Shown: positions 1 to 64,000 of the stretch, piece after piece | Position numbering within the stretch: position 1 is the first letter of the stretch | How the letters are laid out: every line of letters begins with the position of its first letter | NCBI RefSeq assembly: GCF_002761295.1 | Contig: NZ_CP017881.1 | Span: forward strand, 1,537,069 to 1,601,068 | Length of the DNA stretch: 64,000 bases | Source of the DNA: Methanohalophilus portucalensis | GTDB taxonomy: Archaea; Halobacteriota; Methanosarcinia; Methanosarcinales; Methanosarcinaceae | Direction: 5' to 3' | Notes under the pieces: generated by a model | The model's database searches: none | What the model was told of the DNA's origin: nothing | The model's input: the letters and a program-made list of their open reading frames with translations, nothing else | Program-made: the position numbers and the translations under genes

Positions 1-1
1 A

Positions 2-568
2 AGGTTTGGACTTGCAACTGATAATTTGGCCAGTCAGGATTCTCTGTCACATCTCTGTGAACTTAAAGACAAACTTTCCAAAACAGGGCGTGCAGTAGAT
101 GGTATGCTGGATTTTGTAGTAGGAGGAATTCCTATAGGTGTTGCAGCCAGGACTTTTTCTGACGGTGTATTAATCTGCGGTGATGCAGCAGGTCAGGTAA
201 AACCAACATCCGGGGGGGGTGTTTATACAGGGGCTGTCTGCGCAAAGATAGCAGGTGAAGTTGCTGCAAAAGCAGCATTTGAAAATGATACTTCCCAATC
301 CCGGCTGGAAGAATATGAAATTCGCTGGAAGCAGTCTCTGGGAAAGGAGTTAGATTTGGGGCTGAAAGTGCACAATTTTGTAGGTAGTCTGTCAGATGAA
401 CAACTCAATGAATTATTTTCATCCCTTGCAGAACCGAATGTACTTTCATTAATTGAAAAGTATGGGGATATGGATCATCCTTCCATATTATTGCGTAAAT
501 TCCTGAATCCTTTAAACTCCAGGCATCTAAAAGGTTTTTTTGTAGCTTTTTTGAAGACCTTGCTGTGA
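2..568 (+). CDS. Geranylgeranyl reductase family protein, C-terminal part (cut by window edge)
   Basis: This is the C-terminal part of a flavin-dependent geranylgeranyl reductase, the family that saturates isoprenoid chains of archaeal ether lipids at the membrane. The frame is open back to base 2, so the gene starts before the window. The diagnostic stretch GDAAGQVKPTSGGGVYTG (about bases 179-232) is the second FAD-contacting motif of the digeranylgeranylglycerophospholipid reductase group. The Rossmann N-terminus is missing. The gene ends tail to tail with the next gene, with two bases between the stop codons. The family is clear. The exact substrate (lipid, menaquinone-like or methanophenazine side chain) is not, because Methanosarcinales carry several paralogs. 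Confidence 0.88.
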   Translation, partial: RFGLATDNLASQDSLSHLCELKDKLSKTGRAVDGMLDFVVGGIPIGVAARTFSDGVLICGDAAGQVKPTSGGGVYTGAVCAKIAGEVAAKAAFENDTSQSRLEEYEIRWKQSLGKELDLGLKVHNFVGSLSDEQLNELFSSLAEPNVLSLIEKYGDMDHPSILLRKFLNPLNSRHLKGFFVAFLKTLL

Positions 569-570
569 AT

Positions 571-1074
571 TCAGTATATACTGACCCCTTTTACACTTTC
601 TATGTTAAGGATTTCATTTACAGTATCTCCTGATATCTTTGAATCAGTGATAATTGTCATTTTAGCCTGATCGGTAAAATATGGATCATCTGAAACTGCC
701 TGCCTTATACTGATACCATGTGCGGCAATCACGCCTGATACTTCTGAAAGAATACCTACTGTTGCCGCATCTTCAGGTGTAATTATTATTACTCCAAGTC
801 CCAGTGCAGGAGCCACATCCCTTAAGAAAGGAATTGAACGCACATTCTGGAATATGTTTCGAAGGGTTTCATCTTCAAGTATTGTGTCGGTAGTTGCATC
901 TACGACCCGACGGTCCACACCTGCCTCTTTTGCGAGCTGGGTATGTGCAATATCTATCTTACCGGAGGTCACTTTCCCATCCTTACTTACCTGAAAACCT
1001 CTTTCGAATAAAATTTTCAGTACCTTCTGTTGGGCAGGATGTTTTTCAAACATTTCAAGTAACATTTTCCACAT
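571..1074 (-). CDS. ACT-domain protein, predicted amino-acid-responsive regulator
   Basis: A protein of about 167 residues. The N-terminal half (residues ~1-70) looks like a winged-helix or HTH segment, with AHTQLAKEAGVDRRVVDATT resembling a recognition region. The C-terminal half (about 90-167) is an ACT domain with the pattern GILSEVSGVIAAHGISIRQA. It resembles a methanogen family described as a predicted regulator of amino acid metabolism. I chose the ATG at 1074 because a GTGAT ribosome-binding sequence lies four bases before it. A GTG at 1083 is the alternative. The ligand and targets cannot be told. It is convergent with the reductase gene and divergent from the citrate-synthase-like gene. 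Confidence 0.75.
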   Translation of the reverse strand: MWKMLLEMFEKHPAQQKVLKILFERGFQVSKDGKVTSGKIDIAHTQLAKEAGVDRRVVDATTDTILEDETLRNIFQNVRSIPFLRDVAPALGLGVIIITPEDAATVGILSEVSGVIAAHGISIRQAVSDDPYFTDQAKMTIITDSKISGDTVNEILNIESVKGVSIY

Positions 1075-1354
1075 GCAAATCACTATTCATTCAAATTATA
1101 AATAGAATTAAGTTCTTTTGTAGTTTGTAATCTCTTGGAATGTTTAGCCAGTAACTTTTTATTTTATTTTTGTATGTAGGAAGAAAGACATTTTAAGGAT
1201 TAAATCCATCATATTACAACCTGATTTAATCGGTTAAATGTGCTTTTTACGAATAAAAAAATCCCTTTTAGGGGTTATACACAAATATTTTACAATGTGT
1301 AATTATTAAAATACGGTATTAGAATTATCATATTTGTATGGAAGGAGGTATTTT

Positions 1355-2683
1355 GTGAAGGTATACAAAGATTATGGAGATCTGCCAAAAATCAAGCTTC
1401 CTCTTGATCAGGAGGTTTGTATCAGTGATAGTACCATCAGGGATGGAGCCCAAATGCCGGGGATAGTCTTAAAAAGCGGCCACAAGGTTCGAATTTATGA
1501 CTATCTGCACGAGATCGGTATTGAAAAACTGGAAACTTTCGTTTATAATGAAAGAGATCGCAAAGCCATCGACCTCATGCTTGACAGGGGTTATGAATTC
1601 CCTGAGGTTACGGGCTGGGCACGTGCAAAAACAGAAGACATAGATAAGGTACTGCAGATTGGCGGTCTCAATGAAACCGGTATATTGATGTCTGTCTCAG
1701 ATGTCCACATTCTGGAAAAGATGGGATTGCCCAGCAGAGAAGCTGCCGAGGACAGGTATCTTGAAGCCCTTCAGTATGCAGTAGATCATGGCCTTGCTAC
1801 CCGTGCTCATGTGGAAGACATGACCCGTGCTGATAATTATGGTTTTGTCTATCCAATGATTGAAAAGATAATGGAAATTGACCCGGAATGTACCATAAGG
1901 GTGTGCGACACCATCGGCTATGGAATACCTTTTGACGGAGTGGACGAACCCTATGGTATTCCCTCAATTACCAAATATCTCAAAGATGAGATTGGTGTTA
2001 AAAACATCGAAAGCCACTGCCATGATGATTTTGGTTTTGCTTTTACAAATTCGATGGCAGCTTACTGGTATGGTGCAAACTGGTCCAATGTAACATTTAT
2101 GGGTATAGGTGAAAGGGCCGGAAATGCTGAAATGGAAAAATTGCTTTTGTTCCTGGATCAGCGGGTGGAAGGTTTTGATAAATATAATCTTGATGTCATA
2201 ACTGAATTCTCTGAATTCATGCATAAAGAAATCGGTATACGTGTGCCTCGTAATAAAGCCGTGGTTGGTAAGAATGTATTCTCCCACGAGTCAGGTATAC
2301 ATGCTGCCGGTGCTATTAAGAATCCTTTCACATACGAACCATATCCACCGGAGGTTGTGGGTGGAGAACGTATATTCCTCGTAGGTGATTCTTCAGGCAC
2401 CGAGGTCTTAAGGTATAAGATTCAGGAAACCCTGAGGGAATTGCTTGATGTACAGATCACTGTGGAGAAAAAGGATCCCAGACTTAAATCCATACAGAAG
2501 GATATCCAGGCACTCTATGACAACGAAAAGCGTGTATCCTGTATCTCTGATGAGGAAATCCAGGGTTATGTCGAGAAATACTTCCTGTTTGAGCCAGTTG
2601 TAGAAAAGAATATGAGCCGGGAAAGTGCCTATTCTGGTGAATATGTACCAGATCCTCTTTCAAGAAAGAAGAAGGATGTATAA
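1355..2683 (+). CDS. Homocitrate/isopropylmalate synthase family enzyme, candidate Re-citrate synthase
   Basis: A DRE-TIM metallolyase of the LeuA/NifV/AksA group, about 442 residues. Visible are the N-terminal STIRDGAQMPG motif (metal and catalytic Arg-Asp), the metal-ligand motif ESHCHDDFGFAFTNS and the GERAGNAE loop. These enzymes condense acetyl-CoA with a 2-oxo acid. The length and the absence of a LeuA regulatory domain fit AksA-type homocitrate synthase or the Re-citrate synthases described from Clostridium kluyveri. Methanosarcinales make glutamate by the oxidative partial TCA route, and the next gene is an isocitrate-dehydrogenase relative, so Re-citrate synthase is a reasonable inference. 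Coenzyme B synthesis is the alternative. A GTG start at 1355 is preferred over TTG 1334 because AAGGAGGT sits five bases before it. Confidence 0.85.
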   Translation: MKVYKDYGDLPKIKLPLDQEVCISDSTIRDGAQMPGIVLKSGHKVRIYDYLHEIGIEKLETFVYNERDRKAIDLMLDRGYEFPEVTGWARAKTEDIDKVLQIGGLNETGILMSVSDVHILEKMGLPSREAAEDRYLEALQYAVDHGLATRAHVEDMTRADNYGFVYPMIEKIMEIDPECTIRVCDTIGYGIPFDGVDEPYGIPSITKYLKDEIGVKNIESHCHDDFGFAFTNSMAAYWYGANWSNVTFMGIGERAGNAEMEKLLLFLDQRVEGFDKYNLDVITEFSEFMHKEIGIRVPRNKAVVGKNVFSHESGIHAAGAIKNPFTYEPYPPEVVGGERIFLVGDSSGTEVLRYKIQETLRELLDVQITVEKKDPRLKSIQKDIQALYDNEKRVSCISDEEIQGYVEKYFLFEPVVEKNMSRESAYSGEYVPDPLSRKKKDV

Positions 2684-2716
2684 GGTAATTATTAACCTTA
2701 TACATATTTACTGTTT

Positions 2717-3733
2717 TTATTTAATTTTGCTGACAATAGCATCTGTCATTTCACTGAGTTTTGCACTGCCGCCCATATCGTAAGTTACATACTTACCTTC
2801 GGAAATGACTTCTTCGGTTGCTTTGAAAATAGCATTTGCATTGTCTTTTTCTCCGAGATAGTCAAGCATCCAGGCACCGGCAAGAATTGTTGCAACAGGA
2901 TTTACTTTATCTTCTCCTGCGTATTTCGGTGCTGAGCCATGTGCAGGTTCAAACATTGCATAATTGTCCCCGATATTTGCGGAATATATCAGGCCGATAC
3001 TTCCGATAAGAGCGGAGCATTCCTCACTGATAACATCCATGAACAGGTTTGTGGAAAGCAATACTTTCTTGTTGAAAAGCTGCGGGTTCTTGATAAGTTG
3101 CTGAGCAATATTGTCGATGTGGTATTCCCAGATGTCAATATCGGGATATTCTTTTCCTATGTTCTCGACTTCTTCAAGGAATGTTCCACATGTCTGTTTG
3201 AGAATGTTGCTCTTGTGGATTGGAACGACCGTATCATACCCACGTTTCTTTGCTTCTTCAAAGGCATACCTTGCAATGCTACGGCAGGCCGGTCGGGTGA
3301 TCTTACGCAGTGCTATATACACATCATCCGTCAGTTTTACTTCTTCACCTATGTACATTCCTTCCGTTCCTTCACGTACGCATATAAAATCAACATCACC
3401 AAGGGGTGTGTTTGTGTTGGGGAATGTTTTTGTAGGTCGGACATTTGCGTAAAGATTGTATTTCTGTCTGATTGATACTGCGACACTTTTTGGAGAACCT
3501 GCACCTCCGGGGGTGGTAGTTGGTCCTTTGAAACAGGCATCGGAGTTTTCCAGTATTTCCCATGTCTCATCGGGAATAAGGGTATTTCCTCCGTTTTCCT
3601 CCCACCAGGCGGCACCGGCTTCACAGGGTACAAACTCCACATTCGTACCTGCTGCCTCTGCTACTTTAAGCATGGCATCGACAAGTTCCGGCCCGACTCC
3701 ATCTCCTTTAATAACTGCTGCAGTTTTATTCAT
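2717..3733 (-). CDS. Isocitrate/isopropylmalate/homoisocitrate dehydrogenase family protein
   Basis: A beta-decarboxylating dehydrogenase of about 338 residues with the full family layout. It has an N-terminal GDGVGPEL, the substrate loop SVAVSIRQKYNLYANVRP followed by the REGTEGMY region, the YHIDN metal/active-site segment, and the C-terminal EPAHGSAPKYAG coenzyme motif. The reaction is NAD(P)-dependent oxidation and decarboxylation of a 2-hydroxy-3-carboxy acid. Isocitrate, isopropylmalate and homoisocitrate enzymes cannot be separated safely by eye. The gene converges tail to tail on the citrate/homocitrate-synthase-like gene, which supports isocitrate or homoisocitrate. I chose ATG 3733 because GTGAT lies four bases upstream. 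A GTG at 3742 is possible. Confidence 0.85.
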   Translation of the reverse strand: MNKTAAVIKGDGVGPELVDAMLKVAEAAGTNVEFVPCEAGAAWWEENGGNTLIPDETWEILENSDACFKGPTTTPGGAGSPKSVAVSIRQKYNLYANVRPTKTFPNTNTPLGDVDFICVREGTEGMYIGEEVKLTDDVYIALRKITRPACRSIARYAFEEAKKRGYDTVVPIHKSNILKQTCGTFLEEVENIGKEYPDIDIWEYHIDNIAQQLIKNPQLFNKKVLLSTNLFMDVISEECSALIGSIGLIYSANIGDNYAMFEPAHGSAPKYAGEDKVNPVATILAGAWMLDYLGEKDNANAIFKATEEVISEGKYVTYDMGGSAKLSEMTDAIVSKIK

Positions 3734-3932
3734 TTGAATCACTTCTATAATTAATTGTATTAATACGGCTATTGTGCCCCTTTAATGCCTCCATCATATA
3801 TATTCTATCTGCCCAGTTGACCGCAGCAATAATGGTTATCCATTTTTGATGATGTCCAGATGTTTATTAGATTAATTGCGTTAATTTCATTTCCTGAGTA
3901 TTTTTATATGGCAGGGAATCATACTTTCTTTC

Positions 3933-4775
3933 ATGTCCCCAAACATTCCTATTACAGATGAACATATACATATTGACCCCCGGGCAAAGGGTATTGATGC
4001 TGTAAAGCAATTCCAGAATGCAGGGGGAACTCATATGATGGTGGTCTCCAAACCTACATGGACGCTTGGGGTCGAAGTTGTAAAACCCGATGACTATCGT
4101 GCTGTATTTGATGAAACTGTGGATATTGTCCGCCAGATCAATGAAATCGGGGTTGGTGCTTTTCCGGTGCTTGGCGTACATCCGGCAGAAATTACCAAAC
4201 TCTGTGAAAGGATGGAACTTGAAAATGCCACCTCCCTTATGAAAGCAGGTCTGGAGATTGCATCTGAATATGTAAATGAAGGCCTTGCTGTGGGGTTGAA
4301 AAGCGGACGTCCTCATTATCCTGTCTCAGATGAGGTGTGGCAGGCTTCTAATTCAATAATGTCTCATGCTTTTGGCCTGGGCAAGGATCTGGGATGTGCT
4401 GTCCAGCTGCATACCGAAAGTGTAGGAGAAGCTGAGCTGGAGGACATTGCCAGCAGGGCAAAGAGTGTTGGTATCCCCCTGGATAAAGTTGTGAAACATT
4501 ATGCACCTCCGCTTGTTGATGTCTGTGAAAGGATAGGCCTTTATCCTGGTGTACTTGCCGGCAAAGGAGCAATTGAAGAAGCCCTTAAGCAGGGTAGTCA
4601 TTTCATGATGGAGACGGATTATATAGATGATCCGCAACGTCCCGGTGCAGTACTTGGTCCAAAAACCATTCCCCGTCGTACCCTGAAGCTTGTTGAAACC
4701 TACGGGGAAGAAGTTTTCTGGAAGGTTCATAAGGAGAATATCGAATCTGTTTATGAAGTGGATATTGAAATTTAA
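3933..4775 (+). CDS. TatD-related metal-dependent hydrolase
   Basis: A TIM-barrel amidohydrolase-like protein of 280 residues. It opens with DEHIHID (the paired metal histidines near residues 10-12), has LGVHPAE near residue 75, a histidine in QLHTES near 155, HYAPP near 188, and METDYIDDP near 227, which supplies the final aspartate. This is the layout of archaeal TatD-like proteins, whose substrates are unknown. No strong ribosome-binding sequence precedes ATG 3933, but the conserved metal motif lies right after it, so the start cannot be far off. The gene stands alone, followed 84 bases later by the AhpD-like gene. Confidence 0.82.
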   Translation: MSPNIPITDEHIHIDPRAKGIDAVKQFQNAGGTHMMVVSKPTWTLGVEVVKPDDYRAVFDETVDIVRQINEIGVGAFPVLGVHPAEITKLCERMELENATSLMKAGLEIASEYVNEGLAVGLKSGRPHYPVSDEVWQASNSIMSHAFGLGKDLGCAVQLHTESVGEAELEDIASRAKSVGIPLDKVVKHYAPPLVDVCERIGLYPGVLAGKGAIEEALKQGSHFMMETDYIDDPQRPGAVLGPKTIPRRTLKLVETYGEEVFWKVHKENIESVYEVDIEI

Positions 4776-4859
4776 AGAGCTGGAATCATACCTGTATTAA
4801 TTACAGTAGCAATAATTATCTATATTCTTGTTCGTTATTATCCTATCAGGAGATAATTA

Positions 4860-5156
4860 ATGAAATTTCTTATCGATAAATTACCGGAAACTGCAAACGC
4901 ATTTGCAGACATGCGTTCATCCCTTTTCAAGGATGGCGCCCTGGACACAAAGACAAAAGAGTTGATCGCTGTTTCCTCATCGGTCCTGATGAGGTGCGAA
5001 AAATGTGTAGAAATACATGCAAAACGTGCAAAGGATAATGGGGCAACAGAGGAGGAGATTGCAGAAGCAATTGCAGTCTCGATGTTTATTGCCGGTGGTT
5101 CGCAACTGCACTGGACCCGGAAATACGATCAGATATTTGAAAGTGTAAATGAATGA
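4860..5156 (+). CDS. Carboxymuconolactone decarboxylase/AhpD-like protein
   Basis: A small all-helical protein of 98 residues from the carboxymuconolactone decarboxylase family. The segment RCEKCVEIHAKRA (residues ~44-56) carries the CxxC plus histidine arrangement of AhpD-type alkylhydroperoxidases, where the two cysteines form the redox-active pair. The role is therefore probably thiol-dependent peroxide reduction or a related redox function. AGGAGAT lies just before the ATG. The superoxide reductase gene is next door on the other strand, consistent with an oxidative-stress neighbourhood, though the two are convergent and not one operon. Confidence 0.82.
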   Translation: MKFLIDKLPETANAFADMRSSLFKDGALDTKTKELIAVSSSVLMRCEKCVEIHAKRAKDNGATEEEIAEAIAVSMFIAGGSQLHWTRKYDQIFESVNE

Positions 5157-5183
5157 AACTTATGGTGTCATTGTAATTAAATT

Positions 5184-5612
5184 TTAGACTCCGAATCCTT
5201 CCTGCAAACATTTTTCTCGACGGCATCCGGCTGTTAAACGAAGTTCTTCTCTTATTTCAATGCAATTTTGCCATAATCCGTGAACATTGCAGTATGCAAG
5301 GGCGCAGAACTCTCTGTATTTGCCAAAATATACCAGTTTGAATAATGCATCAGGTGAAGTTCCCGGGGCGAAATTGACTCGTCCGATCTTGATCGTATTC
5401 AGCATTTTAGTGCGTGCATACAATTCAATCCATTGAATTTGATGCTGCAGCGAATTTGGATGTTTCATATTTCCCCCGACTACAACATGGATGTAATCCT
5501 TGCCGCTGTTGCCATAATTTTTTAGAACTTCAATAGAAGGTATGTGTCTTTCTTTTGATTGGTAGTCATATTTGTGTGACCTGTCATTTTTCATAATTTC
5601 CGATGGATCCAT
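5184..5612 (-). CDS. Superoxide reductase, methanoferrodoxin-like
   Basis: A 142-residue protein with the neelaredoxin/superoxide reductase fold signature. All five ligands of the catalytic iron can be placed: His23 (ERHIP), His51 (MKHP), His57 (LQHQIQWIEL), and Cys108 plus His111 (YCNVHGLW). Family knowledge: such enzymes reduce superoxide to peroxide without making oxygen. The usual Glu-Lys pair before the first histidine reads Glu21-Arg22. Four further cysteines (103, 117, 130, 135) lie around and after the iron ligands. A similar set binds a [4Fe-4S] cluster in methanoferrodoxin of Methanosarcina mazei, so that subclass is inferred. ATG 5612 has a weak ribosome site. An internal ATG at residue 7 is possible. 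Confidence 0.85.
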   Translation of the reverse strand: MDPSEIMKNDRSHKYDYQSKERHIPSIEVLKNYGNSGKDYIHVVVGGNMKHPNSLQHQIQWIELYARTKMLNTIKIGRVNFAPGTSPDALFKLVYFGKYREFCALAYCNVHGLWQNCIEIREELRLTAGCRREKCLQEGFGV

Positions 5613-5651
5613 AATTTAGCCTGCTTGTTATATTTAAAAAGAGATAGTTTC

Positions 5652-6677
5652 TCAGAATGTTGTCTCCACTCTTCTTACAACTCCTCTGAGAAGCCTGGAA
5701 AGAATGTCTGACCCCGTCATGATTCTTTTTTCTTCATCTGTCCAGTAGATTATCACGTCCTGGTCAATAATATCTCCTTTATAATGCTCAGGATACAGCC
5801 TTAGTTTTGGAATTACTTCTTCTAGCCTGGTCTTTGGTGACATTACAATAACCGGCCTGTGACAATAATCTTCAGGATCAAGGGTTATGTTACCGTAGGC
5901 TAAATCTCTCAAAAGGTCATCACTGTTAAGTGTACGTATGGGATTTCCCTCTGGGTCCGTGATAATAATCCATTTTTTACCGGATTCGCTGATTTTTTTG
6001 AGGAAAGGATCTTCAAGGGTTTGTTTAAGTTCGGGGAACACCGGTTTCCTGTTTTTTGTAGGAAGGGATATGATACTTTTTGGGTCAATTGGGTTGCCTT
6101 CCTTTGTGATCTTTGTATCATCCATTGTCAAAAAATTAAGAGCTCCCTGTCCCTCTACACTTCCTATGTCTGATCTTGTGGATTGTATGTGTCTCTGGAG
6201 GACTTTTTTAAGGGACCTCTCTTTGAAGAACATTATTTCTTCTTTTCCCAGCCACCAGTCAAGCATTATTGCCGAAGGTTTTGCAAAAGGATAAAGGATT
6301 AATTGATACATCTTGACTAATGGAGTTAAATATGCTCCGGCTTTCAGGGCTTTTCTGGTGAAATATGCCTGGGGCATAATCTCACCAAAACAGGTTATTA
6401 TTACAGTGGAGAATACAAATGCAGCAGTACCACCCATTATTGAACCTGTAAGCAGGGCAATAAGAACATTTACGGCAACGTTTCCCCATAATAAAGTTGT
6501 TAAAAGATAGTTGGAATCCCTTCGGATATCTAGTATTTTTCTTGCATCCTTATTGCCAGACTCGGCTTCAGTTTCCAATCCCAGCCTGCTCAATCCGAAA
6601 AGTCCAATGGTAAGGCCGGAAAACATTGCCGATTGACTGACAAAAAATAAAAGTAGAATCCATGTTATGATTTCCAT
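5652..6677 (-). CDS. DUF21 (CNNM-type) membrane protein with CBS-like C-terminus
   Basis: A 341-residue membrane protein of the CNNM/CorC group. The N-terminal third has several hydrophobic segments with the family pattern SGLTIGLFGLSRLGLE, then WGNVAVNVL and FGEIMPQAYFTRKA (the conserved GE-I-P motif). The C-terminal part (about 190-330) is soluble and resembles a CBS pair (IISLPTKNRKPVFPELKQTL, then WIIITDPEGNPIR). Relatives act in magnesium or other divalent cation movement, and CBS domains bind adenosine nucleotides. The substrate here is not known. It is transcribed alone, with a long AT-rich upstream gap. Confidence 0.83.
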   Translation of the reverse strand: MEIITWILLLFFVSQSAMFSGLTIGLFGLSRLGLETEAESGNKDARKILDIRRDSNYLLTTLLWGNVAVNVLIALLTGSIMGGTAAFVFSTVIITCFGEIMPQAYFTRKALKAGAYLTPLVKMYQLILYPFAKPSAIMLDWWLGKEEIMFFKERSLKKVLQRHIQSTRSDIGSVEGQGALNFLTMDDTKITKEGNPIDPKSIISLPTKNRKPVFPELKQTLEDPFLKKISESGKKWIIITDPEGNPIRTLNSDDLLRDLAYGNITLDPEDYCHRPVIVMSPKTRLEEVIPKLRLYPEHYKGDIIDQDVIIYWTDEEKRIMTGSDILSRLLRGVVRRVETTF

Positions 6678-7446
6678 ATTTTGCTTCCACTACAGTTGTG
6701 TGACAATATATTTATATCTACTTGAAACTTTGACTGTCGGAATATTGTGGTATTGTTCTCAATTTGTATTATCGAACCGTTTATGCATGATGTAACTTCC
6801 TGTCACAACATATGCCATTAATTATTATAGAAGGGGAATTGTTTCAATTTTGATTGGGATATGTTTGCCTGAACACTAATCTTTGCTATGTACCCTTACA
6901 TTTACTTTTATTTGTGGATTTGGTACTTTTACTTTATGGGCATCTGTGATATTATTGTCCTGAATGATCTTGAATATAAATTTGCCTTTCGATTTATACA
7001 GTGTTACCCATCACGGTCTTTCCTTAGAGATGTCCGTTTTGCTTTCTAATTTGTATTTTTCATTTGTTATGAATATATTTTTTGGGTCAAAAGTTTCGAT
7101 TACTGCGGTATGCTTTATAGCATCTTGATCATGGACTGTAAATAAAGATCGGGATATACCTGTATATAAAGGGAGTCAGGACAATGAATCTTATTCAAAG
7201 GAAACGTGCTGAAAATCCTGTAACAACAATGAATTTTAGATTTTATTAGTTCACCTGTAAATATAAAAATGTTGTATTATCATCCTCAAGTTTATTTTTT
7301 GCTCATTGAAAGGCAAATATATTATTGACATTTTTTATTTGAGATTTATATATTATCTTCTATTATTTATAAGGGCAAAAGTTATAATACTTTTTAATGT
7401 AATATTCATGTGCCTATATGAAATAGGTTTTGAGTGAGGGTAAAAT
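6678..7446. other. 769-base AT-rich gap between the DUF21 and DUF378 genes
   Basis: No intact gene is visible. The stretch holds the upstream region of the DUF21 gene (minus strand) and of the DUF378 gene (plus strand), plus a decayed minus-strand reading frame listed separately (6876-7175). The 200 bases before the DUF378 gene are very AT-rich, with several TATA-like runs. No tRNA or repeat array was recognised. Confidence 0.6.
6876..7175 (-). pseudogene. Decayed protein gene with in-frame TGA
   Basis: One minus-strand frame reads as protein-like for about 100 codons and is interrupted once by TGA (7011-7013), directly between KERP and WVTLYKSKGKF. After the stop the frame continues with protein-like composition to a TAG at 6876-6878. 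Upstream it meets another stop at 7176-7178, and no start codon with a ribosome site is visible, so the 5' part is lost or frame-shifted. The simplest reading is a C-terminal remnant with a nonsense mutation, for example CGA to TGA. I do not recognise the family. The composition (Lys/Ile/Asn/Val-rich, beta-strand-like) would suit an extracellular domain. Confidence 0.45.
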
Positions 7447-7650
7447 ATGACCGAGAAAACACCATTAGACTGGATAGCAATTGCTCTTGTAGTAATTGGA
7501 GGCTTGAATTGGGGATTGTTTGGTATATCACAGGACTATAACCTGGTAGAACTTATCTTTGGATATAGTGCAATCGCACGGGTAGTCTACATTCTTGTAG
7601 GACTGGCAGCCCTGTATATGATATACTTTGCAAGCAAGGACCACCAGTAA
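7447..7650 (+). CDS. DUF378 family small membrane protein
   Basis: A 67-residue protein with two predicted membrane helices (residues ~8-26 and ~42-61). The LDWIAIALVVIGGLNWGLFG signature at the N-terminus is that of DUF378, a widespread family of unknown function found in bacteria and archaea. The ATG follows a GAGGGT ribosome site. A hairpin terminator overlaps the stop codon region, so the gene is transcribed alone. Confidence 0.85.
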   Translation: MTEKTPLDWIAIALVVIGGLNWGLFGISQDYNLVELIFGYSAIARVVYILVGLAALYMIYFASKDHQ

Positions 7651-7669
7651 TTTGGTGGCCTTATTTTTT
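7636..7669 (+). terminator. Intrinsic terminator after the DUF378 gene
   Basis: A stem CCACCA/TGGTGG (7641-7646 with 7653-7658) is extended by AAGG/CCTT with one bulged A, has a six-base loop, and is followed by a run of T (7664-7669). It overlaps the end of the DUF378 gene and the last codons of the convergent beta-propeller gene. Confidence 0.65.
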
Positions 7670-8875
7670 ATGCATGATGAAAAGTGCATACAGCATAATT
7701 ATGCTTTCCAAAAGCCCGAATGAAGGTGATTTTTCCGGCATCTTTGTACTATCGGGAAGGCTTTTATCATCCAGTTCTATCATTGAAATCGAACGTCTTT
7801 TGTTTTTTGCTGATGTATAAGCAATTTTGTTTCCTTCCGGTGACCACTGTGGCATAAACCCTCTCCCGATTTGCAGTTTTTCATTTCCTTTATGGTCAGT
7901 TATCCATATTCCGTACTCTCCGATATCTCCGTAATTAAATACGATTTTATCTGCGTCAGGTGACCATACAGGAAATGAATGGGCCTTGTAGTATCCTGAA
8001 TCGTTGGTTATTTTTCTTTGATTGCTACCATCAGCATTCATAACCCACAAGCTTGTAGTGTGATTATTATTCGTTTTAACATATGCAATTTCATCCCCCT
8101 CCGGCGACCAGGCAATGTCATATGCTTTTCCTTCGAAAATCCGGGATTTTTCTGAACCGTCACTTTCCATAATCCAGATGCCTTCAGTTTCCGGATTATT
8201 CGAAACGTAAGCAATGATGTTCCCTTCTGGTTGCCATTGTGGTTCAAGATAGGGGCCATTGCTATCAGTGAGTCTAATATTTTCGCTACCATCGGAGTTT
8301 ATTATCCATATATCTGAGTCCTTGCAGATATTTGATTTATTCAACATTCGTTGTTTTGTCCCATCTTCTTTTTCTACCATATCCCATATATCACCGTTTT
8401 CAGAAGATGCAGATACATAAACAATTTTAGAGCCGTCAGGACCCCAGTCGGCTTCCCATCCCCTCAGGCCCAGCAGGTAGTTTTCCAGAAAGACTCCTTC
8501 AGTTAGTTTCTTTTTGCCAGAACCGTCTGGATGCATCGTCCATAATTCATAGTTCCCTGTCAGATTTGATATATAGAGTAACAGATCTCCTTCAGGAGAC
8601 CAGGGGTCAAAGAAAAAACCTCCGCTTTCATTTTCAGAAGTTAGTTTTTCTTTATCCATTCCACCTTCTCTTGATAAGCAGCCACTTAGATTTTCCAGTG
8701 AATTACCTGTGCTTGAAGAATAGGCGATATAGGTCCCATCGGGTGACCAGTACGGAGCAAAAGTGTTTGTGGAATTTTCAATTGCAAATGTATTCTCGTC
8801 TGCATTACAGGGACTTGCAATAAAAAATAATACCATGGTGGTGAAACAAAGAATATATTTCATACTCATTTTCAT
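7661..8875 (-). CDS. Secreted TolB/WD40-type beta-propeller protein
   Basis: About 404 residues: a signal peptide (KYILCFTTMVLFFIASPCNA), then seven spaced repeats with the WSPDG/WSPEG core (YWSPDGTYIAYSS, PWSPEGDLLLYIS, WGPDGSKIVYVS, QWQPEGNIIAYVS, AWSPEGDEIAYVK, VWSPDADKIVF, QWSPEGNKIAYTS). This fits a TolB-like propeller. The C-terminus PSFGLLESIIMLYALFIM followed by HKK is a short hydrophobic segment with a basic tail, similar in layout to archaeal C-terminal sorting signals or a plain anchor. The start at ATG 8875 is fixed by an ATGA overlap with the upstream 64-residue gene, which implies translational coupling. The role is unknown, and surface binding is likely. Confidence 0.82.
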   Translation of the reverse strand: MKMSMKYILCFTTMVLFFIASPCNADENTFAIENSTNTFAPYWSPDGTYIAYSSSTGNSLENLSGCLSREGGMDKEKLTSENESGGFFFDPWSPEGDLLLYISNLTGNYELWTMHPDGSGKKKLTEGVFLENYLLGLRGWEADWGPDGSKIVYVSASSENGDIWDMVEKEDGTKQRMLNKSNICKDSDIWIINSDGSENIRLTDSNGPYLEPQWQPEGNIIAYVSNNPETEGIWIMESDGSEKSRIFEGKAYDIAWSPEGDEIAYVKTNNNHTTSLWVMNADGSNQRKITNDSGYYKAHSFPVWSPDADKIVFNYGDIGEYGIWITDHKGNEKLQIGRGFMPQWSPEGNKIAYTSAKNKRRSISMIELDDKSLPDSTKMPEKSPSFGLLESIIMLYALFIMHKK

Positions 8876-9066
8876 GCTTCCGGTACACAGTAAAAAAATG
8901 TATTGCCTGATTCCAGTACAATTCCAGAAATCTGAGCGACACACCAAACCTGTGTTGCTTCGATGTAACGGCTTCCGTCTTCTCTTTCATATAATGATGC
9001 TGTTACTTCCAAATCTGCATTTGTACTGTTAGAACCAGATGTACATGTAGTTAATTTTGTTGTCAT
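8872..9066 (-). CDS. Small hypothetical protein, coupled to the beta-propeller gene
   Basis: A 64-residue protein that I do not recognise. It has no signal peptide or membrane helix, a Thr/Ser-rich N-terminus and three cysteines (in TTCTS, VWCVA and FYCV). It is supported as a real gene by GGAG nine bases before its ATG, by a TATA-like element further upstream, and by its TGA overlapping the ATG of the next gene as ATGA. The two genes therefore form a two-gene operon, and the small protein may work with the propeller protein. Confidence 0.55.
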   Translation of the reverse strand: MTTKLTTCTSGSNSTNADLEVTASLYEREDGSRYIEATQVWCVAQISGIVLESGNTFFYCVPEA

Positions 9067-9261
9067 TCATGAAACTCCTTTGTCTTATATGGGTATAAAT
9101 TACTAAGTGTATACTATATAAATTAATTGCTCATATATTTTATTTTACTTCCAGATTTCCACATTGATTCACAATGTCTGATAGCAAACCTTTAATCCTC
9201 CCAGACAATATTCTCTTCCCCAAAACCAATCTAAAACAATCCTTTTAATTTTTCAGGACAC

Positions 9262-12087
9262 ATGTCTCTCAAAAATATAATGATAAAGGGTGCCAAAGAG
9301 CACAACTTAAAGAATATTGATGTAGTGTTGCCGAGGGATAAATTAATCGTAATTACGGGTTTAAGTGGCTCGGGCAAGTCATCTCTTGCTTTTGATACGA
9401 TCTATGCCGAAGGCCAGCGTCGCTATGTTGAATCGCTTTCATCATATGCCCGGCAATTCCTGGGGCAGATGGAAAAACCCGATGTGGAATACATTGAAGG
9501 TCTCTCTCCTGCCATTTCAATCGAACAGAAAACCACCAGCAAGAATCCCCGCTCCACCGTGGGTACCGTTACCGAGATATACGATTACCTGAGATTGCTG
9601 TTTGCCCGTATAGGGGCTCGCCACTGTCCGGATTGTGGGCGTGCCATCGAACCCCAGAGTGTTGACCAGATTGTGGACAACATAATGAAATTCCCTGCAA
9701 AAAGCAAACTTCATATCCTGGCGCCTGTTGTCCGGGAGCGTAAAGGTGAATACAGGAAGCTGCTTGCTGATATACTTTCTGACGGTTATTCCCGTGCACG
9801 TGTGGATGGGGAGATTATCCGGCTCGATGAAGCTGATTCCCTGGAACTGGGGCGCTACAATAAACATAACATAGAGATTGTGGTTGACAGGCTTTCCATC
9901 AAAGAAGGAATTGAAGAGCGTCTCTCTGATTCTGTGGAACAGGCCCTTGCCAGAAGTGGCGGGATTGTTATAGCTGATGTTGTGGATGGCGATGAATTCG
10001 TATTTAGCGAAAAACTTGCCTGTCCACACTGTGGAACTGGATTTGAAGAACTGGAACCTGCCATGTTTTCCTTTAACAGCCCACAGGGAGCATGTGATGT
10101 ATGTCATGGCCTGGGTACTTCAATGGAATTCGATCCTGACCTGATAATTCCTGACAGGTCTCTGTCTCTCAATGAAGGAGCAGTTGAACCGTGGGGTACG
10201 AGAAAAGATGGCTATTACATGCAGTCTCTCCAGTCTCTTGCTGATCATTTCGGATTTTCTATGGATGCTCCTTTTGAAGATCTGGAGCCACAGTACCAGA
10301 ATATGATTCTCTATGGCACGGCCACCAAAGTCCCGATGGTCCATACCGGTAAAGGTGGAGGGATCTGGAAACGCAACAGTCGTTTTAAAGGTGTTATTGC
10401 TGCCATTTCCAAGATATACAATCGTACAGATTCAGAAAATACCAAGGACCGGCTAAAACGGTATATAAGCACCAAACCATGTCCGTCCTGTGAAGGTGAA
10501 AGGCTCAAACCAGCCAGTCTGTCTGTTTTCATAGACGGGTTCAATATAATCCAGACAACTCATATGTCAATTGAGGATTGTCTTCACTTCTTTGAAAAAC
10601 TGGAACTTCATTTGGACCAGCGGGAATTTACCATAGCCCGCCTGATATTGAAGGAAATTAAATCCAGGCTGGGCTTTTTGGTTGATGTGGGTCTGGATTA
10701 TCTTACTTTGAGTCGTTCAGCATCTACTCTTTCCGGAGGGGAAGCCCAGCGTATCCGTCTTGCCACCCAGATAGGCTCCAGTTTGATGGGGGTACTGTAC
10801 ATTCTGGATGAACCGAGTATTGGTTTGCATCAGCGGGATAATCTCAGGCTTATCAACACTCTCAAACACTTACGTGATATCGGTAACACCGTTATTGTTG
10901 TGGAGCATGATGAAGAAACAATAATGAGTGCCGATCATGTTGTGGATATGGGGCCCGGCGCCGGTATTCATGGGGGTGGTCTGGTAGCGGAGGGAACTCC
11001 TGTGGAAATTATGCAAAACCCGGATTCTCTCACAGGGAAATACCTTGAGAGGAAACTAAAGATTTCGGTTCCGTCGCAAAGGCGTACTCCTGAGGGTTTC
11101 ATAAAATTGATAGGAGCTGGTGAAAACAATCTCAAGGAAATTGATGTGGAATTTCCTCTTTCTGTAATGATATGTGTAACCGGGGTTTCAGGATCAGGTA
11201 AAAGTACACTTATCAATGAAACCCTGAATAAAGTGTTAGCCCGCAAACTCAATCGTGCCAGGGAGAGAACCGGCAAATATTCCACTATTGAAGGTCTTGA
11301 AAATGTTGACAAGGTAATTACAATAGACCAGTCTCCCATTGGCAGGACTCCCAGGTCCAATCCGGCTACCTATACCAATCTCTTCACACCCATACGTGAA
11401 TTATTTGCCCAGACAAAACTTTCCAAGTCCCGCGGCTATAAACCCGGTCGTTTCAGTTTCAATGTACGTGGAGGCCGTTGTGAGACCTGTGGCGGGGAGG
11501 GAATAATCACCATTGAAATGCACTTTTTGCCCGATGTTTATGTGCCCTGTGAGGTCTGTCATGGCAAAAGGTACAACAGGGAAACCCTTGAGGTAACTTA
11601 TAAGGATAAAAGCATAGCCGATGTACTGGATATGACCGTGGAAGAGGCTCTTGGTTTTTTTGCAAACGTTCCAAAAATAAAACGTAAATTACAGACGCTT
11701 TTTGACGTTGGTCTGGGCTACATCAAACTTGGCCAGTCTTCAACCACGCTTTCCGGAGGAGAAGCCCAGCGTGTCAAACTTGCTACTGAACTGAGTAAAC
11801 GCTCTACCGGTAAAACGGTCTATATCCTTGATGAACCAACCACGGGGTTGCATTTTGATGATGTCAGGAAGTTACTTGAAGTACTCCAGCGCCTCGTTGA
11901 GGGGGGAAATACAGTAATTGTTATAGAGCACAATCTGGATGTTATCAAGGTTGCAGATTGGATTATTGACCTTGGTCCTGAAGGTGGAGAAGGTGGAGGA
12001 CTTGTTGTTGCAGAAGGGGTTCCTGAAAATGTGGCAAAGGTTGAAGGTTCCTATACCGGTGAATTTTTGAAAAACATTCTCTCCTGA
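9262..12087 (+). CDS. uvrA: Excinuclease ABC subunit A (UvrA)
   Basis: A full-length UvrA of 941 residues, the DNA-damage sensor of nucleotide excision repair. It shows two ABC ATPase modules, with Walker [10 protein letters not shown] near residue 33 and GVSGSGKST near 643. Each is followed far downstream by an ABC signature ([13 protein letters not shown] and [13 protein letters not shown]) and a Walker B ([11 protein letters not shown] and [11 protein letters not shown]). Zinc-binding CxxC pairs are visible near residue 117 (HCPDCGRA), 253 (CPHCGTGF ... CDVCHG) and 738 (CETCGGEG ... CEVCHGKR). UvrB and UvrC are not in the window. Methanogens are generally thought to have gained uvrABC from bacteria. 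Confidence 0.97.
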
Positions 12088-12173
12088 GAATTCGGGCACA
12101 AGGTTTATTTTCTTTCAGGAAAAAATTTACATGACCAATAATACTGGTCACCGGGTTTACCGGGGGTGTATGT

Positions 12174-12359
12174 ATGGTAAGAAAAATCCGTTGCAAGAAT
12201 ATCAAGAATGACCTAGAATATCTCGGCGATATCATGTCACATCAGGAAGGCAGGGAGCCAACTCCTGATGTGGCTAGGTTTAAAACCCAGGTAGAATATA
12301 AGAAGACACTATGCAAAATACTAAGGAATGAAAAAGAGAAGGAAGAGCTTGATCGCTAA
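12174..12359 (+). CDS. Small hypothetical basic/helical protein
   Basis: A 61-residue, highly charged protein (Lys, Arg and Glu-rich C-terminus RNEKEKEELDR) with no recognised domain. A good ribosome site (GGGGGTG, five bases before the ATG) and its position between uvrA and the convergent FmdE-like gene support it. It may be co-transcribed with uvrA, which ends 86 bases upstream. No function is assigned. Confidence 0.5.
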   Translation: MVRKIRCKNIKNDLEYLGDIMSHQEGREPTPDVARFKTQVEYKKTLCKILRNEKEKEELDR

Positions 12360-12364
12360 TTCCT

Positions 12365-12952
12365 TCAGATATCATATTTTTCAAAACATGGAAGGCAGTA
12401 ATAGTTGCCGTTCATAACTCTTGCCCGGCTTTCCATCATTCCTTCGCCGCATTCGCTGCAGATGAGGGTTTGGAAAACAACTGCCTTTTCAGGTGGCTTT
12501 ATTTCGATTTCCTCAATTTTGAAAAGCTCTTCAAGAGGCATTTTCAGGACATCATGGGATTTTTCTTCATGTTTTTGCTTGAACAGTTTCTTTTCCTCTT
12601 CTGTAGCACTGCCTTCCCTTATCTTTGGAAACAGCTTCTGATGTTCTTCATCATTTTTCATCCCATCAGGTTTCAACACAAGCCGCAGAGCTTTATCATT
12701 TCCCCGATTGAAGAAAGTGTATACATGTTTACCGAAATCACGGTATATCAGATTACCTTTCCCGAAGGTGCATCCATTGACCACCTGTATGGCATCCACA
12801 GAACATGACTTGTTTTCAACGATGCACACGAGCTCTTCATCTTCTGACCTTATATTTTTGAAATGTTCCTCTGCTGTTTTTGCAGCCCTGAACCCCAGAG
12901 ATAATCCGGGACAAAGATGGCCGTGGAACTTTATTGCGTCTTCAATTTCCAT
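12365..12952 (-). CDS. FmdE family protein (formylmethanofuran dehydrogenase subunit E-like)
   Basis: About 195 residues. The N-terminal domain has the FmdE hallmark FHGHLCPGLSLGFRA, with KSCSVDAIQVVNGCTFGKGN further on, which supply the conserved His and Cys residues. The C-terminus carries a zinc-ribbon-like CSECGEGM ... CLPCFEKY. FmdE copurifies with molybdenum formylmethanofuran dehydrogenase in some Methanosarcina, but many FmdE homologs stand apart from that enzyme, as here beside purB, and their role is open. A GTG at 12964 overlaps the purB stop as GTGA. The ATG at 12952 has GAGGGG just upstream and is preferred. Either start fits co-transcription with purB. Confidence 0.85.
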   Translation of the reverse strand: MEIEDAIKFHGHLCPGLSLGFRAAKTAEEHFKNIRSEDEELVCIVENKSCSVDAIQVVNGCTFGKGNLIYRDFGKHVYTFFNRGNDKALRLVLKPDGMKNDEEHQKLFPKIREGSATEEEKKLFKQKHEEKSHDVLKMPLEELFKIEEIEIKPPEKAVVFQTLICSECGEGMMESRARVMNGNYYCLPCFEKYDI

Positions 12953-12960
12953 TAAACCCC

Positions 12961-14304
12961 TCACAGGTATTGTTTTCTTAATTTTTCAACTGTAATTTCA
13001 ACTTGCTTAACTGCGGTACCGGTATATCGGTAAGGATCAACAAGTTTCTCGACATCCTCTTCATTAAGATAGCCGGATACTTCTTTATTTGCGAGTAAAG
13101 TTTCACGCAGGTGTTTTCCGCTTTCGTGGGCCTGCATGGCAGCTGTACGTACTATCTCATGGGCTTCTTGTCTCCCGACACCTCTTTTTGCAAGTTCTAT
13201 CATGACCGCTTCGCCCATATTAAGTCCTTTGAGCAATTCGAGGTTACGCTTTATGTTTTCCGGATAGAAGCGCAGATTATCGGTCACCCTGATGCCTAGT
13301 TTCAGGATGTGATCGGTCAGCACACACGTTTCCGGGAAAACAACCCTTTCACATGAAGAGTTTGTAAGATCCCTCTCGTCCCATAATGTATTATTCATAA
13401 GTTCAGGTTCAACCATGGAGCGTACAATTCTTGCAAGCCCGCAGATCTGTTCGGATTTGATGGGGTTGCGTTTATGGGGCATTGTAGAGGAACCTACCTG
13501 TTTTTTGCCGAAACTTTCTTCTACTTCTGCAAGTTCACTTCTCTGCAGTGTTCGTAATTCAACACCAATTTTATCCAGTGTTGTTACGACATTTGCCATC
13601 CACATGACAAATTCCGCATGACGGTCCCTCTGGATAATCTGGTTGGAGACATCCACACCTGTTATCCCAAGGTATTCCATCGCTTTTTTCTGGATTTCAA
13701 TACCTTTCTCACCAAAAGCCGCCTGAGTGCCGACAGCCCCTGTCATTTGGCCTACTTCTACCCGGGGCTTGAGCTGTTCTAGTCTTTCGATATGCCTGCC
13801 AATCTCAGATGCCCAGATTGCAAAACGCAGGCCGTAAGTTGTTGGTACACCGATCTGTCCATGGGTTCTGCCTGCACATACAGTTTCTTTGTGTTCCTCA
13901 GCTTGACGCAAGAGCACTTCCAGTAGTTGTCTGATCTTTGGTTCCATTACTTCAATGGCGTCTTTTATCTGTAGACCGGTGGCTGTATCCAGCATATCGT
14001 TTGATGTTGCACCGAAATGTACCCATTTACTGGCATTTTCTTCACATTTTTCCGAGATGGCAAGCACAATTGCCATCATGTCATGATTGATCTCATCTTC
14101 GATTTCTTTGACCCTTTTGAGTTCTACATTTTCAATGCTTTGTTCTATTATTTTTGCAGCATCTTCAGGGATTAATCCAACATCAGCTTCTGCCTTTGCA
14201 AGGGCTGCCTCTGCTTTCATGATGCATTTTAAGCGATTCTCCTCACTCCAGACATGTTTCATTTCCTCGGTACCATATCGGTATTCTATAGGGTGGATGG
14301 CCAT
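12961..14304 (-). CDS. purB: Adenylosuccinate lyase
   Basis: A full-length PurB of 447 residues. It catalyses two fumarate eliminations in purine synthesis, forming AICAR and AMP. The family signature GSSTMPHKRNPIKSEQ is near residue 273, and the THGQIGVPTTYG active-site histidine region near 143. HFGATSNDMLDT near 95 gives another active-site part. AAAGGAGA precedes the ATG. It is the first gene of a likely two-gene transcript with the FmdE-like gene. Confidence 0.96.
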   Translation of the reverse strand: MAIHPIEYRYGTEEMKHVWSEENRLKCIMKAEAALAKAEADVGLIPEDAAKIIEQSIENVELKRVKEIEDEINHDMMAIVLAISEKCEENASKWVHFGATSNDMLDTATGLQIKDAIEVMEPKIRQLLEVLLRQAEEHKETVCAGRTHGQIGVPTTYGLRFAIWASEIGRHIERLEQLKPRVEVGQMTGAVGTQAAFGEKGIEIQKKAMEYLGITGVDVSNQIIQRDRHAEFVMWMANVVTTLDKIGVELRTLQRSELAEVEESFGKKQVGSSTMPHKRNPIKSEQICGLARIVRSMVEPELMNNTLWDERDLTNSSCERVVFPETCVLTDHILKLGIRVTDNLRFYPENIKRNLELLKGLNMGEAVMIELAKRGVGRQEAHEIVRTAAMQAHESGKHLRETLLANKEVSGYLNEEDVEKLVDPYRYTGTAVKQVEITVEKLRKQYL

Positions 14305-14516
14305 TGATATTCTCCTTTTGTGAATTGGATCAGTGCGTTAATTACAATGGCATACAGATTGTTTTTAATTATAATTATGTTTGGGTTTGTAACATTAATT
14401 CTTTGACATTGATCTGACGTTTAAAGGGCTGAATCTATGTCCATTATCCCCAGTTTCGATTTTAATACCGGCTATATTTACGGAAACCCTAACTTTTATA
14501 TAGTTCACAACGTTAA

Positions 14517-14530
14517 TTAGGAGTACCTAA
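14517..14530 (+). promoter_or_regulatory. Palindrome of DtxR/IdeR type before the iron permease gene
   Basis: TTAGG, four bases (AGTA), then CCTAA form a perfect inverted repeat ending 19 bases before the FTR1 start codon. TTAGG/CCTAA half-sites are typical of DtxR/MDR1-type metal-responsive repressors. The TATA-like TTTTATATAG lies at about 14494-14503, so a bound repressor would cover the transcription start. That is inferred. No such regulator gene is in the window. Confidence 0.5.
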
Positions 14531-14549
14531 ATATTACAGGAGAACAAAC

Positions 14550-15365
14550 ATGCTGGAAAGTTTTATGATTACATTCAGGGAAGGTCTGGAAGCTCTTTTG
14601 ATTGTGGGAGTTATTCTGGGTTACCTGGTACAAACAAACAGAGTTTATGTGAATAAGTATGTATATGCCGGTGTGGGTCTTGGTATTCTTGGCAGTTTGC
14701 TGGCTGCAGTGACCTTCAACATTCTTGCAATTGAATTTGAAGGCAGGAATGAGGCACTTTTTGAAGGAGTAGTGATGTTGCTTGCAGCTCTTGTGCTCAC
14801 GTCAATGATCATATGGATGCTCAAAGAAAGCAGTAATATATCGGCAAATATACGCAAGAATGTAGATTCCAAAACTGAATATGGCTTGATGGGTCTGGCT
14901 TTTGTTTCTGTATTCAGAGAAGGTATTGAAACGGTACTCTTTATGGGTGCTGCGGCAATGAACACAGAAACAAGTACCGTTCTTTACGGCGGTTTGCTGG
15001 GACTGGCCACTTCTGCGGTCATAGCGTATCTGGTATTCAAATCCTCATACCACCTGAATCTGGGTATGTTTTTCAATCTTACCAGTGTTTTCCTGATACT
15101 CTTTGCTGCAGGACTCACTGCCCATGGTATTCATGAGCTCCAGGAAGCGGCTCTCATTCCGGTATTCAATGAGCATTTGTGGGACATTAACCACATATTA
15201 AGTGAGAATGGTATTGCAGGATCATTGCTGAAGTCCTTGTTCGGGTACAATGGGAACCCTTCATTGCTGGAAGTAGTTTCATACATTGGTTACTATGTAG
15301 CACTTGGTATTGGCATAAAAGGTTTGAATTCAAAGAGTAAAACCGGTACTGTGCAGACTACATAA
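14550..15365 (+). CDS. FTR1-family high-affinity iron permease
   Basis: A membrane protein of 271 residues with about seven hydrophobic segments. Two REGLE-type iron motifs are plain: Arg10-Glu-Gly-Leu-Glu14 in the first helix and Arg123-Glu-Gly-Ile-Glu127 in the fourth. These are the iron-translocating motifs of yeast Ftr1 and bacterial EfeU. No EfeO/EfeB or multicopper oxidase partner lies next to it, so how iron is delivered is unclear. AGGAG precedes the ATG, a DtxR-type palindrome precedes that, and a strong terminator follows, so it is a single-gene unit that is probably iron-regulated. Confidence 0.92.
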   Translation: MLESFMITFREGLEALLIVGVILGYLVQTNRVYVNKYVYAGVGLGILGSLLAAVTFNILAIEFEGRNEALFEGVVMLLAALVLTSMIIWMLKESSNISANIRKNVDSKTEYGLMGLAFVSVFREGIETVLFMGAAAMNTETSTVLYGGLLGLATSAVIAYLVFKSSYHLNLGMFFNLTSVFLILFAAGLTAHGIHELQEAALIPVFNEHLWDINHILSENGIAGSLLKSLFGYNGNPSLLEVVSYIGYYVALGIGIKGLNSKSKTGTVQTT

Positions 15366-15375
15366 TGCTGTAAAC

Positions 15376-15402
15376 ATATATTCCGTCTGGAATATATTTT
15401 TT
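15376..15402 (+). terminator. Intrinsic terminator after the FTR1 gene
   Basis: A perfect nine-base stem ATATATTCC/GGAATATAT (15376-15384 with 15389-15397) has a four-base loop and is followed by six T residues. It abuts the stop of the convergent histidine kinase gene. Confidence 0.7.
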
Positions 15403-17542
15403 ATTTACCGGGAATATCCTGTTGTGGAATTGTAAATATAAACGTGCTACCTTTTCCTTCTTCACTTTCAACCCGCACGTTTCCTCCATGCATTTCCACG
15501 TAATTTCTTACAAGAGCCAAACCCAGGCCTGTACCTTCATATCTTCTGTTTTTTGCAGAATAAATTTGCTTGAATGGTTCAAAGATCATTTCTTTTTTAT
15601 CTTCAGGTATGCCAATTCCATTATCTTTTACCGATATACTTGCCTTTTTTTCTTCGGATTTGGCTGTGACAGATATTTTTCCTTTTTCTGCAGTGAATTT
15701 GATTGCATTGTTGAGAAGATTGTACATGACTTGTTTGAACATAATTATGTCTGCGTAGAGTAAATTATTTGCATTTTCACAATCAACAATGACTTCTATG
15801 TTTTTCTTTGAGGCGAGGGGTTTTATTAGCATTTTCACGTCATTGAGTGCTTTTTGCATGTCAAAATATTCTGCTTCAACTTCTTTTTTACCTGCTTCAA
15901 CTCTTGAAATATCCAATATGTCATTGATGAGGTGTAATAGATTTTCTCCACTTTTTAAGATGTTCGATGCATATTTGTTTTGGGCATTGGTAAGTTCACT
16001 ACCGGGAACTTCAAGAAGCATTTGAGAAAAACCGATAATTGAATTCAGGGGAGTTCTTAGTTCATGGCTCATGGTAGTCATAAACTCGGATTTAGTGCGG
16101 TCTGATTCTTCTGCTTTCATTTTTGCCTGTACGAGGACATTTTCGTTTTCTTTCCTTTCAGTAATATCCCTGGCTGAGCCAAGTGCTGCACACTGGCTTT
16201 CATATTTGATACTGCTTATTGCAATTTCTACCTGTCTTTTTTCACCGTTTTTAGTAACTATACAGGTTTCAAGAGTTGCAGGTGCATCCTTGCAGTCAGC
16301 TCTTCTTTGCATGATTTCCCTGATTTTTTCCTTTTCCTCAGGGTGCACCAGGTCAAGCACTTTCATATTGTCGATTTCCTCTCTTGTATAACCTGTAATT
16401 TCGCAGATTCTATCATTTACAAACAGAAACCGTTCTCCGCAATAGATGTAGACCATCTCATGGGTATTGTTTACAATTGCACGATATTTTTCCTCACTTT
16501 CACGCAGTATTTCTTCTGTTTTTTTCAGTTCCGAAATATTGTGTAACAGAATAAGTTTACCGAAAGGGTTTCCCTGTTTGTCGTCAAGTGGAGTAATATT
16601 GATATTATAGGTGCTTTTCAATCCATTTCTCCATATCTCCTGCTCTCTGGATACATTCCCGAAAAGATCATTTCTCTTTATTGTGTTGTTCGGGTCGGGA
16701 AACAGTTGTCCTATATCTTTGCCGAGAAAATTTTCTGTTTTGTTGCTGAATATCTTTTTTGCTGCAGGATTTATGTCCACTATACGTTCTTTATTGTCAA
16801 CAACTATGATTCCGTCATTCATCTTTTCCATTAACTGGTCACGAGCCATAGGAACCAGGTCGAGGAATTTGAATTGGTGAAGGTTGAATGAAAGAATAAG
16901 TCCTGTAAGGGTAAATCCTATTATTGTAAGGTCCTGTCCAGGGAAAGGGCCTATGTCTAATAGGTATAATATGTTTCCTGCCCACGGAAATACAAGTGCA
17001 ATGATAATCAATTCTAACTGCTGACGATATATTTTTCTGGAAGATTTTCCTGAAAACAATAATATCAGTGTGGCAACGAGCAATATCAGGTAGTTGTATG
17101 CTATCATTATCCAGAATCCCGGTCCATGACCATAAATAATAGTATTGAATGCAGGTGCCGGTGCAGGTGTATAACTTGTCCATATCAGGTTATGCCACTC
17201 GTTAGTTAATGTAAGGATGAATATGAAAGCTGGTATCGTACAAAGCAAAGCAATATTTTTTCTGGTAAGCCATTTTTCCATTTTTGTATATTGAATTGCA
17301 AAAACAAAAAGTAATAATGGTGCTGTCAGTGATCCTATGTAACAAACCTTTGACCAGAAGATTTTTGCAGGTAAACTTGTAACAATTGATTCAAATGCTC
17401 CGCAAAGCTGCCATTCTATAATTGCAAGCATCAGAAGAAAAAGGGTGTTTCCTCCTGTGGAGGTACGTCTATACCATACTGTCAATGCTACAAAAGCGGA
17501 TATAATCGTTGATACTAATAATATTAGAGCATAGGGAGTCAT
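15401..17542 (-). CDS. Membrane sensor histidine kinase (7TM, PAS-PAS, HisKA, HATPase)
   Basis: 713 residues. About seven hydrophobic segments (residues ~1-215) form a 7TM sensor of the histidine kinase N-terminal type. PAS domains follow at roughly 228-340 and 345-465, then a HisKA dimerisation domain with the phosphoacceptor His493 in MSHELRTPLNSIIGFSQML, then an ATPase domain with N-box NLLNNAIKFT, DNGIGIPED and GTGLGLALV. It should autophosphorylate. No response regulator is adjacent, which is common in Methanosarcinales. The signal is unknown. The neighbouring iron genes on both sides are on separate transcripts. Confidence 0.92.
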   Translation of the reverse strand: MTPYALILLVSTIISAFVALTVWYRRTSTGGNTLFLLMLAIIEWQLCGAFESIVTSLPAKIFWSKVCYIGSLTAPLLLFVFAIQYTKMEKWLTRKNIALLCTIPAFIFILTLTNEWHNLIWTSYTPAPAPAFNTIIYGHGPGFWIMIAYNYLILLVATLILLFSGKSSRKIYRQQLELIIIALVFPWAGNILYLLDIGPFPGQDLTIIGFTLTGLILSFNLHQFKFLDLVPMARDQLMEKMNDGIIVVDNKERIVDINPAAKKIFSNKTENFLGKDIGQLFPDPNNTIKRNDLFGNVSREQEIWRNGLKSTYNINITPLDDKQGNPFGKLILLHNISELKKTEEILRESEEKYRAIVNNTHEMVYIYCGERFLFVNDRICEITGYTREEIDNMKVLDLVHPEEKEKIREIMQRRADCKDAPATLETCIVTKNGEKRQVEIAISSIKYESQCAALGSARDITERKENENVLVQAKMKAEESDRTKSEFMTTMSHELRTPLNSIIGFSQMLLEVPGSELTNAQNKYASNILKSGENLLHLINDILDISRVEAGKKEVEAEYFDMQKALNDVKMLIKPLASKKNIEVIVDCENANNLLYADIIMFKQVMYNLLNNAIKFTAEKGKISVTAKSEEKKASISVKDNGIGIPEDKKEMIFEPFKQIYSAKNRRYEGTGLGLALVRNYVEMHGGNVRVESEEGKGSTFIFTIPQQDIPGK

Positions 17543-17687
17543 TTGTAAAGTGATAAGTACACCTCATTGAAAGGCAATATAAGCAGCCTGTAATGTATCA
17601 ATTATTGAAAAAGAATCATTCATTATACTTATATATTTCTACTAATATATATAAAAATTATATAGTAGGCAAGAAAAGATATGAACC

Positions 17688-18440
17688 TCATTCTACAGGC
17701 ACAATTACCCTGTAGCCATTGACTTCTCCAATAGTCACTTTGACCCCATACACCGCTTCTATATTTTCGGGTGTGATTACTTCTTCCTTTCCGTGTGCAA
17801 AAACTTCCCCATCTTTAATAAGGACATAACGATCGGAATATCTAATTGCCAGATTTATATCATGCATTGTTATTACTGCTGAAACGTGTTCTTTCCTGGC
17901 AACTTCTACAACAGTATTCAGGATACCCAGCTGGTTTTTCAGGTCCAGGCTGCTTGTGGGTTCATCCAGCAGGAGTATTCGGGGCTGTTGCACCAATGCA
18001 CGGGCAAGGCTTACTTTTTGCAATTCACCACCGCTCATCTCATCAATGTAGCGCAATGCAAGCTCTTCCATCCCCATATCCGATATTACCTGACGGGTAA
18101 TTTTCATGTCTTTTTCTTTCATACCCCATTCGATGTGAGGTTTCCTCCCCAGTAATATCGCATCAAATGCTGTCAGACGACTGGGTTCTGTATTCTGGGG
18201 AACATAGCCGAGCCTTTTTGCGATTTCTATTCGGGGAAGTTCCAGAACATTTTCCCCTTCTACAATTATATTTCCGGATTTTGGAGCAAGAATTGTGTTG
18301 ATACAGCGAAGCAATGTGGTTTTCCCTACACCATTAGGTCCCAGAATTGTCAGTACTTCTCCGGGGTTGAGGTCAAATTCAATTTCCTTGAGTACTTCTC
18401 TTTTTTTATAGTCAAACTGAAGTTCTCTTATTTTTAGCAT
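17688..18440 (-). CDS. ABC transporter ATPase, iron/cobalamin (FecCDE) type
   Basis: A 250-residue ATPase with Walker A GPNGVGKTT near residue 35, the signature SGGELQKVSLARA near 135, Walker B ILLLDEPTSSLD near 155 and the switch histidine in ITMHD near 190. It belongs to the FecE/BtuD group that drives uptake of ferric chelates, haem or corrinoids. Its ATG shares one base with the permease stop (TAATG), so the two are translationally coupled. It is the last gene of the SBP-permease-ATPase operon 20721-17688. Confidence 0.93.
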   Translation of the reverse strand: MLKIRELQFDYKKREVLKEIEFDLNPGEVLTILGPNGVGKTTLLRCINTILAPKSGNIIVEGENVLELPRIEIAKRLGYVPQNTEPSRLTAFDAILLGRKPHIEWGMKEKDMKITRQVISDMGMEELALRYIDEMSGGELQKVSLARALVQQPRILLLDEPTSSLDLKNQLGILNTVVEVARKEHVSAVITMHDINLAIRYSDRYVLIKDGEVFAHGKEEVITPENIEAVYGVKVTIGEVNGYRVIVPVE

Positions 18441-19513
18441 TAGTGGCTATACCCCCGAATAAGCAGATACAGGAACAACGGTGCTCCCATGAATGCAGTA
18501 ATTATTCCTACAGGGAGTACATAGGGTGCAATTATCAGGCGTGCTGCAACGTCAGAAGCAAGCAGAAGAACTGCGCCTACAATACAGGCAGAAGGTATCA
18601 GGAAGCGCTGGTCATCTCCTACAAACCGGCGGGCGATATGCGGGCACACCAGTCCGACAAATCCTATTATTCCAAGAAAAGACACAGCTGCTGCAGTTGC
18701 CAGTGATGCCACAAGCATACCTGTCAGGCGCACTCTGTCAACATTCACTCCCAGTCCCCTGGCGACCTCATCTCCTGCATCAATCGCATTATAGTTCCAG
18801 CGATTATAGAGAAAATAGGCTGAAGATATCAGTGTGATAAATCCCATTATGTAGATACTTTCCCAGTAAGCCCTTCCAAGGTCCCCGAAGGTCCAGAAAA
18901 CGATTTCCGGTAGTTCCGAGTCATCTGCAAAAAACTGTAACAACATAGTGGCAGCCGTAAGTAATGAACTCAATGCCACTCCAACAAGTATAAGCACTTC
19001 CGGTGTTGCATTTTTGTATTTTGCAATTGCCAGGATTGTTAAAGTTGATATCAGGGAAAAGGCAAAAGCTGAAATTGTTGTCATATAAGGAAGGTCAACT
19101 ATAGGCAGCCAGTTGCGTGTACCTGCCAGGATTGAAAGGGTGGCTCCAAAAGCTGCTGCATGGGAAATTCCCAGTGTGTAGGGTGATCCAAGAGGGTTGC
19201 GCAGAATGGATTGTAAGACGACCCCTGATATCGAAAGGGCGACACCTGCAATTATTGCAGCAATAGCACGGGGTATTCTCAGATTCCAGATAATTGATTT
19301 GGAATGTGTTAATTCAGTTGGCATTCCAAGTATCGTTCGGGTTATTTCAAAGATTGTAAGGTCGGCATTCCCTACTGAAAGGGAATACAGGAATATTCCT
19401 CCGGTCAACAATATTGAAATGAGAATAAAGGAGACCTTCCTGCCAATGTAACTTCTGTACTTTTCAGGAAGTGTCCCCACTTCATCCTCATATTTTTTGC
19501 AGTAATATTCCAT
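18440..19513 (-). CDS. ABC transporter permease, FecCD family
   Basis: 357 residues with an N-terminal cytoplasmic stretch and about ten membrane segments. FecCD/BtuC hallmarks are present: LRIPRAIAAIIAGVALSISG near residue 90, NPLGSPYTLGISHAAAFGA near 130, and GFVGLVCPHIARRFVG near 285, which is the loop that contacts the ATPase. It sits between the lipoprotein gene (17 bases upstream) and the ATPase gene (one-base overlap). The substrate is an iron chelate, haem or corrinoid, not decidable by eye. Confidence 0.93.
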   Translation of the reverse strand: MEYYCKKYEDEVGTLPEKYRSYIGRKVSFILISILLTGGIFLYSLSVGNADLTIFEITRTILGMPTELTHSKSIIWNLRIPRAIAAIIAGVALSISGVVLQSILRNPLGSPYTLGISHAAAFGATLSILAGTRNWLPIVDLPYMTTISAFAFSLISTLTILAIAKYKNATPEVLILVGVALSSLLTAATMLLQFFADDSELPEIVFWTFGDLGRAYWESIYIMGFITLISSAYFLYNRWNYNAIDAGDEVARGLGVNVDRVRLTGMLVASLATAAAVSFLGIIGFVGLVCPHIARRFVGDDQRFLIPSACIVGAVLLLASDVAARLIIAPYVLPVGIITAFMGAPLFLYLLIRGYSH

Positions 19514-19530
19514 GTAATCCCCTGATTGTA

Positions 19531-20721
19531 TTATTCAAATGAAATCTGTCCAAACTCATGGCCGAAATTGTCGGTCATAGTTTCGTAGATATCCTCATTT
19601 ACAGACGATTCGGCATAGAGGAATGAATATATCTCATTTGCTTTTTCCTGTGGATTTACGTCCTGGAATTCTGAAGGATAGACAACTTTTCCTACATACC
19701 ATGCATCTGCAAGTACATTTCCATGGTTTGTTGTGTACCAGTTGTAAGGCATGACTCCATAAATTTCATCATTTTTCGCCGCCTCCAGTTCAGCATAAAC
19801 CCCGCCGGTTGCAAAAGAATCAATACCGTACTTTTCGTTTGTATGGGTGTTCCCATTCTCCGAAAATTCATGGGTAGCCAGATCAATGAAAATATAATCG
19901 ATACCTGGATTTGAATCCCAGTTAAAAAGGGCATCATCTCCTACCTGATAGCCTTCCCAATCCCCGGTTTTTGAAACGCCGGAAGCTACATTGTTGACAT
20001 TAACATATTCAAAAGGTGGATAGTCCGGCTGTGTGGAAAGAATGCCGTGTGAGCCCCGGTAACTAATTCCTGCTATGTATGCAGTGGGAGTTTCTTTTTC
20101 CTTAGTTCTTTCATTGAGTTCTGTAATTTCTTCTTCAAAGAAAGTTATTACTTCGTTGGCTCTTTGTTCCCTGTCCATTACCTTGCCCATAATCTGGAGG
20201 GATTGCTTCATGTTTTCATCTCCGGTATTGCCATAATTCAGACCAACTACCGGTATTCCGACATCAGAAGATAATTTATCCGCATCCTCAGCATTGGAAT
20301 ATGTATAGAATATAACATCAGGAGCCGGGTTAAGAGTCAGAATGGATTCTGCATCATATTTACCCCTGAATGCGCCAATATAGGGATATTTTTCAGAATC
20401 TCCGAATTGGGGGTTTGCGATCCTGTATGGTCTTTGAGGCGATTCGATGGATTCTTTCCATTGTTCTATATCTTCAACTCCGACAACTGTGTCCTGTTCC
20501 TCAAGATAACAGAGGTATCGTAATGCTCCAGGTCCCACACAAATAGTATGGTCGATTTTGTCGGGAATTACTACTTCTCTTCCATAAGAATCTGTTATGG
20601 TTAACGCTCTATTATTTTCCTCATTTCCTTTATTTTGTGTTTCTGAGGAATCCATGCATCCACAGGATGCTAGAAAAATTCCTAATATTGCCATTGTGAG
20701 TAATATTCTTATTTTATTCAT
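19531..20721 (-). CDS. ABC transporter substrate-binding lipoprotein, iron/corrinoid type
   Basis: 396 residues. The N-terminus has a signal peptide ending in a lipobox (FLASCGC), so it is lipid-anchored outside the cell. The rest is a helical-backbone binding protein of the BtuF/FepB class, with TDSYGREVVIPDKIDH near residue 42 and a C-terminal YNWYTTNHGNVLADAWYVGK segment common in archaeal members annotated as iron transport. The ligand is not proven. First gene of the operon. The 249-base region shared with the divergent oxidoreductase gene contains three copies of ATGGTAT, one of them 19 bases before this start codon. Confidence 0.9.
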   Translation of the reverse strand: MNKIRILLTMAILGIFLASCGCMDSSETQNKGNEENNRALTITDSYGREVVIPDKIDHTICVGPGALRYLCYLEEQDTVVGVEDIEQWKESIESPQRPYRIANPQFGDSEKYPYIGAFRGKYDAESILTLNPAPDVIFYTYSNAEDADKLSSDVGIPVVGLNYGNTGDENMKQSLQIMGKVMDREQRANEVITFFEEEITELNERTKEKETPTAYIAGISYRGSHGILSTQPDYPPFEYVNVNNVASGVSKTGDWEGYQVGDDALFNWDSNPGIDYIFIDLATHEFSENGNTHTNEKYGIDSFATGGVYAELEAAKNDEIYGVMPYNWYTTNHGNVLADAWYVGKVVYPSEFQDVNPQEKANEIYSFLYAESSVNEDIYETMTDNFGHEFGQISFE

Positions 20722-20893
20722 ATAATCATCTTCAAATTTATGGTATACAATAAATGTTCATAATGTCATATTAAGTGCTATTATTATTCAATTTCGTAGC
20801 AGTTAATTCTATAAATATTTGTTGCGTATTATTAATGAGTATTTTTTGTATCTTCTTAATACTACAGAACAAGAAACGAAACATAGGTTTTGT

Positions 20894-20922
20894 ATGGTAT
20901 GCCCACAACCATTATATACCAT
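20894..20922. promoter_or_regulatory. Inverted repeat ATGGTAT/ATACCAT upstream of the FAD/FeS oxidoreductase gene
   Basis: ATGGTAT (20894-20900) and its exact reverse complement ATACCAT (20916-20922) are separated by 15 bases. They lie directly upstream of a TATA-like element (TTTATATAG, about 20930-20938) and about 50 bases before the start at 20971. A third copy (20740-20746) lies near the start of the divergent binding-protein gene. This looks like a regulator site serving the divergent promoter region. The regulator is unknown. Confidence 0.35.
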
Positions 20923-20970
20923 GTTCACTTTATATAGTATTTAGTTCATAATTATCAATGGAGGGTATTT

Positions 20971-23900
20971 ATGTCACAACAAGTCTTTGAGTTTTCAGAA
21001 CAGCAGAAAAAGGAACTTTCCAATCTTTTCGGGGAACGGGTCAACTTAAGTCGCAGGGAACGTCATTTCTATAATCATGATGTAGGAGCTTTGCCTTCCA
21101 TGGCAAAGAAACTCCTTGGAAAAGCGGAACCTGCTGCTATTGTTAAACTCAGGGATGAGGATGATGTTGTTAATTTAATGGATTTTGCTTCTCGCTATTC
21201 AGTACCTGTAGTACCTAGGGCTGGAGCTACATCCGGATATGGGGGTGTGATTCCTACAAAGGGAGGAATCATTGCTGATGTCGGACGGTTAAACCATATA
21301 TATGATATAGACAGGGAAAAACTGACAGCAACAGTCGGGGCCGGAATAGTCTGGGAAAAACTGGAATCCAAACTGAATCATGTTGATCTTTCTGTCTGTG
21401 CCCTGCCTTCAAGTGCACCGGCAGCAACAGTTGGAGGTTGGCTTGGGCAGAACGGTCTGGGTTACGGAAGTTATGAGTACGGCTGGTCCCAGGATACAAT
21501 GGTTTCCGCACGACTGGTAACTCCTGAAGGTGAGGTGCGTGAGTTCGAAGGAAATGATCTGCAAAAGATTGCAGGCAATCTGGGTGCGCTTGGTATTATT
21601 ACACAGGTCACGCTCAAGATCCGACCGCACAGGCAAACAAAAGCAGTTTCTGCAAGCTTTGATAATGCTGCTGCTCTACAAAAGGCTCTGCAGTTGATTG
21701 ATAAACGCAATATTGCGCTCTGGTCCATATCATTTATTAATCCGGGTTTTGCTGACATGAAAAATCGTGCTCCTCAAAAAATGCACCACGGTGAACCCAT
21801 AGTACTGGAAAATACCGATTTACCTGAAGCCTATATATGCAACTTTTTCTATCCGGATAACAGGGATGTGACCGGTCTTGAAGATGCCATCAAAGAAGCA
21901 GGTGGTTCCATCCTTCCTGAGCAAATTTCAAAACATGAAACCGGTGAATGGTTCAGGACGATGAAAGTCAAAAGGCTTGGGCCTTCTTTTATTCCAGCAG
22001 AGGTAGTAGTGCCCCAGGACAAGGTCAGTACGGTAATCAATGAGATTAACGAAAAAATTTCGCTGCCTGTATTGATCGAAGGGATGGTTTCGCGGGATGG
22101 CGAAGTAGTACTCCTCTGTTTTATTCCTCATTCGGAGAGGTCTTTTAAGTTCAATATGGCATTCTCCCTGGGTCTTAGTATTATCAAGATTGCTGAAGAT
22201 AGCGGAGGCAGGATGTATGCTTCTGGTCTCTACTTTGCTAATCAGGCCGAGAAAGTTTACGGTGAAAGGCTCAAGCAATTGATGGATGTCAAAAAAGAGA
22301 TTGACCCCTCAGATATCATGAATCCTGAGACATTTACCGGCAGAGGATTATTCACTTCTGCGCTTTCCATGGCAGGTAAAATGGAACCTATGATGCGTCT
22401 TGTGGGTAACATGTCAGGGGTGGATAAGACTGAATTCAAAGATCAGAAAAACATTCCAGGTGACATAATTTCCCATGCTTATACCTGTGCACAGTGTGGC
22501 TATTGTGTAAATGAATGCGATCAGTATTACGGGCGTGGATGGGAATCCCAATCCCCCCGGGGTAAATGGTTCTTTATCAAGGAATACCTCGCCGGAAGGG
22601 ATGAGATTAATCAGGAACAAACGGATACTTTCCTTGCATGTACTACCTGTGAATTGTGTGATGTACGTTGCCAGCTGGATCTTCCCATTGAGAATTCATG
22701 GTTGCGCCTGAGGGAAAATCTTGTGCAGCAGCGTGGTAAGATGACTTTCCCGCCATTTGAGATAATGGCTCAGAGTCTGAATAAGGAACGCAATATCTGG
22801 GCGGAATACCGTCAGGGCAGGGACGAATGGGTTCCTGATGACCTCAAACCCAAAATCAAGGAAAAGGCCGATTATGCCTATTTTGCTGGCTGTACGGCTT
22901 CTTTTGTGGAAAAAGATATCGCAGAAGCGTCTGCTCGCATGCTTTCAGATGCCGGAATTGATTTTACCATTCTGGGCAAGGAAGAATCCTGCTGTGGTAT
23001 TCCTATGCTTGCAGCCGGGAAGTGGGATGTTTTCGAAAACATCATGAAAATGAATGTAGGCAACATGAAGAAAAAAGGTGTCAAGACCGTCATTACTTCC
23101 TGTCCTGCATGCTGGTTTGTGTGGCATACCTATTACCGACAGTGGGCTGAAAAACTGGGAATTGATTATGATTTTGAAGTCAAGCACTATTCCGAAGTAC
23201 TTGCTGAAAGGATGGATGTACTTGAACCCAAACTGAAGGTTCCACTTGAAAAGACCGTTACTATCCATGATGCCTGTCACATGGGGCGTGCCGGAGGTAT
23301 CTATGAGCCACCCAGAAAGCTTGCAAAAGCCATTCCCGGTGTTGACTTCCGTGAGATGGAGCACAACAGGGAAAACGGACACTGCTGTGGTTCAGTATTG
23401 ACCCTGGTGGACGAGCCTGAAGTTGCCAATGTAATCGGTGGTGTGCGGCTGAAAGAAGCCGAAGCCGTGGGTGCGGATATTATGCTTGCTGCCTGTCCAT
23501 GTTGTCAGGTGCAGTTGCGTGTGTCTGCACAGAAGAGCAATATTCCAGTGGATGTGCAGGATCTGGGTGCAACCGTGGCCCGTAGTATGGGATATGATAT
23601 TGCGGATACTACAAATGATGCTCTGGCGGGATGGGCTGTCTTTGAGCAGATGATCTATCTTATGAAACCTGAGAACATGACCAATCTGATGATGGAACTG
23701 ATGCCACAGATGTTGGCCGCCATGCCTTCGTATATGAGGGGAATGATGAAAACGGTTAAGTATGTACCGGGTATGGATAAACTAATGGCACCGATGATGC
23801 CCAAAATGATGCCGATGCTTCTGCCTTCCCTGATGCCGAAGGTCATGCCGGATATGCTTGAAGCAGTTACCCGTCATGTCCAGATGCCCGATTACATGGA

Positions 23901-24015
23901 AGAACAGCTCCCGGACCTGATGCCAAAAGCGATGGAGAATCTGATGCCCAACATGCTCCCACAGATTGCACCGCTTTTGACACCCCGGATGATAGAATAC
24001 ATCAAGCAGAACTAA
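20971..24015 (+). CDS. FAD-linked oxidase fused to FeS and CCG (HdrD-like) domains, Met-rich tail
   Basis: 1014 residues. An FAD-binding type 4 domain (PRAGATSGYGGV near 81-92) and a FAD-oxidase C-terminal domain (to about 460) give a D-lactate/glycolate-dehydrogenase-type core. Two [4Fe-4S] motifs follow (CAQCGYCVNECD near 505, CTTCELCDVRC near 556), then two CCG domains (GCTA ... SCCGIP ... SCPACW near 638-712, and HDACHMG ... HCCGS ... CPCCQ near 767-842) of the kind that bind the special cluster in HdrD. Residues 891-1014 are methionine-rich (28 Met in 124 residues). It likely oxidises a 2-hydroxy acid and passes electrons to a membrane or thiol carrier. Ribosome site GGAGG. Confidence 0.88.
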   Translation: MSQQVFEFSEQQKKELSNLFGERVNLSRRERHFYNHDVGALPSMAKKLLGKAEPAAIVKLRDEDDVVNLMDFASRYSVPVVPRAGATSGYGGVIPTKGGIIADVGRLNHIYDIDREKLTATVGAGIVWEKLESKLNHVDLSVCALPSSAPAATVGGWLGQNGLGYGSYEYGWSQDTMVSARLVTPEGEVREFEGNDLQKIAGNLGALGIITQVTLKIRPHRQTKAVSASFDNAAALQKALQLIDKRNIALWSISFINPGFADMKNRAPQKMHHGEPIVLENTDLPEAYICNFFYPDNRDVTGLEDAIKEAGGSILPEQISKHETGEWFRTMKVKRLGPSFIPAEVVVPQDKVSTVINEINEKISLPVLIEGMVSRDGEVVLLCFIPHSERSFKFNMAFSLGLSIIKIAEDSGGRMYASGLYFANQAEKVYGERLKQLMDVKKEIDPSDIMNPETFTGRGLFTSALSMAGKMEPMMRLVGNMSGVDKTEFKDQKNIPGDIISHAYTCAQCGYCVNECDQYYGRGWESQSPRGKWFFIKEYLAGRDEINQEQTDTFLACTTCELCDVRCQLDLPIENSWLRLRENLVQQRGKMTFPPFEIMAQSLNKERNIWAEYRQGRDEWVPDDLKPKIKEKADYAYFAGCTASFVEKDIAEASARMLSDAGIDFTILGKEESCCGIPMLAAGKWDVFENIMKMNVGNMKKKGVKTVITSCPACWFVWHTYYRQWAEKLGIDYDFEVKHYSEVLAERMDVLEPKLKVPLEKTVTIHDACHMGRAGGIYEPPRKLAKAIPGVDFREMEHNRENGHCCGSVLTLVDEPEVANVIGGVRLKEAEAVGADIMLAACPCCQVQLRVSAQKSNIPVDVQDLGATVARSMGYDIADTTNDALAGWAVFEQMIYLMKPENMTNLMMELMPQMLAAMPSYMRGMMKTVKYVPGMDKLMAPMMPKMMPMLLPSLMPKVMPDMLEAVTRHVQMPDYMEEQLPDLMPKAMENLMPNMLPQIAPLLTPRMIEYIKQN

Positions 24016-24023
24016 GATTTGAC

Positions 24024-24050
24024 ACACCCCTATAAAGGGGTGTCATTTTT
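24024..24050 (+). terminator. Intrinsic terminator after the FAD/FeS oxidoreductase gene
   Basis: A stem ACACCCC/GGGGTGT (24024-24030 with 24037-24043) has a six-base loop and is followed by CATTTTT. It overlaps the stop codon of the convergent ACT-domain gene. Confidence 0.65.
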
Positions 24051-24441
24051 CTATTTTCATACCTGCAGTTTCCAGTGCATAAAAAGCTGCCTTGCAATTT
24101 TTTTGTTTTACAAAGATGTAATCCGTATCATAGGTTGACATTACAAAAATACTGATTTCATTCTCATAAAGTGTATTGCTGATCTTTGAAAGGATGCCTA
24201 TCTGGTCAAAATCCAGCGGCCCCTTTACTTTGAAGCAGTTCCAGTTTATTTCACATTCAATATTTTCCGGAATAACATTAACCGGGCAGATGACGGAAAG
24301 TTCTTCTCTGGTTCTGGTTATGGAAAAGATGCTGGAAGATATTACCCATTCAGGTAACTTTTCATTTGCTTTCAGTCTGCATATCCCAAATTTCTCGTCT
24401 ATCAATACGAGACCTATTGAATTTTGTGTTATTTTTTCCAT
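24043..24441 (-). CDS. ACT-domain (CASTOR/ACT_7-like) protein
   Basis: A 132-residue protein of two ACT-like halves. The first (residues ~1-60) contains EKLPEWVISSSIFSITRTRE, and the second (about 70-130) has KGPLDFDQIGILSKISNTLY followed by a strand-helix pattern ending in AFYALETAGMKIE. This is the layout of the small amino-acid-binding ACT proteins related to CASTOR. Function is probably ligand sensing. No partner domain is present. It is transcribed alone, convergent with the large oxidoreductase gene. Confidence 0.75.
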   Translation of the reverse strand: MEKITQNSIGLVLIDEKFGICRLKANEKLPEWVISSSIFSITRTREELSVICPVNVIPENIECEINWNCFKVKGPLDFDQIGILSKISNTLYENEISIFVMSTYDTDYIFVKQKNCKAAFYALETAGMKIEK

Positions 24442-24523
24442 TTTCCTGCTTCCATTGTGATGCTACCTGTGTTTCCTTATATTATTTATAAAATGAACAC
24501 TTCTCTTTTATGGGGGCTGGAAG

Positions 24524-24793
24524 TTGTTATCGGAAATTCCTGCAATACTTGAAGAACTAGATTCAGAAGATATAGATAAAGAGGTGTTAAGGGCAGCTAT
24601 AATCGCAGAATTCGATGCGGTCAATATCTATGAACAGATGGCTGGCCTGACAAATGATGATAATCTACGTACAGTGCTTCTGGATATTGCCAAGGAAGAA
24701 AAACTTCATATTGCAATGTTCCAATCTGTACTTCTTGAATATGATCAGGAATATCTGGAAATAATGGCAGATTATTCCCTTGCCCGCAAATGA
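24524..24793 (+). CDS. Ferritin-like (rubrerythrin/EncFtn-type) small protein
   Basis: 89 residues, two helices. The pattern AAIIAEFDAVNIYEQMA then DIAKEEKLHIAMFQSVLLEYD gives a first-helix Glu with Tyr and one ExxH motif (Glu-Glu-Lys-Leu-His). This is half of a normal ferritin-like four-helix bundle, so an active diiron site needs dimer pairing, as in encapsulated ferritins (EncFtn). Iron storage or oxidation is inferred. No encapsulin shell gene is in the window. The start is TTG 24524 after GGGGGCTGG. No ATG in frame gives a better fit. Confidence 0.75.
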   Translation: MLSEIPAILEELDSEDIDKEVLRAAIIAEFDAVNIYEQMAGLTNDDNLRTVLLDIAKEEKLHIAMFQSVLLEYDQEYLEIMADYSLARK

Positions 24794-24871
24794 TACTTTG
24801 CCAGATAAATTTATATATTTGCGGTAGTTTATTTTGATTTGAGAGGTGGGTAGGGGACCTTGTGATCAATT

Positions 24872-25480
24872 ATGAATCTAAAAAATAATCGTATTCTGAT
24901 AGTTTCAATTGTCGTTTTTGTAATATTTGCGCTATTTCTGGCATTTGTGGATGCAGGCGCTTCTACTTCAAATACAGGAGTCGATCAAAAGATAAGTGGT
25001 TATTCATTTTCCCGTCCCAATTCATCCGATCCAGCTCCAACAGGTGTTGTTTACCTTGATTTAAAAGGTGAGGATGGATTTTCTGTAATTCTTGAAGATG
25101 AGATTGCAGACCTTATTGAAGAAAAAGGATTTAAAGTGGAAACAGTTTCAATGCAACCGGTTATTTATGACAGTACTGCACTTGCTGTTGTTGTAAATAA
25201 ACCAGATATTTTCTACAATCCTTTTTACTCAACTGCAACTATGGATGTGGAATTTGTTTATTCCCGCACAGGCAACATGGAATACCTGGATATGCTGATT
25301 GATGATTTTGATAAACCGGTTGTCTTTTCTTCTATGGATGGTTATCAGCTATTGCGACATGGGCAACTCAACTTAAGCGATACTACAAAGGGTCTTGTAA
25401 CCTATCCATACTATAAACGCCATCTTGCTGAAAATATAGCAGCAGGAGTAGTTGATAAAGCATTCAGCGATGATTTGTGA
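24872..25480 (+). CDS. Membrane-anchored or secreted hypothetical protein
   Basis: A 202-residue protein with an uncleaved or cleavable N-terminal hydrophobic segment (residues ~8-29, ILIVSIVVFVIFALFLAFV) and an outer domain of about 170 residues. I do not recognise the domain. It alternates predicted strands and helices, with a region GVVYLDLKGEDGFSVILEDE. The stop is 21 bases before yjbQ, so the two are probably co-transcribed, and a weak TATA-like run lies at about 24808. No function assigned. Confidence 0.65.
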   Translation: MNLKNNRILIVSIVVFVIFALFLAFVDAGASTSNTGVDQKISGYSFSRPNSSDPAPTGVVYLDLKGEDGFSVILEDEIADLIEEKGFKVETVSMQPVIYDSTALAVVVNKPDIFYNPFYSTATMDVEFVYSRTGNMEYLDMLIDDFDKPVVFSSMDGYQLLRHGQLNLSDTTKGLVTYPYYKRHLAENIAAGVVDKAFSDDL

Positions 25481-25501
25481 GTTGATAATGGAGGAAACTG
25501 T

Positions 25502-25903
25502 ATGCAATTGTCTACCAGCAAACGTGTTGAAATTGTGGATATTACCGATAAGGTGTCCGGTGTGGTGAGAAGCAGTAATATTGATGAAGGGATGTGTACG
25601 ATTAGTACTTCCCACACAACGTGTGCGATCATCGTCAATGAACACGAGTCGGGCCTGGTTTCTGATATTATGGAATTGCTGGAAAGACTGGTTCCTTCAA
25701 ATGCAGACTACTATCATGATCGGATAGATAACAATGCAGATGCCCACTTAAGAGCAGTTCTCCTGGGAAACAGCGAAACAATGCCTGTGAGAAAAGGGGA
25801 CCTTGAGCTTGGTACATGGCAGAGTATATTTTTTGTGGAACTGGATGGGCCGCGCAAAAGGGATGTAGGTATAGTGGTATCATCTTATGGCTTTAGGGGA
25901 TGA
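25502..25903 (+). CDS. yjbQ: YjbQ-family protein (UPF0047, secondary thiamine-phosphate synthase-type)
   Basis: A 133-residue YjbQ/UPF0047 protein. Conserved parts are present: the STSHTTCAIIVNEHE segment near residue 38, the HDRIDNNADAHLRAVLLG histidine motif near 76, and the C-terminal GTWQSIFFVELDGPRKR. Family members form trimers, and some have weak thiamine-phosphate synthase activity. The true role is unsettled. GGAGG precedes the ATG. Confidence 0.9.
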   Translation: MQLSTSKRVEIVDITDKVSGVVRSSNIDEGMCTISTSHTTCAIIVNEHESGLVSDIMELLERLVPSNADYYHDRIDNNADAHLRAVLLGNSETMPVRKGDLELGTWQSIFFVELDGPRKRDVGIVVSSYGFRG

Positions 25904-25958
25904 GTTTTCAAGCCTCTACTATCTTTAATCAGTGCTAATTATGTATAGGTGGTCTATT

Positions 25959-26096
25959 ATGGTGGAAAAAGAGAATAAGCAAGAAAAAGAAACTGAAGGC
26001 AAAGATAAGAAAAAGAAAGTGGCACATGTGGAGCCGGTGCATCCTGGAGATGAGCGTGTAGGAAAAAGCCGACATCTGCTGGATACAGGTGAATAA
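25959..26096 (+). CDS. Small, highly charged hypothetical protein
   Basis: A 45-residue reading frame. The first half is almost entirely Lys and Glu (KENKQEKETEGKDKKKK), followed by VAHVEPVHPGDERVGKSRHL. GGTGG lies six bases before the ATG and a strong intrinsic terminator follows, so it looks like a real expressed gene, possibly at the end of the 24872-25903 transcript. An in-frame ATG at 25941 would add six residues. Not recognised. Confidence 0.5.
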   Translation: MVEKENKQEKETEGKDKKKKVAHVEPVHPGDERVGKSRHLLDTGE

Positions 26097-26138
26097 TACT
26101 TTTTCTTTTTTACGAAAAATCATCCATAAAGGATTAAT

Positions 26139-26170
26139 GTACAGTATCAAGTTTGAATACTGTACTTTTT
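26139..26170 (+). terminator. Intrinsic terminator between convergent genes
   Basis: A perfect nine-base stem GTACAGTAT/ATACTGTAC (26139-26147 with 26157-26165) has a nine-base loop and is followed by five T residues. It ends the plus-strand transcript through the 45-residue gene. Confidence 0.65.
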
Positions 26171-26183
26171 GAAAGATTGATAC

Positions 26184-26636
26184 TTATTCACTACCAGTAT
26201 TGTAGTGCATCTCGTTACCCTCTGCATCAATAATGGTTGTATCCCCATTGATGCTGGTCATTTCGTACACAGTTTTGCCGCTGCTGTCATACATTTTCAT
26301 AATAAAGGCATTATCATCCTCTGACCACAAGTATTCCCCTGAAGCTATTTCTGTATCCGGGACGTTGGTTTCATAGACGGCTTTGCACATTTCGATGCCG
26401 TCAATTGTTTCGGTCCCCACAACCTCGAATTTCATGGATTCTCCTGTTTGTGGATTATTTAAAGTCATGACTGTGCCTATAGGGCAATCTTCATTCCCTG
26501 CACCTGTGGTGTGAACTTCGACTTCCCCTTCTTCATCACTGTACTGGTATGTTTGGTCATTCTCACTGTCATCCCCCGAACAACCCGCCAGCAAAACCAG
26601 AGAGGCGATGGCCAAAACCACGAATAATTTTCTCAT
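26184..26636 (-). CDS. Hypothetical lipoprotein
   Basis: About 150 residues. A signal peptide (KLFVVLAIASLVLLAGC) ends in the lipobox LAGC, so the mature protein is lipid-anchored at the outer face. The mature part is acidic (DDSENDQ at the start). It has two CxxxxG-type cysteines (EDCPIG, EMCKAV) and a beta-rich pattern resembling small methanogen lipoproteins of unknown function. ATG 26636 is preferred. A TTG six bases further up is possible, and GGTGAT could serve either. Confidence 0.7.
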   Translation of the reverse strand: MRKLFVVLAIASLVLLAGCSGDDSENDQTYQYSDEEGEVEVHTTGAGNEDCPIGTVMTLNNPQTGESMKFEVVGTETIDGIEMCKAVYETNVPDTEIASGEYLWSEDDNAFIMKMYDSSGKTVYEMTSINGDTTIIDAEGNEMHYNTGSE

Positions 26637-26839
26637 ATTCAATTTATCACCCTGTCTATTTTGTACTTTTTAAGTTAATTAATAATCTGATATTTATTCT
26701 ATATAGTATTATTTGGTGCGCTTGCTATCAGGGATTCGAAAATAAACTACGTAACATTATTTCGTAATCTATATGCCTCATTGTGACCCTGGTTACAAAT
26801 AGGGCTATTATTTTCCCTTAATTAATGGGGTGGTAAAAT

Positions 26840-27106
26840 ATGATATTCATGGATATAATAAAGTGGGATCCGAAGGACAATGAAAAAGTAATCAAAAACT
26901 ATGTCGAATGGGAGTGGCCTGAAGGTGTGAAAGTCATCAATGAATGGACAGACCTCTCAGCATGTCGGTATGTAGCTGTAGTGGATGTAGAGGATTCTAA
27001 AAGTTTTGCCGCTGCTGCAGTACCATGGAAAGGGCTTTGCCAGATTGAGACTTTCCCGGTAATGGAAACAGGTAAGTTTATGCAAATGATGTCTGAATAT
27101 ATGTGA
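26840..27106 (+). CDS. DUF3303 family protein
   Basis: An 88-residue protein matching the pattern of DUF3303, a small alpha/beta-barrel-like family: an N-terminal MDIIKWDP, the central VINEWTDLSACRYVAVVDVED, and PWKGLCQIETFPVM at the C-terminal end. The function of the family is unknown. GGGGTGG lies just before the ATG. It is a single-gene transcript between two minus-strand genes. Confidence 0.75.
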   Translation: MIFMDIIKWDPKDNEKVIKNYVEWEWPEGVKVINEWTDLSACRYVAVVDVEDSKSFAAAAVPWKGLCQIETFPVMETGKFMQMMSEYM

Positions 27107-27157
27107 ATAGATGGTATTTTTGAATTGATGCAATTTTGTTTTTGTATCAATTTCATT

Positions 27158-27472
27158 TTAATCTGAAGTTTCAAATAAATACAGGTTTCTGGAGAAACAG
27201 CCCGTTTTGACTCTTTTTTCCATCCTTATTTTTTCCATATCTTTGCCCGGGTAGCCTTTGAGTTCAGCGATTCTGTAAATCACTTCAAGAATATCTGCCA
27301 ATTTTTCTATATCCCTGTCTGCCATGTATTCATTGATCTCTTCGTACAGTTTCTTTTCCAACTCTGCCAGAAAATCCATGTCATCCAATTGCTTTATGGT
27401 GCAGGTTTTGCCGGATTTTTTAATGATATCCGGAATATTGTCCCGGACTGCTTTATTGTGTGTCCTGACCAA
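27158..27472 (-). CDS. MazG-like/phosphoribosyl-ATP pyrophosphohydrolase-like protein
   Basis: About 104 residues. NKAVRDNIPDIIKKSGK is the opening motif of small MazG-related house-cleaning nucleotide pyrophosphohydrolases, and ELEKKLYEEINEY ... LADILEVIYRIAELKG supplies the Glu/Asp residues that bind magnesium. It probably hydrolyses a non-canonical NTP. A longer frame from 27532 would overlap the upstream metallo-hydrolase gene. I prefer TTG 27472 because GGTGA lies five bases before it and the conserved motif follows at once. It is likely co-transcribed with the metallo-hydrolase gene. Confidence 0.72.
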   Translation of the reverse strand: MVRTHNKAVRDNIPDIIKKSGKTCTIKQLDDMDFLAELEKKLYEEINEYMADRDIEKLADILEVIYRIAELKGYPGKDMEKIRMEKRVKTGCFSRNLYLFETSD

Positions 27473-27485
27473 AATTTCACCCTGT

Positions 27486-28187
27486 TTATGTGTAATCTTT
27501 CTTTTTGCTATAACATTTCTCAAATCTGGCACGTGAGAATGGTTTCCCGTGTCCGGGATAGAAGATATTACATCCTGTAGAGAGTAGTTTTTTCCAGCTT
27601 TTAATTAATGCTTTCTCATCATTTGCAAAAGGAGGGTAAACCGATTCTGGCATGAAACTGAAAAGAGTATCTCCTACAATTGCACTTTCATTGTCGATTA
27701 TCACGCATATGGAGCCTGAGGTATGGCCGGTTACAGGAAGGATTTGAATTGTGGTATCTGACAGTAGTATTTCACACTCACCATCAATGATTATATCAGG
27801 GTCTACGGGGGTATACTTGCCCATATTCGGAAGGAATTTATTGGCAAAACCGGAAATCAGTCGGGAAAATAACATGGTGCCTTCAGGAAATGGAGTATAA
27901 CCCCTTTTTAGATATTCAACTTCTTCCCTGTGGGCAATAACCTTTGCTTTGCTTCTCTTCTTGATTTCTTCCAGACATCCCACATGATCGTGATGTGAAT
28001 GTGTAAGGATGATATAATCGATATCCGCAAAATTCAATCCTTTGTTCTTCAATACTGTCTCAAATTTGTGGGTGTTGCCCCGATTTCCGGAATCAACCAG
28101 TATCGTTACACTATTTTCGGTAACCAGGTAAGCATTTGATGCACCTGCCTGTATAGGAGTAATGTTATAAGAGTGAGGTTGTGACAT
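27486..28187 (-). CDS. Metallo-beta-lactamase fold hydrolase
   Basis: A 233-residue metallo-hydrolase. The metal motif THSHHDHVG is near residue 62, followed by a histidine in PVTGHTSGS near 153, an aspartate in VGDTLF near 171, and the last histidine in YPGHGKPF near 215. This is the glyoxalase-II-like group, and the substrate is unknown. The MazG-like gene follows 13 bases after its stop, so the two form an operon. Confidence 0.88.
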   Translation of the reverse strand: MSQPHSYNITPIQAGASNAYLVTENSVTILVDSGNRGNTHKFETVLKNKGLNFADIDYIILTHSHHDHVGCLEEIKKRSKAKVIAHREEVEYLKRGYTPFPEGTMLFSRLISGFANKFLPNMGKYTPVDPDIIIDGECEILLSDTTIQILPVTGHTSGSICVIIDNESAIVGDTLFSFMPESVYPPFANDEKALIKSWKKLLSTGCNIFYPGHGKPFSRARFEKCYSKKKDYT

Positions 28188-28337
28188 ATTTATCCTGAAT
28201 CTGGCAGTATTAATTATTTCAGCAACTGGTATGTTACTTATACATTTTAATTTTGCCTGTTCAGTTATGTAAGTAAGATATTATCTTTGAGAGTAGAGTT
28301 AACCTAACTATTTTAAATAACACAGCAAAAAAGATTG

Positions 28338-28425
28338 TGGTGCGAGGGAAGGGATTCGAACCCTCGAACTCCTACGAGAATAGGCCCTGAACCTATCGCC
28401 TTTGGCCTGGCTGGGCAACCCTCGC
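28338..28425 (-). tRNA. tRNA-Leu (CAG)
   Basis: On the minus strand a class II tRNA can be folded. The acceptor stem is GCGAGGG with CCCTCGC. The anticodon stem ATAGG/CCTAT encloses a loop with anticodon CAG. There is a long variable arm (TCTCGTAGGAG) typical of leucine tRNA, and a T arm containing GGTTCGAATCC. The discriminator is A, and CCA is encoded at 28338-28340. It stands alone between the metallo-hydrolase and argF units. Confidence 0.93.
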
Positions 28426-28699
28426 ACACGATTTCTGGCTATAGATGGGGCTTTTGATTCATAAGGGTTTTGGTCTTGGATAAACAGTAGGTCAGGGATA
28501 TTTCACCCTGACATCTAAATATAGGAGTCTGTTTTTGGAGGTTGTAAGCCGGAAGTTTTTAACCTCCGGCAAGGGTTAGAATTTGCATTTCTCCCCTATC
28601 AACAGAATGCATGGGCGGTATATAGCCTCTTTTGCCTGTTTTTTCCAAAGAGGGGTGACTATGAGTATGGCATTAAAAAATATAAAGGGCCATTAAATG
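28426..28699. other. Gap between tRNA-Leu and the argF terminator
   Basis: No gene is visible. It includes the tRNA-Leu upstream region on the minus strand and two overlapping inverted repeats that exclude each other: GGAGGTT/AACCTCC (28537-28543 with 28561-28567) and GCCGGA/TCCGGC (28548-28553 with 28565-28570). Whether these belong to a transcript is not known. Confidence 0.45.
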
Positions 28700-28735
28700 A
28701 AAAAAAGAACAAACGGATGAGCTACTTCTCATCCG
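28700..28735 (-). terminator. Intrinsic terminator after argF
   Basis: A perfect eight-base stem CGGATGAG/CTCATCCG (28714-28721 with 28728-28735) has a six-base loop. In the minus-strand direction it is followed by a T-rich tract at 28713-28701. It overlaps the argF stop codon. Confidence 0.7.
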
Positions 28736-29634
28736 ATAAGTTTCAAAATCAGGGCTTTCTGTGCATGCAACCGGTTTTCTGCCTGATCGAAAACCACTGA
28801 ATGGGTTCCGTCCATAACTTCGGCTGATATCTCCTCTCCCCTGTGGGCCGGCAGACAATGCATAATAATTACATCATTCTTTGCTACATCAAGCAAATTA
28901 CTGTTAATCTGGTAATCCGCCAGGTCACTCAGTCTTTTATCCCTTTCCTCTTCGTCTCCCATGGAGATCCAGACATCGGTATAGAGAACGTCAGCATCAG
29001 TAGAGGCCTCAATCGGGTCCCTGAGGATCTCAACCTTACCTCCCATTTCACGTGCCATACTTACGATATAATCGTCCGGATCATATCCATCAGGACAGGC
29101 CACAGCAATCTCCATTCCTACCATGACACAACCAAGTATCATTGAATTGCACACATTGTTGCCATCGCCTACCCAGGTTAGTTTCCGCCCTTCTAATGTG
29201 CTTTTGTACTCCTTGATCGTCAGCAGGTCTGCCAGGATCTGGCAGGGGTGTTCCTTATCTGAGAGGGCATTGATCACAGGCACGGTAGCATGTTCTGCGA
29301 GTTCTTCCACGGTCGAATGTTTATTCACCCTGGCAGTAATAGCCGCCACATACCTGGAAAGGACCTTTGCGGTGTCTGCAACCGTTTCACCCCTGCCTAT
29401 CTGCATGTCTCTCTGGTTAAGATAGAGGGAATGGCCGCCCATATCACTCATGGCCACCTCAAAGGAAACCCGGGTTCTGGTAGATGATTTTTCAAAGATC
29501 ATTGCAAGGCTTTTGTTTTTCAGCAGATCAGTGACCTTGCCCTTAATTCTTTTTTCTTTCAGATCCTCTCCCGTCTCCAATATATCCAGTATATCTTCTT
29601 TGGAAAGGTCCGTCATTGACAGGACATGTTTCAT
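28729..29634 (-). CDS. argF: Ornithine carbamoyltransferase
   Basis: 301 residues. Carbamoyl phosphate plus ornithine gives citrulline in arginine synthesis. The carbamoyl-phosphate loop [12 protein letters not shown] is near residue 50, HPCQILADL near 127, and the ornithine-site [10 protein letters not shown] motif near 260. This separates it from aspartate carbamoyltransferase. It starts four bases after the purD stop, so it is co-transcribed with purD. Confidence 0.96.
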
Positions 29635-29638
29635 TATA

Positions 29639-30952
29639 TCAGCTCTGTTTTTGCTCTCTTATTTTATTCATATGTGTGACTTTCTTTCGTACAAGAGCCC
29701 GGGTACCGATATCCCGGCGTGAATGCAAATCGCCGATGATATTCTCAAGTGCATCCTGTGCTATTCTTTCAGCCTTGCTTATGGAATCAGCGATACCGAC
29801 AACAGCTGCGGCGCGAGATGTGCTGGTATAGATTTTCCCATCCTTTTCATATACGCTGGAATAGAACAAAATTGCATCGCCCATGTCCCCGAAAACGATT
29901 TCTTTGTCTGAATCAGGGTTATCCGGATATCCTGCAGGAACCACGTACTTACACACAGTAGCCCTCTTGCTAAACACCACATCAAGGTCTTCCAGCCGCT
30001 CCTCCACGATAGCTTCCATGACGTCAAGCATATCGGTCTCAAGCAGAGGCATTATGTTCATAGCTTCGGGGTCTCCGAAACGCGCATTGAACTCTATGAC
30101 CTTTGGTCCTTTCCTGGTAAGAATGAACTGGCCGTAAAGGATGCCTCGATACGGTATTCCTGTAACCTCACAGAGTTTTTCTACGGTTTTTTGCATTATG
30201 GCTTTGGCCTTTTCCAGGTCATCTACCATCATGAAAGGCAGGATTACATCGGTGTTGGAGTAGGCTCCCATTCCGCCGGTATTTGGTCCCAAATCATTTT
30301 CAAATGCTCTCTTGTGGTCCTGTACGCAAGGGGTAAAGGCAAGAGTACTTCCATCCACAAATGCCTGCAGGGTGAATTCCTCTCCTTTCAGTTTCTCCTC
30401 AACAACCACACTATCGTTTTCGAGAATGCTAAGTGCATATTCATAGGCATCTGTGGTATCCGGCAGTTGGTCGCCCATAACCCTGACGCCTTTACCCCCG
30501 GTAAGCCCGGCGGGTTTTATGGCGACATCCCCCAGTTCTTCAATATACTCTTTCAATCCTTTTTTATCACTGAAGACTTTAAATGCAGGACATCCCTCGA
30601 TATTTTCTTCCTTCATGAAAGTCCTTGCCCACGATTTATCGAATTCAATCTGGGCAACATTCTTTTTAGGACCCACTGAAGGAATTTTGACTTTTTCAAG
30701 AGCATCTACAAGACCGACTGCTAGAGGTGCTTCCGGACCTATGAATACAATGTCTATTTTTTGTGAAGTGGCATATTCAACCACTTTTTCCACATCTGTT
30801 TCTTTTTCAAGTAAGAAATCCCTGCAAAGCTTTGCTATACCGGGATTTTTTTTGCTCATTACTGCATAAAGTTGTGGCTCTCTCTTACTTCTGGAGATGG
30901 CTTCAGCAATGGCATGCTCCCTGCCGCCTCCACCGATAAGCAAAACATTCAT
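29639..30952 (-). CDS. purD: Phosphoribosylamine-glycine ligase
   Basis: About 437 residues. This is the ATP-grasp enzyme for the second step of purine synthesis (GAR synthetase). It begins [16 protein letters not shown], the N-terminal nucleotide-fold motif. [12 protein letters not shown] near 150 is the ATP-grasp loop. The C-terminal region has [12 protein letters not shown], which binds metal. The start at ATG 30952 is preferred because AGAGAGGT precedes it and the family motif follows. An upstream TTG would add 34 residues outside the family. Confidence 0.95.
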
Positions 30953-31091
30953 GTGTAGACCTCTCTGATTAAAAATCCTATAAAAACACGTTGCTAAATA
31001 TTCATTTATATTACGCAAATTTGTGTTGTAACTGTTATTATTAGAATAGAGCATTCCGGATAATTAAATAAATACTTTCCGCTTTGGCCGT

Positions 31092-31634
31092 TTATTCTTC
31101 TTTGAGCAGATCGGATGCTTTCACAAGCGGATTCAATGTCACATTTTCATTCCACAAATTTGCTTCTGCTCCTTCTTCCCTATCAACAACGGTAATCACT
31201 TCATCGACATTGGCACCGAATTCCCTGAGAAGATTGATCGCTTCAAGAACAGATCCACCACTTGTGGTAACGTCTTCTATCAGTATAACTTTATCTCCTT
31301 CTTCCAGATCACCTACAAACCTTCCTCCGGTTCCATAGGCCTTTGCATCCTTGCGTACGAGTAAAAGGGGAATCTCTGTTTTCAGGGAGACAGCCGTTGC
31401 AAGAGGAACTCCTCCAAGGGCCACTCCGCCAATACGACTTGTTGCAGTAATATCAATTCTGGCTGAAGCAATGTCTGATATTTTTTTGAGGGTTACAGGA
31501 TCTGAAATTGCCTTTTTTATGTCGACGTAATATTTGCTGGTTTTTCCCGAGGCAAGGGTAAACTGGCCGAATTTGACGGCTTCACACTTCTTGAGAGCTT
31601 CTATGAGTTCATCTTTCTCATTGTTTTCCTGCAT
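31092..31634 (-). CDS. pyrE: Orotate phosphoribosyltransferase
   Basis: A 180-residue type I phosphoribosyltransferase making OMP in pyrimidine synthesis. It has the substrate region FGQFTLASGKTSKYYVDIKK near residue 18, RKDAKAYGTGG near 94, and the PRPP-binding motif VILIEDVTTSGGSVLEAI near 115. It starts 18 bases after the carS stop on the same strand, so it is in one operon with carS. Confidence 0.95.
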   Translation of the reverse strand: MQENNEKDELIEALKKCEAVKFGQFTLASGKTSKYYVDIKKAISDPVTLKKISDIASARIDITATSRIGGVALGGVPLATAVSLKTEIPLLLVRKDAKAYGTGGRFVGDLEEGDKVILIEDVTTSGGSVLEAINLLREFGANVDEVITVVDREEGAEANLWNENVTLNPLVKASDLLKEE

Positions 31635-31652
31635 GGCATTTGTCTCCTGAGG

Positions 31653-32222
31653 TTACCAGGGTTCTTTCTTGATTCCAAGTACGTAACCTATTATATTGGT
31701 CCCTATGTGTAAAAGGGGTGTTAGTATAAGTAACACTATAATGATATTCAGTGTGAAATTTGCAACAAACCATTGTGTAGCTACAAGGTAGGTCAATAGC
31801 CACGCACCTGCTACAAAATCAAGCTGATCTGCAACTGGCAAAGGAGCTCCTCTTTTCAGATTGATCCTCCTTTTAACAAAACTCATTGCCATATCACCAA
31901 GAAGCGAGCCAATCGAAAGAGCAGCAATCGTAATTATTACATCCGGGATTGTAAACCCAAAAGGAGGTAATCTAATCCCCATAAACTCTCTTTGGGTAAA
32001 GGCAATCCACGTTTGTAGAATCCCGGCAAGGATTCCAATTAAACTTCCGGCGACAAATCCCCTTATCGTTTTTCCGTCACCAAGTATCCTTCTTCCGTCA
32101 CCCATGGTCCTTTTGCCATCAATGGGTCTTCCTCCTCCCAAAAGAGCTGCAAAAGGACTTGGAATGTAGGCAGGTACCATTAACCATATAGCGAGAATAA
32201 TTGTATCAAGCGTCTTGATCAG
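31653..32222 (-). CDS. carS: CDP-archaeol synthase (CarS)
   Basis: An integral membrane protein of the DUF46/CarS family, which activates digeranylgeranylglycerol phosphate with CTP in archaeal lipid synthesis. The conserved PAYIPSPFAALLGGGRPID and DGRRILGDGKTIRGF are near the N-terminus, and further membrane helices follow, with LKRGAPLPVADQLDFV near the C-terminal third. The first in-frame ATG (32180) would cut into the first membrane helix. The frame stays open upstream and adds LIKTLDTIILAIWL, which completes that helix. No ATG, GTG or TTG exists in this extension before the stop at 32235-32237. CTG at 32222, nine bases after GAGGT, is the likely start. Confidence 0.88.
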   Translation of the reverse strand: MIKTLDTIILAIWLMVPAYIPSPFAALLGGGRPIDGKRTMGDGRRILGDGKTIRGFVAGSLIGILAGILQTWIAFTQREFMGIRLPPFGFTIPDVIITIAALSIGSLLGDMAMSFVKRRINLKRGAPLPVADQLDFVAGAWLLTYLVATQWFVANFTLNIIIVLLILTPLLHIGTNIIGYVLGIKKEPW

Positions 32223-32295
32223 CCCCTTTTGACCTCAGTTATTTTCGTTTTTATATAAGGGTTTGCTGTTTTATTCCTGTATGGAGGGGTGAAAT

Positions 32296-32355
32296 TTGAA
32301 CAAATCCCTGAACTTTATTCATTTGAGTAGAATCACTATCAGTTTAAATAATTAA
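32296..32355 (+). CDS. Possible 19-residue leader peptide or gene remnant
   Basis: A short frame starts at TTG 32296 after GGAGGGGTG and ends at TAA 32355, downstream of a TATA-like run (TTTTTATATAAGG, about 32250-32262). Because initiation signals are good but the product is tiny, it could be a leader peptide, a remnant or chance. It lies between carS (minus) and the ccmF pair (plus). Confidence 0.2.
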   Translation: MNKSLNFIHLSRITISLNN

Positions 32356-32441
32356 CAGCGTGAACTAAACTAGGCAAATCCCTTTATACCCGAAAAACTT
32401 TCCCTTTGCTAATATAATTCTTACAGGACAGGCTTGTTTAA

Positions 32442-33371
32442 ATGGATCCCAAAAACCTCATTTCCAGAAAAAACCTTATTTTCGTGACAGTGACAGCATT
32501 CGGGATACTTGCAGCTTTGATAACTATTGGAATGTTGACACCCCTTGTGGTTCAGTTCTTAAGTGGTATGCAAATAGGTATGGATGCAACATATTTCAAT
32601 AACAGGGCAGCACCGATTGCCGGTTTACTTGTAATCCTGCTCTGTGCCTGTCTGCTTGTCACCCATATATCCAGCCGGTATATCGGTCTCCTGCTTGGAG
32701 GTATAGTTCTATTGTCTGCGTTTATGGCAATGTTTTCTCCGACCGGGAAACTGCTTGTGGATATTTCTATAATCCCCATGCTTGCTGTTTTTGCGGCATC
32801 GCTGTACCGGTTGGTTCATGTTATCAGAAAACGCAGTGGCAAATCCCGTTTCAAGGGAATAGGTGCCCACATTATCCATATTGGGATTTTGCTGGTAATA
32901 TTCGGTACTATTTTCAGTTCAGCAATGAAAGTAGAAGATTCAGCTGTAGTTAGCATTGGTGAAGAAACGACATTTGAAGGGATTCCTTATTCTGTAAGTG
33001 TGATGGGTATGGATTCAAATTTTGAAGGAACTCCCTATGACAATTATCCCGGTTCATCCTATGCAACGGATGTTGGCCTTATAATTTCCAAAAACGGGAA
33101 TGAGTTTGACAGGGGTATAGTTCGGTATATAACCGATATAAAATGGAGGCAGACCTATACTTCTACATATATTAACCGCGGAATCATGGAAGAGGTTTTT
33201 ATTGCCCCCAAAGCCCTCGATGAAAAATCCGGAGAAGTTGACCTGTATCTGCGTGTAGTACCATTTATCAGCTTTCTCTGGGCTGGTATTTACATAATGC
33301 TTGGGGGTATGTTCATACTACTCCTTGGAAGTATAGTGCTACCAGACAATGAAAATGAGGTTACCACATGA
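32442..33371 (+). CDS. Cytochrome c biogenesis protein, CcmF C-terminal half
   Basis: 309 residues with five or so membrane segments (first at about 12-38) and an outer beta domain (about 165-275). This matches the C-terminal part of CcmF, the haem ligation subunit of System I cytochrome c maturation: the GIGAHIIHIGILLVIFGTIFSS helix with a conserved histidine, then EETTFEGIPYSV. The last four bases overlap the next gene as ATGA. In bacteria this part is the C-terminus of one long CcmF. Here it is separate and comes first. Confidence 0.8.
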   Translation: MDPKNLISRKNLIFVTVTAFGILAALITIGMLTPLVVQFLSGMQIGMDATYFNNRAAPIAGLLVILLCACLLVTHISSRYIGLLLGGIVLLSAFMAMFSPTGKLLVDISIIPMLAVFAASLYRLVHVIRKRSGKSRFKGIGAHIIHIGILLVIFGTIFSSAMKVEDSAVVSIGEETTFEGIPYSVSVMGMDSNFEGTPYDNYPGSSYATDVGLIISKNGNEFDRGIVRYITDIKWRQTYTSTYINRGIMEEVFIAPKALDEKSGEVDLYLRVVPFISFLWAGIYIMLGGMFILLLGSIVLPDNENEVTT

Positions 33372-34417
33372 ATTTCGGAATGATTATTATCTGGGTGGCA
33401 TTTCTGTTTGGTTTGCTTGCCATTGTCTATTCATACCTGGGTTTTCGCAGGGAAGATGAGAAGTACCGGATACTTTCATCAAGACTTGAAATTGCCTGTG
33501 CTGTTTTGGTCACAGTTGCCTCTGTCATGCTGATGTACTATCTTTATGATGTTGCTGCATTCTTTGAGTATGTTTATAATCATTCCAGTCTTGATCTTTC
33601 CACGTACTATCGCCTTTCAGCTTTCTGGGCAGGTCAGGAAGGTTCACTTTTGTTGTGGGCCTGGGCCATTTCGGTTATGCTTCTGGTTCTCAGGTATTCT
33701 TTCCGTTTTACCGAAGGCAATGTATTCATGATCACAAGGACACTGTCCCTAGGTATTCTTTCGGTATTCCTCATGCTGCTTGTACTTGATAATCCGTTTG
33801 CAGTATACTACTCAAAAGCCGGCTCCATTCTGGTAAGCAACTGGAATCCGTTTGTCCATCCCTATCATCTAACAGATGGGCAGGGCATGAATCCGCTGCT
33901 TCGCAATCCCTGGATGGCCGTCCATCCTCCCATCCTCTTTTTGGGCTATGCAGCTTTTACTATTCCTTTTGCATCTGCTATTGCGGGTTTGCTCCTTAAT
34001 GACAGCAACTGGCACAAAATAGCCAATAACTGGATGCGGGTTTCCTGGTTATTCCTGACTGCAGGGATCGGTCTGGGTGGTTTCTGGGCTTATGAGGTAC
34101 TTGGCTGGGGTGCATGGTACTGGAGCTGGGATCCGGTTGAGACCTCGTCGTTGATTCCCTGGATAACCGCGACAGCTTATCTGCATACAATATACGGCAG
34201 ACAGGGACAGTTCAGGTTCCTGGCGCCAGCAATGGCTATTTTCTCATTTATACTTGTAATTTTTGCAACTTTTGTTACGAGAAGTGGTATGTGGGCTTCA
34301 GTCCATTCCTGGCAGGATTTCAATGCAGAAAGCCTCTTAATAGGTATATTCCTGGCCACAATTACGATTGTGGGTACATCGCTGCTTGCAAAAAGGTATT
34401 TTGAAGAACAGGATTGA
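33368..34417 (+). CDS. Cytochrome c biogenesis protein, CcmF N-terminal (WWD) half
   Basis: 349 residues with about nine membrane helices. The haem-handling WWD motif is clear in YEVLGWGAWYWSWDPVE near residue 237, and conserved WNPFVHPYHL and MAVHPPILFLGY near 160 and 185 carry histidines used for haem. SAFWAGQEGSLLLWAW near 84 is typical of CcmF. Together with the preceding gene it makes a complete CcmF. ATGA overlap implies coupled translation. CcmA, B, C and E are not in the window. Confidence 0.87.
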   Translation: MNFGMIIIWVAFLFGLLAIVYSYLGFRREDEKYRILSSRLEIACAVLVTVASVMLMYYLYDVAAFFEYVYNHSSLDLSTYYRLSAFWAGQEGSLLLWAWAISVMLLVLRYSFRFTEGNVFMITRTLSLGILSVFLMLLVLDNPFAVYYSKAGSILVSNWNPFVHPYHLTDGQGMNPLLRNPWMAVHPPILFLGYAAFTIPFASAIAGLLLNDSNWHKIANNWMRVSWLFLTAGIGLGGFWAYEVLGWGAWYWSWDPVETSSLIPWITATAYLHTIYGRQGQFRFLAPAMAIFSFILVIFATFVTRSGMWASVHSWQDFNAESLLIGIFLATITIVGTSLLAKRYFEEQD

Positions 34418-34438
34418 AACTGTTCTTTGCTTTTTATT

Positions 34439-35968
34439 TTAATGGGCAAAAGCCAGGTTTTCAGTAGTGGTATGATCCGGTCGGGTGTGAATCGGGAGTT
34501 GAATTGTGAACTCACTACCCTTTCCTTCTACGCTTTCCACCAGGATTTGACCGTTGTGACCTTCAATGATTTTCTTGCAGATGTAGAGGCCAATGCCAGT
34601 CCCTCCATATTTTCTTCTGGTGGAGCCATCTACCTGATAAAAGCTTTTAAAAATGTTTTCTAATTTGTCTTTGGCTATCCCAATTCCGGAATCCCTTATT
34701 TTCATCTCGACGTATTTGCCTGTTCTACTGGTGGAAACTTTTATTTTACCATTTGCAGGAGTAAACTTGATTGCATTATCGAGTATATGGAATATAGCAT
34801 TTTTCAGATATATTTCATCAACATTTATATGTGGAATATTTTCCAGGCTTCTTTCAAGTGTCAGGTTGTATTTTGTAAAATTAATTGGCAGGTCATTCAG
34901 GACCTTGTCGAGAAGGGAATTTATATCTGTATCTTCAAAATTGTATGTCACATTATGGCTACAGTCCTCACTGGCATAGAGAAGAGCATTGACATGTTGC
35001 TGTAGCCTGTCACAATTCCTGATTATTGTAACAAGGGCGTCATTTTGCTTGTTATTAATTACGCCTAACTCGCCTTTAATGAGCAAATCGCTGAAACCTT
35101 TGATGGATGCAAGAGGTATTTGCAACTCCCTGCTTATATTGGCAAGAAATTCATTTCTCATGCCGTCCAGTTCCTGAAGTTCTTTATTTGCCTCTACAAG
35201 GGCCATTTCTGCCTGTTTTTTTTCAGTGATATCTTCACCGGAACTGATGGTACCCATGATGCCTCCCTGATCGTCTTTGAGTACAACATCATGCCAGAAA
35301 ACCAATCGTTCTTCACCTGTACGTGTAAGAATAGGTTTTTCCGAGAATTCGGGAGGTTCAATTTCCCCCTCCAGGACCATTTTATAGCCGGCTTTTATCA
35401 TATCCCTGATTCTTTCCGGCAAAAAGACATCGAACCATTTCTGTCCTATAATTTCTTCCTGGGAATACCCCAGAATTTCAGAAGCTTTCTTATTGGCAAG
35501 TACTACTTTCAGGTCTCTGTCAACTACGCCTATTATTGTTTGGGCAACGTCGATGTAAGTCTGTGCCTGGTCTCTTTCTTTTGCAAGTTTATCATAGAGG
35601 TTCTTTATTTGTAACAGGGAATTGATTCTTGTTAGAATTTCCAGATCATCTGACTGGTCGGTTATGAAATCATCTGCCCCCTCTTTCAGAGCTGCCCTTA
35701 TCTCTTTTTTGTCTGTTTTGGTGACCATAATTATGGGAAGATACTGATTACCTGTATTTTCTTTAAGTTCCCTGCAAATGCGGTAGTTAACCTCTTCAGG
35801 CATAGTATTGTCAATTATAACTATAGTCGGTGTACTTTTTTTGATAAAAGAAATAGTATCTTTTTTGGGTTCTGCTTGTAGCACACTGTATGCTGACAGA
35901 TACCCCAGCAATTCATCATTATTTTTGCTGCTTATAAGGGCAATTGAGGCTATTTTATCATCGAGCAT
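34439..35968 (-). CDS. Receiver-PAS-kinase-like protein lacking the phosphoacceptor histidine
   Basis: 509 residues: a receiver-like domain (1-~120), a PAS domain with PAC (~130-255), a HisKA-like helix region (~265-335) and an ATPase domain (~380-500). The receiver keeps the aspartate (Asp53) but lacks the N-terminal acidic pair and the C-terminal Lys of the TKP motif (reads ITDQ). The H-box reads SRELQIPL, so Arg280 sits where histidine should be. The ATPase boxes (LDNAIKFT, DSGIGIAKD, GTGIGLYI) look intact. It may bind ATP and signal by conformation, or trans-phosphorylate nothing. A single-gene transcript. Confidence 0.88.
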   Translation of the reverse strand: MLDDKIASIALISSKNNDELLGYLSAYSVLQAEPKKDTISFIKKSTPTIVIIDNTMPEEVNYRICRELKENTGNQYLPIIMVTKTDKKEIRAALKEGADDFITDQSDDLEILTRINSLLQIKNLYDKLAKERDQAQTYIDVAQTIIGVVDRDLKVVLANKKASEILGYSQEEIIGQKWFDVFLPERIRDMIKAGYKMVLEGEIEPPEFSEKPILTRTGEERLVFWHDVVLKDDQGGIMGTISSGEDITEKKQAEMALVEANKELQELDGMRNEFLANISRELQIPLASIKGFSDLLIKGELGVINNKQNDALVTIIRNCDRLQQHVNALLYASEDCSHNVTYNFEDTDINSLLDKVLNDLPINFTKYNLTLERSLENIPHINVDEIYLKNAIFHILDNAIKFTPANGKIKVSTSRTGKYVEMKIRDSGIGIAKDKLENIFKSFYQVDGSTRRKYGGTGIGLYICKKIIEGHNGQILVESVEGKGSEFTIQLPIHTRPDHTTTENLAFAH

Positions 35969-36022
35969 GTCACCGCATCCAGATACTATTAATATATTGT
36001 ATATTCATACTTATATATTAAT

Positions 36023-37159
36023 TCATTCTTTAAAAAGCCCTATGTTATCCTTGTTTAAAACATTGTCATAATTCTTATATCCCAGGATATTTGTTATCAT
36101 ATTGGTATGTTTTCCCTTTATTTTCTGCAATTCATCTGAGGTATAATCCGTAATTCCTTTCCCGAATACCTGCCCGTTGCACTCGAGTTTTACTATATCT
36201 CCGCGATCAAACTCGCCCTCTAAACCAATTACGCCCGATGGCAGGAGACTCATGCGGTTTCTTACCGCATCTCTGGCTCCTTCATCTACCATGATTGTGC
36301 CTGAGGAATGAGCCAGTAAAATCCATCGAATGCGGTTCTTATGGACTTCTCCCTCAGCTAAAAAGAGGGTGCCGATTTCTTCACCCTCCATTATTTTGAG
36401 GATTGCGTTTTGGATAGAGCTGTTTGCAATAACCATATGGCAGCCTGCTATATTGCATATCTTTGCAGCATCTATCTTTGTTCTCATGCCACCGGTTCCT
36501 TTTGTACTTGATGGGCTCCCTCCATAACTTTCTATAGTTGGTGTAATTTCAGGCACAGTTTTCAGTAATACAGCATCCGTGTGCCTTTTAGGATTTTTAT
36601 CATATAAACCATCAATATCCGATAGGAGTATCAGCAGGTCGGCTTCCATTTTGCTGGCAACCATTGCGGAAAGCCTGTCATTATCTCCAAGGGTAGCTTC
36701 TATCTCGTGCACGCAGGTACTGTCATTCTCATTGATAATCGGGATTACCCCATATTCCAGTAATGTGGATATGCTGTTTCTCAGGTTGAGATATGTTAAC
36801 CTGCTGGTGAAGGATTCGTAGGTCAAAAGAATCTGGGCAACATTGAGATCATAAGTACTAAAAGCCTCCATCCATTTTTGCATCAATATATTTTGACCAA
36901 CAGCTGCTGCTGCCTGTCTAACCGGAATTTCCCGCGGCTTACAGCCAAGTTGCATCAGGTCAATTCCCACTCCTATGGAGCCAGAGCTGACAAGGATGAC
37001 TTCTTTTTCCAGGCTGTGAAGGTATGCGACCTGGGAGGCCACATGTTTCATGAATTCCTCATTCAATCCTCCACAATCATTACTTATCGAAGTTGTTCCT
37101 ATTTTGATAATAACTTTTTTTGCGTTGTCAAGAATAACTTTTCTCTTGCTCAAAATCAC
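36023..37159 (-). CDS. proB: Glutamate 5-kinase with PUA domain
   Basis: 378 residues. The amino-acid kinase domain (about 10-270) has VIIKIGTTSI, SSGSIGVG, LNLRNSISTL and ENDSTCV motifs, and a C-terminal PUA domain spans about 280-375 (GTIMVDEGARDAVRNR then the GIGLEGEFDRGD-type turn). It phosphorylates glutamate in the first step of proline synthesis, usually with proline feedback. The gene follows proA with a 17-base gap, so proA-proB form one operon. Confidence 0.94.
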   Translation of the reverse strand: MILSKRKVILDNAKKVIIKIGTTSISNDCGGLNEEFMKHVASQVAYLHSLEKEVILVSSGSIGVGIDLMQLGCKPREIPVRQAAAAVGQNILMQKWMEAFSTYDLNVAQILLTYESFTSRLTYLNLRNSISTLLEYGVIPIINENDSTCVHEIEATLGDNDRLSAMVASKMEADLLILLSDIDGLYDKNPKRHTDAVLLKTVPEITPTIESYGGSPSSTKGTGGMRTKIDAAKICNIAGCHMVIANSSIQNAILKIMEGEEIGTLFLAEGEVHKNRIRWILLAHSSGTIMVDEGARDAVRNRMSLLPSGVIGLEGEFDRGDIVKLECNGQVFGKGITDYTSDELQKIKGKHTNMITNILGYKNYDNVLNKDNIGLFKE

Positions 37160-37176
37160 AATCCCCGGATATTATT

Positions 37177-38520
37177 TCAAATGATGTCGCTTATCTGTTT
37201 ATCCAGTTTCCTGTGGGTAAATTGTTTTGCATTATCTCCTGCATAATCGGATACCCTGTCACCATTACCCAGAAGAATATACTTGTATATCAAAAGACCT
37301 TCCATTCCTACAGGTCCCCGTGCGTGTATTTTGTTTGTGCTGATGCCAACCTCTGCACCTTTACCATACCTGAAACCGTCGGCAAATCTTGTAGAGGCAT
37401 TTACCATGACGCTTGAGGAATCCACAAGCTCGGTAAATGTGCGGCGCTTGTCCTTGTCCTTGGTGACAATGCAATCCGTATGGTGGGAACCGTACCTGTT
37501 AATATGACCAATTGCTGCATCTATTGAATCAACCATTTTCACAGACAGTATTAAATCATTATATTCAGTGCTCCAGTCTTCATCGGATGCTTTTTTCACA
37601 CCCTGGATTCCGGTGTTTTCTGCAACAGTGTATGATTTTTCATCCAGGCGGATCTCGACACCTGCTTTGAAGAATTTTTCGATCATGCCGGGCAGGAACT
37701 TGCCTGCAATATCACTGTTTACAAGCAATGTTTCCATTGCGTTGCACACTGCCGGATACTGTACTTTTGAATCATAGCAGACATCAATAGCTTTTTCCAT
37801 ATCTGCTTCATTGTCTACATAGACATGGCATATTCCGTCTGCATGACCCAGTACGGGTATCCTGGTATTATCCTGTATGAACTTTACAAAAGCGTTCGAC
37901 CCACGGGGTATGAGCAGGTCTATATAGGAATCAAGTGCCAGGATGTCCATTACTTCTTCCCGGGTTTCCATCAGTTGAAAGGCTGTTGCAGGAATATCCC
38001 CGATTTCTTTCAGGGCGCTTTTAAGTATGTTGAAAATAGTACGATTTGAATTAAAGGCCTCACTTCCGCCCTTAAAGATCGTTGCATTACCGCTTTTCAG
38101 GCACAGGGACATGATCTGCGGAACAACATCAGGACGTGACTCGAATATAACTCCTATAAGGCCGATTGGACAACTTACCTGATACAATTCCAGTCCTTCG
38201 TCAAGCTCTAAGCAGCTGAGAGTTTTGCCTGTCGGGTCTTCAAGTTTCATGACATCTCTTATACCTGCGATCATTCCATCGATCTTGCTATCATTTACTT
38301 TCAACCTGTCCACAAGAGCCTGTGAGATTTTCCCTTGATCTTTTAACTGGTCAGCAGCTTCGAGGTCCTTGCGATTTGCCTCCAGTATTGAGTTTCTATT
38401 TTGATCAAGGGCATTTGCCATTGCTTCAAGACCTTTATTTTTTAGGAGTGTATTTATGCTGGCAAGTCTGATGGAGGCATCTTTTGCTGGTATGACTTTT
38501 TTCTCTGTATTATCGGTCAT
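37177..38520 (-). CDS. proA: Glutamate-5-semialdehyde dehydrogenase
   Basis: 447 residues. It reduces glutamyl phosphate to the semialdehyde, the second step of proline synthesis. Typical motifs are IGVIFESRPDVVPQI near residue 127, LKSGNATIFKGGSEA near 143, and the catalytic cysteine in YPAVCNAMETLLV near 260. GPVGMEGLL near the C-terminus completes the family pattern. The promoter has a TATA-like run at about 38570-38585. First gene of proAB. Confidence 0.95.
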   Translation of the reverse strand: MTDNTEKKVIPAKDASIRLASINTLLKNKGLEAMANALDQNRNSILEANRKDLEAADQLKDQGKISQALVDRLKVNDSKIDGMIAGIRDVMKLEDPTGKTLSCLELDEGLELYQVSCPIGLIGVIFESRPDVVPQIMSLCLKSGNATIFKGGSEAFNSNRTIFNILKSALKEIGDIPATAFQLMETREEVMDILALDSYIDLLIPRGSNAFVKFIQDNTRIPVLGHADGICHVYVDNEADMEKAIDVCYDSKVQYPAVCNAMETLLVNSDIAGKFLPGMIEKFFKAGVEIRLDEKSYTVAENTGIQGVKKASDEDWSTEYNDLILSVKMVDSIDAAIGHINRYGSHHTDCIVTKDKDKRRTFTELVDSSSVMVNASTRFADGFRYGKGAEVGISTNKIHARGPVGMEGLLIYKYILLGNGDRVSDYAGDNAKQFTHRKLDKQISDII

Positions 38521-38604
38521 GGGAACACCTGATTATATGGTTGTAACTATGGCAAGAGCAAATAAGATCATCATATAAAAAAAGCTTTTAGCTATTTAAT
38601 TGGG

Positions 38605-38646
38605 GTTTTAAAAATAGTAGGTGAAGTAGGCAGGGAGCCTACTTCA
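38605..38646 (-). terminator. Intrinsic terminator of the mcr operon
   Basis: A perfect ten-base stem TGAAGTAGGC/GCCTACTTCA (38622-38631 with 38637-38646) has a five-base loop. In the minus direction it is followed by CCTACTATTTTTAAAA. It lies just after the mcrA stop. Confidence 0.78.
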
Positions 38647-38654
38647 TATTGTGC

Positions 38655-40385
38655 TTATTTGGCCGGGATGATGAGGGATCTCTCACCAGCAGGCTCGAAC
38701 TCACGAAGCGCACCGCGTCCGAACTCCTTCCTTGGCTGGGAGAAGTCGAATGGGAGCATTTCGTCGGCGAAACAGACCTTGATCAGTGGGTTGAGTGCAT
38801 ATGCATCTCCACGACCGGCGTGTGCTCCGGCTGCGATTGCAGCGTAGCCACCTTGGTGACCAACGTTCATTGCGTAGTTCGGATAGTTTGGACCACGGAG
38901 TTCGTGGGGCAGACCTTCATCGGACTGGTAGGAGAAGGTATTGGTTGCACCACACTGGTCCTGCAGGTCGAATCCGAAGAAACCGAGACGTCCGTGACCT
39001 TCCTTGTGCAGGTACATACAGAGATACCATGCGGAGAGACCGGCGTTTGCGTTACCGGTTGCAAGGGATCCTGCACTACCGGCGGCTGCGGACAGGACGG
39101 TTGCTCTCTGGGATCCACCGAAGTGGTCTTCAAGTGCAACTGGGTATTTCTCGTAGTTCTCGAGACCGTAGAGTGTGGACTCTGTTGCGATATCCTTGAT
39201 AACATCCATACTTGGAGCGACCTTGTTGTCGATACCCTTGTCGGCTGCACCGTCATACTTGTCGTTGATGTATTCAACGTCATAGTACAGGTTGTCATCC
39301 AGAATGTTGTTGGTGTATGCAGCAGTGGAGTACTGGGTAAAACCGACACCACCAGACATGTAGGATCCGAGCCAGATCTGGTCGTAGAGCATACAACCTG
39401 CACCGACTACCTCAAGGGTTACGTTTGCAGGATCATCTGGATTTACACGGCTGGTCTGGACGATATCTGAGAGGTTACCAAAGGTGACACCACCAGGTTC
39501 GTTTGGTGCACGTGCACGTCTTGCAGGGAGCATGTCTCCCATGTTGACAACACCTGCGTGCTTTGCTGCATAGGAAAGATCTGCTACAGCTGCTTCACCG
39601 GCACACATTCCGTATGCTGCGATGTAAGACATACCGATCTGCATTGCAGTCCACCTTGTGGTCTGACCACCGTCTGTTGTTCTGGATACGATGGTTGGGA
39701 TGTGGGCTGCCTGCCAGGTAGTATTGCCGATAGCGGATTTGAGCTGTTCTGCCTGTTCTGCAGGGAACTGTTTGTCGATGTCGATGAGGAATTGGTCATC
39801 GATCTCGTCTGCAAGTTCATCGTCACCTGTGAATATTTTCACGTAACAGTCATCGACGAGTGCAGGGTGGCTCTCTACCATGTGTTCCTGAACAACTGCA
39901 CCGCCAGGGAGTGCGTGGTTGAGCACTTCGAGGTAGTGGTTGATTGTTTCAGGGGTTACCTCGATACTCAGTCTTTTCTCGAGGGTTTCGTGGGCCATAT
40001 CCATACCGACAATACAGGTTCTGCGTATGTCGTCCCACATCTGCTGCATTGCAGCATTGTTGACATAGTGAAGGTCATCATTTTCGACCATCATGTCATC
40101 ATGGCCGGAGATGAAGGATGGTGTAAGAGCTCTCTGACCGAGAGGGATACCACCGCAGTGCATCATGGGGTTGTATCCTGCAAGACCTCTTTTTTCTGCA
40201 ATATCCTTACCGACTTTCTTCATTTCCAGTTTCCTGGGGTTCTGGTCGACACCGAGGCGGTAATATGGAATTCTCATATCTGTAATGTCGCCGCCTTCCA
40301 TCTTGTTGGTGCCGTGCTCCTTTGTGAATTTAGTTTCTAAATCTTTCTGGAACATTCTTTTTCTGTCGTCTGCCATTTTACTCAC
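38655..40385 (-). CDS. mcrA: Methyl-coenzyme M reductase subunit alpha
   Basis: 576 residues, the catalytic alpha subunit of MCR, which makes methane and the CoM-CoB heterodisulfide with coenzyme F430. It carries the residues known to be modified: His276 (AAKHAGVV), Arg290 ([14 protein letters not shown]), and the [11 protein letters not shown] motif with Gly471 (thioglycine) and Cys478 (S-methylcysteine). Phe follows the thioglycine, as in Methanosarcina. The start at 40385 is set by the ATGA overlap with mcrG. An internal ATG at residue 4 is the alternative. Last gene of mcrBDCGA, followed by a strong terminator. Confidence 0.99.
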
Positions 40386-41137
40386 TCCTGTACAGCTGGC
40401 TTGTATCCATACATGGTTCTCTGTTCAAAGACCCTGTGTACCCATTCGAGGACTTCCTTGTCCTCCCTGTATGGGACATTGTCTACACGGTAGATTGTGG
40501 TCCTTTTTGCAGCTTCTTCGTCGGACATTGGTTTTCCGAGATCGACCTTCTTGTCGATTGGTCTTCCTACCTGGTCCTTCTGGACGATGATGGTTCCGTT
40601 TTCCAGACGTACTCTTTCGAGCATGTCAAACATTACACCATCTTCCTGAAGACGGAGGGAGTGACCGTGTACACTGGCACCACGAAGGTTTGCAAGTGCA
40701 GGGCAGGTCATTTCGGTTTCAAGCTGGAACTTTGCAAGTTCTTCCATGTCCCTTTCACGGGCTTCAACGACCTGACGGCCGGAAAGTGTACCCGGGTCTA
40801 CGCCTCTGAAGTTAATTGCAGCGTTGTAGGACCTGAAGTATGGGGTGGAAGGTGCATTGTACATTGAATCTACAAACTGTACGTATCTGATCCTGTCACC
40901 TGCTTTTGCACCATCTGTAGGTTCGACCATTTCACGGATGGAACATTCTGGTTCGCCCATTTCCGCCAGTGGTGGGTGGGTGCTTGGGTAATCTGTACCG
41001 GGAACACGGTGTCCAAGAATAATGGTTAAGTCATCATCAGAGATTTCCCTGAGTTTTTCGACTTTACCGGACATGTGTTTCCTTCTATTTTCCGCAACAC
41101 TTGTTGCTCCGGGATAAAACTGTGCTTCATATGCCAT
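40382..41137 (-). CDS. mcrG: Methyl-coenzyme M reductase subunit gamma
   Basis: About 251 residues. The gamma subunit of the MCR hexamer helps form the coenzyme-binding channel. The [21 protein letters not shown] start is typical. [20 protein letters not shown] near 50 and the [17 protein letters not shown] segment near 145 are conserved. ATG 41137 is preferred over the longer frame because GGAGTG lies seven bases before it and it matches the family start. The stop overlaps the mcrA start as ATGA. Confidence 0.98.
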
Positions 41138-41141
41138 ATGA

Positions 41142-41753
41142 TTACACTCCTTTGTTATCAATTGATTTCATTGTGGATTTCACTGCTTTGACGAGTTCGT
41201 TTAACTTGTCTCTTGGACAAGTTTCTCCTCGCGTCACTCCAGTCACAATCTCCATCACTTTTCCCTTTGTCTGGATGTTTTTATCTTGAGGTTTTACCAA
41301 TCTAGTATGGATACCGGCCTTTGCAAAATCTTCAAAGTCCACGATTGTCTGACAGACAACCACTGCCGGCACTTCTGCATAAACCAATATTTCCCTTACT
41401 TTCCTGACAACGTGATCACGAATGTTTCCTGTATGAATGACTGCCATCTTGTGCCTGTTTATCTGTTTGATCTCCTCCGGGTTGATACCGAAGGAACCAG
41501 ATTTCATTTGTTCATCGGGAACTCCTGATCCCGAATTGAGCACAAGCACACTTACCTGTATATCTTCTTTGCGCATTCCGTAAGTCAATTCACAAATAGG
41601 CTTGGTGATATGGCGTCTTCCGGGACTCATAGCAACTGCGACTACGTCGGTCCTGCCGGCTTCGGAGAGTGTGCCTCTCTGGGCAAGTCCGCCTCCTTTA
41701 CCAAGGCCCATTCCGTGTCTGCAATCTACAACCTGGGTTTCCCGGTCAAACAT
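41142..41753 (-). CDS. mcrC: Methyl-coenzyme M reductase operon protein C
   Basis: 203 residues. McrC is not part of the MCR hexamer. Biochemical work places it in the ATP-dependent complex that activates MCR. Conserved features are CRHGMGLGKGGGLAQRGT near residue 11, VAMSPGRRHITKPICELTYG near 41, and GITRGE/TGVTRGETCPRDKL near the C-terminus. It lies between mcrD and mcrG, with spacings of six and four bases, as in other mcrBDCGA operons. Confidence 0.96.
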   Translation of the reverse strand: MFDRETQVVDCRHGMGLGKGGGLAQRGTLSEAGRTDVVAVAMSPGRRHITKPICELTYGMRKEDIQVSVLVLNSGSGVPDEQMKSGSFGINPEEIKQINRHKMAVIHTGNIRDHVVRKVREILVYAEVPAVVVCQTIVDFEDFAKAGIHTRLVKPQDKNIQTKGKVMEIVTGVTRGETCPRDKLNELVKAVKSTMKSIDNKGV

Positions 41754-41759
41754 CTGGAA

Positions 41760-42254
41760 TCATTCCTTTTCATTTGTTCTCAGGAGGTTCACCTGTGATT
41801 CGATCTTGCTTTTCGGGTCATAAAGACCATATAAGGCAGGATCGGCTTTAGGGCCTCTTTTTGCATAATCTGAAACCGTTTGCCTTGTCTGGATGAAACG
41901 CCCTTCCCGAATGTCAAAACCGCAGGGAAGTGTGTCTTCACAAATTGTATTTATATCTTCCATGACTTCTTTTCCGGCAAGTTCCAGTGTAATTCTCCCT
42001 ACAAGTACTTCCAGGCCCATCTCGGTCTTACCAAAATGTACATTTGTCCTTAATGGATGATGTACGGGTGTTCCGACAGCAGGTCCAAATGGTACTTTTG
42101 TAGGTAGGCGCGGCCCCTGTATGAATGCCCTTAGTATACCTTCCAGACTGCAAATTCTATTAAGCAGCCCCTCTACGGTATCGGGTTTAATCATACGCTT
42201 TGGGAATATCTCGATCTGTATGGGTTTTTTTGTGTCTGAAGCAGAAGTTTCCAT
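41760..42254 (-). CDS. mcrD: Methyl-coenzyme M reductase operon protein D
   Basis: About 164 residues. McrD associates with MCR and is thought to act in assembly or cofactor handling. It is not essential for catalysis. The family pattern is seen in QIEIFPKRMIKPDTVEGLLN near the N-terminus, GPRLPTKVPFGPAVGTPVHH near 60, and LPCGFDIREGRFI near 118. ATG 42254 is preferred because GAAGGT lies seven bases before it. TTG 42269 is the longer choice. Confidence 0.96.
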   Translation of the reverse strand: METSASDTKKPIQIEIFPKRMIKPDTVEGLLNRICSLEGILRAFIQGPRLPTKVPFGPAVGTPVHHPLRTNVHFGKTEMGLEVLVGRITLELAGKEVMEDINTICEDTLPCGFDIREGRFIQTRQTVSDYAKRGPKADPALYGLYDPKSKIESQVNLLRTNEKE

Positions 42255-42283
42255 TATTGGTACCTTCAATCTTTGTGACTCAT

Positions 42284-43588
42284 TTAGAGTGATTCAGCGA
42301 CTGCTTTTATTGGTTCTCTGAATTCTTTGATTGAACCGAATACGTCACCTATGAGGCCGGATGTCTTCTCGATGGAGAACATCTGGGTACCTGCATCAAG
42401 TGATACACCAGCGGATACACATGGAATTGCGAATCCTCTTGAGTGTCTGGTTACAATGTGGTTACCGTTGAATACACCGGGACCACCGCCACCATAGATA
42501 GAGTGGCTGAAGAAAGAGAATCCTACTGCAGTACCCTGTGCCCTACCCATGTCACAGCCAGGCAGGCCAGTTTCTTTCTCAATGATATCGTTGTAATACA
42601 GAATTGTGGATGACACATTCTGGGCAGCCCTGCCTGCAGCACAGTTGACCATTGTAGCGGCAAGTTGGCCGGCTGCGGCGTAAGCGTTCCACATGGATAC
42701 ATCGTTTGCCTTGTAGAAGTTGTAACCTGAAGGAGCAGTTCTGTCGACTTCGATTACATTGTCTTCAATTGCCCTTTCAACAACAGACTGTACTACGGTA
42801 CCGACTGTTCCGTCTTTACCATTGTCTTTTACAAGATCGTATACTACGTTGTTGGCGTTAAGGCCCTGGCATGCAAATCCAAGAAGCTGATGTCTCTCGA
42901 ATTCTCCGACTGCATTACCCATTTCGAACATACCTGCCTGTTCAAAGATGGAAGACAGTGCGGCTGCATTCATTGCTTTTTTCTCTGTAATTGCAGCAAT
43001 GTGGTTGGTCATGATGTTCCTCAGGGAGTAACCCAGACCTTCGTTCTTCTGTGGGATGTTCAGGATTGAAGCGATGTTTCCACCGGCCATATCCATTGTC
43101 TGTGGGTAGTTACCCCACACTGCTCCTTTGACCACAGGTGCGTTGAACATGTCAATGTTGAACATGTCAACAATGGTCTGGACGGTTGCTGCTGCACTTA
43201 CGGTAAGTGCGGAAGAGTAGTCAGCACCGGCGGTGAGCCTTGCGGTTGGAAGCTGAACAAGAAGTTGCTTGCCGCCACCGAGAGTCTCGATGTTTGTGTC
43301 GTCATCACCGTCTATCTGTACAAGTTCCTTTACGGAATCTGCAATTGCGCCAGCATTTTCGACAATATCGAGTTCCATTTCACGTCCCGGCATGTGGCGA
43401 GCCTTTCCGCCCATCTTACCGGTTGCGAGAGATTTTTGAATACCTCCCAGGTTGACTGCTACAGTCCTCTTTGTGTCTCCGATGATACGCTGAATTGCTG
43501 CGTTCCTTGTAGGAGCGAGCTCTTCAATTGCAACGCCGCTTTCTAAGAGTTTTCCTCTGTCGTCGTAGATGTCTATTTTGTCAGACAC
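42284..43588 (-). CDS. mcrB: Methyl-coenzyme M reductase subunit beta
   Basis: 434 residues. The beta subunit of MCR forms part of the active-site channel. The start is GTG 43588 ([18 protein letters not shown]), preceded by AAAGGAGG. Conserved segments include [17 protein letters not shown] near 57 and the C-terminal [25 protein letters not shown] region, in which residues contact F430 and the thiol coenzymes. First gene of the operon, divergent from mmp10. Confidence 0.98.
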
Positions 43589-43812
43589 GTATTTTCCTCC
43601 TTTAAGTTTTTTTTAATGGAAAGAAAATCCCCATTTGGAAAGCAACCACGCTTGAGCGAGGATATGCTGTAAGCACTTTCAGGGTGAGAATGCCTTCCAG
43701 TCGGTTTTCTTTAATTTATTCATGTCAGCAATGGAGTTTTTGCCTTTAAAACTTTTGCATTCGTTTTTTGGCCAGGCAGGATACACAATGATTATTCATG
43801 ATGTATAAAAAT
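43589..43812 (-). promoter_or_regulatory. mcr operon upstream region with two candidate TATA boxes
   Basis: Reading the minus strand, two TATA-like elements are seen, TTTTTATACAT (about 43801-43811) and GTTTTAAAG (about 43747-43757), each preceded by an AATGCAA run. Either would give a leader of more than 100 bases before mcrB. The same 292-base region serves mmp10 on the plus strand. Which box is used is not visible. Confidence 0.4.
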
Positions 43813-43880
43813 TGCATTTGATTTTTTTACTTAATTTAACCACAAAGATTTAGTAATATCTTTTTCTACCACTTGGTCAC

Positions 43881-45113
43881 ATGGAGATCGTTGCTGATAT
43901 CGGAGGCAGTCCTGGAATTGACTGCCGCGGGTTTTGTTCATATTGTTACTTTAAGAAGGTACAGGAAGTACCACCATTTGGTTGCAAGCACTGTTTTCCT
44001 TTTGCAAAGGGTTGTGATTACTGTACACGTAGTATAAGGGAATCCTATCCCGGCTTTAAACCTCTACAGATTGTAATGAGGGATGTATCCCAGAATTTAC
44101 GTTTTTCATCTTCTGAACCGGATAAATTTACCATCAGTGGGGGTGGAGATATCAGCTGCTACCCCGAGCTCAAGGAACTTGTCAGTTCACTTTCTCGTTT
44201 TGGAAAGCCCATTCATCTGGGATACACAAGCGGAAAAGGCTTTGATGATCCCGATGACGCTTCCTTTTACATTGAAAACGGTGTCAGTGAGGTTTCTTTT
44301 ACGGTTTTTGCCACTGACCCTCAACTCAGGGCCAAATACATGAATGATCCTGAGCCACAAGCATCTATTGAAATTCTTCGCCGCTTCTGTGGAGAATGTG
44401 ATGTATATGCCGCTATCGTCCTGATTCCCGGTGTAAATGATGGTGATGTCCTGGAAAAAACCCTTTCAGATCTTCAGGAAATGGGTGCAAAGGGAGCAAT
44501 ACTGATGCGTTTTGCCAACAGTCACGAAGAAGGTTTGATTCTGCGCAATTCCCCTGTTCTGGAAAATATTACTACACATTCGATAGAGGAATTTGTGACC
44601 ATAGTAAGAAATGCGGCAGAAAAATTTGATCTGCGTATCACCGGCACACCTCTTGAAGATCCTATTATAGGCTGTCCTTTTGCCATAAGAAAGGATAAAG
44701 TTGCAATGTCTAAACTTCCGGAAGTTACAAAGACCGCGACCATTGTTACCAGTAAAGCTGCCCATCCGAGATTACAGGAAGTTTTTGAGTCGCTGGATGC
44801 ACCTGTCAATGTTGTGGCAGTAGGCAAGGACATTGGATGTCTGATTACAATTGAGGATTTCCAGGCACTTGATCTGTCGCAGATAAAGGAAACTGTAATG
44901 ATCCCAGGGCGCACGCTTGCTCATGATCCTGAGATAAAATCGATCCTTTCAAATGACGGTGTAGAGAGACTTATCAGACGAGGCCCGGACCAGCTCACCT
45001 ATGACGGCGAAATGTCCATTGGTCTGGATAGGGATCAAGTTCTTTCTTTTGAAATCGAGAATCTCACCGAGCTTATCCAGCACATAAACGTAGTTGGACT
45101 TCCTGTGGAATAA
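43881..45113 (+). CDS. mmp10: Methanogenesis marker protein 10, MCR arginine methyltransferase
   Basis: 410 residues, a cobalamin-dependent radical SAM enzyme that methylates the active-site arginine of McrA. The radical SAM motif is C15-xxx-C19-xx-C22 ([13 protein letters not shown]). A second set Cys35, Cys38, Cys45 and Cys48 corresponds to the mononuclear iron loop reported for Mmp10. [16 protein letters not shown] near 92 is the SAM-binding glycine region. The gene is divergent from mcrB, so enzyme and substrate share an intergenic region. It ends directly against the polC stop codon. Confidence 0.95.
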
Positions 45114-48100
45114 TTACATATAATCCGCAAGTCCCATCTGTTTTGATTTATCGTTCTTAAACAACGACTCGATATCGTATCCGATAAGTTCGATGCGCTG
45201 CTGCGTATAACTTGATACATTATACTTTTTTGCAACCTTCAGTGACACTTCAAGATATTTCTTGACCGCTCCTTCATGAACAGTCAGTATGACTCTTCCG
45301 CCACAATGTGGGCATGTACCAGTAAGCGGTGCCCTTCTGAATTTCCCGCCACATTTGACACACCGTGTCCCCTGCCTGGAAAATGCCCTGAGGTTGCCAA
45401 AAAGATCGGGGAGGAAGTGGGATATAAGAACTCTTTCAGCCACATCTGCCACATCAACTGCACGTATTTTTTCCGCGAGGGAGAGTTGGGCATCCATTTT
45501 TTCCACCATAGAACCCAGCGTCTTGTATGCACTTTTGACCGGCCCTGCGGCAATATCCGAAGTATCGTGTGTAAACATGAATCCGTCAAACTGTGTCGGA
45601 GTCCCTAACCTGCTGCTGACCAGGTCCATGGTTTCTTCCAGTTCCTTGGGATTTGTATAATTCAAGGAAGTTTCATAAAATTCCAGAGGATAAGAGGAAC
45701 AAACATCAATATTATGCGCTTCCTTATCGACTTCACTGGGGTCAATCCTGGTTGTAAGCACAAGGGGTGCATCCATCTTTCCTCCCCTTTTATCAGGAAG
45801 GTATTCATGCGAAAAGTTAATCAGGCCATCCATAAGCAACATCACACAATCCTCATCACCATCGCAATTACGCCGTTTTGCTGCATGGAAGAAAGGATGT
45901 GCATATCCTACGGATGATTTTGTGAATCCTACCAATCTGCCCAGAACTCCCGCTGATGTATGTGGAGCCAGACCGATTAGCATCACCCCTATAATGTCCT
46001 CTATAGTTTCTGCTTTGTAATAGGGTTCAAGTCCATAATACTTCACCAGCAGGTCATCAATGTATTTTGTAGTTTGAAGTATGTACTCTGCCGCACCCCG
46101 GGACACCACCAAATCCTGTACATTAAGGGTTACAACCTGGTCATCCCTTTCCAGTTTATTGCCGCGAATATCTTTCTCATATCCCATTTCAAGAAGTTTT
46201 TCAGCTGTGGTTCCCAGTTCATCGGCCCGGATATGTGTCAGGGGAAGGTCCGACATATCGTATCTGACAGTTCCATCCTTGAATGTAAAAAGGTCATGTT
46301 TTGCTCGAAGGATTCCTTTTTCGAGAGGCTCAGGGGTCATGTGCTTTGACATCATCCTTTTTACACCTTTGAAGGATTCCAGTTTATTTCGTTCCCCCAG
46401 CCTCTCAAATGCCCTGTCATATACCGTTTTGAAATTTATGTTGTGTGCGGTTACACAGGATGTGGCGGCTTTACATTTTGGACAGATGTCCTTATTGACA
46501 GCCCTGCCACAACGGGGGCAGAAAAGTTTTGGGATTGTATGGGTGCCACATTCACATCTGAATTCATGGGTTTCCATTCCACAGGATGGACAAATACGGT
46601 TTCCTATCTCTATTTTTATTTCGCCCACTTTGCTGTTGTTGTTGGCTTTATAGGATGCGGCACTTGAGAGCATGCGGGTGTTTCCGCCGCTTTCACCTAT
46701 CGGAAACAATACATGCGGGGCAGGGGACATTTTACGCCGATTAGCTTTTTCGGGTCTTCCCATCCTTGCCCCAATGCGCATTGGTGCTTTCTCTCTGACA
46801 GTCCATCCAGAGAGTTTAATGATACATTCAAGGATATCTTCACAAGGTAATTCTTCCCACTGTTTTTTCAGATCCTCTCCAAGTCCGAGACAATTTATAA
46901 AAGGCAAAGGATTCTCGATTGCAATTTTGTTATCATAAATCCGGTGTAATACGAGAAGTTTTTCCAGTATCGTTTTTATTCCATGCTCCTTTGCTTTTCC
47001 TTCAGGTAGAAACAGTCGATTTCCCTGGTCTTCTTTTATGCCATTTTTAGCAATGAATTCTGCAAGTTTTAGGAATTCGTCTCTTTCAATGTCATGCCAG
47101 ATATAGGTATAATCAGGGTGTAGGGGAAGATTATAACGGTTACAAATATCCATTACTTCATGCTGGTTTGGATTTTCAGGAGCATTCTGGCCAGTTTTTT
47201 TTAAGAATTCCTGTGCCCACCATTCCACACAGTAAGATGCAGGTATAAGTGGATGATTATTTTCCAGGAAATCCCCATAATTGATAAGTATTTCACCAAT
47301 GTCGATAATGGTTTCCACCTGTGAATGTAACTCGATTGCAGTTTTTTCATCATCTATCCGTAGTACATCTCCATTGTAGAGACGCACGGTTGGTCCTTCG
47401 ATAGAGTCTACAGGTGCCATTCCGGCAGCTTTTCCGGGTCTTTCTATTTTCAGCTGGGTGCCGGCAACGATGAAATTATCCATTATTACCATGCCTGCGG
47501 GATTTATGCCGGATGCCGCAAATGATGTGTTGCGTGACCTGCCATAGCGCAGCCTGAATCCACCAGGTCTGGATGGGTGGGAAAACACAGGTCTGCCTGC
47601 AATGAGGTCCCGCATATATTTATCCTTGGGCTTGACCTTGTTTTTCTCATCTTTATCTTCCTCGTCTGAACTCCCTCCAGAAATGAACGTATCCAGCCAT
47701 TCCCATCCGTCTATTTTGAGTTTGTTCACATGTTTTTGTACTTTTGGAGCTTTTAGGGCCAACCCCTCGGCAAGTACGAGTGCCATCCCACCGCGAACCC
47801 TGTTTGTTTCGATCCTGTCAAGGTTTCTGTAACCTTCAACTTCTTCCTGTTCAGTGGGCTCTCCATCTATGCAAATAGGACAATTATCAACGATCAGACG
47901 TATCTCATCTTCCGAGGGCATGTACTGGAGGGTGGCAATTCTTCTGTACAGCAAAATTTCTTCGACATATCTTTCAACTTCTTCCTTACGGGGTTTGTAC
48001 CTGTCAACACCGATTCCTCTCCTGACATAATCTCCCACAAGTACAGAAAGGGCCTGTGCCGTACCACCGGCACTGCGTATAGGTCCTGCGTAGTATATCT

Positions 48101-48521
48101 TGATATATTCCGTGCCATCATCATTTTTGCCCAGGTCTACCCTGTCGATCCCCTCGATTGGTGCGGCAACTACGCCTTCGGTAAGCATTGCAATCGCCAC
48201 TCTGATGGCGCTCTCTATTGCTTCACGTTTTGTATCAAAATTTCCCACATTGCCAGCAGCGATATCTTTTCCAAGGGCCAGGGCTGCTTCTTCCCGCGAA
48301 AGATCAGTTTCCAGTTCCCGTATACGCCCGGCTACACCTTCAACCCCGATGAGATTTTCTACCCGGTCTGCCAGATCTTTAGCCAGGGGTATTTCTGTTT
48401 CGGGTTTTGGATCCTTTCCCTGGGAACGTGCCCTGTTTGCTATTTCAATTTCATTGTGCAGCACTCCTTCCATCAGGTCGAAGTATTTCTGCATGGTTTC
48501 GCTTACTACAATGTCTCCCAT
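45114..48521 (-). CDS. polC: DNA polymerase II large subunit (DP2)
   Basis: 1135 residues, the catalytic subunit of the archaeal D-family replicative polymerase. The active-site segment [22 protein letters not shown] (positions ~875-895) carries the metal-binding Asp residues of PolD. Zinc modules are visible near residue 630-690 ([16 protein letters not shown] ... [16 protein letters not shown]) and near the C-terminus (CVKCGGKF ... CPHCGG). The length matches inteinless relatives, so there is no intein here. The DP1 small subunit is not in the window. It lies 60 bases after an AAA ATPase gene on the same strand. Confidence 0.97.
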
Positions 48522-48581
48522 TATGATCTGCCTTTCACAATCAATATGTGGTATAGTAAAAAAAGTCTGCCATAGGAAAAT

Positions 48582-50003
48582 TCAGGCATACATACCTGCC
48601 GCCTCAGGAGACATGACAAGTGTATTGATCTCTTTTTTGTATTTTTCAATGCTTTTGAGGACATCATCGGTTGTCAGGGTTTCGGTTTCTATATTTTCCA
48701 AGTCCGAGCGGGTTATGACATCAGGCATCTGTTTGCGCAATTTGACGATTTTATTAAATACACAGGCATTAACTATCCCTTTAACGTCAGCACCCGTTAG
48801 TCCTTTGCTCGCCTTTGCCAGTTTTTCATAATCCATTCCCTCCTCAAGGTTGCGTCCACTTAGGTGTATATGATAGATATCCTGTAGGGCCTTTTCATCG
48901 GGGAGGGGGACCTCCATTTTCAAATCAAATCTTCCCGGGCGCAGGAATGCCGGATCTATATGGTTGGGGCGGTTTGTAGCACCCATTATGATAACTCCCT
49001 TTGTACTTTCGATCCCATCCATTTCCTGCAAAAGAAGGGATACTATCCTTACTGTAACCTCATGGGAAGTGTCTCTCTGGGGCATTAATGCATCAATTTC
49101 ATCAATAAAAATTACCGAAGGGCTGCTAGATTTTGCTTTTTCGAAAAGGTTATTCAAGTTTTTCTCTGATTCTCCGTACCATTTGGAAAGTATGTCTGAA
49201 CCATTTATGGAATAGAAATTTGCATCGAGTTCTTTTGCAGCAGCCTTTGAAAGCATGGTCTTACCCGTGCCTGGCGGCCCATATAACAGAATTCCACGAG
49301 GTAGTTCTGCCTTGTAAACCTCATATATTTTAGGAAAACGTATTCCCAGGTCGATTAGCATTAGTTGCTCTTTTGCTTCCTTGCATCCCCCAACATCTTC
49401 AAAATCAATATCCAAAAATTCGCGAGGTATGACTTCGAATTTTCCTTCTTCTCCTGTTTTTTCTCCTTCCTTTTCTTCAAATGAATGGGGTTTATATTCG
49501 GGTTCTCTTTGGGGCATTGGCACAAGGGATAGATCACTTTCTCCCTCGCCGGCTTCATATCCACAGTTTACAAGTGTCTCGAGTATTTCCAAGAAAACGG
49601 GAATATTTTCTTTTAATTCGGCAGGATCAAGGATTGAGGTTGAGGATATTTTGAATGTATTATTGGTATAACTGAGTATGTAGAGATTATTGTTTTCCTT
49701 GTTGAATATGCGTAAACTTTTTTTTGTGCCTTCGGTTGAGTATTTATCTACTGGAAGTTCTCTTTTTAATAATTCGATGGTTTTTTCAGCACTTGCTTGC
49801 TCCCCGAGCACAACTCTTCCGTATATATCATAAAGCTCATCATTGAAAGAATTTGGAGATACAAGGACAGCTGAAATTTCATAAATCTCATCCCTTGTAT
49901 GCAGGGGAGAAAGTAATGAAACTACACTTTCTTCGTTGATTGAGAAGAATATATTATTATAGTCCTTCATATTCAGGACATCACTGTTTATCTTAAAAGG
50001 CAT
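48582..50003 (-). CDS. AAA ATPase of the PAN/Cdc48/FtsH-like class
   Basis: 473 residues. The N-terminal 165 residues form an unrecognised domain. A linker rich in Glu and Lys follows (to about 205), then one AAA module with Walker A GPPGTGKT near 243, Walker [10 protein letters not shown] near 297, and the arginine-finger region RPGRFD near 353. The [13 protein letters not shown] entry before the module is typical. A C-terminal four-helix lid follows ([11 protein letters not shown]). The partner (protease or substrate) is unknown. It shares a strand with polC, 60 bases upstream, and could be co-transcribed. Confidence 0.88.
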
Positions 50004-50167
50004 ATTTCAAAGTTTGATTTCCGTATTTTAAAAAGGTTGCGCCATTTAGGTAGTGGTTTTTCTGATGGTGTTTTATGAATTGAGAGGCCTTTGCCTCATT
50101 TAGCAGGAATAAATATAACTAATATTAAACTCAAATTTATATTAATGATTATTGAGAGGTGACTACT

Positions 50168-50626
50168 ATGAAGAAATTTATAACTATTCTAATGGCCCTA
50201 TTTATCTTTTCCATGTCTGCAGGTGCCACGATTGTTGATGACATGAAAAGTGAGGTGGATGAATACAATGCCAATTCGGATAAAGTCCCCTCCTCCCTGA
50301 AAGACATGTTGGGGAATGAGCGTATTCATGTCATAGTAGATATGAACAATGGTTCCACCCTGAATCTCAAAGTAGTAACAAGCGATGCCAGTATAGTTGA
50401 GTTTGGGGAACTGGAAGATGGTGAAGAATTTGGACCGACTCTTATTGTTAACACGAATGAAAACACTGCAAGGTCTATAATGGATTCTCCTTCCCCTGCA
50501 CAGGTTTTTCTGGATGCTTATGACAGAGGGGATATTGAGATAACTTCTCCAAGCTTTACAAAAAATGTATCCATCACAGTAGGAAAATTTATATTGAAAG
50601 TGTCCCAGTGGCTGGGCTTCTTCTGA
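50168..50626 (+). CDS. Exported small protein, intact copy of a duplicated gene
   Basis: 152 residues. A signal peptide (KKFITILMALFIFSMSAGA) is followed by a mature domain of about 130 residues, with NERIHVIVDMNNGSTLNLKV and later PAQVFLDAYDRGDIEI. The pattern vaguely recalls an SCP2-like fold, but I do not assign a family. The start at ATG 50168 is set by AGAGGTGA four bases upstream. A truncated, frame-shifted copy lies at 53746-54187, so this gene was duplicated. The three-gene AT-rich operon lies between the copies. Confidence 0.72.
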   Translation: MKKFITILMALFIFSMSAGATIVDDMKSEVDEYNANSDKVPSSLKDMLGNERIHVIVDMNNGSTLNLKVVTSDASIVEFGELEDGEEFGPTLIVNTNENTARSIMDSPSPAQVFLDAYDRGDIEITSPSFTKNVSITVGKFILKVSQWLGFF

Positions 50627-50710
50627 TTTAATTTTCTGTTTATATCTCTTTTTTATGAGCTAAAATGAGTATAAGGTAAGAAATGAAAATTAGATTACCT
50701 TAATGACATT

Positions 50711-51478
50711 TTATACACGAGACAAGTGATTTATAACAATATTATTGAATTTCTCATATTGTTCTATAGAACATACATGACCACAATCTGTGATAATTTC
50801 AACATATGAGTTGGAGAACTTCTTACTATATTTTAATATATCATTTAAAAATAAGTAATCTTTACTACCTGAAATAAACAGTATACTGATATCATTTTGT
50901 AAACTCTTTAGCCATTCAAGACCATTCATAGTTTGAGGAATGATATTCAACCATTTGCAAAATTCATCATGGCCAAGTTTTCTTGCTTCATTTACAAAAA
51001 TATCTCTTGATCGACGGTGATTTTTTTTTGGCATTATAATATATGCGAAAAATCTGTAAAGAAGCATATAATTCACTTTTTTTTTGAGATTCATAGCTAA
51101 GAAAATCAGTAATTTTGTCTTGAGACTATATCTTATAACGCCCCCGCCCATAATGAGTGAATTAACAACATTCGGGTATAAAACCGCAAACCTTAATGAT
51201 ATCAATGAGCTGAAAGAAAAACTGATGAAGTGAGCTTTTTTCACTCCATAAAATAACATTGTGTTATGTATATGTTCACATATCATGTCAAGGTTGAGTA
51301 GTTCTTGTGAGGTGTTCTTGTGCATTTCCAATACAAGAAGATTATAGTGCCTTGAAAATGTGCCAATTTGCTTATTCCACGTCTTAGCACTACCACCAAA
51401 CCCATGAATGAGTATCAACCAATCTTCATGCTTGTTATCCTTATATATCTCGGCACTAAATGTCTTCTCTTCTGCCAT
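50711..51478 (-). CDS. Alpha/beta hydrolase with altered nucleophile elbow
   Basis: A 255-residue alpha/beta hydrolase. The oxyanion HGFGGS is near residue 25. The likely triad is Ser88, Asp207 (SGSKDYLF) and His234 (CGHVCS). The usual Gly-x-Ser-x-Gly elbow reads SFSFSS (86-91), so the flanking glycines are serines. It has no signal peptide, so it acts in the cytoplasm. It overlaps the radical SAM gene by 23 bases. AAAGGAAT precedes the ATG. The substrate is unknown. Its base composition is more AT-rich than the neighbourhood. Confidence 0.85.
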   Translation of the reverse strand: MAEEKTFSAEIYKDNKHEDWLILIHGFGGSAKTWNKQIGTFSRHYNLLVLEMHKNTSQELLNLDMICEHIHNTMLFYGVKKAHFISFSFSSLISLRFAVLYPNVVNSLIMGGGVIRYSLKTKLLIFLAMNLKKKVNYMLLYRFFAYIIMPKKNHRRSRDIFVNEARKLGHDEFCKWLNIIPQTMNGLEWLKSLQNDISILFISGSKDYLFLNDILKYSKKFSNSYVEIITDCGHVCSIEQYEKFNNIVINHLSRV

Positions 51479-52736
51479 CGGTTATTCCTTTCTTGAAAGA
51501 GAAATATCTTAAAAATCGGGGAAAATTCCTCTGTACATGTTCAGGCATCTTCTTAAATAATAACTCAGCCACAGGTTCCCATTCATCTGCCCTTGCGAAA
51601 TTTTTCATTGCAAGTTCTTCGACCGTCTCAGGGTTAGCTAAATGTGTAGACTTTGCATTGGAACTTTTGACTACATTTATAAGTGACTGTGGATTATCTA
51701 TTATAGGACATGCTCGTAATGGGTTCTCAGAGAAAGGTTGAGAATTCCTGAACTCGGTGAAGAACTTGGACCTAAGTGCCTCAACAAGCGAAACATCATA
51801 TATATTCGAGTCAGAATAATGGCAAAATGCACAAGGTTCAACATCTCCTTTAGCATTTATATGGGCAAATCCAACACCTGCTCCAATACATCCAAAAGAA
51901 AGGTGTCCGTTGTTCCAAAAATCTATGATCACATAATCGTTTTTGGTACTATAATCCCGAATCTTCTCTTGTACATAGGCCCTTTGTTCAGCTGTACAGA
52001 CCAAACTAGTATCAGCATTACTTCCAACCGGGATATACTGGAAAAGCCATCCAAACCATGCACCCTTCTCTCTCATATGATCTAGGAACTCATCACTGGC
52101 AATGGTCTTATAGTTGCCATAGTGATAACATGCTGAAAATGCAAATGCAATGCCTTTATCACTCAAAACATCCATGGCTTTAATTACCTTGTTATAAACA
52201 CCTTCCCCTCTTCTAAAATCAGTCTCTTCTCGTGTACCCTCTATACTCAAAAATACGTTCAAGTTACCCAGCTTTGCCATCTCATCTGCAAAGTTTTCAT
52301 CTATCAATGTTCCGTTTGTGAAAATTCCAAAAGTCATTTTATTATGTTTTCTACATATTTTTAAAATATCATCTTTACGGAGCAATGGTTCTCCACCGGT
52401 CATCAAACAGTCCTTTATCCCAAGTTGCTCAGCCTGGTCTAATATATCATTTAGCTTCTCATAGGATATATTATGGCCACTTTCATAATCATGCGACCAA
52501 CAACCTTTACATTTCAGATTACAATTACTGGTCGGATCAATAAGGAGTACTCTGGGTATTGAACATTTGTTGTTAAAGCCTTTATACAACTCTTTTAATG
52601 TAATAAAATTACCCATAGTCAAATGGGTGGTTAACCCTTTTGCAAAAAAGAACTGTTTACTTCTGTAAATATAAGCCTTGTGATGTGGAAATGGTGGAAT
52701 TTCTTCCTTTTTACCATTTATCAGCATATACTTCAA
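51456..52736 (-). CDS. Radical SAM/SPASM domain protein
   Basis: 426 residues. The radical SAM cluster motif is Cys72-xxx-Cys76-xx-Cys79 (SNCNLKCKGCWS), with GGEP at 114-117. A SPASM-like C-terminal cysteine set follows: Cys283 (GCIGAG), Cys302 and Cys305 (PCAFC), and Cys343 (RACP). SPASM proteins often modify peptides or proteins, but some act on other substrates. The TTG start at 52736 has GAGGT six bases upstream. Stop overlap with the hydrolase gene and a 12-base gap to the upstream exoprotein gene make it the middle gene of a three-gene operon. The substrate is not known, and no small precursor peptide gene was seen. Confidence 0.88.
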   Translation of the reverse strand: MKYMLINGKKEEIPPFPHHKAYIYRSKQFFFAKGLTTHLTMGNFITLKELYKGFNNKCSIPRVLLIDPTSNCNLKCKGCWSHDYESGHNISYEKLNDILDQAEQLGIKDCLMTGGEPLLRKDDILKICRKHNKMTFGIFTNGTLIDENFADEMAKLGNLNVFLSIEGTREETDFRRGEGVYNKVIKAMDVLSDKGIAFAFSACYHYGNYKTIASDEFLDHMREKGAWFGWLFQYIPVGSNADTSLVCTAEQRAYVQEKIRDYSTKNDYVIIDFWNNGHLSFGCIGAGVGFAHINAKGDVEPCAFCHYSDSNIYDVSLVEALRSKFFTEFRNSQPFSENPLRACPIIDNPQSLINVVKSSNAKSTHLANPETVEELAMKNFARADEWEPVAELLFKKMPEHVQRNFPRFLRYFSFKKGITDGRREDI

Positions 52737-52748
52737 TTACAAACCTCA

Positions 52749-53483
52749 TCACTCTTTTTTTGTTACGGTTACTTTTTGTGGAACTACACCATCAAATACA
52801 AACTCACCTTTCTCGTTCGCATCCAGACTTGTTATCTCAAGACCCGGGACCACTTGATATATACGGGGAATATACTCTTCCATAGTTTGCACACTATCTT
52901 CTTCCATATATTTTTCAGGAAGGGGAACTGGTCCGAGATACAAGGATTCTGGATCACCGGTTAATTGATTATTTGTAATCTTTATATTGCCTTTACTGTA
53001 TATGTTCAAGTTGTCAGGTAAGGGGACGGGGACATCGTCTGCTATATCTGTATAAAGATCATTTTCAAGTCGCTTTATATCAGCTTTACTTGATCCTTCC
53101 ATACTACCATCCGGATTAACTTTTACCTGTATATCATCAAACCACCAAAATCCAGGTGCAATTTCATTTAATAGTGCTGTCGCCTCTGAGTTGGTCAATA
53201 CGAATTGCTTTTGTTGATAATCCGAGAATTCAAATTCATAGTCATGGAACGATTTCTTTTCAGCATTCTTTTTGTACTCTTCTAATTCCTCACCAGTCAT
53301 CCCTTCAAATTCTATTTGGATTCCCGTTTTTTCTAATGAATTCTGATAATCTTCATAACTATATGTCACTCCCAGGTCTTTGGGCCCCATGATAGAAAAA
53401 CTTGCAAATACCACAACTAAACCAATCACAACCAATATGCCTGCTGCTGAAAGTATATAAGTCAACTTTCCTTTAAATTCCAT
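52749..53483 (-). CDS. Single-TM exoprotein, first gene of the radical SAM operon
   Basis: 244 residues. One hydrophobic helix at about 9-33 (ILSAAGILVVIGLVVVFASF) anchors an outer domain of about 205 residues rich in Glu, Asp and Lys, with FEFSDYQQKQFVLTNSEATA near 87 and GNIKITNNQLTGDPESLYLG near 165. The beta-strand-like pattern fits a lipid- or substrate-binding fold, but I do not recognise the family. AGGAGGT lies before the ATG. It is the promoter-proximal gene of the operon 53483-50711. Confidence 0.72.
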   Translation of the reverse strand: MEFKGKLTYILSAAGILVVIGLVVVFASFSIMGPKDLGVTYSYEDYQNSLEKTGIQIEFEGMTGEELEEYKKNAEKKSFHDYEFEFSDYQQKQFVLTNSEATALLNEIAPGFWWFDDIQVKVNPDGSMEGSSKADIKRLENDLYTDIADDVPVPLPDNLNIYSKGNIKITNNQLTGDPESLYLGPVPLPEKYMEEDSVQTMEEYIPRIYQVVPGLEITSLDANEKGEFVFDGVVPQKVTVTKKE

Positions 53484-53745
53484 AATCGAACCTCCTCCTA
53501 AATTTATATCATTTTATTATGCTATGAATAAACCTATATTTAAGCAATAGTATTAAAGTAACAAATTGTATTACTAAAACAAATAATTCAACATTCAAGC
53601 AAAATAATATCTGTAAAAATAACTTTAATATTAAGGAACAACTGGCAGAAATATATACTCATTATTTCTAAAATAAAGAAATAATTCGATTTTGTTTATT
53701 AAAAATATGCCATTCAGTATATCTAATAAAATTGTCTAAGTCGGA
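53484..53745. other. 262-base AT-rich gap between the radical SAM operon and the truncated gene copy
   Basis: No gene is visible. It holds the promoter region of the minus-strand operon (several TATA-like runs). Its right edge is where homology to the intact 50168 gene begins, so it also marks the breakpoint of the duplicated copy. Confidence 0.5.
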
Positions 53746-54187
53746 TTATAACTATTCTAATAGCTCTATTTGTCTTCCATGTCTGCAGGTTCTACCATTG
53801 TTGATGATATGAAAAGGGAGGTGGATGAATACAATGCCAATTCAGATGCCATTCCATCTTCCCTGAAATACATGATGTGCAACGAACGCATCCATATTAT
53901 TATAGATATGAATAACGGCTTTGCCTTAAATCTCATTGTCGTGACAGTCGATGGTAAGATTGTTGAGTTTGCTGAAATGGAAGAAGGTGAAGAATTTGAA
54001 CTCACTCTTATTATAAGCACTGGAGGTACTGAAAGTCCATAATGAATTCTACTTGTCCAACTCAGGTTTTCTGGATGCTTATGACAGAGAGGATATTGAG
54101 ATTACTTATCCAAGTTTTACAAAAAATATATCTTTCACAGCAGTGAAAATTATACTGAAAGTGTCCCATTGGCTGGGCTTCTACTGA
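53746..54187 (+). pseudogene. Truncated, frame-shifted copy of the exported protein gene at 50168
   Basis: Nucleotide similarity to 50178-50626 begins at 53746 and runs to the matching stop (54185-54187) and beyond into the 3' flank. The start codon and first residues are missing, two bases are deleted in the signal-peptide part (TCTTCC where the intact gene has TCTTTTCC), and later deletions near 54037-54070 shift the frame. The encoded segments (VDDMKREVDEYNANSD, DAYDREDIEI, KVSHWLGFY) match the intact gene closely. It is a dead copy. Confidence 0.85.
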
Positions 54188-54369
54188 TATGATTTCCTGT
54201 ATATTTTTTCTTTTTTATTTTTACTGTATGGCTTTTCTACCAGAAACTACATAAAAGTTCATGCATAATTAGTTACAATTCTACTTATTGCATGTATGCT
54301 ATTACTGGCATATTTTTGCCCGGTGTGGCCAATCTGAATTATCAATAAGAGGACATGAAGAGGTATTCT

Positions 54370-56100
54370 ATGAAAGTTAAAATAACGGAAACAATTCTGA
54401 GGGATGCGCACCAGTCGCTTCTTGCGACAAGGATGCGCACGAGGAGTATGTTGCCTATTATTGAAGAACTGGACGAGGTTGGATATTATTCTCTCGAGAT
54501 GTGGGGAGGAGCAACTTTTGATTCCTGCATCAGGTACCTCAATGAAGACCCCTGGGAAAGGCTGCGTGAACTTAAAAACCATATGGATAACACATATGCC
54601 CAGATGCTTCTGAGAGGACAGAATCTTGTCGGATACAGGCATTATTCCGATGATGTGGTCGAAAAGTTCGTGACCAAGGCCTATGAAAATGGAATTGATA
54701 TTTTCCGTATATTCGATGCTGTTAATGATATACGTAACATGGAAACGTCAATTACCGTTGCAAAAGGACTGGGAGCCCATGTACAGGGTACAATCAGTTA
54801 TACCACAAGCCCGGTTCACACAGTTGAAAAATATGTGGATTTTGCTAATGAGCTGGCTGCTATGGATTGTGATTCGATTTGTATCAAAGATATGGCAGGC
54901 CTTTTGACACCGCATGAAGCCAAAGAACTGGTTAGTTCTCTAAAAAAGGAAGTTGGACTGCCTGTAGATCTCCACTGTCATTGCACTTCTGGTATGGCTC
55001 CTATGACTTACATGGCGGCATGTGATGCAGGTGTAGATATACTGGATACTGCTCTGTCTCCCTTTGCCTGGGGTACTTCCCAGCCTCCCACCGAATCCGT
55101 GGTAGCTGCACTGCAAGGAACACCTTATGATACAGGTCTGGACCTTGGACAACTTGCCGAAGTAAGCCGTTATTTCAAGGATATCAAGTCCAAATACAGC
55201 GGGGTAATCAATCCGATATCCGAACAGATTGATACCAATGTACTATTGTATCAGATTCCGGGGGGTATGCTTTCCAACCTTGTATCCCAGTTGAAGGAGC
55301 AGAACGCTCTTGACAGGTATGATGATGTACTGGAAGAGATGCCCAAAGTCAGGGCTGAACTTGGATATCCACCTCTTGTAACACCTACAAGTCAGATCGT
55401 GGGGTCACAGGCTGTCCTTAACGTTCTCATGGGGGAGCGGTACAAAGTTATTCCCAAGGAAGTCAAGGATTACGTGCGAGGTCTATATGGCCGTTCACCA
55501 TCACCTATCAGTGATGATATCATTACAATGATAATTGGTGAAGAAGATCCAATCGATGTAAGGCCTGCCGACCTGCTTGAACCTGAGTATGATAAAAGGA
55601 AAAAAGAAGCCGAAGAAATGGGTCTTGTCAAAAAGGAAGAAGACATATTGACATATATCCTGTATCCTTCCATCGCTCCGAAATTCTTGCTTGGAGAGGC
55701 CAAGGAAGAAAAACTTGCACCTGCCAAACAAACTGCATCACCACCTCTGCCTCAGGTATCCATACCTACCAGATTTAAGGTGGAAGTAGATAATGAAGTA
55801 TTTGATGTACAGGTAGAACCAATGGATGGTAGTGTTGTTGCAGTCGAGGAAAGCAGCCCAAAGACTCCTTCTGCTTCAGCATCTTCTCCTGGTGCTGTAA
55901 CCTGTCATATGCAGGGTATGGTTCTCTCAGTTGACGTCAACGTTGGAGATAATGTTGAAGAAGGAGAGAAAATTGGTGTCATTGAAGCAATGAAAATGGA
56001 AAATTCCATCAATTCACCGCATGGCGGTGTGGTGAAGGAAATCCTTGTTGCTGAAGGTGATTCCGTGGCAACGGATGATGTGATAATGATCATTGAGTGA
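54370..56100 (+). CDS. pycB: Pyruvate carboxylase subunit B (carboxyltransferase and biotin domains)
   Basis: About 576 residues. The carboxyltransferase domain has ETILRDAHQSLLATRM at the start, a catalytic-site lysine in CIKDMAG near 172, and DLHCHCTSGMAP near 200 that binds metal. A Pro/Ala/Ser-rich linker (about 455-515) leads to the biotinyl domain with the lysine Lys542 in EAMKMEN. With PycA it makes oxaloacetate from pyruvate. I chose ATG 54370 (GAGGT five bases before it) over ATG 54355. It is followed 18 bases later by pycA. Confidence 0.96.
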   Translation: MKVKITETILRDAHQSLLATRMRTRSMLPIIEELDEVGYYSLEMWGGATFDSCIRYLNEDPWERLRELKNHMDNTYAQMLLRGQNLVGYRHYSDDVVEKFVTKAYENGIDIFRIFDAVNDIRNMETSITVAKGLGAHVQGTISYTTSPVHTVEKYVDFANELAAMDCDSICIKDMAGLLTPHEAKELVSSLKKEVGLPVDLHCHCTSGMAPMTYMAACDAGVDILDTALSPFAWGTSQPPTESVVAALQGTPYDTGLDLGQLAEVSRYFKDIKSKYSGVINPISEQIDTNVLLYQIPGGMLSNLVSQLKEQNALDRYDDVLEEMPKVRAELGYPPLVTPTSQIVGSQAVLNVLMGERYKVIPKEVKDYVRGLYGRSPSPISDDIITMIIGEEDPIDVRPADLLEPEYDKRKKEAEEMGLVKKEEDILTYILYPSIAPKFLLGEAKEEKLAPAKQTASPPLPQVSIPTRFKVEVDNEVFDVQVEPMDGSVVAVEESSPKTPSASASSPGAVTCHMQGMVLSVDVNVGDNVEEGEKIGVIEAMKMENSINSPHGGVVKEILVAEGDSVATDDVIMIIE

Positions 56101-56118
56101 TTTAGCCGGAGGTTTTCG

Positions 56119-57615
56119 ATGTTTAAGAAAATACTGATTGCAAACCGAGGTGAGATCGCGATCAGGGTAATGAGGGCCTGCAAAGAGCTTGATGTGTCCA
56201 CGGTTGCGGTGTATTCCGAAGCAGACAGCAATGCCCTTTTTGCCAAATATGCGGACGAGGCGTACTGTATAGGTCCACCTCCTTCTTCTAAGAGTTATCT
56301 GAATATAGATGCAATTATCGATGTGGCTATAAAGGCAGGAGCAGAAGCAATTCATCCGGGGTATGGTTTCCTTTCAGAGAATTCGAAATTTGCCAGTGCC
56401 TGTGAAAAAGCAGGCATCAAGTTTATCGGTCCATCGAGTGAAGTTATAGAAAAGATGGGTAGTAAGATCACTGCCCGTTCAGCAATGATCGAGGCCGGTG
56501 TACCGGTGGTTCCCGGTGATGGAAGGGCTGTTGAGGATGATGCCACGGCAATTGAAATAGGTGAATCCATCGGATATCCTTTGATGGTGAAAGCTTCGGC
56601 CGGTGGTGGTGGTATAGGCATGAAAGTTGTTTATACTCCAGAAGAGCTGACCCGGGCACTTTCATCCATACGTAATGTTGCAGCTTCTACATTTGGTGAT
56701 TCAACCGTCTTCATTGAAAAATATCTTGAAGAACCACGCCACATAGAAATACAGATATTGGCTGACTCTCATGGCAATTGTCTATATCTCGGTGACCGTG
56801 AATGTTCCATTCAGAGAAGACACCAGAAATTGATTGAAGAAGCTCCCTCCCCCATAATGACTCCTGAACTTCGTAAGGATATGGGCGAGGCTGCTGTAAA
56901 AGCTGCCAAAACAATAGGGTATGTAAATGCCGGTACTGTTGAATTCCTGTATTCAAAGGGTGATTATTATTTCCTTGAAGTAAATACAAGATTGCAGGTA
57001 GAACATGGAGTTACGGAGCTTGTTACCGGCATTGATATCGTCAAGCAGCAGTTGCGTGTTGCCTGTGATGAAAAATTACCCTTTACACAGGATGATATTG
57101 AGATCCGCGGCTCGGCTATTGAATGTCGTATCAATGCTGAAGATCCTTTGAATGACTTTGCCCCATCACCCGGTAAGATACGCAGGTATCGTTCGGCAGG
57201 TGGCCCAGGTGTGAGAGTGGACAGTGGTGTACATATGGGTTATGTTATTCCTCCCTTTTATGATTCAATGATCTCCAAACTCTGTGTATGGGGAAGTGAT
57301 CGTGAGGAAGCCATTGCGCGTATGAAAAGAGCTCTCTATGAATATGTGGTAGTAGGGGTTAAAACCAACATTCCTTTCCACAGAACGGTTTTGTCCATAG
57401 ATGCATTTGTAAAAGGGGATCTAACAACACACTTTATTGATGACCACAATGTGCTTTCAGCTTTAGAGAAGGTTGCTGTATCTGATAGTGAAAGATGTGC
57501 AACCCTTTCTTCTGCTCTTGAGGACCGCAACAAGAAGATTGCTGCCATCAGTACTGCAGTTGGTTCGTACATTAATGCTGCAAAAAGGCATGATATGAAA
57601 GGGTCAGATGAGTGA
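56119..57615 (+). CDS. pycA: Pyruvate carboxylase subunit A (biotin carboxylase)
   Basis: 498 residues. It is an ATP-grasp biotin carboxylase: [19 protein letters not shown] at the start, [14 protein letters not shown] near 154 (ATP-binding glycine loop), and [16 protein letters not shown] near 283 with the carboxylation-site residues. The Methanosarcina enzyme is an A4B4 complex of this kind. A strong terminator lies at the 3' end, so bpl may have its own promoter or rely on read-through. Confidence 0.96.
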
Positions 57616-57651
57616 CGACAGATAACTTTTTTTATCTGTCGTTCTTTCTTT
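57615..57651 (+). terminator. Intrinsic terminator between pycA and bpl
   Basis: A perfect 11-base stem ACGACAGATAA/TTATCTGTCGT (57615-57625 with 57632-57642) has a six-base loop and is followed by TCTTTCTTT. It starts at the pycA stop. Confidence 0.72.
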
Positions 57652-57666
57652 ATTACGGGGAGTTTT

Positions 57667-58635
57667 GTGGAGAATAAAAAGATTGAATTGATACGTCTTC
57701 TTTCTCAGACCGAGAGCAAGCCTATTTCCGGGGAACAGATTGGCAGAAAACTGGAAATTTCCAGGACAATGGTCTGGAAATACATTCAGTCGCTTCAAAG
57801 CCAGGGGTATTCAATCATCTCATCTCCTGGTAAAGGCTATATTTTAAACTCGGTTCCTGATTCTCTTTTGCCAGAACTTGTGCAAGCAGGTCTTGAAACA
57901 GATATTTTGGGTAAGGACATCCGGCATTTTATGGAACTTGAGTCTACCAACGATTATGCAAAAACAATTGCAAGAGATGCAAATGAAGGCACTGTTATAC
58001 TTGCAGAATCCCAGAAAAAGGGACGTGGTAGAAAGGGGTTTGATTGGGTATCTCCTCAAGGGGGGATATGGATGTCTATAGTCCTTAAACCATCGATAGT
58101 TCCTGCGGATGCTTCAAAATTAACTCTTTTGGGCGGACTTGCTGTGGTTGATTCTCTGAAATCAATTGGCCTTAATCCGTCTTTGAAATGGCCAAACGAT
58201 GTGCTTGTTAACGGCAAAAAGATTTGTGGAATTCTTACAGAAATGGAAGCTGAAATAGATCGGGTTGAATATATTGTCTTGGGTCTGGGAATTAACTTAA
58301 ACTTTGATACCGATATGTTGCCGGAGGAAATCCGGGATGGTTCCACAACCATAAGTGATGAGCTTGGTAACTATGTGGATAGGCTTGAATTTTTCCGCTC
58401 TTTACTTTATAATCTGGAACAGTATTATATCCATTTCAAGACACAATCCTTTGAGGAATTAATGGAAAGATGGATAGATTCTTCGGATACTATTGGTAGA
58501 AACGTACGTATAGTCACTCCTTCTAAAATGGTGGATGGCAGAGCAATTGGGATAAGCCTCTCCGGGGGTTTGCTTTTGCAGAAAAATGATGGTTCAACCG
58601 AAGAAATTATGTCTGGCCGCTGTATCTACATCTGA
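57667..58635 (+). CDS. Biotin-protein ligase (BirA type) with N-terminal HTH
   Basis: 322 residues. The N-terminal HTH (about 1-60) has GEQIGRKLEISRTMVWKYIQ. The ligase domain shows the biotinyl-AMP loop GRGRKGFDW near 120, the KWPNDVLVNGKKICGIL motif near 177, and a small C-terminal SH3-like domain. It biotinylates the PycB lysine and, with the HTH, may repress its own target genes, as in bacterial BirA. GTG start after GGGGAG. It follows pycA. Confidence 0.94.
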   Translation: MENKKIELIRLLSQTESKPISGEQIGRKLEISRTMVWKYIQSLQSQGYSIISSPGKGYILNSVPDSLLPELVQAGLETDILGKDIRHFMELESTNDYAKTIARDANEGTVILAESQKKGRGRKGFDWVSPQGGIWMSIVLKPSIVPADASKLTLLGGLAVVDSLKSIGLNPSLKWPNDVLVNGKKICGILTEMEAEIDRVEYIVLGLGINLNFDTDMLPEEIRDGSTTISDELGNYVDRLEFFRSLLYNLEQYYIHFKTQSFEELMERWIDSSDTIGRNVRIVTPSKMVDGRAIGISLSGGLLLQKNDGSTEEIMSGRCIYI

Positions 58636-58646
58636 CGGGGATTGTG

Positions 58647-59174
58647 ATGAAGAACATTCCATATTTTAAAATTTTTTATTGTTTTATACTATGTAGTATT
58701 CTTTTATGTGGTGTGGTAACTGCCGGGGATTCGGAAGTAATTCTCAATGGGACTTCCGTGTATGTCAAAGCTGGAGAAAGTTTTGATTTTGAGCAGGATT
58801 ACTCTCTGCATGTCAAGTATGTCAATCCTGAAAGTGAGAGGGTATGGGTATCCCTTTCATTGAATGGTGAAAGTGTGGCTGATTCCATTCTGGGTAAGGA
58901 TGAGGTATTTACCTACTCCAGTAATTCATCAACGGTATTCAATATTACAATGGATAGGATATATTATGGTTCCAGTGGTGAGCTGGTAACTTTTGAACCG
59001 GTTTATCAATATGTGGATCACAGATATCCTTATAATCCGGATGATGAAAAGGTGCAGAATAAAGTGCCAAATACATCTGAAAATGAATCTAAAAAGCAGG
59101 GAGTGCCTTTTTTAAACCCGGCACTCCTGGTTCTGTTTGCACTTCTGTTACCCTATGTTTATGAACACAGGTAA
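58647..59174 (+). CDS. Cell-surface protein with C-terminal membrane anchor
   Basis: About 175 residues. The N-terminus is a signal peptide (IFYCFILCSILLCGVVTAG), the outer part is about 115 residues of beta-type sequence (ESFDFEQDYSLHVKYVNPESERVWVSLSLNG), and residues ~157-172 form a C-terminal hydrophobic anchor followed by YEHR. The domain resembles the small S-layer-related repeats of Methanosarcinales, but no certain family is claimed. ATG 58647 has GGGGA upstream. It is 11 bases after bpl and ends tail to tail with the coiled-coil gene. Confidence 0.7.
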   Translation: MKNIPYFKIFYCFILCSILLCGVVTAGDSEVILNGTSVYVKAGESFDFEQDYSLHVKYVNPESERVWVSLSLNGESVADSILGKDEVFTYSSNSSTVFNITMDRIYYGSSGELVTFEPVYQYVDHRYPYNPDDEKVQNKVPNTSENESKKQGVPFLNPALLVLFALLLPYVYEHR

Positions 59175-59176
59175 TT

Positions 59177-60094
59177 TTAGAGTTTGATATCTCCTTTATC
59201 CATAAGGACTCTCAGTTCTTCAAGACTGAGTTTGCCGGTCTTTTCAAACTTTTCTTTTGCGGCAACGTGCTGATTACTCTTTTTTTGTTCGTCCTTATGA
59301 GTTTGTATATCATTCAATTTATCAAGATAGATGCTAAGTTCATCCCTCAAACTAGATATTTTTGTTTTGAGAGGATCTATCTTTTCACGAGTAGGAGCAA
59401 TTACCTGGTAGGTTTCTTTAATCTGCGAATGGAATTTATCCGCTTCTTTACGGATCTCATCGACCTGCTTATATAGCTCTATCATATTCAAATGATGTTG
59501 CTGGGATTTTTCTGCAAGTTGCTTTATTTCCTTTGAAACATCTCTTTCCTCGTCACCAATGTCCCTGGTATTTTCATAAATATTGATGACCTGCTTGTGG
59601 AAATCATTGGCAGCTTTTGCTGCTTCAAGACGCTTTTCCAGTTCGTTGAGTTTTTCAAAAAGATCCTGCTCGTGCTTCAGGGGAATGTCAGCGTTGAGGA
59701 ATTTATCAAGGTCTTCTGCATAGGCTTTAGAAAGGGTTTCCAAACTCCCTTTTGATTGTTCGTTATATTGATCACGCTTTTTCTTGAGATCATTTATGTC
59801 TTTTACGACCTTGTTTCTTTCACCAGCAACTTCATTCCTTCTGGATTTTAAATCAGCTATCTTCTTGTTGATCTCATCACGTTGAGTTTTTTCTTCCCGT
59901 GCCTCTTTTGCAAGTTCCCTGACTTTTGCATTGAGCTCATTCCTTTTCTCTTTGAGTTCATCAATATTAGTTTTATGAAGTTTGAGCTCTTCGAAAACCC
60001 CTTTTAAGCTCTTTTCATGCTGGGATATCTCTTTCCTGTAATTATTTACAGTATCTTTGAGTTCACGTTCTGTCATTGAAGATACATCTTTCAT
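59177..60094 (-). CDS. Coiled-coil protein (COG1340-like)
   Basis: 305 residues, nearly all predicted coiled coil with heptads rich in Glu, Lys and Leu. The C-terminal end HVAAKEKFEKTGKLSLEELRVLMDKGDIKL is a short, compact segment typical of archaeal COG1340 coiled-coil proteins. No enzyme motif is seen. Its ATG overlaps the upstream coiled-coil stop as ATGA, and the pair follows DUF424 and mcm on the same strand. Function is unknown. A structural or scaffold role is possible. Confidence 0.85.
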   Translation of the reverse strand: MKDVSSMTERELKDTVNNYRKEISQHEKSLKGVFEELKLHKTNIDELKEKRNELNAKVRELAKEAREEKTQRDEINKKIADLKSRRNEVAGERNKVVKDINDLKKKRDQYNEQSKGSLETLSKAYAEDLDKFLNADIPLKHEQDLFEKLNELEKRLEAAKAANDFHKQVINIYENTRDIGDEERDVSKEIKQLAEKSQQHHLNMIELYKQVDEIRKEADKFHSQIKETYQVIAPTREKIDPLKTKISSLRDELSIYLDKLNDIQTHKDEQKKSNQHVAAKEKFEKTGKLSLEELRVLMDKGDIKL

Positions 60095-60735
60095 GCAACA
60101 TTCCCCGCAATCACTTCTTTTTGGTTTTTCCAGTACTCAAGTGCTTCTTTGTGGCTTTTGATCCTTCTCTCCAGCCAGTTATGTCTGGGTTTTTTTTCAC
60201 CAAGTTCTTTATGAATCTGATCCAGGTTTTCTTCCTTTTCCATAGATTTTATCAGGGATGATATTTCGGAGGAAGCTTTTGAAGCTTCTTGTATGCGGGC
60301 TTTTATCTGGCTGGTGTATTCGCGTGTATTCTCGTTTTCAAGTTCAGCTATTTTTCCCAGGACATCTTGAATAGTTTTTTCTTCATTTTCCAGCTGCCTT
60401 GTCCTTTTCAACTCCTCTATGTCATCATTTGTGGAGTGCATAATTCGATTATCAAGTTCTTCGGGACAGGCTGTGAACATTTCTCCCAGCAGATTATTCG
60501 CCTGGTGATACAATTGCTGCTTTTTTTCCTTGAGTACTTCTAAGCGGTTTTTCTCTTCTTCTCTTTTCTTTTTAGAGTTGCTTATTGTATCCTCGAGTTT
60601 TTTAACTTCATACTCAAGTTTACTGTATTCCGCATTGTACTCATTCAGAAACTTCTGGTGTTTTTCAATCACACCATTCACCAATCCTTCTTTGCCAGGG
60701 AAGGGTGAATTTTCTTCAACTGCACTCTCATTCAT
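60091..60735 (-). CDS. Coiled-coil protein, partner of the downstream coiled-coil gene
   Basis: 214 residues, mostly coiled coil (residues ~20-200), with a short acidic N-terminus (MNESAVEENSPFPGKEGLVN) and ERRIKSHKEALEYWKNQK at the C-terminus. No enzyme motif is visible. The four-base overlap with the next gene suggests the two proteins are made in linked amounts and may form a mixed coiled coil. It lies 20 bases after the DUF424 gene. Confidence 0.8.
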   Translation of the reverse strand: MNESAVEENSPFPGKEGLVNGVIEKHQKFLNEYNAEYSKLEYEVKKLEDTISNSKKKREEEKNRLEVLKEKKQQLYHQANNLLGEMFTACPEELDNRIMHSTNDDIEELKRTRQLENEEKTIQDVLGKIAELENENTREYTSQIKARIQEASKASSEISSLIKSMEKEENLDQIHKELGEKKPRHNWLERRIKSHKEALEYWKNQKEVIAGNVA

Positions 60736-60755
60736 CTTAAAAACCTTTCGTAGTC

Positions 60756-61058
60756 TTATATCCTGTATAATTGCGCATGTGGCACGCCATTAATAGTAAT
60801 TATTGATTCGGGATTGATCATCCCGCATTCCAGGGCACATTCAATTGTTTTCTTGCCAAACAGATTCGCACTGGTTGCCCTTCCAAGAGCAGATTGCACT
60901 TGTTTTTCAGATACGATGTCCCCTTTATAGAAACTTTCCGTTATTTCGACAACAACATTTCCGTGTTCTAATTTCTGTCCGATTAACTCCTGGTCACAAG
61001 CAGCAACAATCAGTCTGTCTCCGGCTCGGTGTTCTTTGAGGTACATATATTTCCTCAT
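60756..61058 (-). CDS. DUF424 family protein
   Basis: A 100-residue archaeal protein of the DUF424 family: the N-terminal KEHRAGDRLIVAACDQELIG, the central ITESFYKGDIVSEKQVQSAL, and NLFGKKTIECALECGMI. The role is unknown. Archaeal members are often placed among replication or translation genes. Its ATG overlaps the mcm stop as ATGA, so it is co-translated with MCM. Confidence 0.85.
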   Translation of the reverse strand: MRKYMYLKEHRAGDRLIVAACDQELIGQKLEHGNVVVEITESFYKGDIVSEKQVQSALGRATSANLFGKKTIECALECGMINPESIITINGVPHAQLYRI

Positions 61059-63145
61059 ACCAGTCTTATATGTTTTTTATCAGGTGCCAGCAAATCACCC
61101 GTTCGTTTCATTTTCTGAATAAGCTCCTCTGCGTGTTCCCTATCTATATTTTCAGCTGAGGCTTCTTCATAGACTTCATCCAAAGGTGCTTTACCTCCGG
61201 CATGTTTCTGACTTACGTGCTTTATAATATCCTGAAGTATGTGTATTTTGTCACGCTGGCTTTTACTCGTACCTGATGCTATGACATCCACATCAAGAGC
61301 TCCGGTGTCAGGATCAACACCAACTTGTTTCATACATGCGAGGGAAATTTTAGTGGTACGTTTTGCATCTTCAAGGGTCACAATGTTGCTAAGCCTTATT
61401 CGAGCACTGGATTCAGCAAGCCTGACCAGTGCTTCCAGTTGTCGTGCAGTGACAGGTACGGGTGAATCTTTGTTTTCTCCCATCTTACGTAGATCTAGAT
61501 AGAAATCGACCAGATGTTGCCTGGCTTCTTCTTCCATAATGGGGTAGACCATCCTGCGTGCATAGGCGACGTATTTGCGTAATAATTCCGTCTCGATTTC
61601 AGGTAGGATTACTTTCTGGTGAGAGGCAACTTTTTCCTGTGTTATTGTGGAGGTGGATAATTTGTCCCATTGTTCATAGAGTTCTCCGGCATAATGGGAT
61701 TTCAGGATATGGTTTGCGATATTAGCATCCATTTTTGAATCCGGTACATCAAGAAGGATGAAAATCAGATCAAACCTGGATATTAGGGCTGGAGGCATAT
61801 TGATCTGCTCTGCAAGTCCTTCGTATCTGTCAAAACGCCCGTATTTAGGGTTTGCCGCTCCCAGCAGGGCACAACGGGATTTCAGTGTTGCCAGGATTCC
61901 AGCTTTTGCCACAGAGATTGTCTGTTGTTCCATTGCTTCATGGAGTGCACTTTTGTCTTCTCTGCTCATCTTATCCATTTCGTCCACTGCCGCAACTCCC
62001 ATATCTGCCATAACCAGGGCACCGGCTTCCAGTGTCCAGCGACCGTCTCCCAGATCATCCTTAACCGCTGCTGCGGTCAGCCCACTTGATGAGGCACTCT
62101 TACCTGAAGCAAACACACCTCTTGGGGATAATTTCACCATGTATCTGAGTAATTGACTTTTTGCAATACCGGGGTCTCCTACAAGCAACAGGTGGATATC
62201 TCCTCTGACACGTCCTCCGTCAGGCAGGGATTTTGGGACTCCTGAGAATAACTGTAAAGTTAGTGCTTCTTTGATATTCTCATAACCATAAATAGAAGGA
62301 GCTATGGATTTTATAATTTTATTATATATCTGTGGATCATTGCTAAGTTCTATTATTTCGTCTTCTTCTTCCGGAGATATATCCAGCTCATCAAATTCCT
62401 GATCCAGGTATTCTATGGAATTGCAGTGTAAGACAAGATCGTAGAATGTGGATTTACCTTCGCGTGTGGTTCGCTGGTGGGACCTGAGGATGCCATTTAC
62501 TACTACACGGTCACCTGGTTTCACAATGCCGGCCAGCTCATCTTCGGCATCGACATCAATACTCTGGGGCTGACTTCCTCCCTTGAGACTTTCGGGAGAT
62601 TCCTGTACCTGGAGCTTCTGGGCATCGATGAAATTGGATTTATCAATGAGAAGTTTGAATGGCCCTCTTTTGCCGCAATTCTCTTCTTCACATTCGCCGG
62701 GTTCCACGAATTTTGGCCCGCTCTGGGGTACATAATTTACTGTCTCACAACGCATACAGTAAAATGCCGCATTGGTAATCTTTGGACGTACTTCGGTTGC
62801 CTTGCGGATCATTCCTTCAACTGCAATGAACTTGAGAAGATGATTGCTCCTGAGGTCACGTATCGTGACCTTGTTTGGAATACTGGTAAACTGGATGTGT
62901 GCATCATGCAGTTGTTTCTCAACAGGGAGCTCAATTTGTTTAAGAGCTTCTTCAGCCGAGGGGATAACCTCATCCGGCGTTTGTAATAATTCTTCGGAAA
63001 GCTCCCTGTCGAATTGTTCCAGATCTGTAAAATTTACTTCTATACTTCGTAATTCCGGGTATTCGTTGGCAAGTTTAAGTATATCATGCCAGCAATATCG
63101 TTTAAGAAAATCCCGGAACTTATTTTCCCATTTTTCTTCCGTCAT
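61055..63145 (-). CDS. mcm: Replicative DNA helicase MCM
   Basis: 696 residues. The N-terminal domain has a zinc-binding segment (CMRCETVNYVPQ ... CEEENCG, about 130-158). The AAA+ part has Walker A VGDPGIAKSQ with Lys329, Walker B MADMGVAAVDEMDKM near 385, and the arginine finger SRFDLIFILLD near 455. A winged-helix domain at the C-terminus follows (about 620-690). It unwinds DNA ahead of the fork. First gene of an operon with DUF424 and two coiled-coil genes. It has no intein. Confidence 0.97.
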   Translation of the reverse strand: MTEEKWENKFRDFLKRYCWHDILKLANEYPELRSIEVNFTDLEQFDRELSEELLQTPDEVIPSAEEALKQIELPVEKQLHDAHIQFTSIPNKVTIRDLRSNHLLKFIAVEGMIRKATEVRPKITNAAFYCMRCETVNYVPQSGPKFVEPGECEEENCGKRGPFKLLIDKSNFIDAQKLQVQESPESLKGGSQPQSIDVDAEDELAGIVKPGDRVVVNGILRSHQRTTREGKSTFYDLVLHCNSIEYLDQEFDELDISPEEEDEIIELSNDPQIYNKIIKSIAPSIYGYENIKEALTLQLFSGVPKSLPDGGRVRGDIHLLLVGDPGIAKSQLLRYMVKLSPRGVFASGKSASSSGLTAAAVKDDLGDGRWTLEAGALVMADMGVAAVDEMDKMSREDKSALHEAMEQQTISVAKAGILATLKSRCALLGAANPKYGRFDRYEGLAEQINMPPALISRFDLIFILLDVPDSKMDANIANHILKSHYAGELYEQWDKLSTSTITQEKVASHQKVILPEIETELLRKYVAYARRMVYPIMEEEARQHLVDFYLDLRKMGENKDSPVPVTARQLEALVRLAESSARIRLSNIVTLEDAKRTTKISLACMKQVGVDPDTGALDVDVIASGTSKSQRDKIHILQDIIKHVSQKHAGGKAPLDEVYEEASAENIDREHAEELIQKMKRTGDLLAPDKKHIRLV

Positions 63146-63216
63146 TAATATCAGTGCATACCAGATTTGACTTCGGATTATAAAAACTTACAAGCTTTAT
63201 CTATCTTTCGTGTGTA

Positions 63217-63912
63217 TCATTTCTTTTGTCGTTGTATATCCCTGAGTACACCTCTTAATGTCTGTACTTCCCGGGGGGTAAGTTCTGCACGTCCGAATAT
63301 CCTTTTTAGCATAATTGAAGTTTTTTCCATCTTATGTTTGGGGTGTTTTATATCTGCAAGCACCTTTTCAAAATGGTCATATAACAATTGAAGATCAAAA
63401 CCATCAGCAATTGGTCTCTCGCCGATTTCCAGATTGCTCATCTCATACATTGTAACTGTTGCTGCATGGGAGATGTTCATTATGGGATATTTTTCTGATG
63501 TTGGAATTGTCATTATCATATCGCACCTTTTGAGTTCTTCCCGGGTAAATCCATTATCCTCTCTTCCGAAAAGGAAGGCAATCTTTCCATTAGTTTCCCT
63601 GAATTTATCCCGGATCTTGGAGGGAGTGTATGCAGGCATGCGTATGTGCTGGTCGGTTTTTATACCTGCAATCCCCGATGTACCAATTACTATATCTGTA
63701 TCTTCAATAGCCTCTTCTAATGTGTCGACTTTAGGGCACCTTTCCAGTAAATCACGTGCATGGCATGACATTGCTCTTGCCTGCCCTTCCAGTTTACAGG
63801 GATTTACAAGAACCAGGTCATCAAATCCGAAATTTTCCATTGAGCGTGTGACCGAACCTACGTTTCCCTGGTATAGAGGTTCTACAAGTACGATTCTAAT
63901 TTGTGGTGACAT
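63217..63912 (-). CDS. TrmJ/SpoU-family RNA methyltransferase
   Basis: About 231 residues. It is a SPOUT-fold RNA methyltransferase: VLVEPLYQGNVGSVTRSMENFG at the start, FLFGREDNGFTREELKRCD near 122, and IPTSEKYPIMNISHAATVTMYEM near 143, which form the knotted SAM site. This resembles TrmJ, which 2'-O-methylates tRNA position 32. The frame is open to the window end. I chose ATG 63912 because the family motif begins right after it, though no strong ribosome site is visible. An upstream TTG at 63999 would add 29 non-family residues. Confidence 0.85.
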   Translation of the reverse strand: MSPQIRIVLVEPLYQGNVGSVTRSMENFGFDDLVLVNPCKLEGQARAMSCHARDLLERCPKVDTLEEAIEDTDIVIGTSGIAGIKTDQHIRMPAYTPSKIRDKFRETNGKIAFLFGREDNGFTREELKRCDMIMTIPTSEKYPIMNISHAATVTMYEMSNLEIGERPIADGFDLQLLYDHFEKVLADIKHPKHKMEKTSIMLKRIFGRAELTPREVQTLRGVLRDIQRQKK

Positions 63913-64000
63913 GTCTTGCTTTTTGAATACGCTCTTTACTATAATATCTTGCGAATGGTTGTCTGTTTGTAGTTGGTTTGATGCACTATTTCGTGCCAAA

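Follow-up and report, generated by a model that had tools for sequence, protein, structure and literature searches.

What could a radical SAM enzyme be doing between a membrane-anchored protein and a hydrolase, and do the three belong together at all? The question is raised by a cassette of three open reading frames on the minus strand of the genome of Methanohalophilus portucalensis, at positions 50711-53483 of the window (the whole stretch of 64,000 nucleotides that was analysed). Their order is EXO, the radical SAM enzyme (rSAM) and an alpha/beta hydrolase (ABH). The host genome is one complete contig of 2.08 Mb with an mcr operon at window positions 38655-43588, from which we take the host to be a methanogenic archaeon. 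An earlier note on this DNA proposed that the three genes probably act together as a system that had not been described. In our opinion, with a probability of roughly 0.45, the cassette serves to modify and handle a hydrophobic molecule, for instance a lipid, at the cytoplasmic membrane.

Layout and conservation of the cassette

The tight packing that had been noticed is indeed there: 12 bases separate EXO from rSAM, and rSAM overlaps ABH by 23 bases (Table 1). No Rfam element was found, and a promoter scan scored no better than shuffled sequences. Purifying selection acts on each of the three genes, with dN/dS-type ratios relative to Methanosalsum of about 0.07 for rSAM, 0.14 for EXO and 0.18 for ABH. 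Given these low ratios and the synteny kept across genera and domains, the cassette is not a product of chance.

Table 1. Features of the cassette, in window coordinates
Feature	Position	Strand	Remarks
EXO	52749..53483	-	244 aa, ATG start; membrane-anchored, first gene of the cassette; aligned with 25 homologues
rSAM	51456..52736	-	426 aa, TTG start; SPASM/twitch-like C-terminal region; Pfam PF04055, PF13186
ABH	50711..51478	-	255 aa, ATG start; Pfam PF00561
EXO transmembrane helix, residues 10-28	53400..53456	-	Hydropathy and neighbouring charges across the family; modelled as helix 4-31
EXO predicted external domain, TULIP-like element order, residues 82-242	52758..53240	-	AF2 models; weak Foldseek/VIA matches to BPI, LBP, CETP, YceB
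rSAM SAM [4Fe-4S] cluster motif CNLKCKGC, C72/C76/C79	52500..52523	-	Invariant, 55/55
rSAM putative auxiliary-cluster region, C283-X13-G-X4-C302-X2-C305 ... C343	51708..51890	-	Conservation in 55 sequences
ABH triad S88; D207; H234	51215-51217; 50858-50860; 50777-50779	-	Invariant, 20 homologues
Strong Shine-Dalgarno-like AGGAGGAGG, immediately 5' of EXO	53484..53500	-	Sequence read

A scan of the genome collection gave 63 loci. The same gene order occurs in Methanolobus, Methanomethylovorans, Methanococcoides and Methanosalsum, as well as in several Bacillota (some Clostridia and Bacilli), and the three genes strictly form a unit in the Methanosarcinaceae. EXO adjoins the rSAM gene in every full-length archaeal copy with flanking sequence, and among 60 relatives the genomes with full-length rSAM are precisely those with EXO. 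Across the phylum, 27 of 393 genomes have a relative of rSAM, and those relatives with 77-100% identity all belong to the host's family; nine additional loci came from this search, and both EXO and ABH are present at 9/9. Among 245 clostridial genomes, every strong match to EXO adjoins an rSAM gene. The proposal of joint action is thus borne out by a unit conserved across genera and domains, with rSAM homologues accompanied by both other genes in Methanosarcinaceae and some Bacillota. Several bacterial relatives carry EXO and rSAM only, hence ABH is the most dispensable part of the cassette.

Two genomes depart from this picture. One (G027 C8:29211-29546, L075) retains a decayed remnant of rSAM, residues 1-111 with two stops, with neither EXO nor ABH nearby, a pattern that would fit loss of the cassette as a whole. 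Another, of the Methanosarcinaceae (G614), has two equal-scoring enzyme genes (C1:62506-63780 and 148683-149957).

The rSAM clade as a whole has four types of neighbourhood. EXO-rSAM-ABH is that of the Methanosarcinaceae and some Bacillota, and EXO-rSAM that of other Clostridia. Bacteroidales and one Coriobacteriia MAG have rSAM flanked by c4, a lipoprotein, and c5, a small protein with four transmembrane segments; in other Firmicutes, the company is a large lipoprotein and an ABC-2 exporter. The latter context looks like an operon, its lipoprotein being without a Pfam family and its exporter having two permeases (L028-L030, L045, L050, L053, L054, L056). Those genomes with c4-c5 or ABC-2 contexts that were searched contained no EXO, and comparison of profiles detected no relation between EXO, the Bacteroidales lipoprotein and the Firmicutes lipoprotein. 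Across all contexts rSAM stays 51-63% identical while its exported partners differ.

Origin of the archaeal cassette

In the enzyme tree all enzymes from EXO-rSAM-ABH cassettes form one group (support 98/94), and the c4-c5 enzymes form another (99/95). Since the archaeal clade is nested within Bacillota, with enclosing nodes at 99/97 and 98/94, horizontal transfer of the cassette out of bacteria into methanogens is the most likely course. Such an acquisition goes beyond anything in the earlier note, and it would make the cassette a clean example of a multi-gene unit passing from bacteria to archaea.

In the host genome the cassette lies between an intact gene for a secreted protein of 155 aa (50159-50626, plus strand) and a frameshifted second copy of that gene (about 53681-54240, plus strand), the two copies being 80% identical in DNA. 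Congeners of the host are without the cassette, and five of them have a single copy of the 155-aa gene at the site, thus providing an empty-site pair. The cassette is also present in cultured Methanolobus species and absent from close relatives. The relatives of rSAM on plasmids, 36-40% identical to it, are orphan radical SAM genes.

The three proteins

When all three proteins were searched with profiles, rSAM and ABH matched Pfam families, EXO matched nothing, and no pathway family was hit. The match of rSAM to Radical_SAM is clear (5.6e-22; 79.1 bits against a cut-off of 29.5), and C72, C76 and C79 form the CxxxCxxC motif of the superfamily. SPASM (PF13186) is also reached, at 23.8 bits against a cut-off of 21.5, and was recovered again in a genome-wide search. 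The earlier note had called the cysteines at 283, 302, 305 and 343 SPASM-like. Their conservation is indeed high (C283, C302 and C343 in 55/55 homologues, C305 in 52/55), and to them must be added the unlisted C72/C76/C79 and an equally invariant C203. However, they do not amount to a full SPASM domain. The latter has the pattern CX9-15GX4C ... CX2CX5CX3C ... C and two auxiliary clusters. Of this seven-cysteine pattern, rSAM has CX13GX4C (283-302) but no CX2CX5CX3C, the remaining conserved cysteines being C203, C305 and C343, so that a single auxiliary cluster of the twitch-like kind is more likely than two. The part before the core is about 60 residues long, and the other conserved cysteines number only 4-5.

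By sequence, the nearest solved relatives of rSAM are SkfB, anSME and SuiB-type enzymes, with matches limited to the core or extending slightly beyond it. None of the NCBIfam equivalogs searched was reached (best 79 bits against a cut-off of 500), and rSAM belongs to no named pathway family, which agrees with the proposal that the system was undescribed. A PADLOC match to viperin was rejected, as it spans the generic radical SAM core only.

EXO had been described as a protein with a single transmembrane helix and an outer domain, and this reading holds. There is one helix near the N terminus, preceded in most members by positive charge, and a zinc ribbon stands ahead of it in several clostridial homologues; on these two grounds the remaining domain is predicted to be outside the cell. 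What does not hold is the phrase "outer-membrane-face" under which the system had been presented: in a methanogenic archaeon the face concerned would be the outer face of the cytoplasmic membrane only.

No Pfam family was found for EXO with 26 members and three consensus queries, the DUF2140/LmeA TULIP profiles included, and NCBIfam and PADLOC gave it no name. DUF2140/LmeA members were also sought in Clostridia and Bacilli as partners for profile-profile comparison, and matches were lacking. The AlphaFold model of the window's EXO (pLDDT 84.9) contains, in order, E82-87, E90-96 with H98-107, E115-122, E128-135, E158-170, E173-183, H190-210 with E216-222, E228-234 and E237-242, that is, beta(-1), beta-alpha, a four-strand meander, alpha-beta, beta(+1) and beta(+2). 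Bacterial TULIP domains have an alpha-beta4-alpha core preceded by one additional strand and followed by two (PMC6791001, PMC5507252), and the TULIP order of elements is matched by the model one by one. A clostridial homologue (L048), with about 39% identity to the window's protein, was modelled as well (pLDDT 87.1); its layout is closely similar, except that some adjacent strands merge. With either model the top four VIA matches are CETP, YceB, LBP and BPI, all weak (Z 3.1-3.9, rmsd 6-10 A); the remaining rows are mostly TULIP or StART-like lipid binders, and the first Foldseek matches are BPI or LBP, again weak (E about 1e-3). The order of elements is thus as in YceB, DUF2140 and the BPI/LBP/CETP families, which are also the best if weak structural matches, whereas at the sequence level there is no match to them, and EXO differs further by its fusion to a zinc ribbon in several bacteria and by travelling with rSAM. 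Taken together, the models make a TULIP-like lipid-binding fold rather probable, a point that the earlier note did not raise.

Clostridia also encode proteins with weak similarity to EXO, about 230-275 aa long and in one case with a zinc ribbon, that have no adjacent enzyme (L105, L109, L110, L111, L113). A larger undescribed family, with EXO as one of its branches, seems to exist; these five proteins gave no bridge to Pfam.

The designation of the third protein as a hydrolase proved right. ABH matches Abhydrolase_1 (PF00561) at 1.4e-10, and given the invariant Ser-Asp-His triad expected of alpha/beta hydrolases, it is apparently active. Its profile relatives include monoacylglycerol lipase and C-C hydrolases. 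MGS-M2 (4q3l), RutD and ABHD6 have its fold and triad, although no equivalog is reached by ABH. The hydrolases of the cassettes have in common a conserved stretch around RFFAYIIMPKKNH.

In the literature we found no description of the EXO-rSAM-ABH trio, nor did we find a Pfam family or NCBIfam equivalog that describes it. The parts come from known superfamilies; their combination, the swaps of partner and the spread between domains appear undescribed in the sources searched, the lipid enzyme Gms being compared by its published description.

What the cassette may act on

As substrate, the exoprotein itself, a lipid and a small molecule had all been suggested. These three can be separated only incompletely, and the balance favours a hydrophobic molecule. 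The enzyme remains 51-63% identical while the exported proteins beside it are exchanged for unrelated ones, which argues for a substrate that is conserved and is not a protein. That it is a lipid or otherwise lipophilic is favoured by the probable lipid-binding nature of EXO, by an apparently active hydrolase and by the ABC exporter in one of the contexts. Accordingly worded as a scheme, cytosolic rSAM, with its SAM cluster and probably one auxiliary Fe-S cluster, would turn an unreactive carbon of the substrate into a radical and there form or alter a bond. ABH, also cytosolic, might cleave or transfer an acyl or ester group of the same molecule. The membrane-anchored EXO, with its outward-facing hydrophobic tube of TULIP-like build, would then accept, extract or present the product. 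An SPASM-type radical SAM enzyme that acts on lipid has a precedent in Gms (PMC11186832).

Several observations count against a lipid. The TULIP matches are weak (all Z < 4) and come without a Pfam TULIP family; genes of lipid biosynthesis are not among the conserved neighbours; the host has its Tes elsewhere; and its congeners live without the cassette. If the reading holds, radical SAM chemistry gains a lipid-handling partner, and methylotrophic methanogens and clostridia would seem to have a lipophilic product in common. A stronger version would see here lipid modification by a radical SAM system of a new class, consisting of enzyme, hydrolase and membrane-anchored TULIP-type carrier, that passed from Bacillota to methanogens despite their different membrane lipids. 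We put this forward tentatively and consider it rather doubtful; if true, the substrate or its handling is common to both sides of the lipid divide and TULIP lipid carriers operate at archaeal cell surfaces.

The most serious alternative is that rSAM is a maturase of its exported partner, crosslinking or otherwise modifying EXO, or the lipoproteins of other clades, ahead of export, with ABH as an accessory. The SPASM enzymes that have been characterised mostly have peptides or proteins as substrates, and this weighs against a lipid. An exported protein beside rSAM is a constant feature of most contexts, and EXO has invariant residues, among them Y41, K52, W114 and F115 (alignment with 25 homologues). 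There is even an analogous pairing in NCBIfam, the hypothetical equivalog TIGR04133 (rSAM_w_lipo), a radical SAM/SPASM family named for an adjacent lipoprotein and in this respect similar to the Bacteroidales context. However, with 57.2 bits the window's rSAM stays below the cut-off of 425 for that family, and its partners are EXO and a hydrolase. Further, Pfam finds no peptide-recognition domain in rSAM, and EXO is predicted to be exported through its N-terminal anchor whereas rSAM is cytosolic. The swapping of partners without detectable similarity makes modification of the partner hard to understand, and a common lipid or hydrophobic metabolite is the simpler assumption. We therefore think a maturase unlikely, if worth keeping in mind.

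Patchy distribution and horizontal transfer would also suit a cassette for a secreted small metabolite (a signal, antimicrobial or cofactor) rather than a membrane lipid, with EXO as its receptor, immunity or export partner, and ABC-2 exporters do adjoin rSAM in one bacterial context. But no conserved biosynthetic scaffold or resistance gene lies near the archaeal cassettes and no known natural-product maturase was matched at cut-off, which leaves this explanation quite improbable.

That a precursor peptide was overlooked and the pathway is a standard RiPP one is very unlikely: the best PDB relative of rSAM by sequence is indeed a sactipeptide maturase with a peptide precursor, SkfB (6efn, 4.1e-17 by profile), but beyond the radical SAM core that match takes in no more than part of the auxiliary region, and, as had been noted before, no precursor is seen, since the 800-base flanks of the cassettes hold no small ORF common to different genera (those in common are mainly limited to syntenic Methanolobus loci, where they overlap the flanking genes).

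Hardly more credit can be given to a membrane-lipid crosslinking enzyme of a known archaeal or bacterial type, Tes, Gms or Mss, although the superfamily is in common and Gms and Mss act on lipid tails in anaerobes. Only residues 63-173 of rSAM match Tes (GDGT-MAS; 7tol, 9.2e-5), that is, its radical SAM core, and identity with Tes was rejected for want of full-length similarity and because the host has a separate Tes orthologue at about 1961696-1963174 of its genome (L114:697-2175; phmmer 1.7e-176 to 7tol). Gms, the GMGT synthase of anaerobic archaea, likewise combines a radical SAM core with a C-terminal SPASM domain and acts on lipid; the available part of its description (PMC11186832) models three clusters and a six-helix N-terminal domain, as against the short N-terminal part and few cysteines of rSAM, and mentions no EXO or hydrolase partner.

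Returning to the archaeal cassettes themselves, genes for NnrU-like, glyoxalase-like, alanine racemase-like and DUF1638 proteins are recurrent neighbours; they were rejected as parts of the cassette, being outside it and limited to certain taxa. In nine loci of Methanolobus and Methanomethylovorans (L010, L013-L015, L017-L021) the gene for the NnrU-like membrane protein is found on one or the other side of the cassette, at a distance of no more than about 3 kb.
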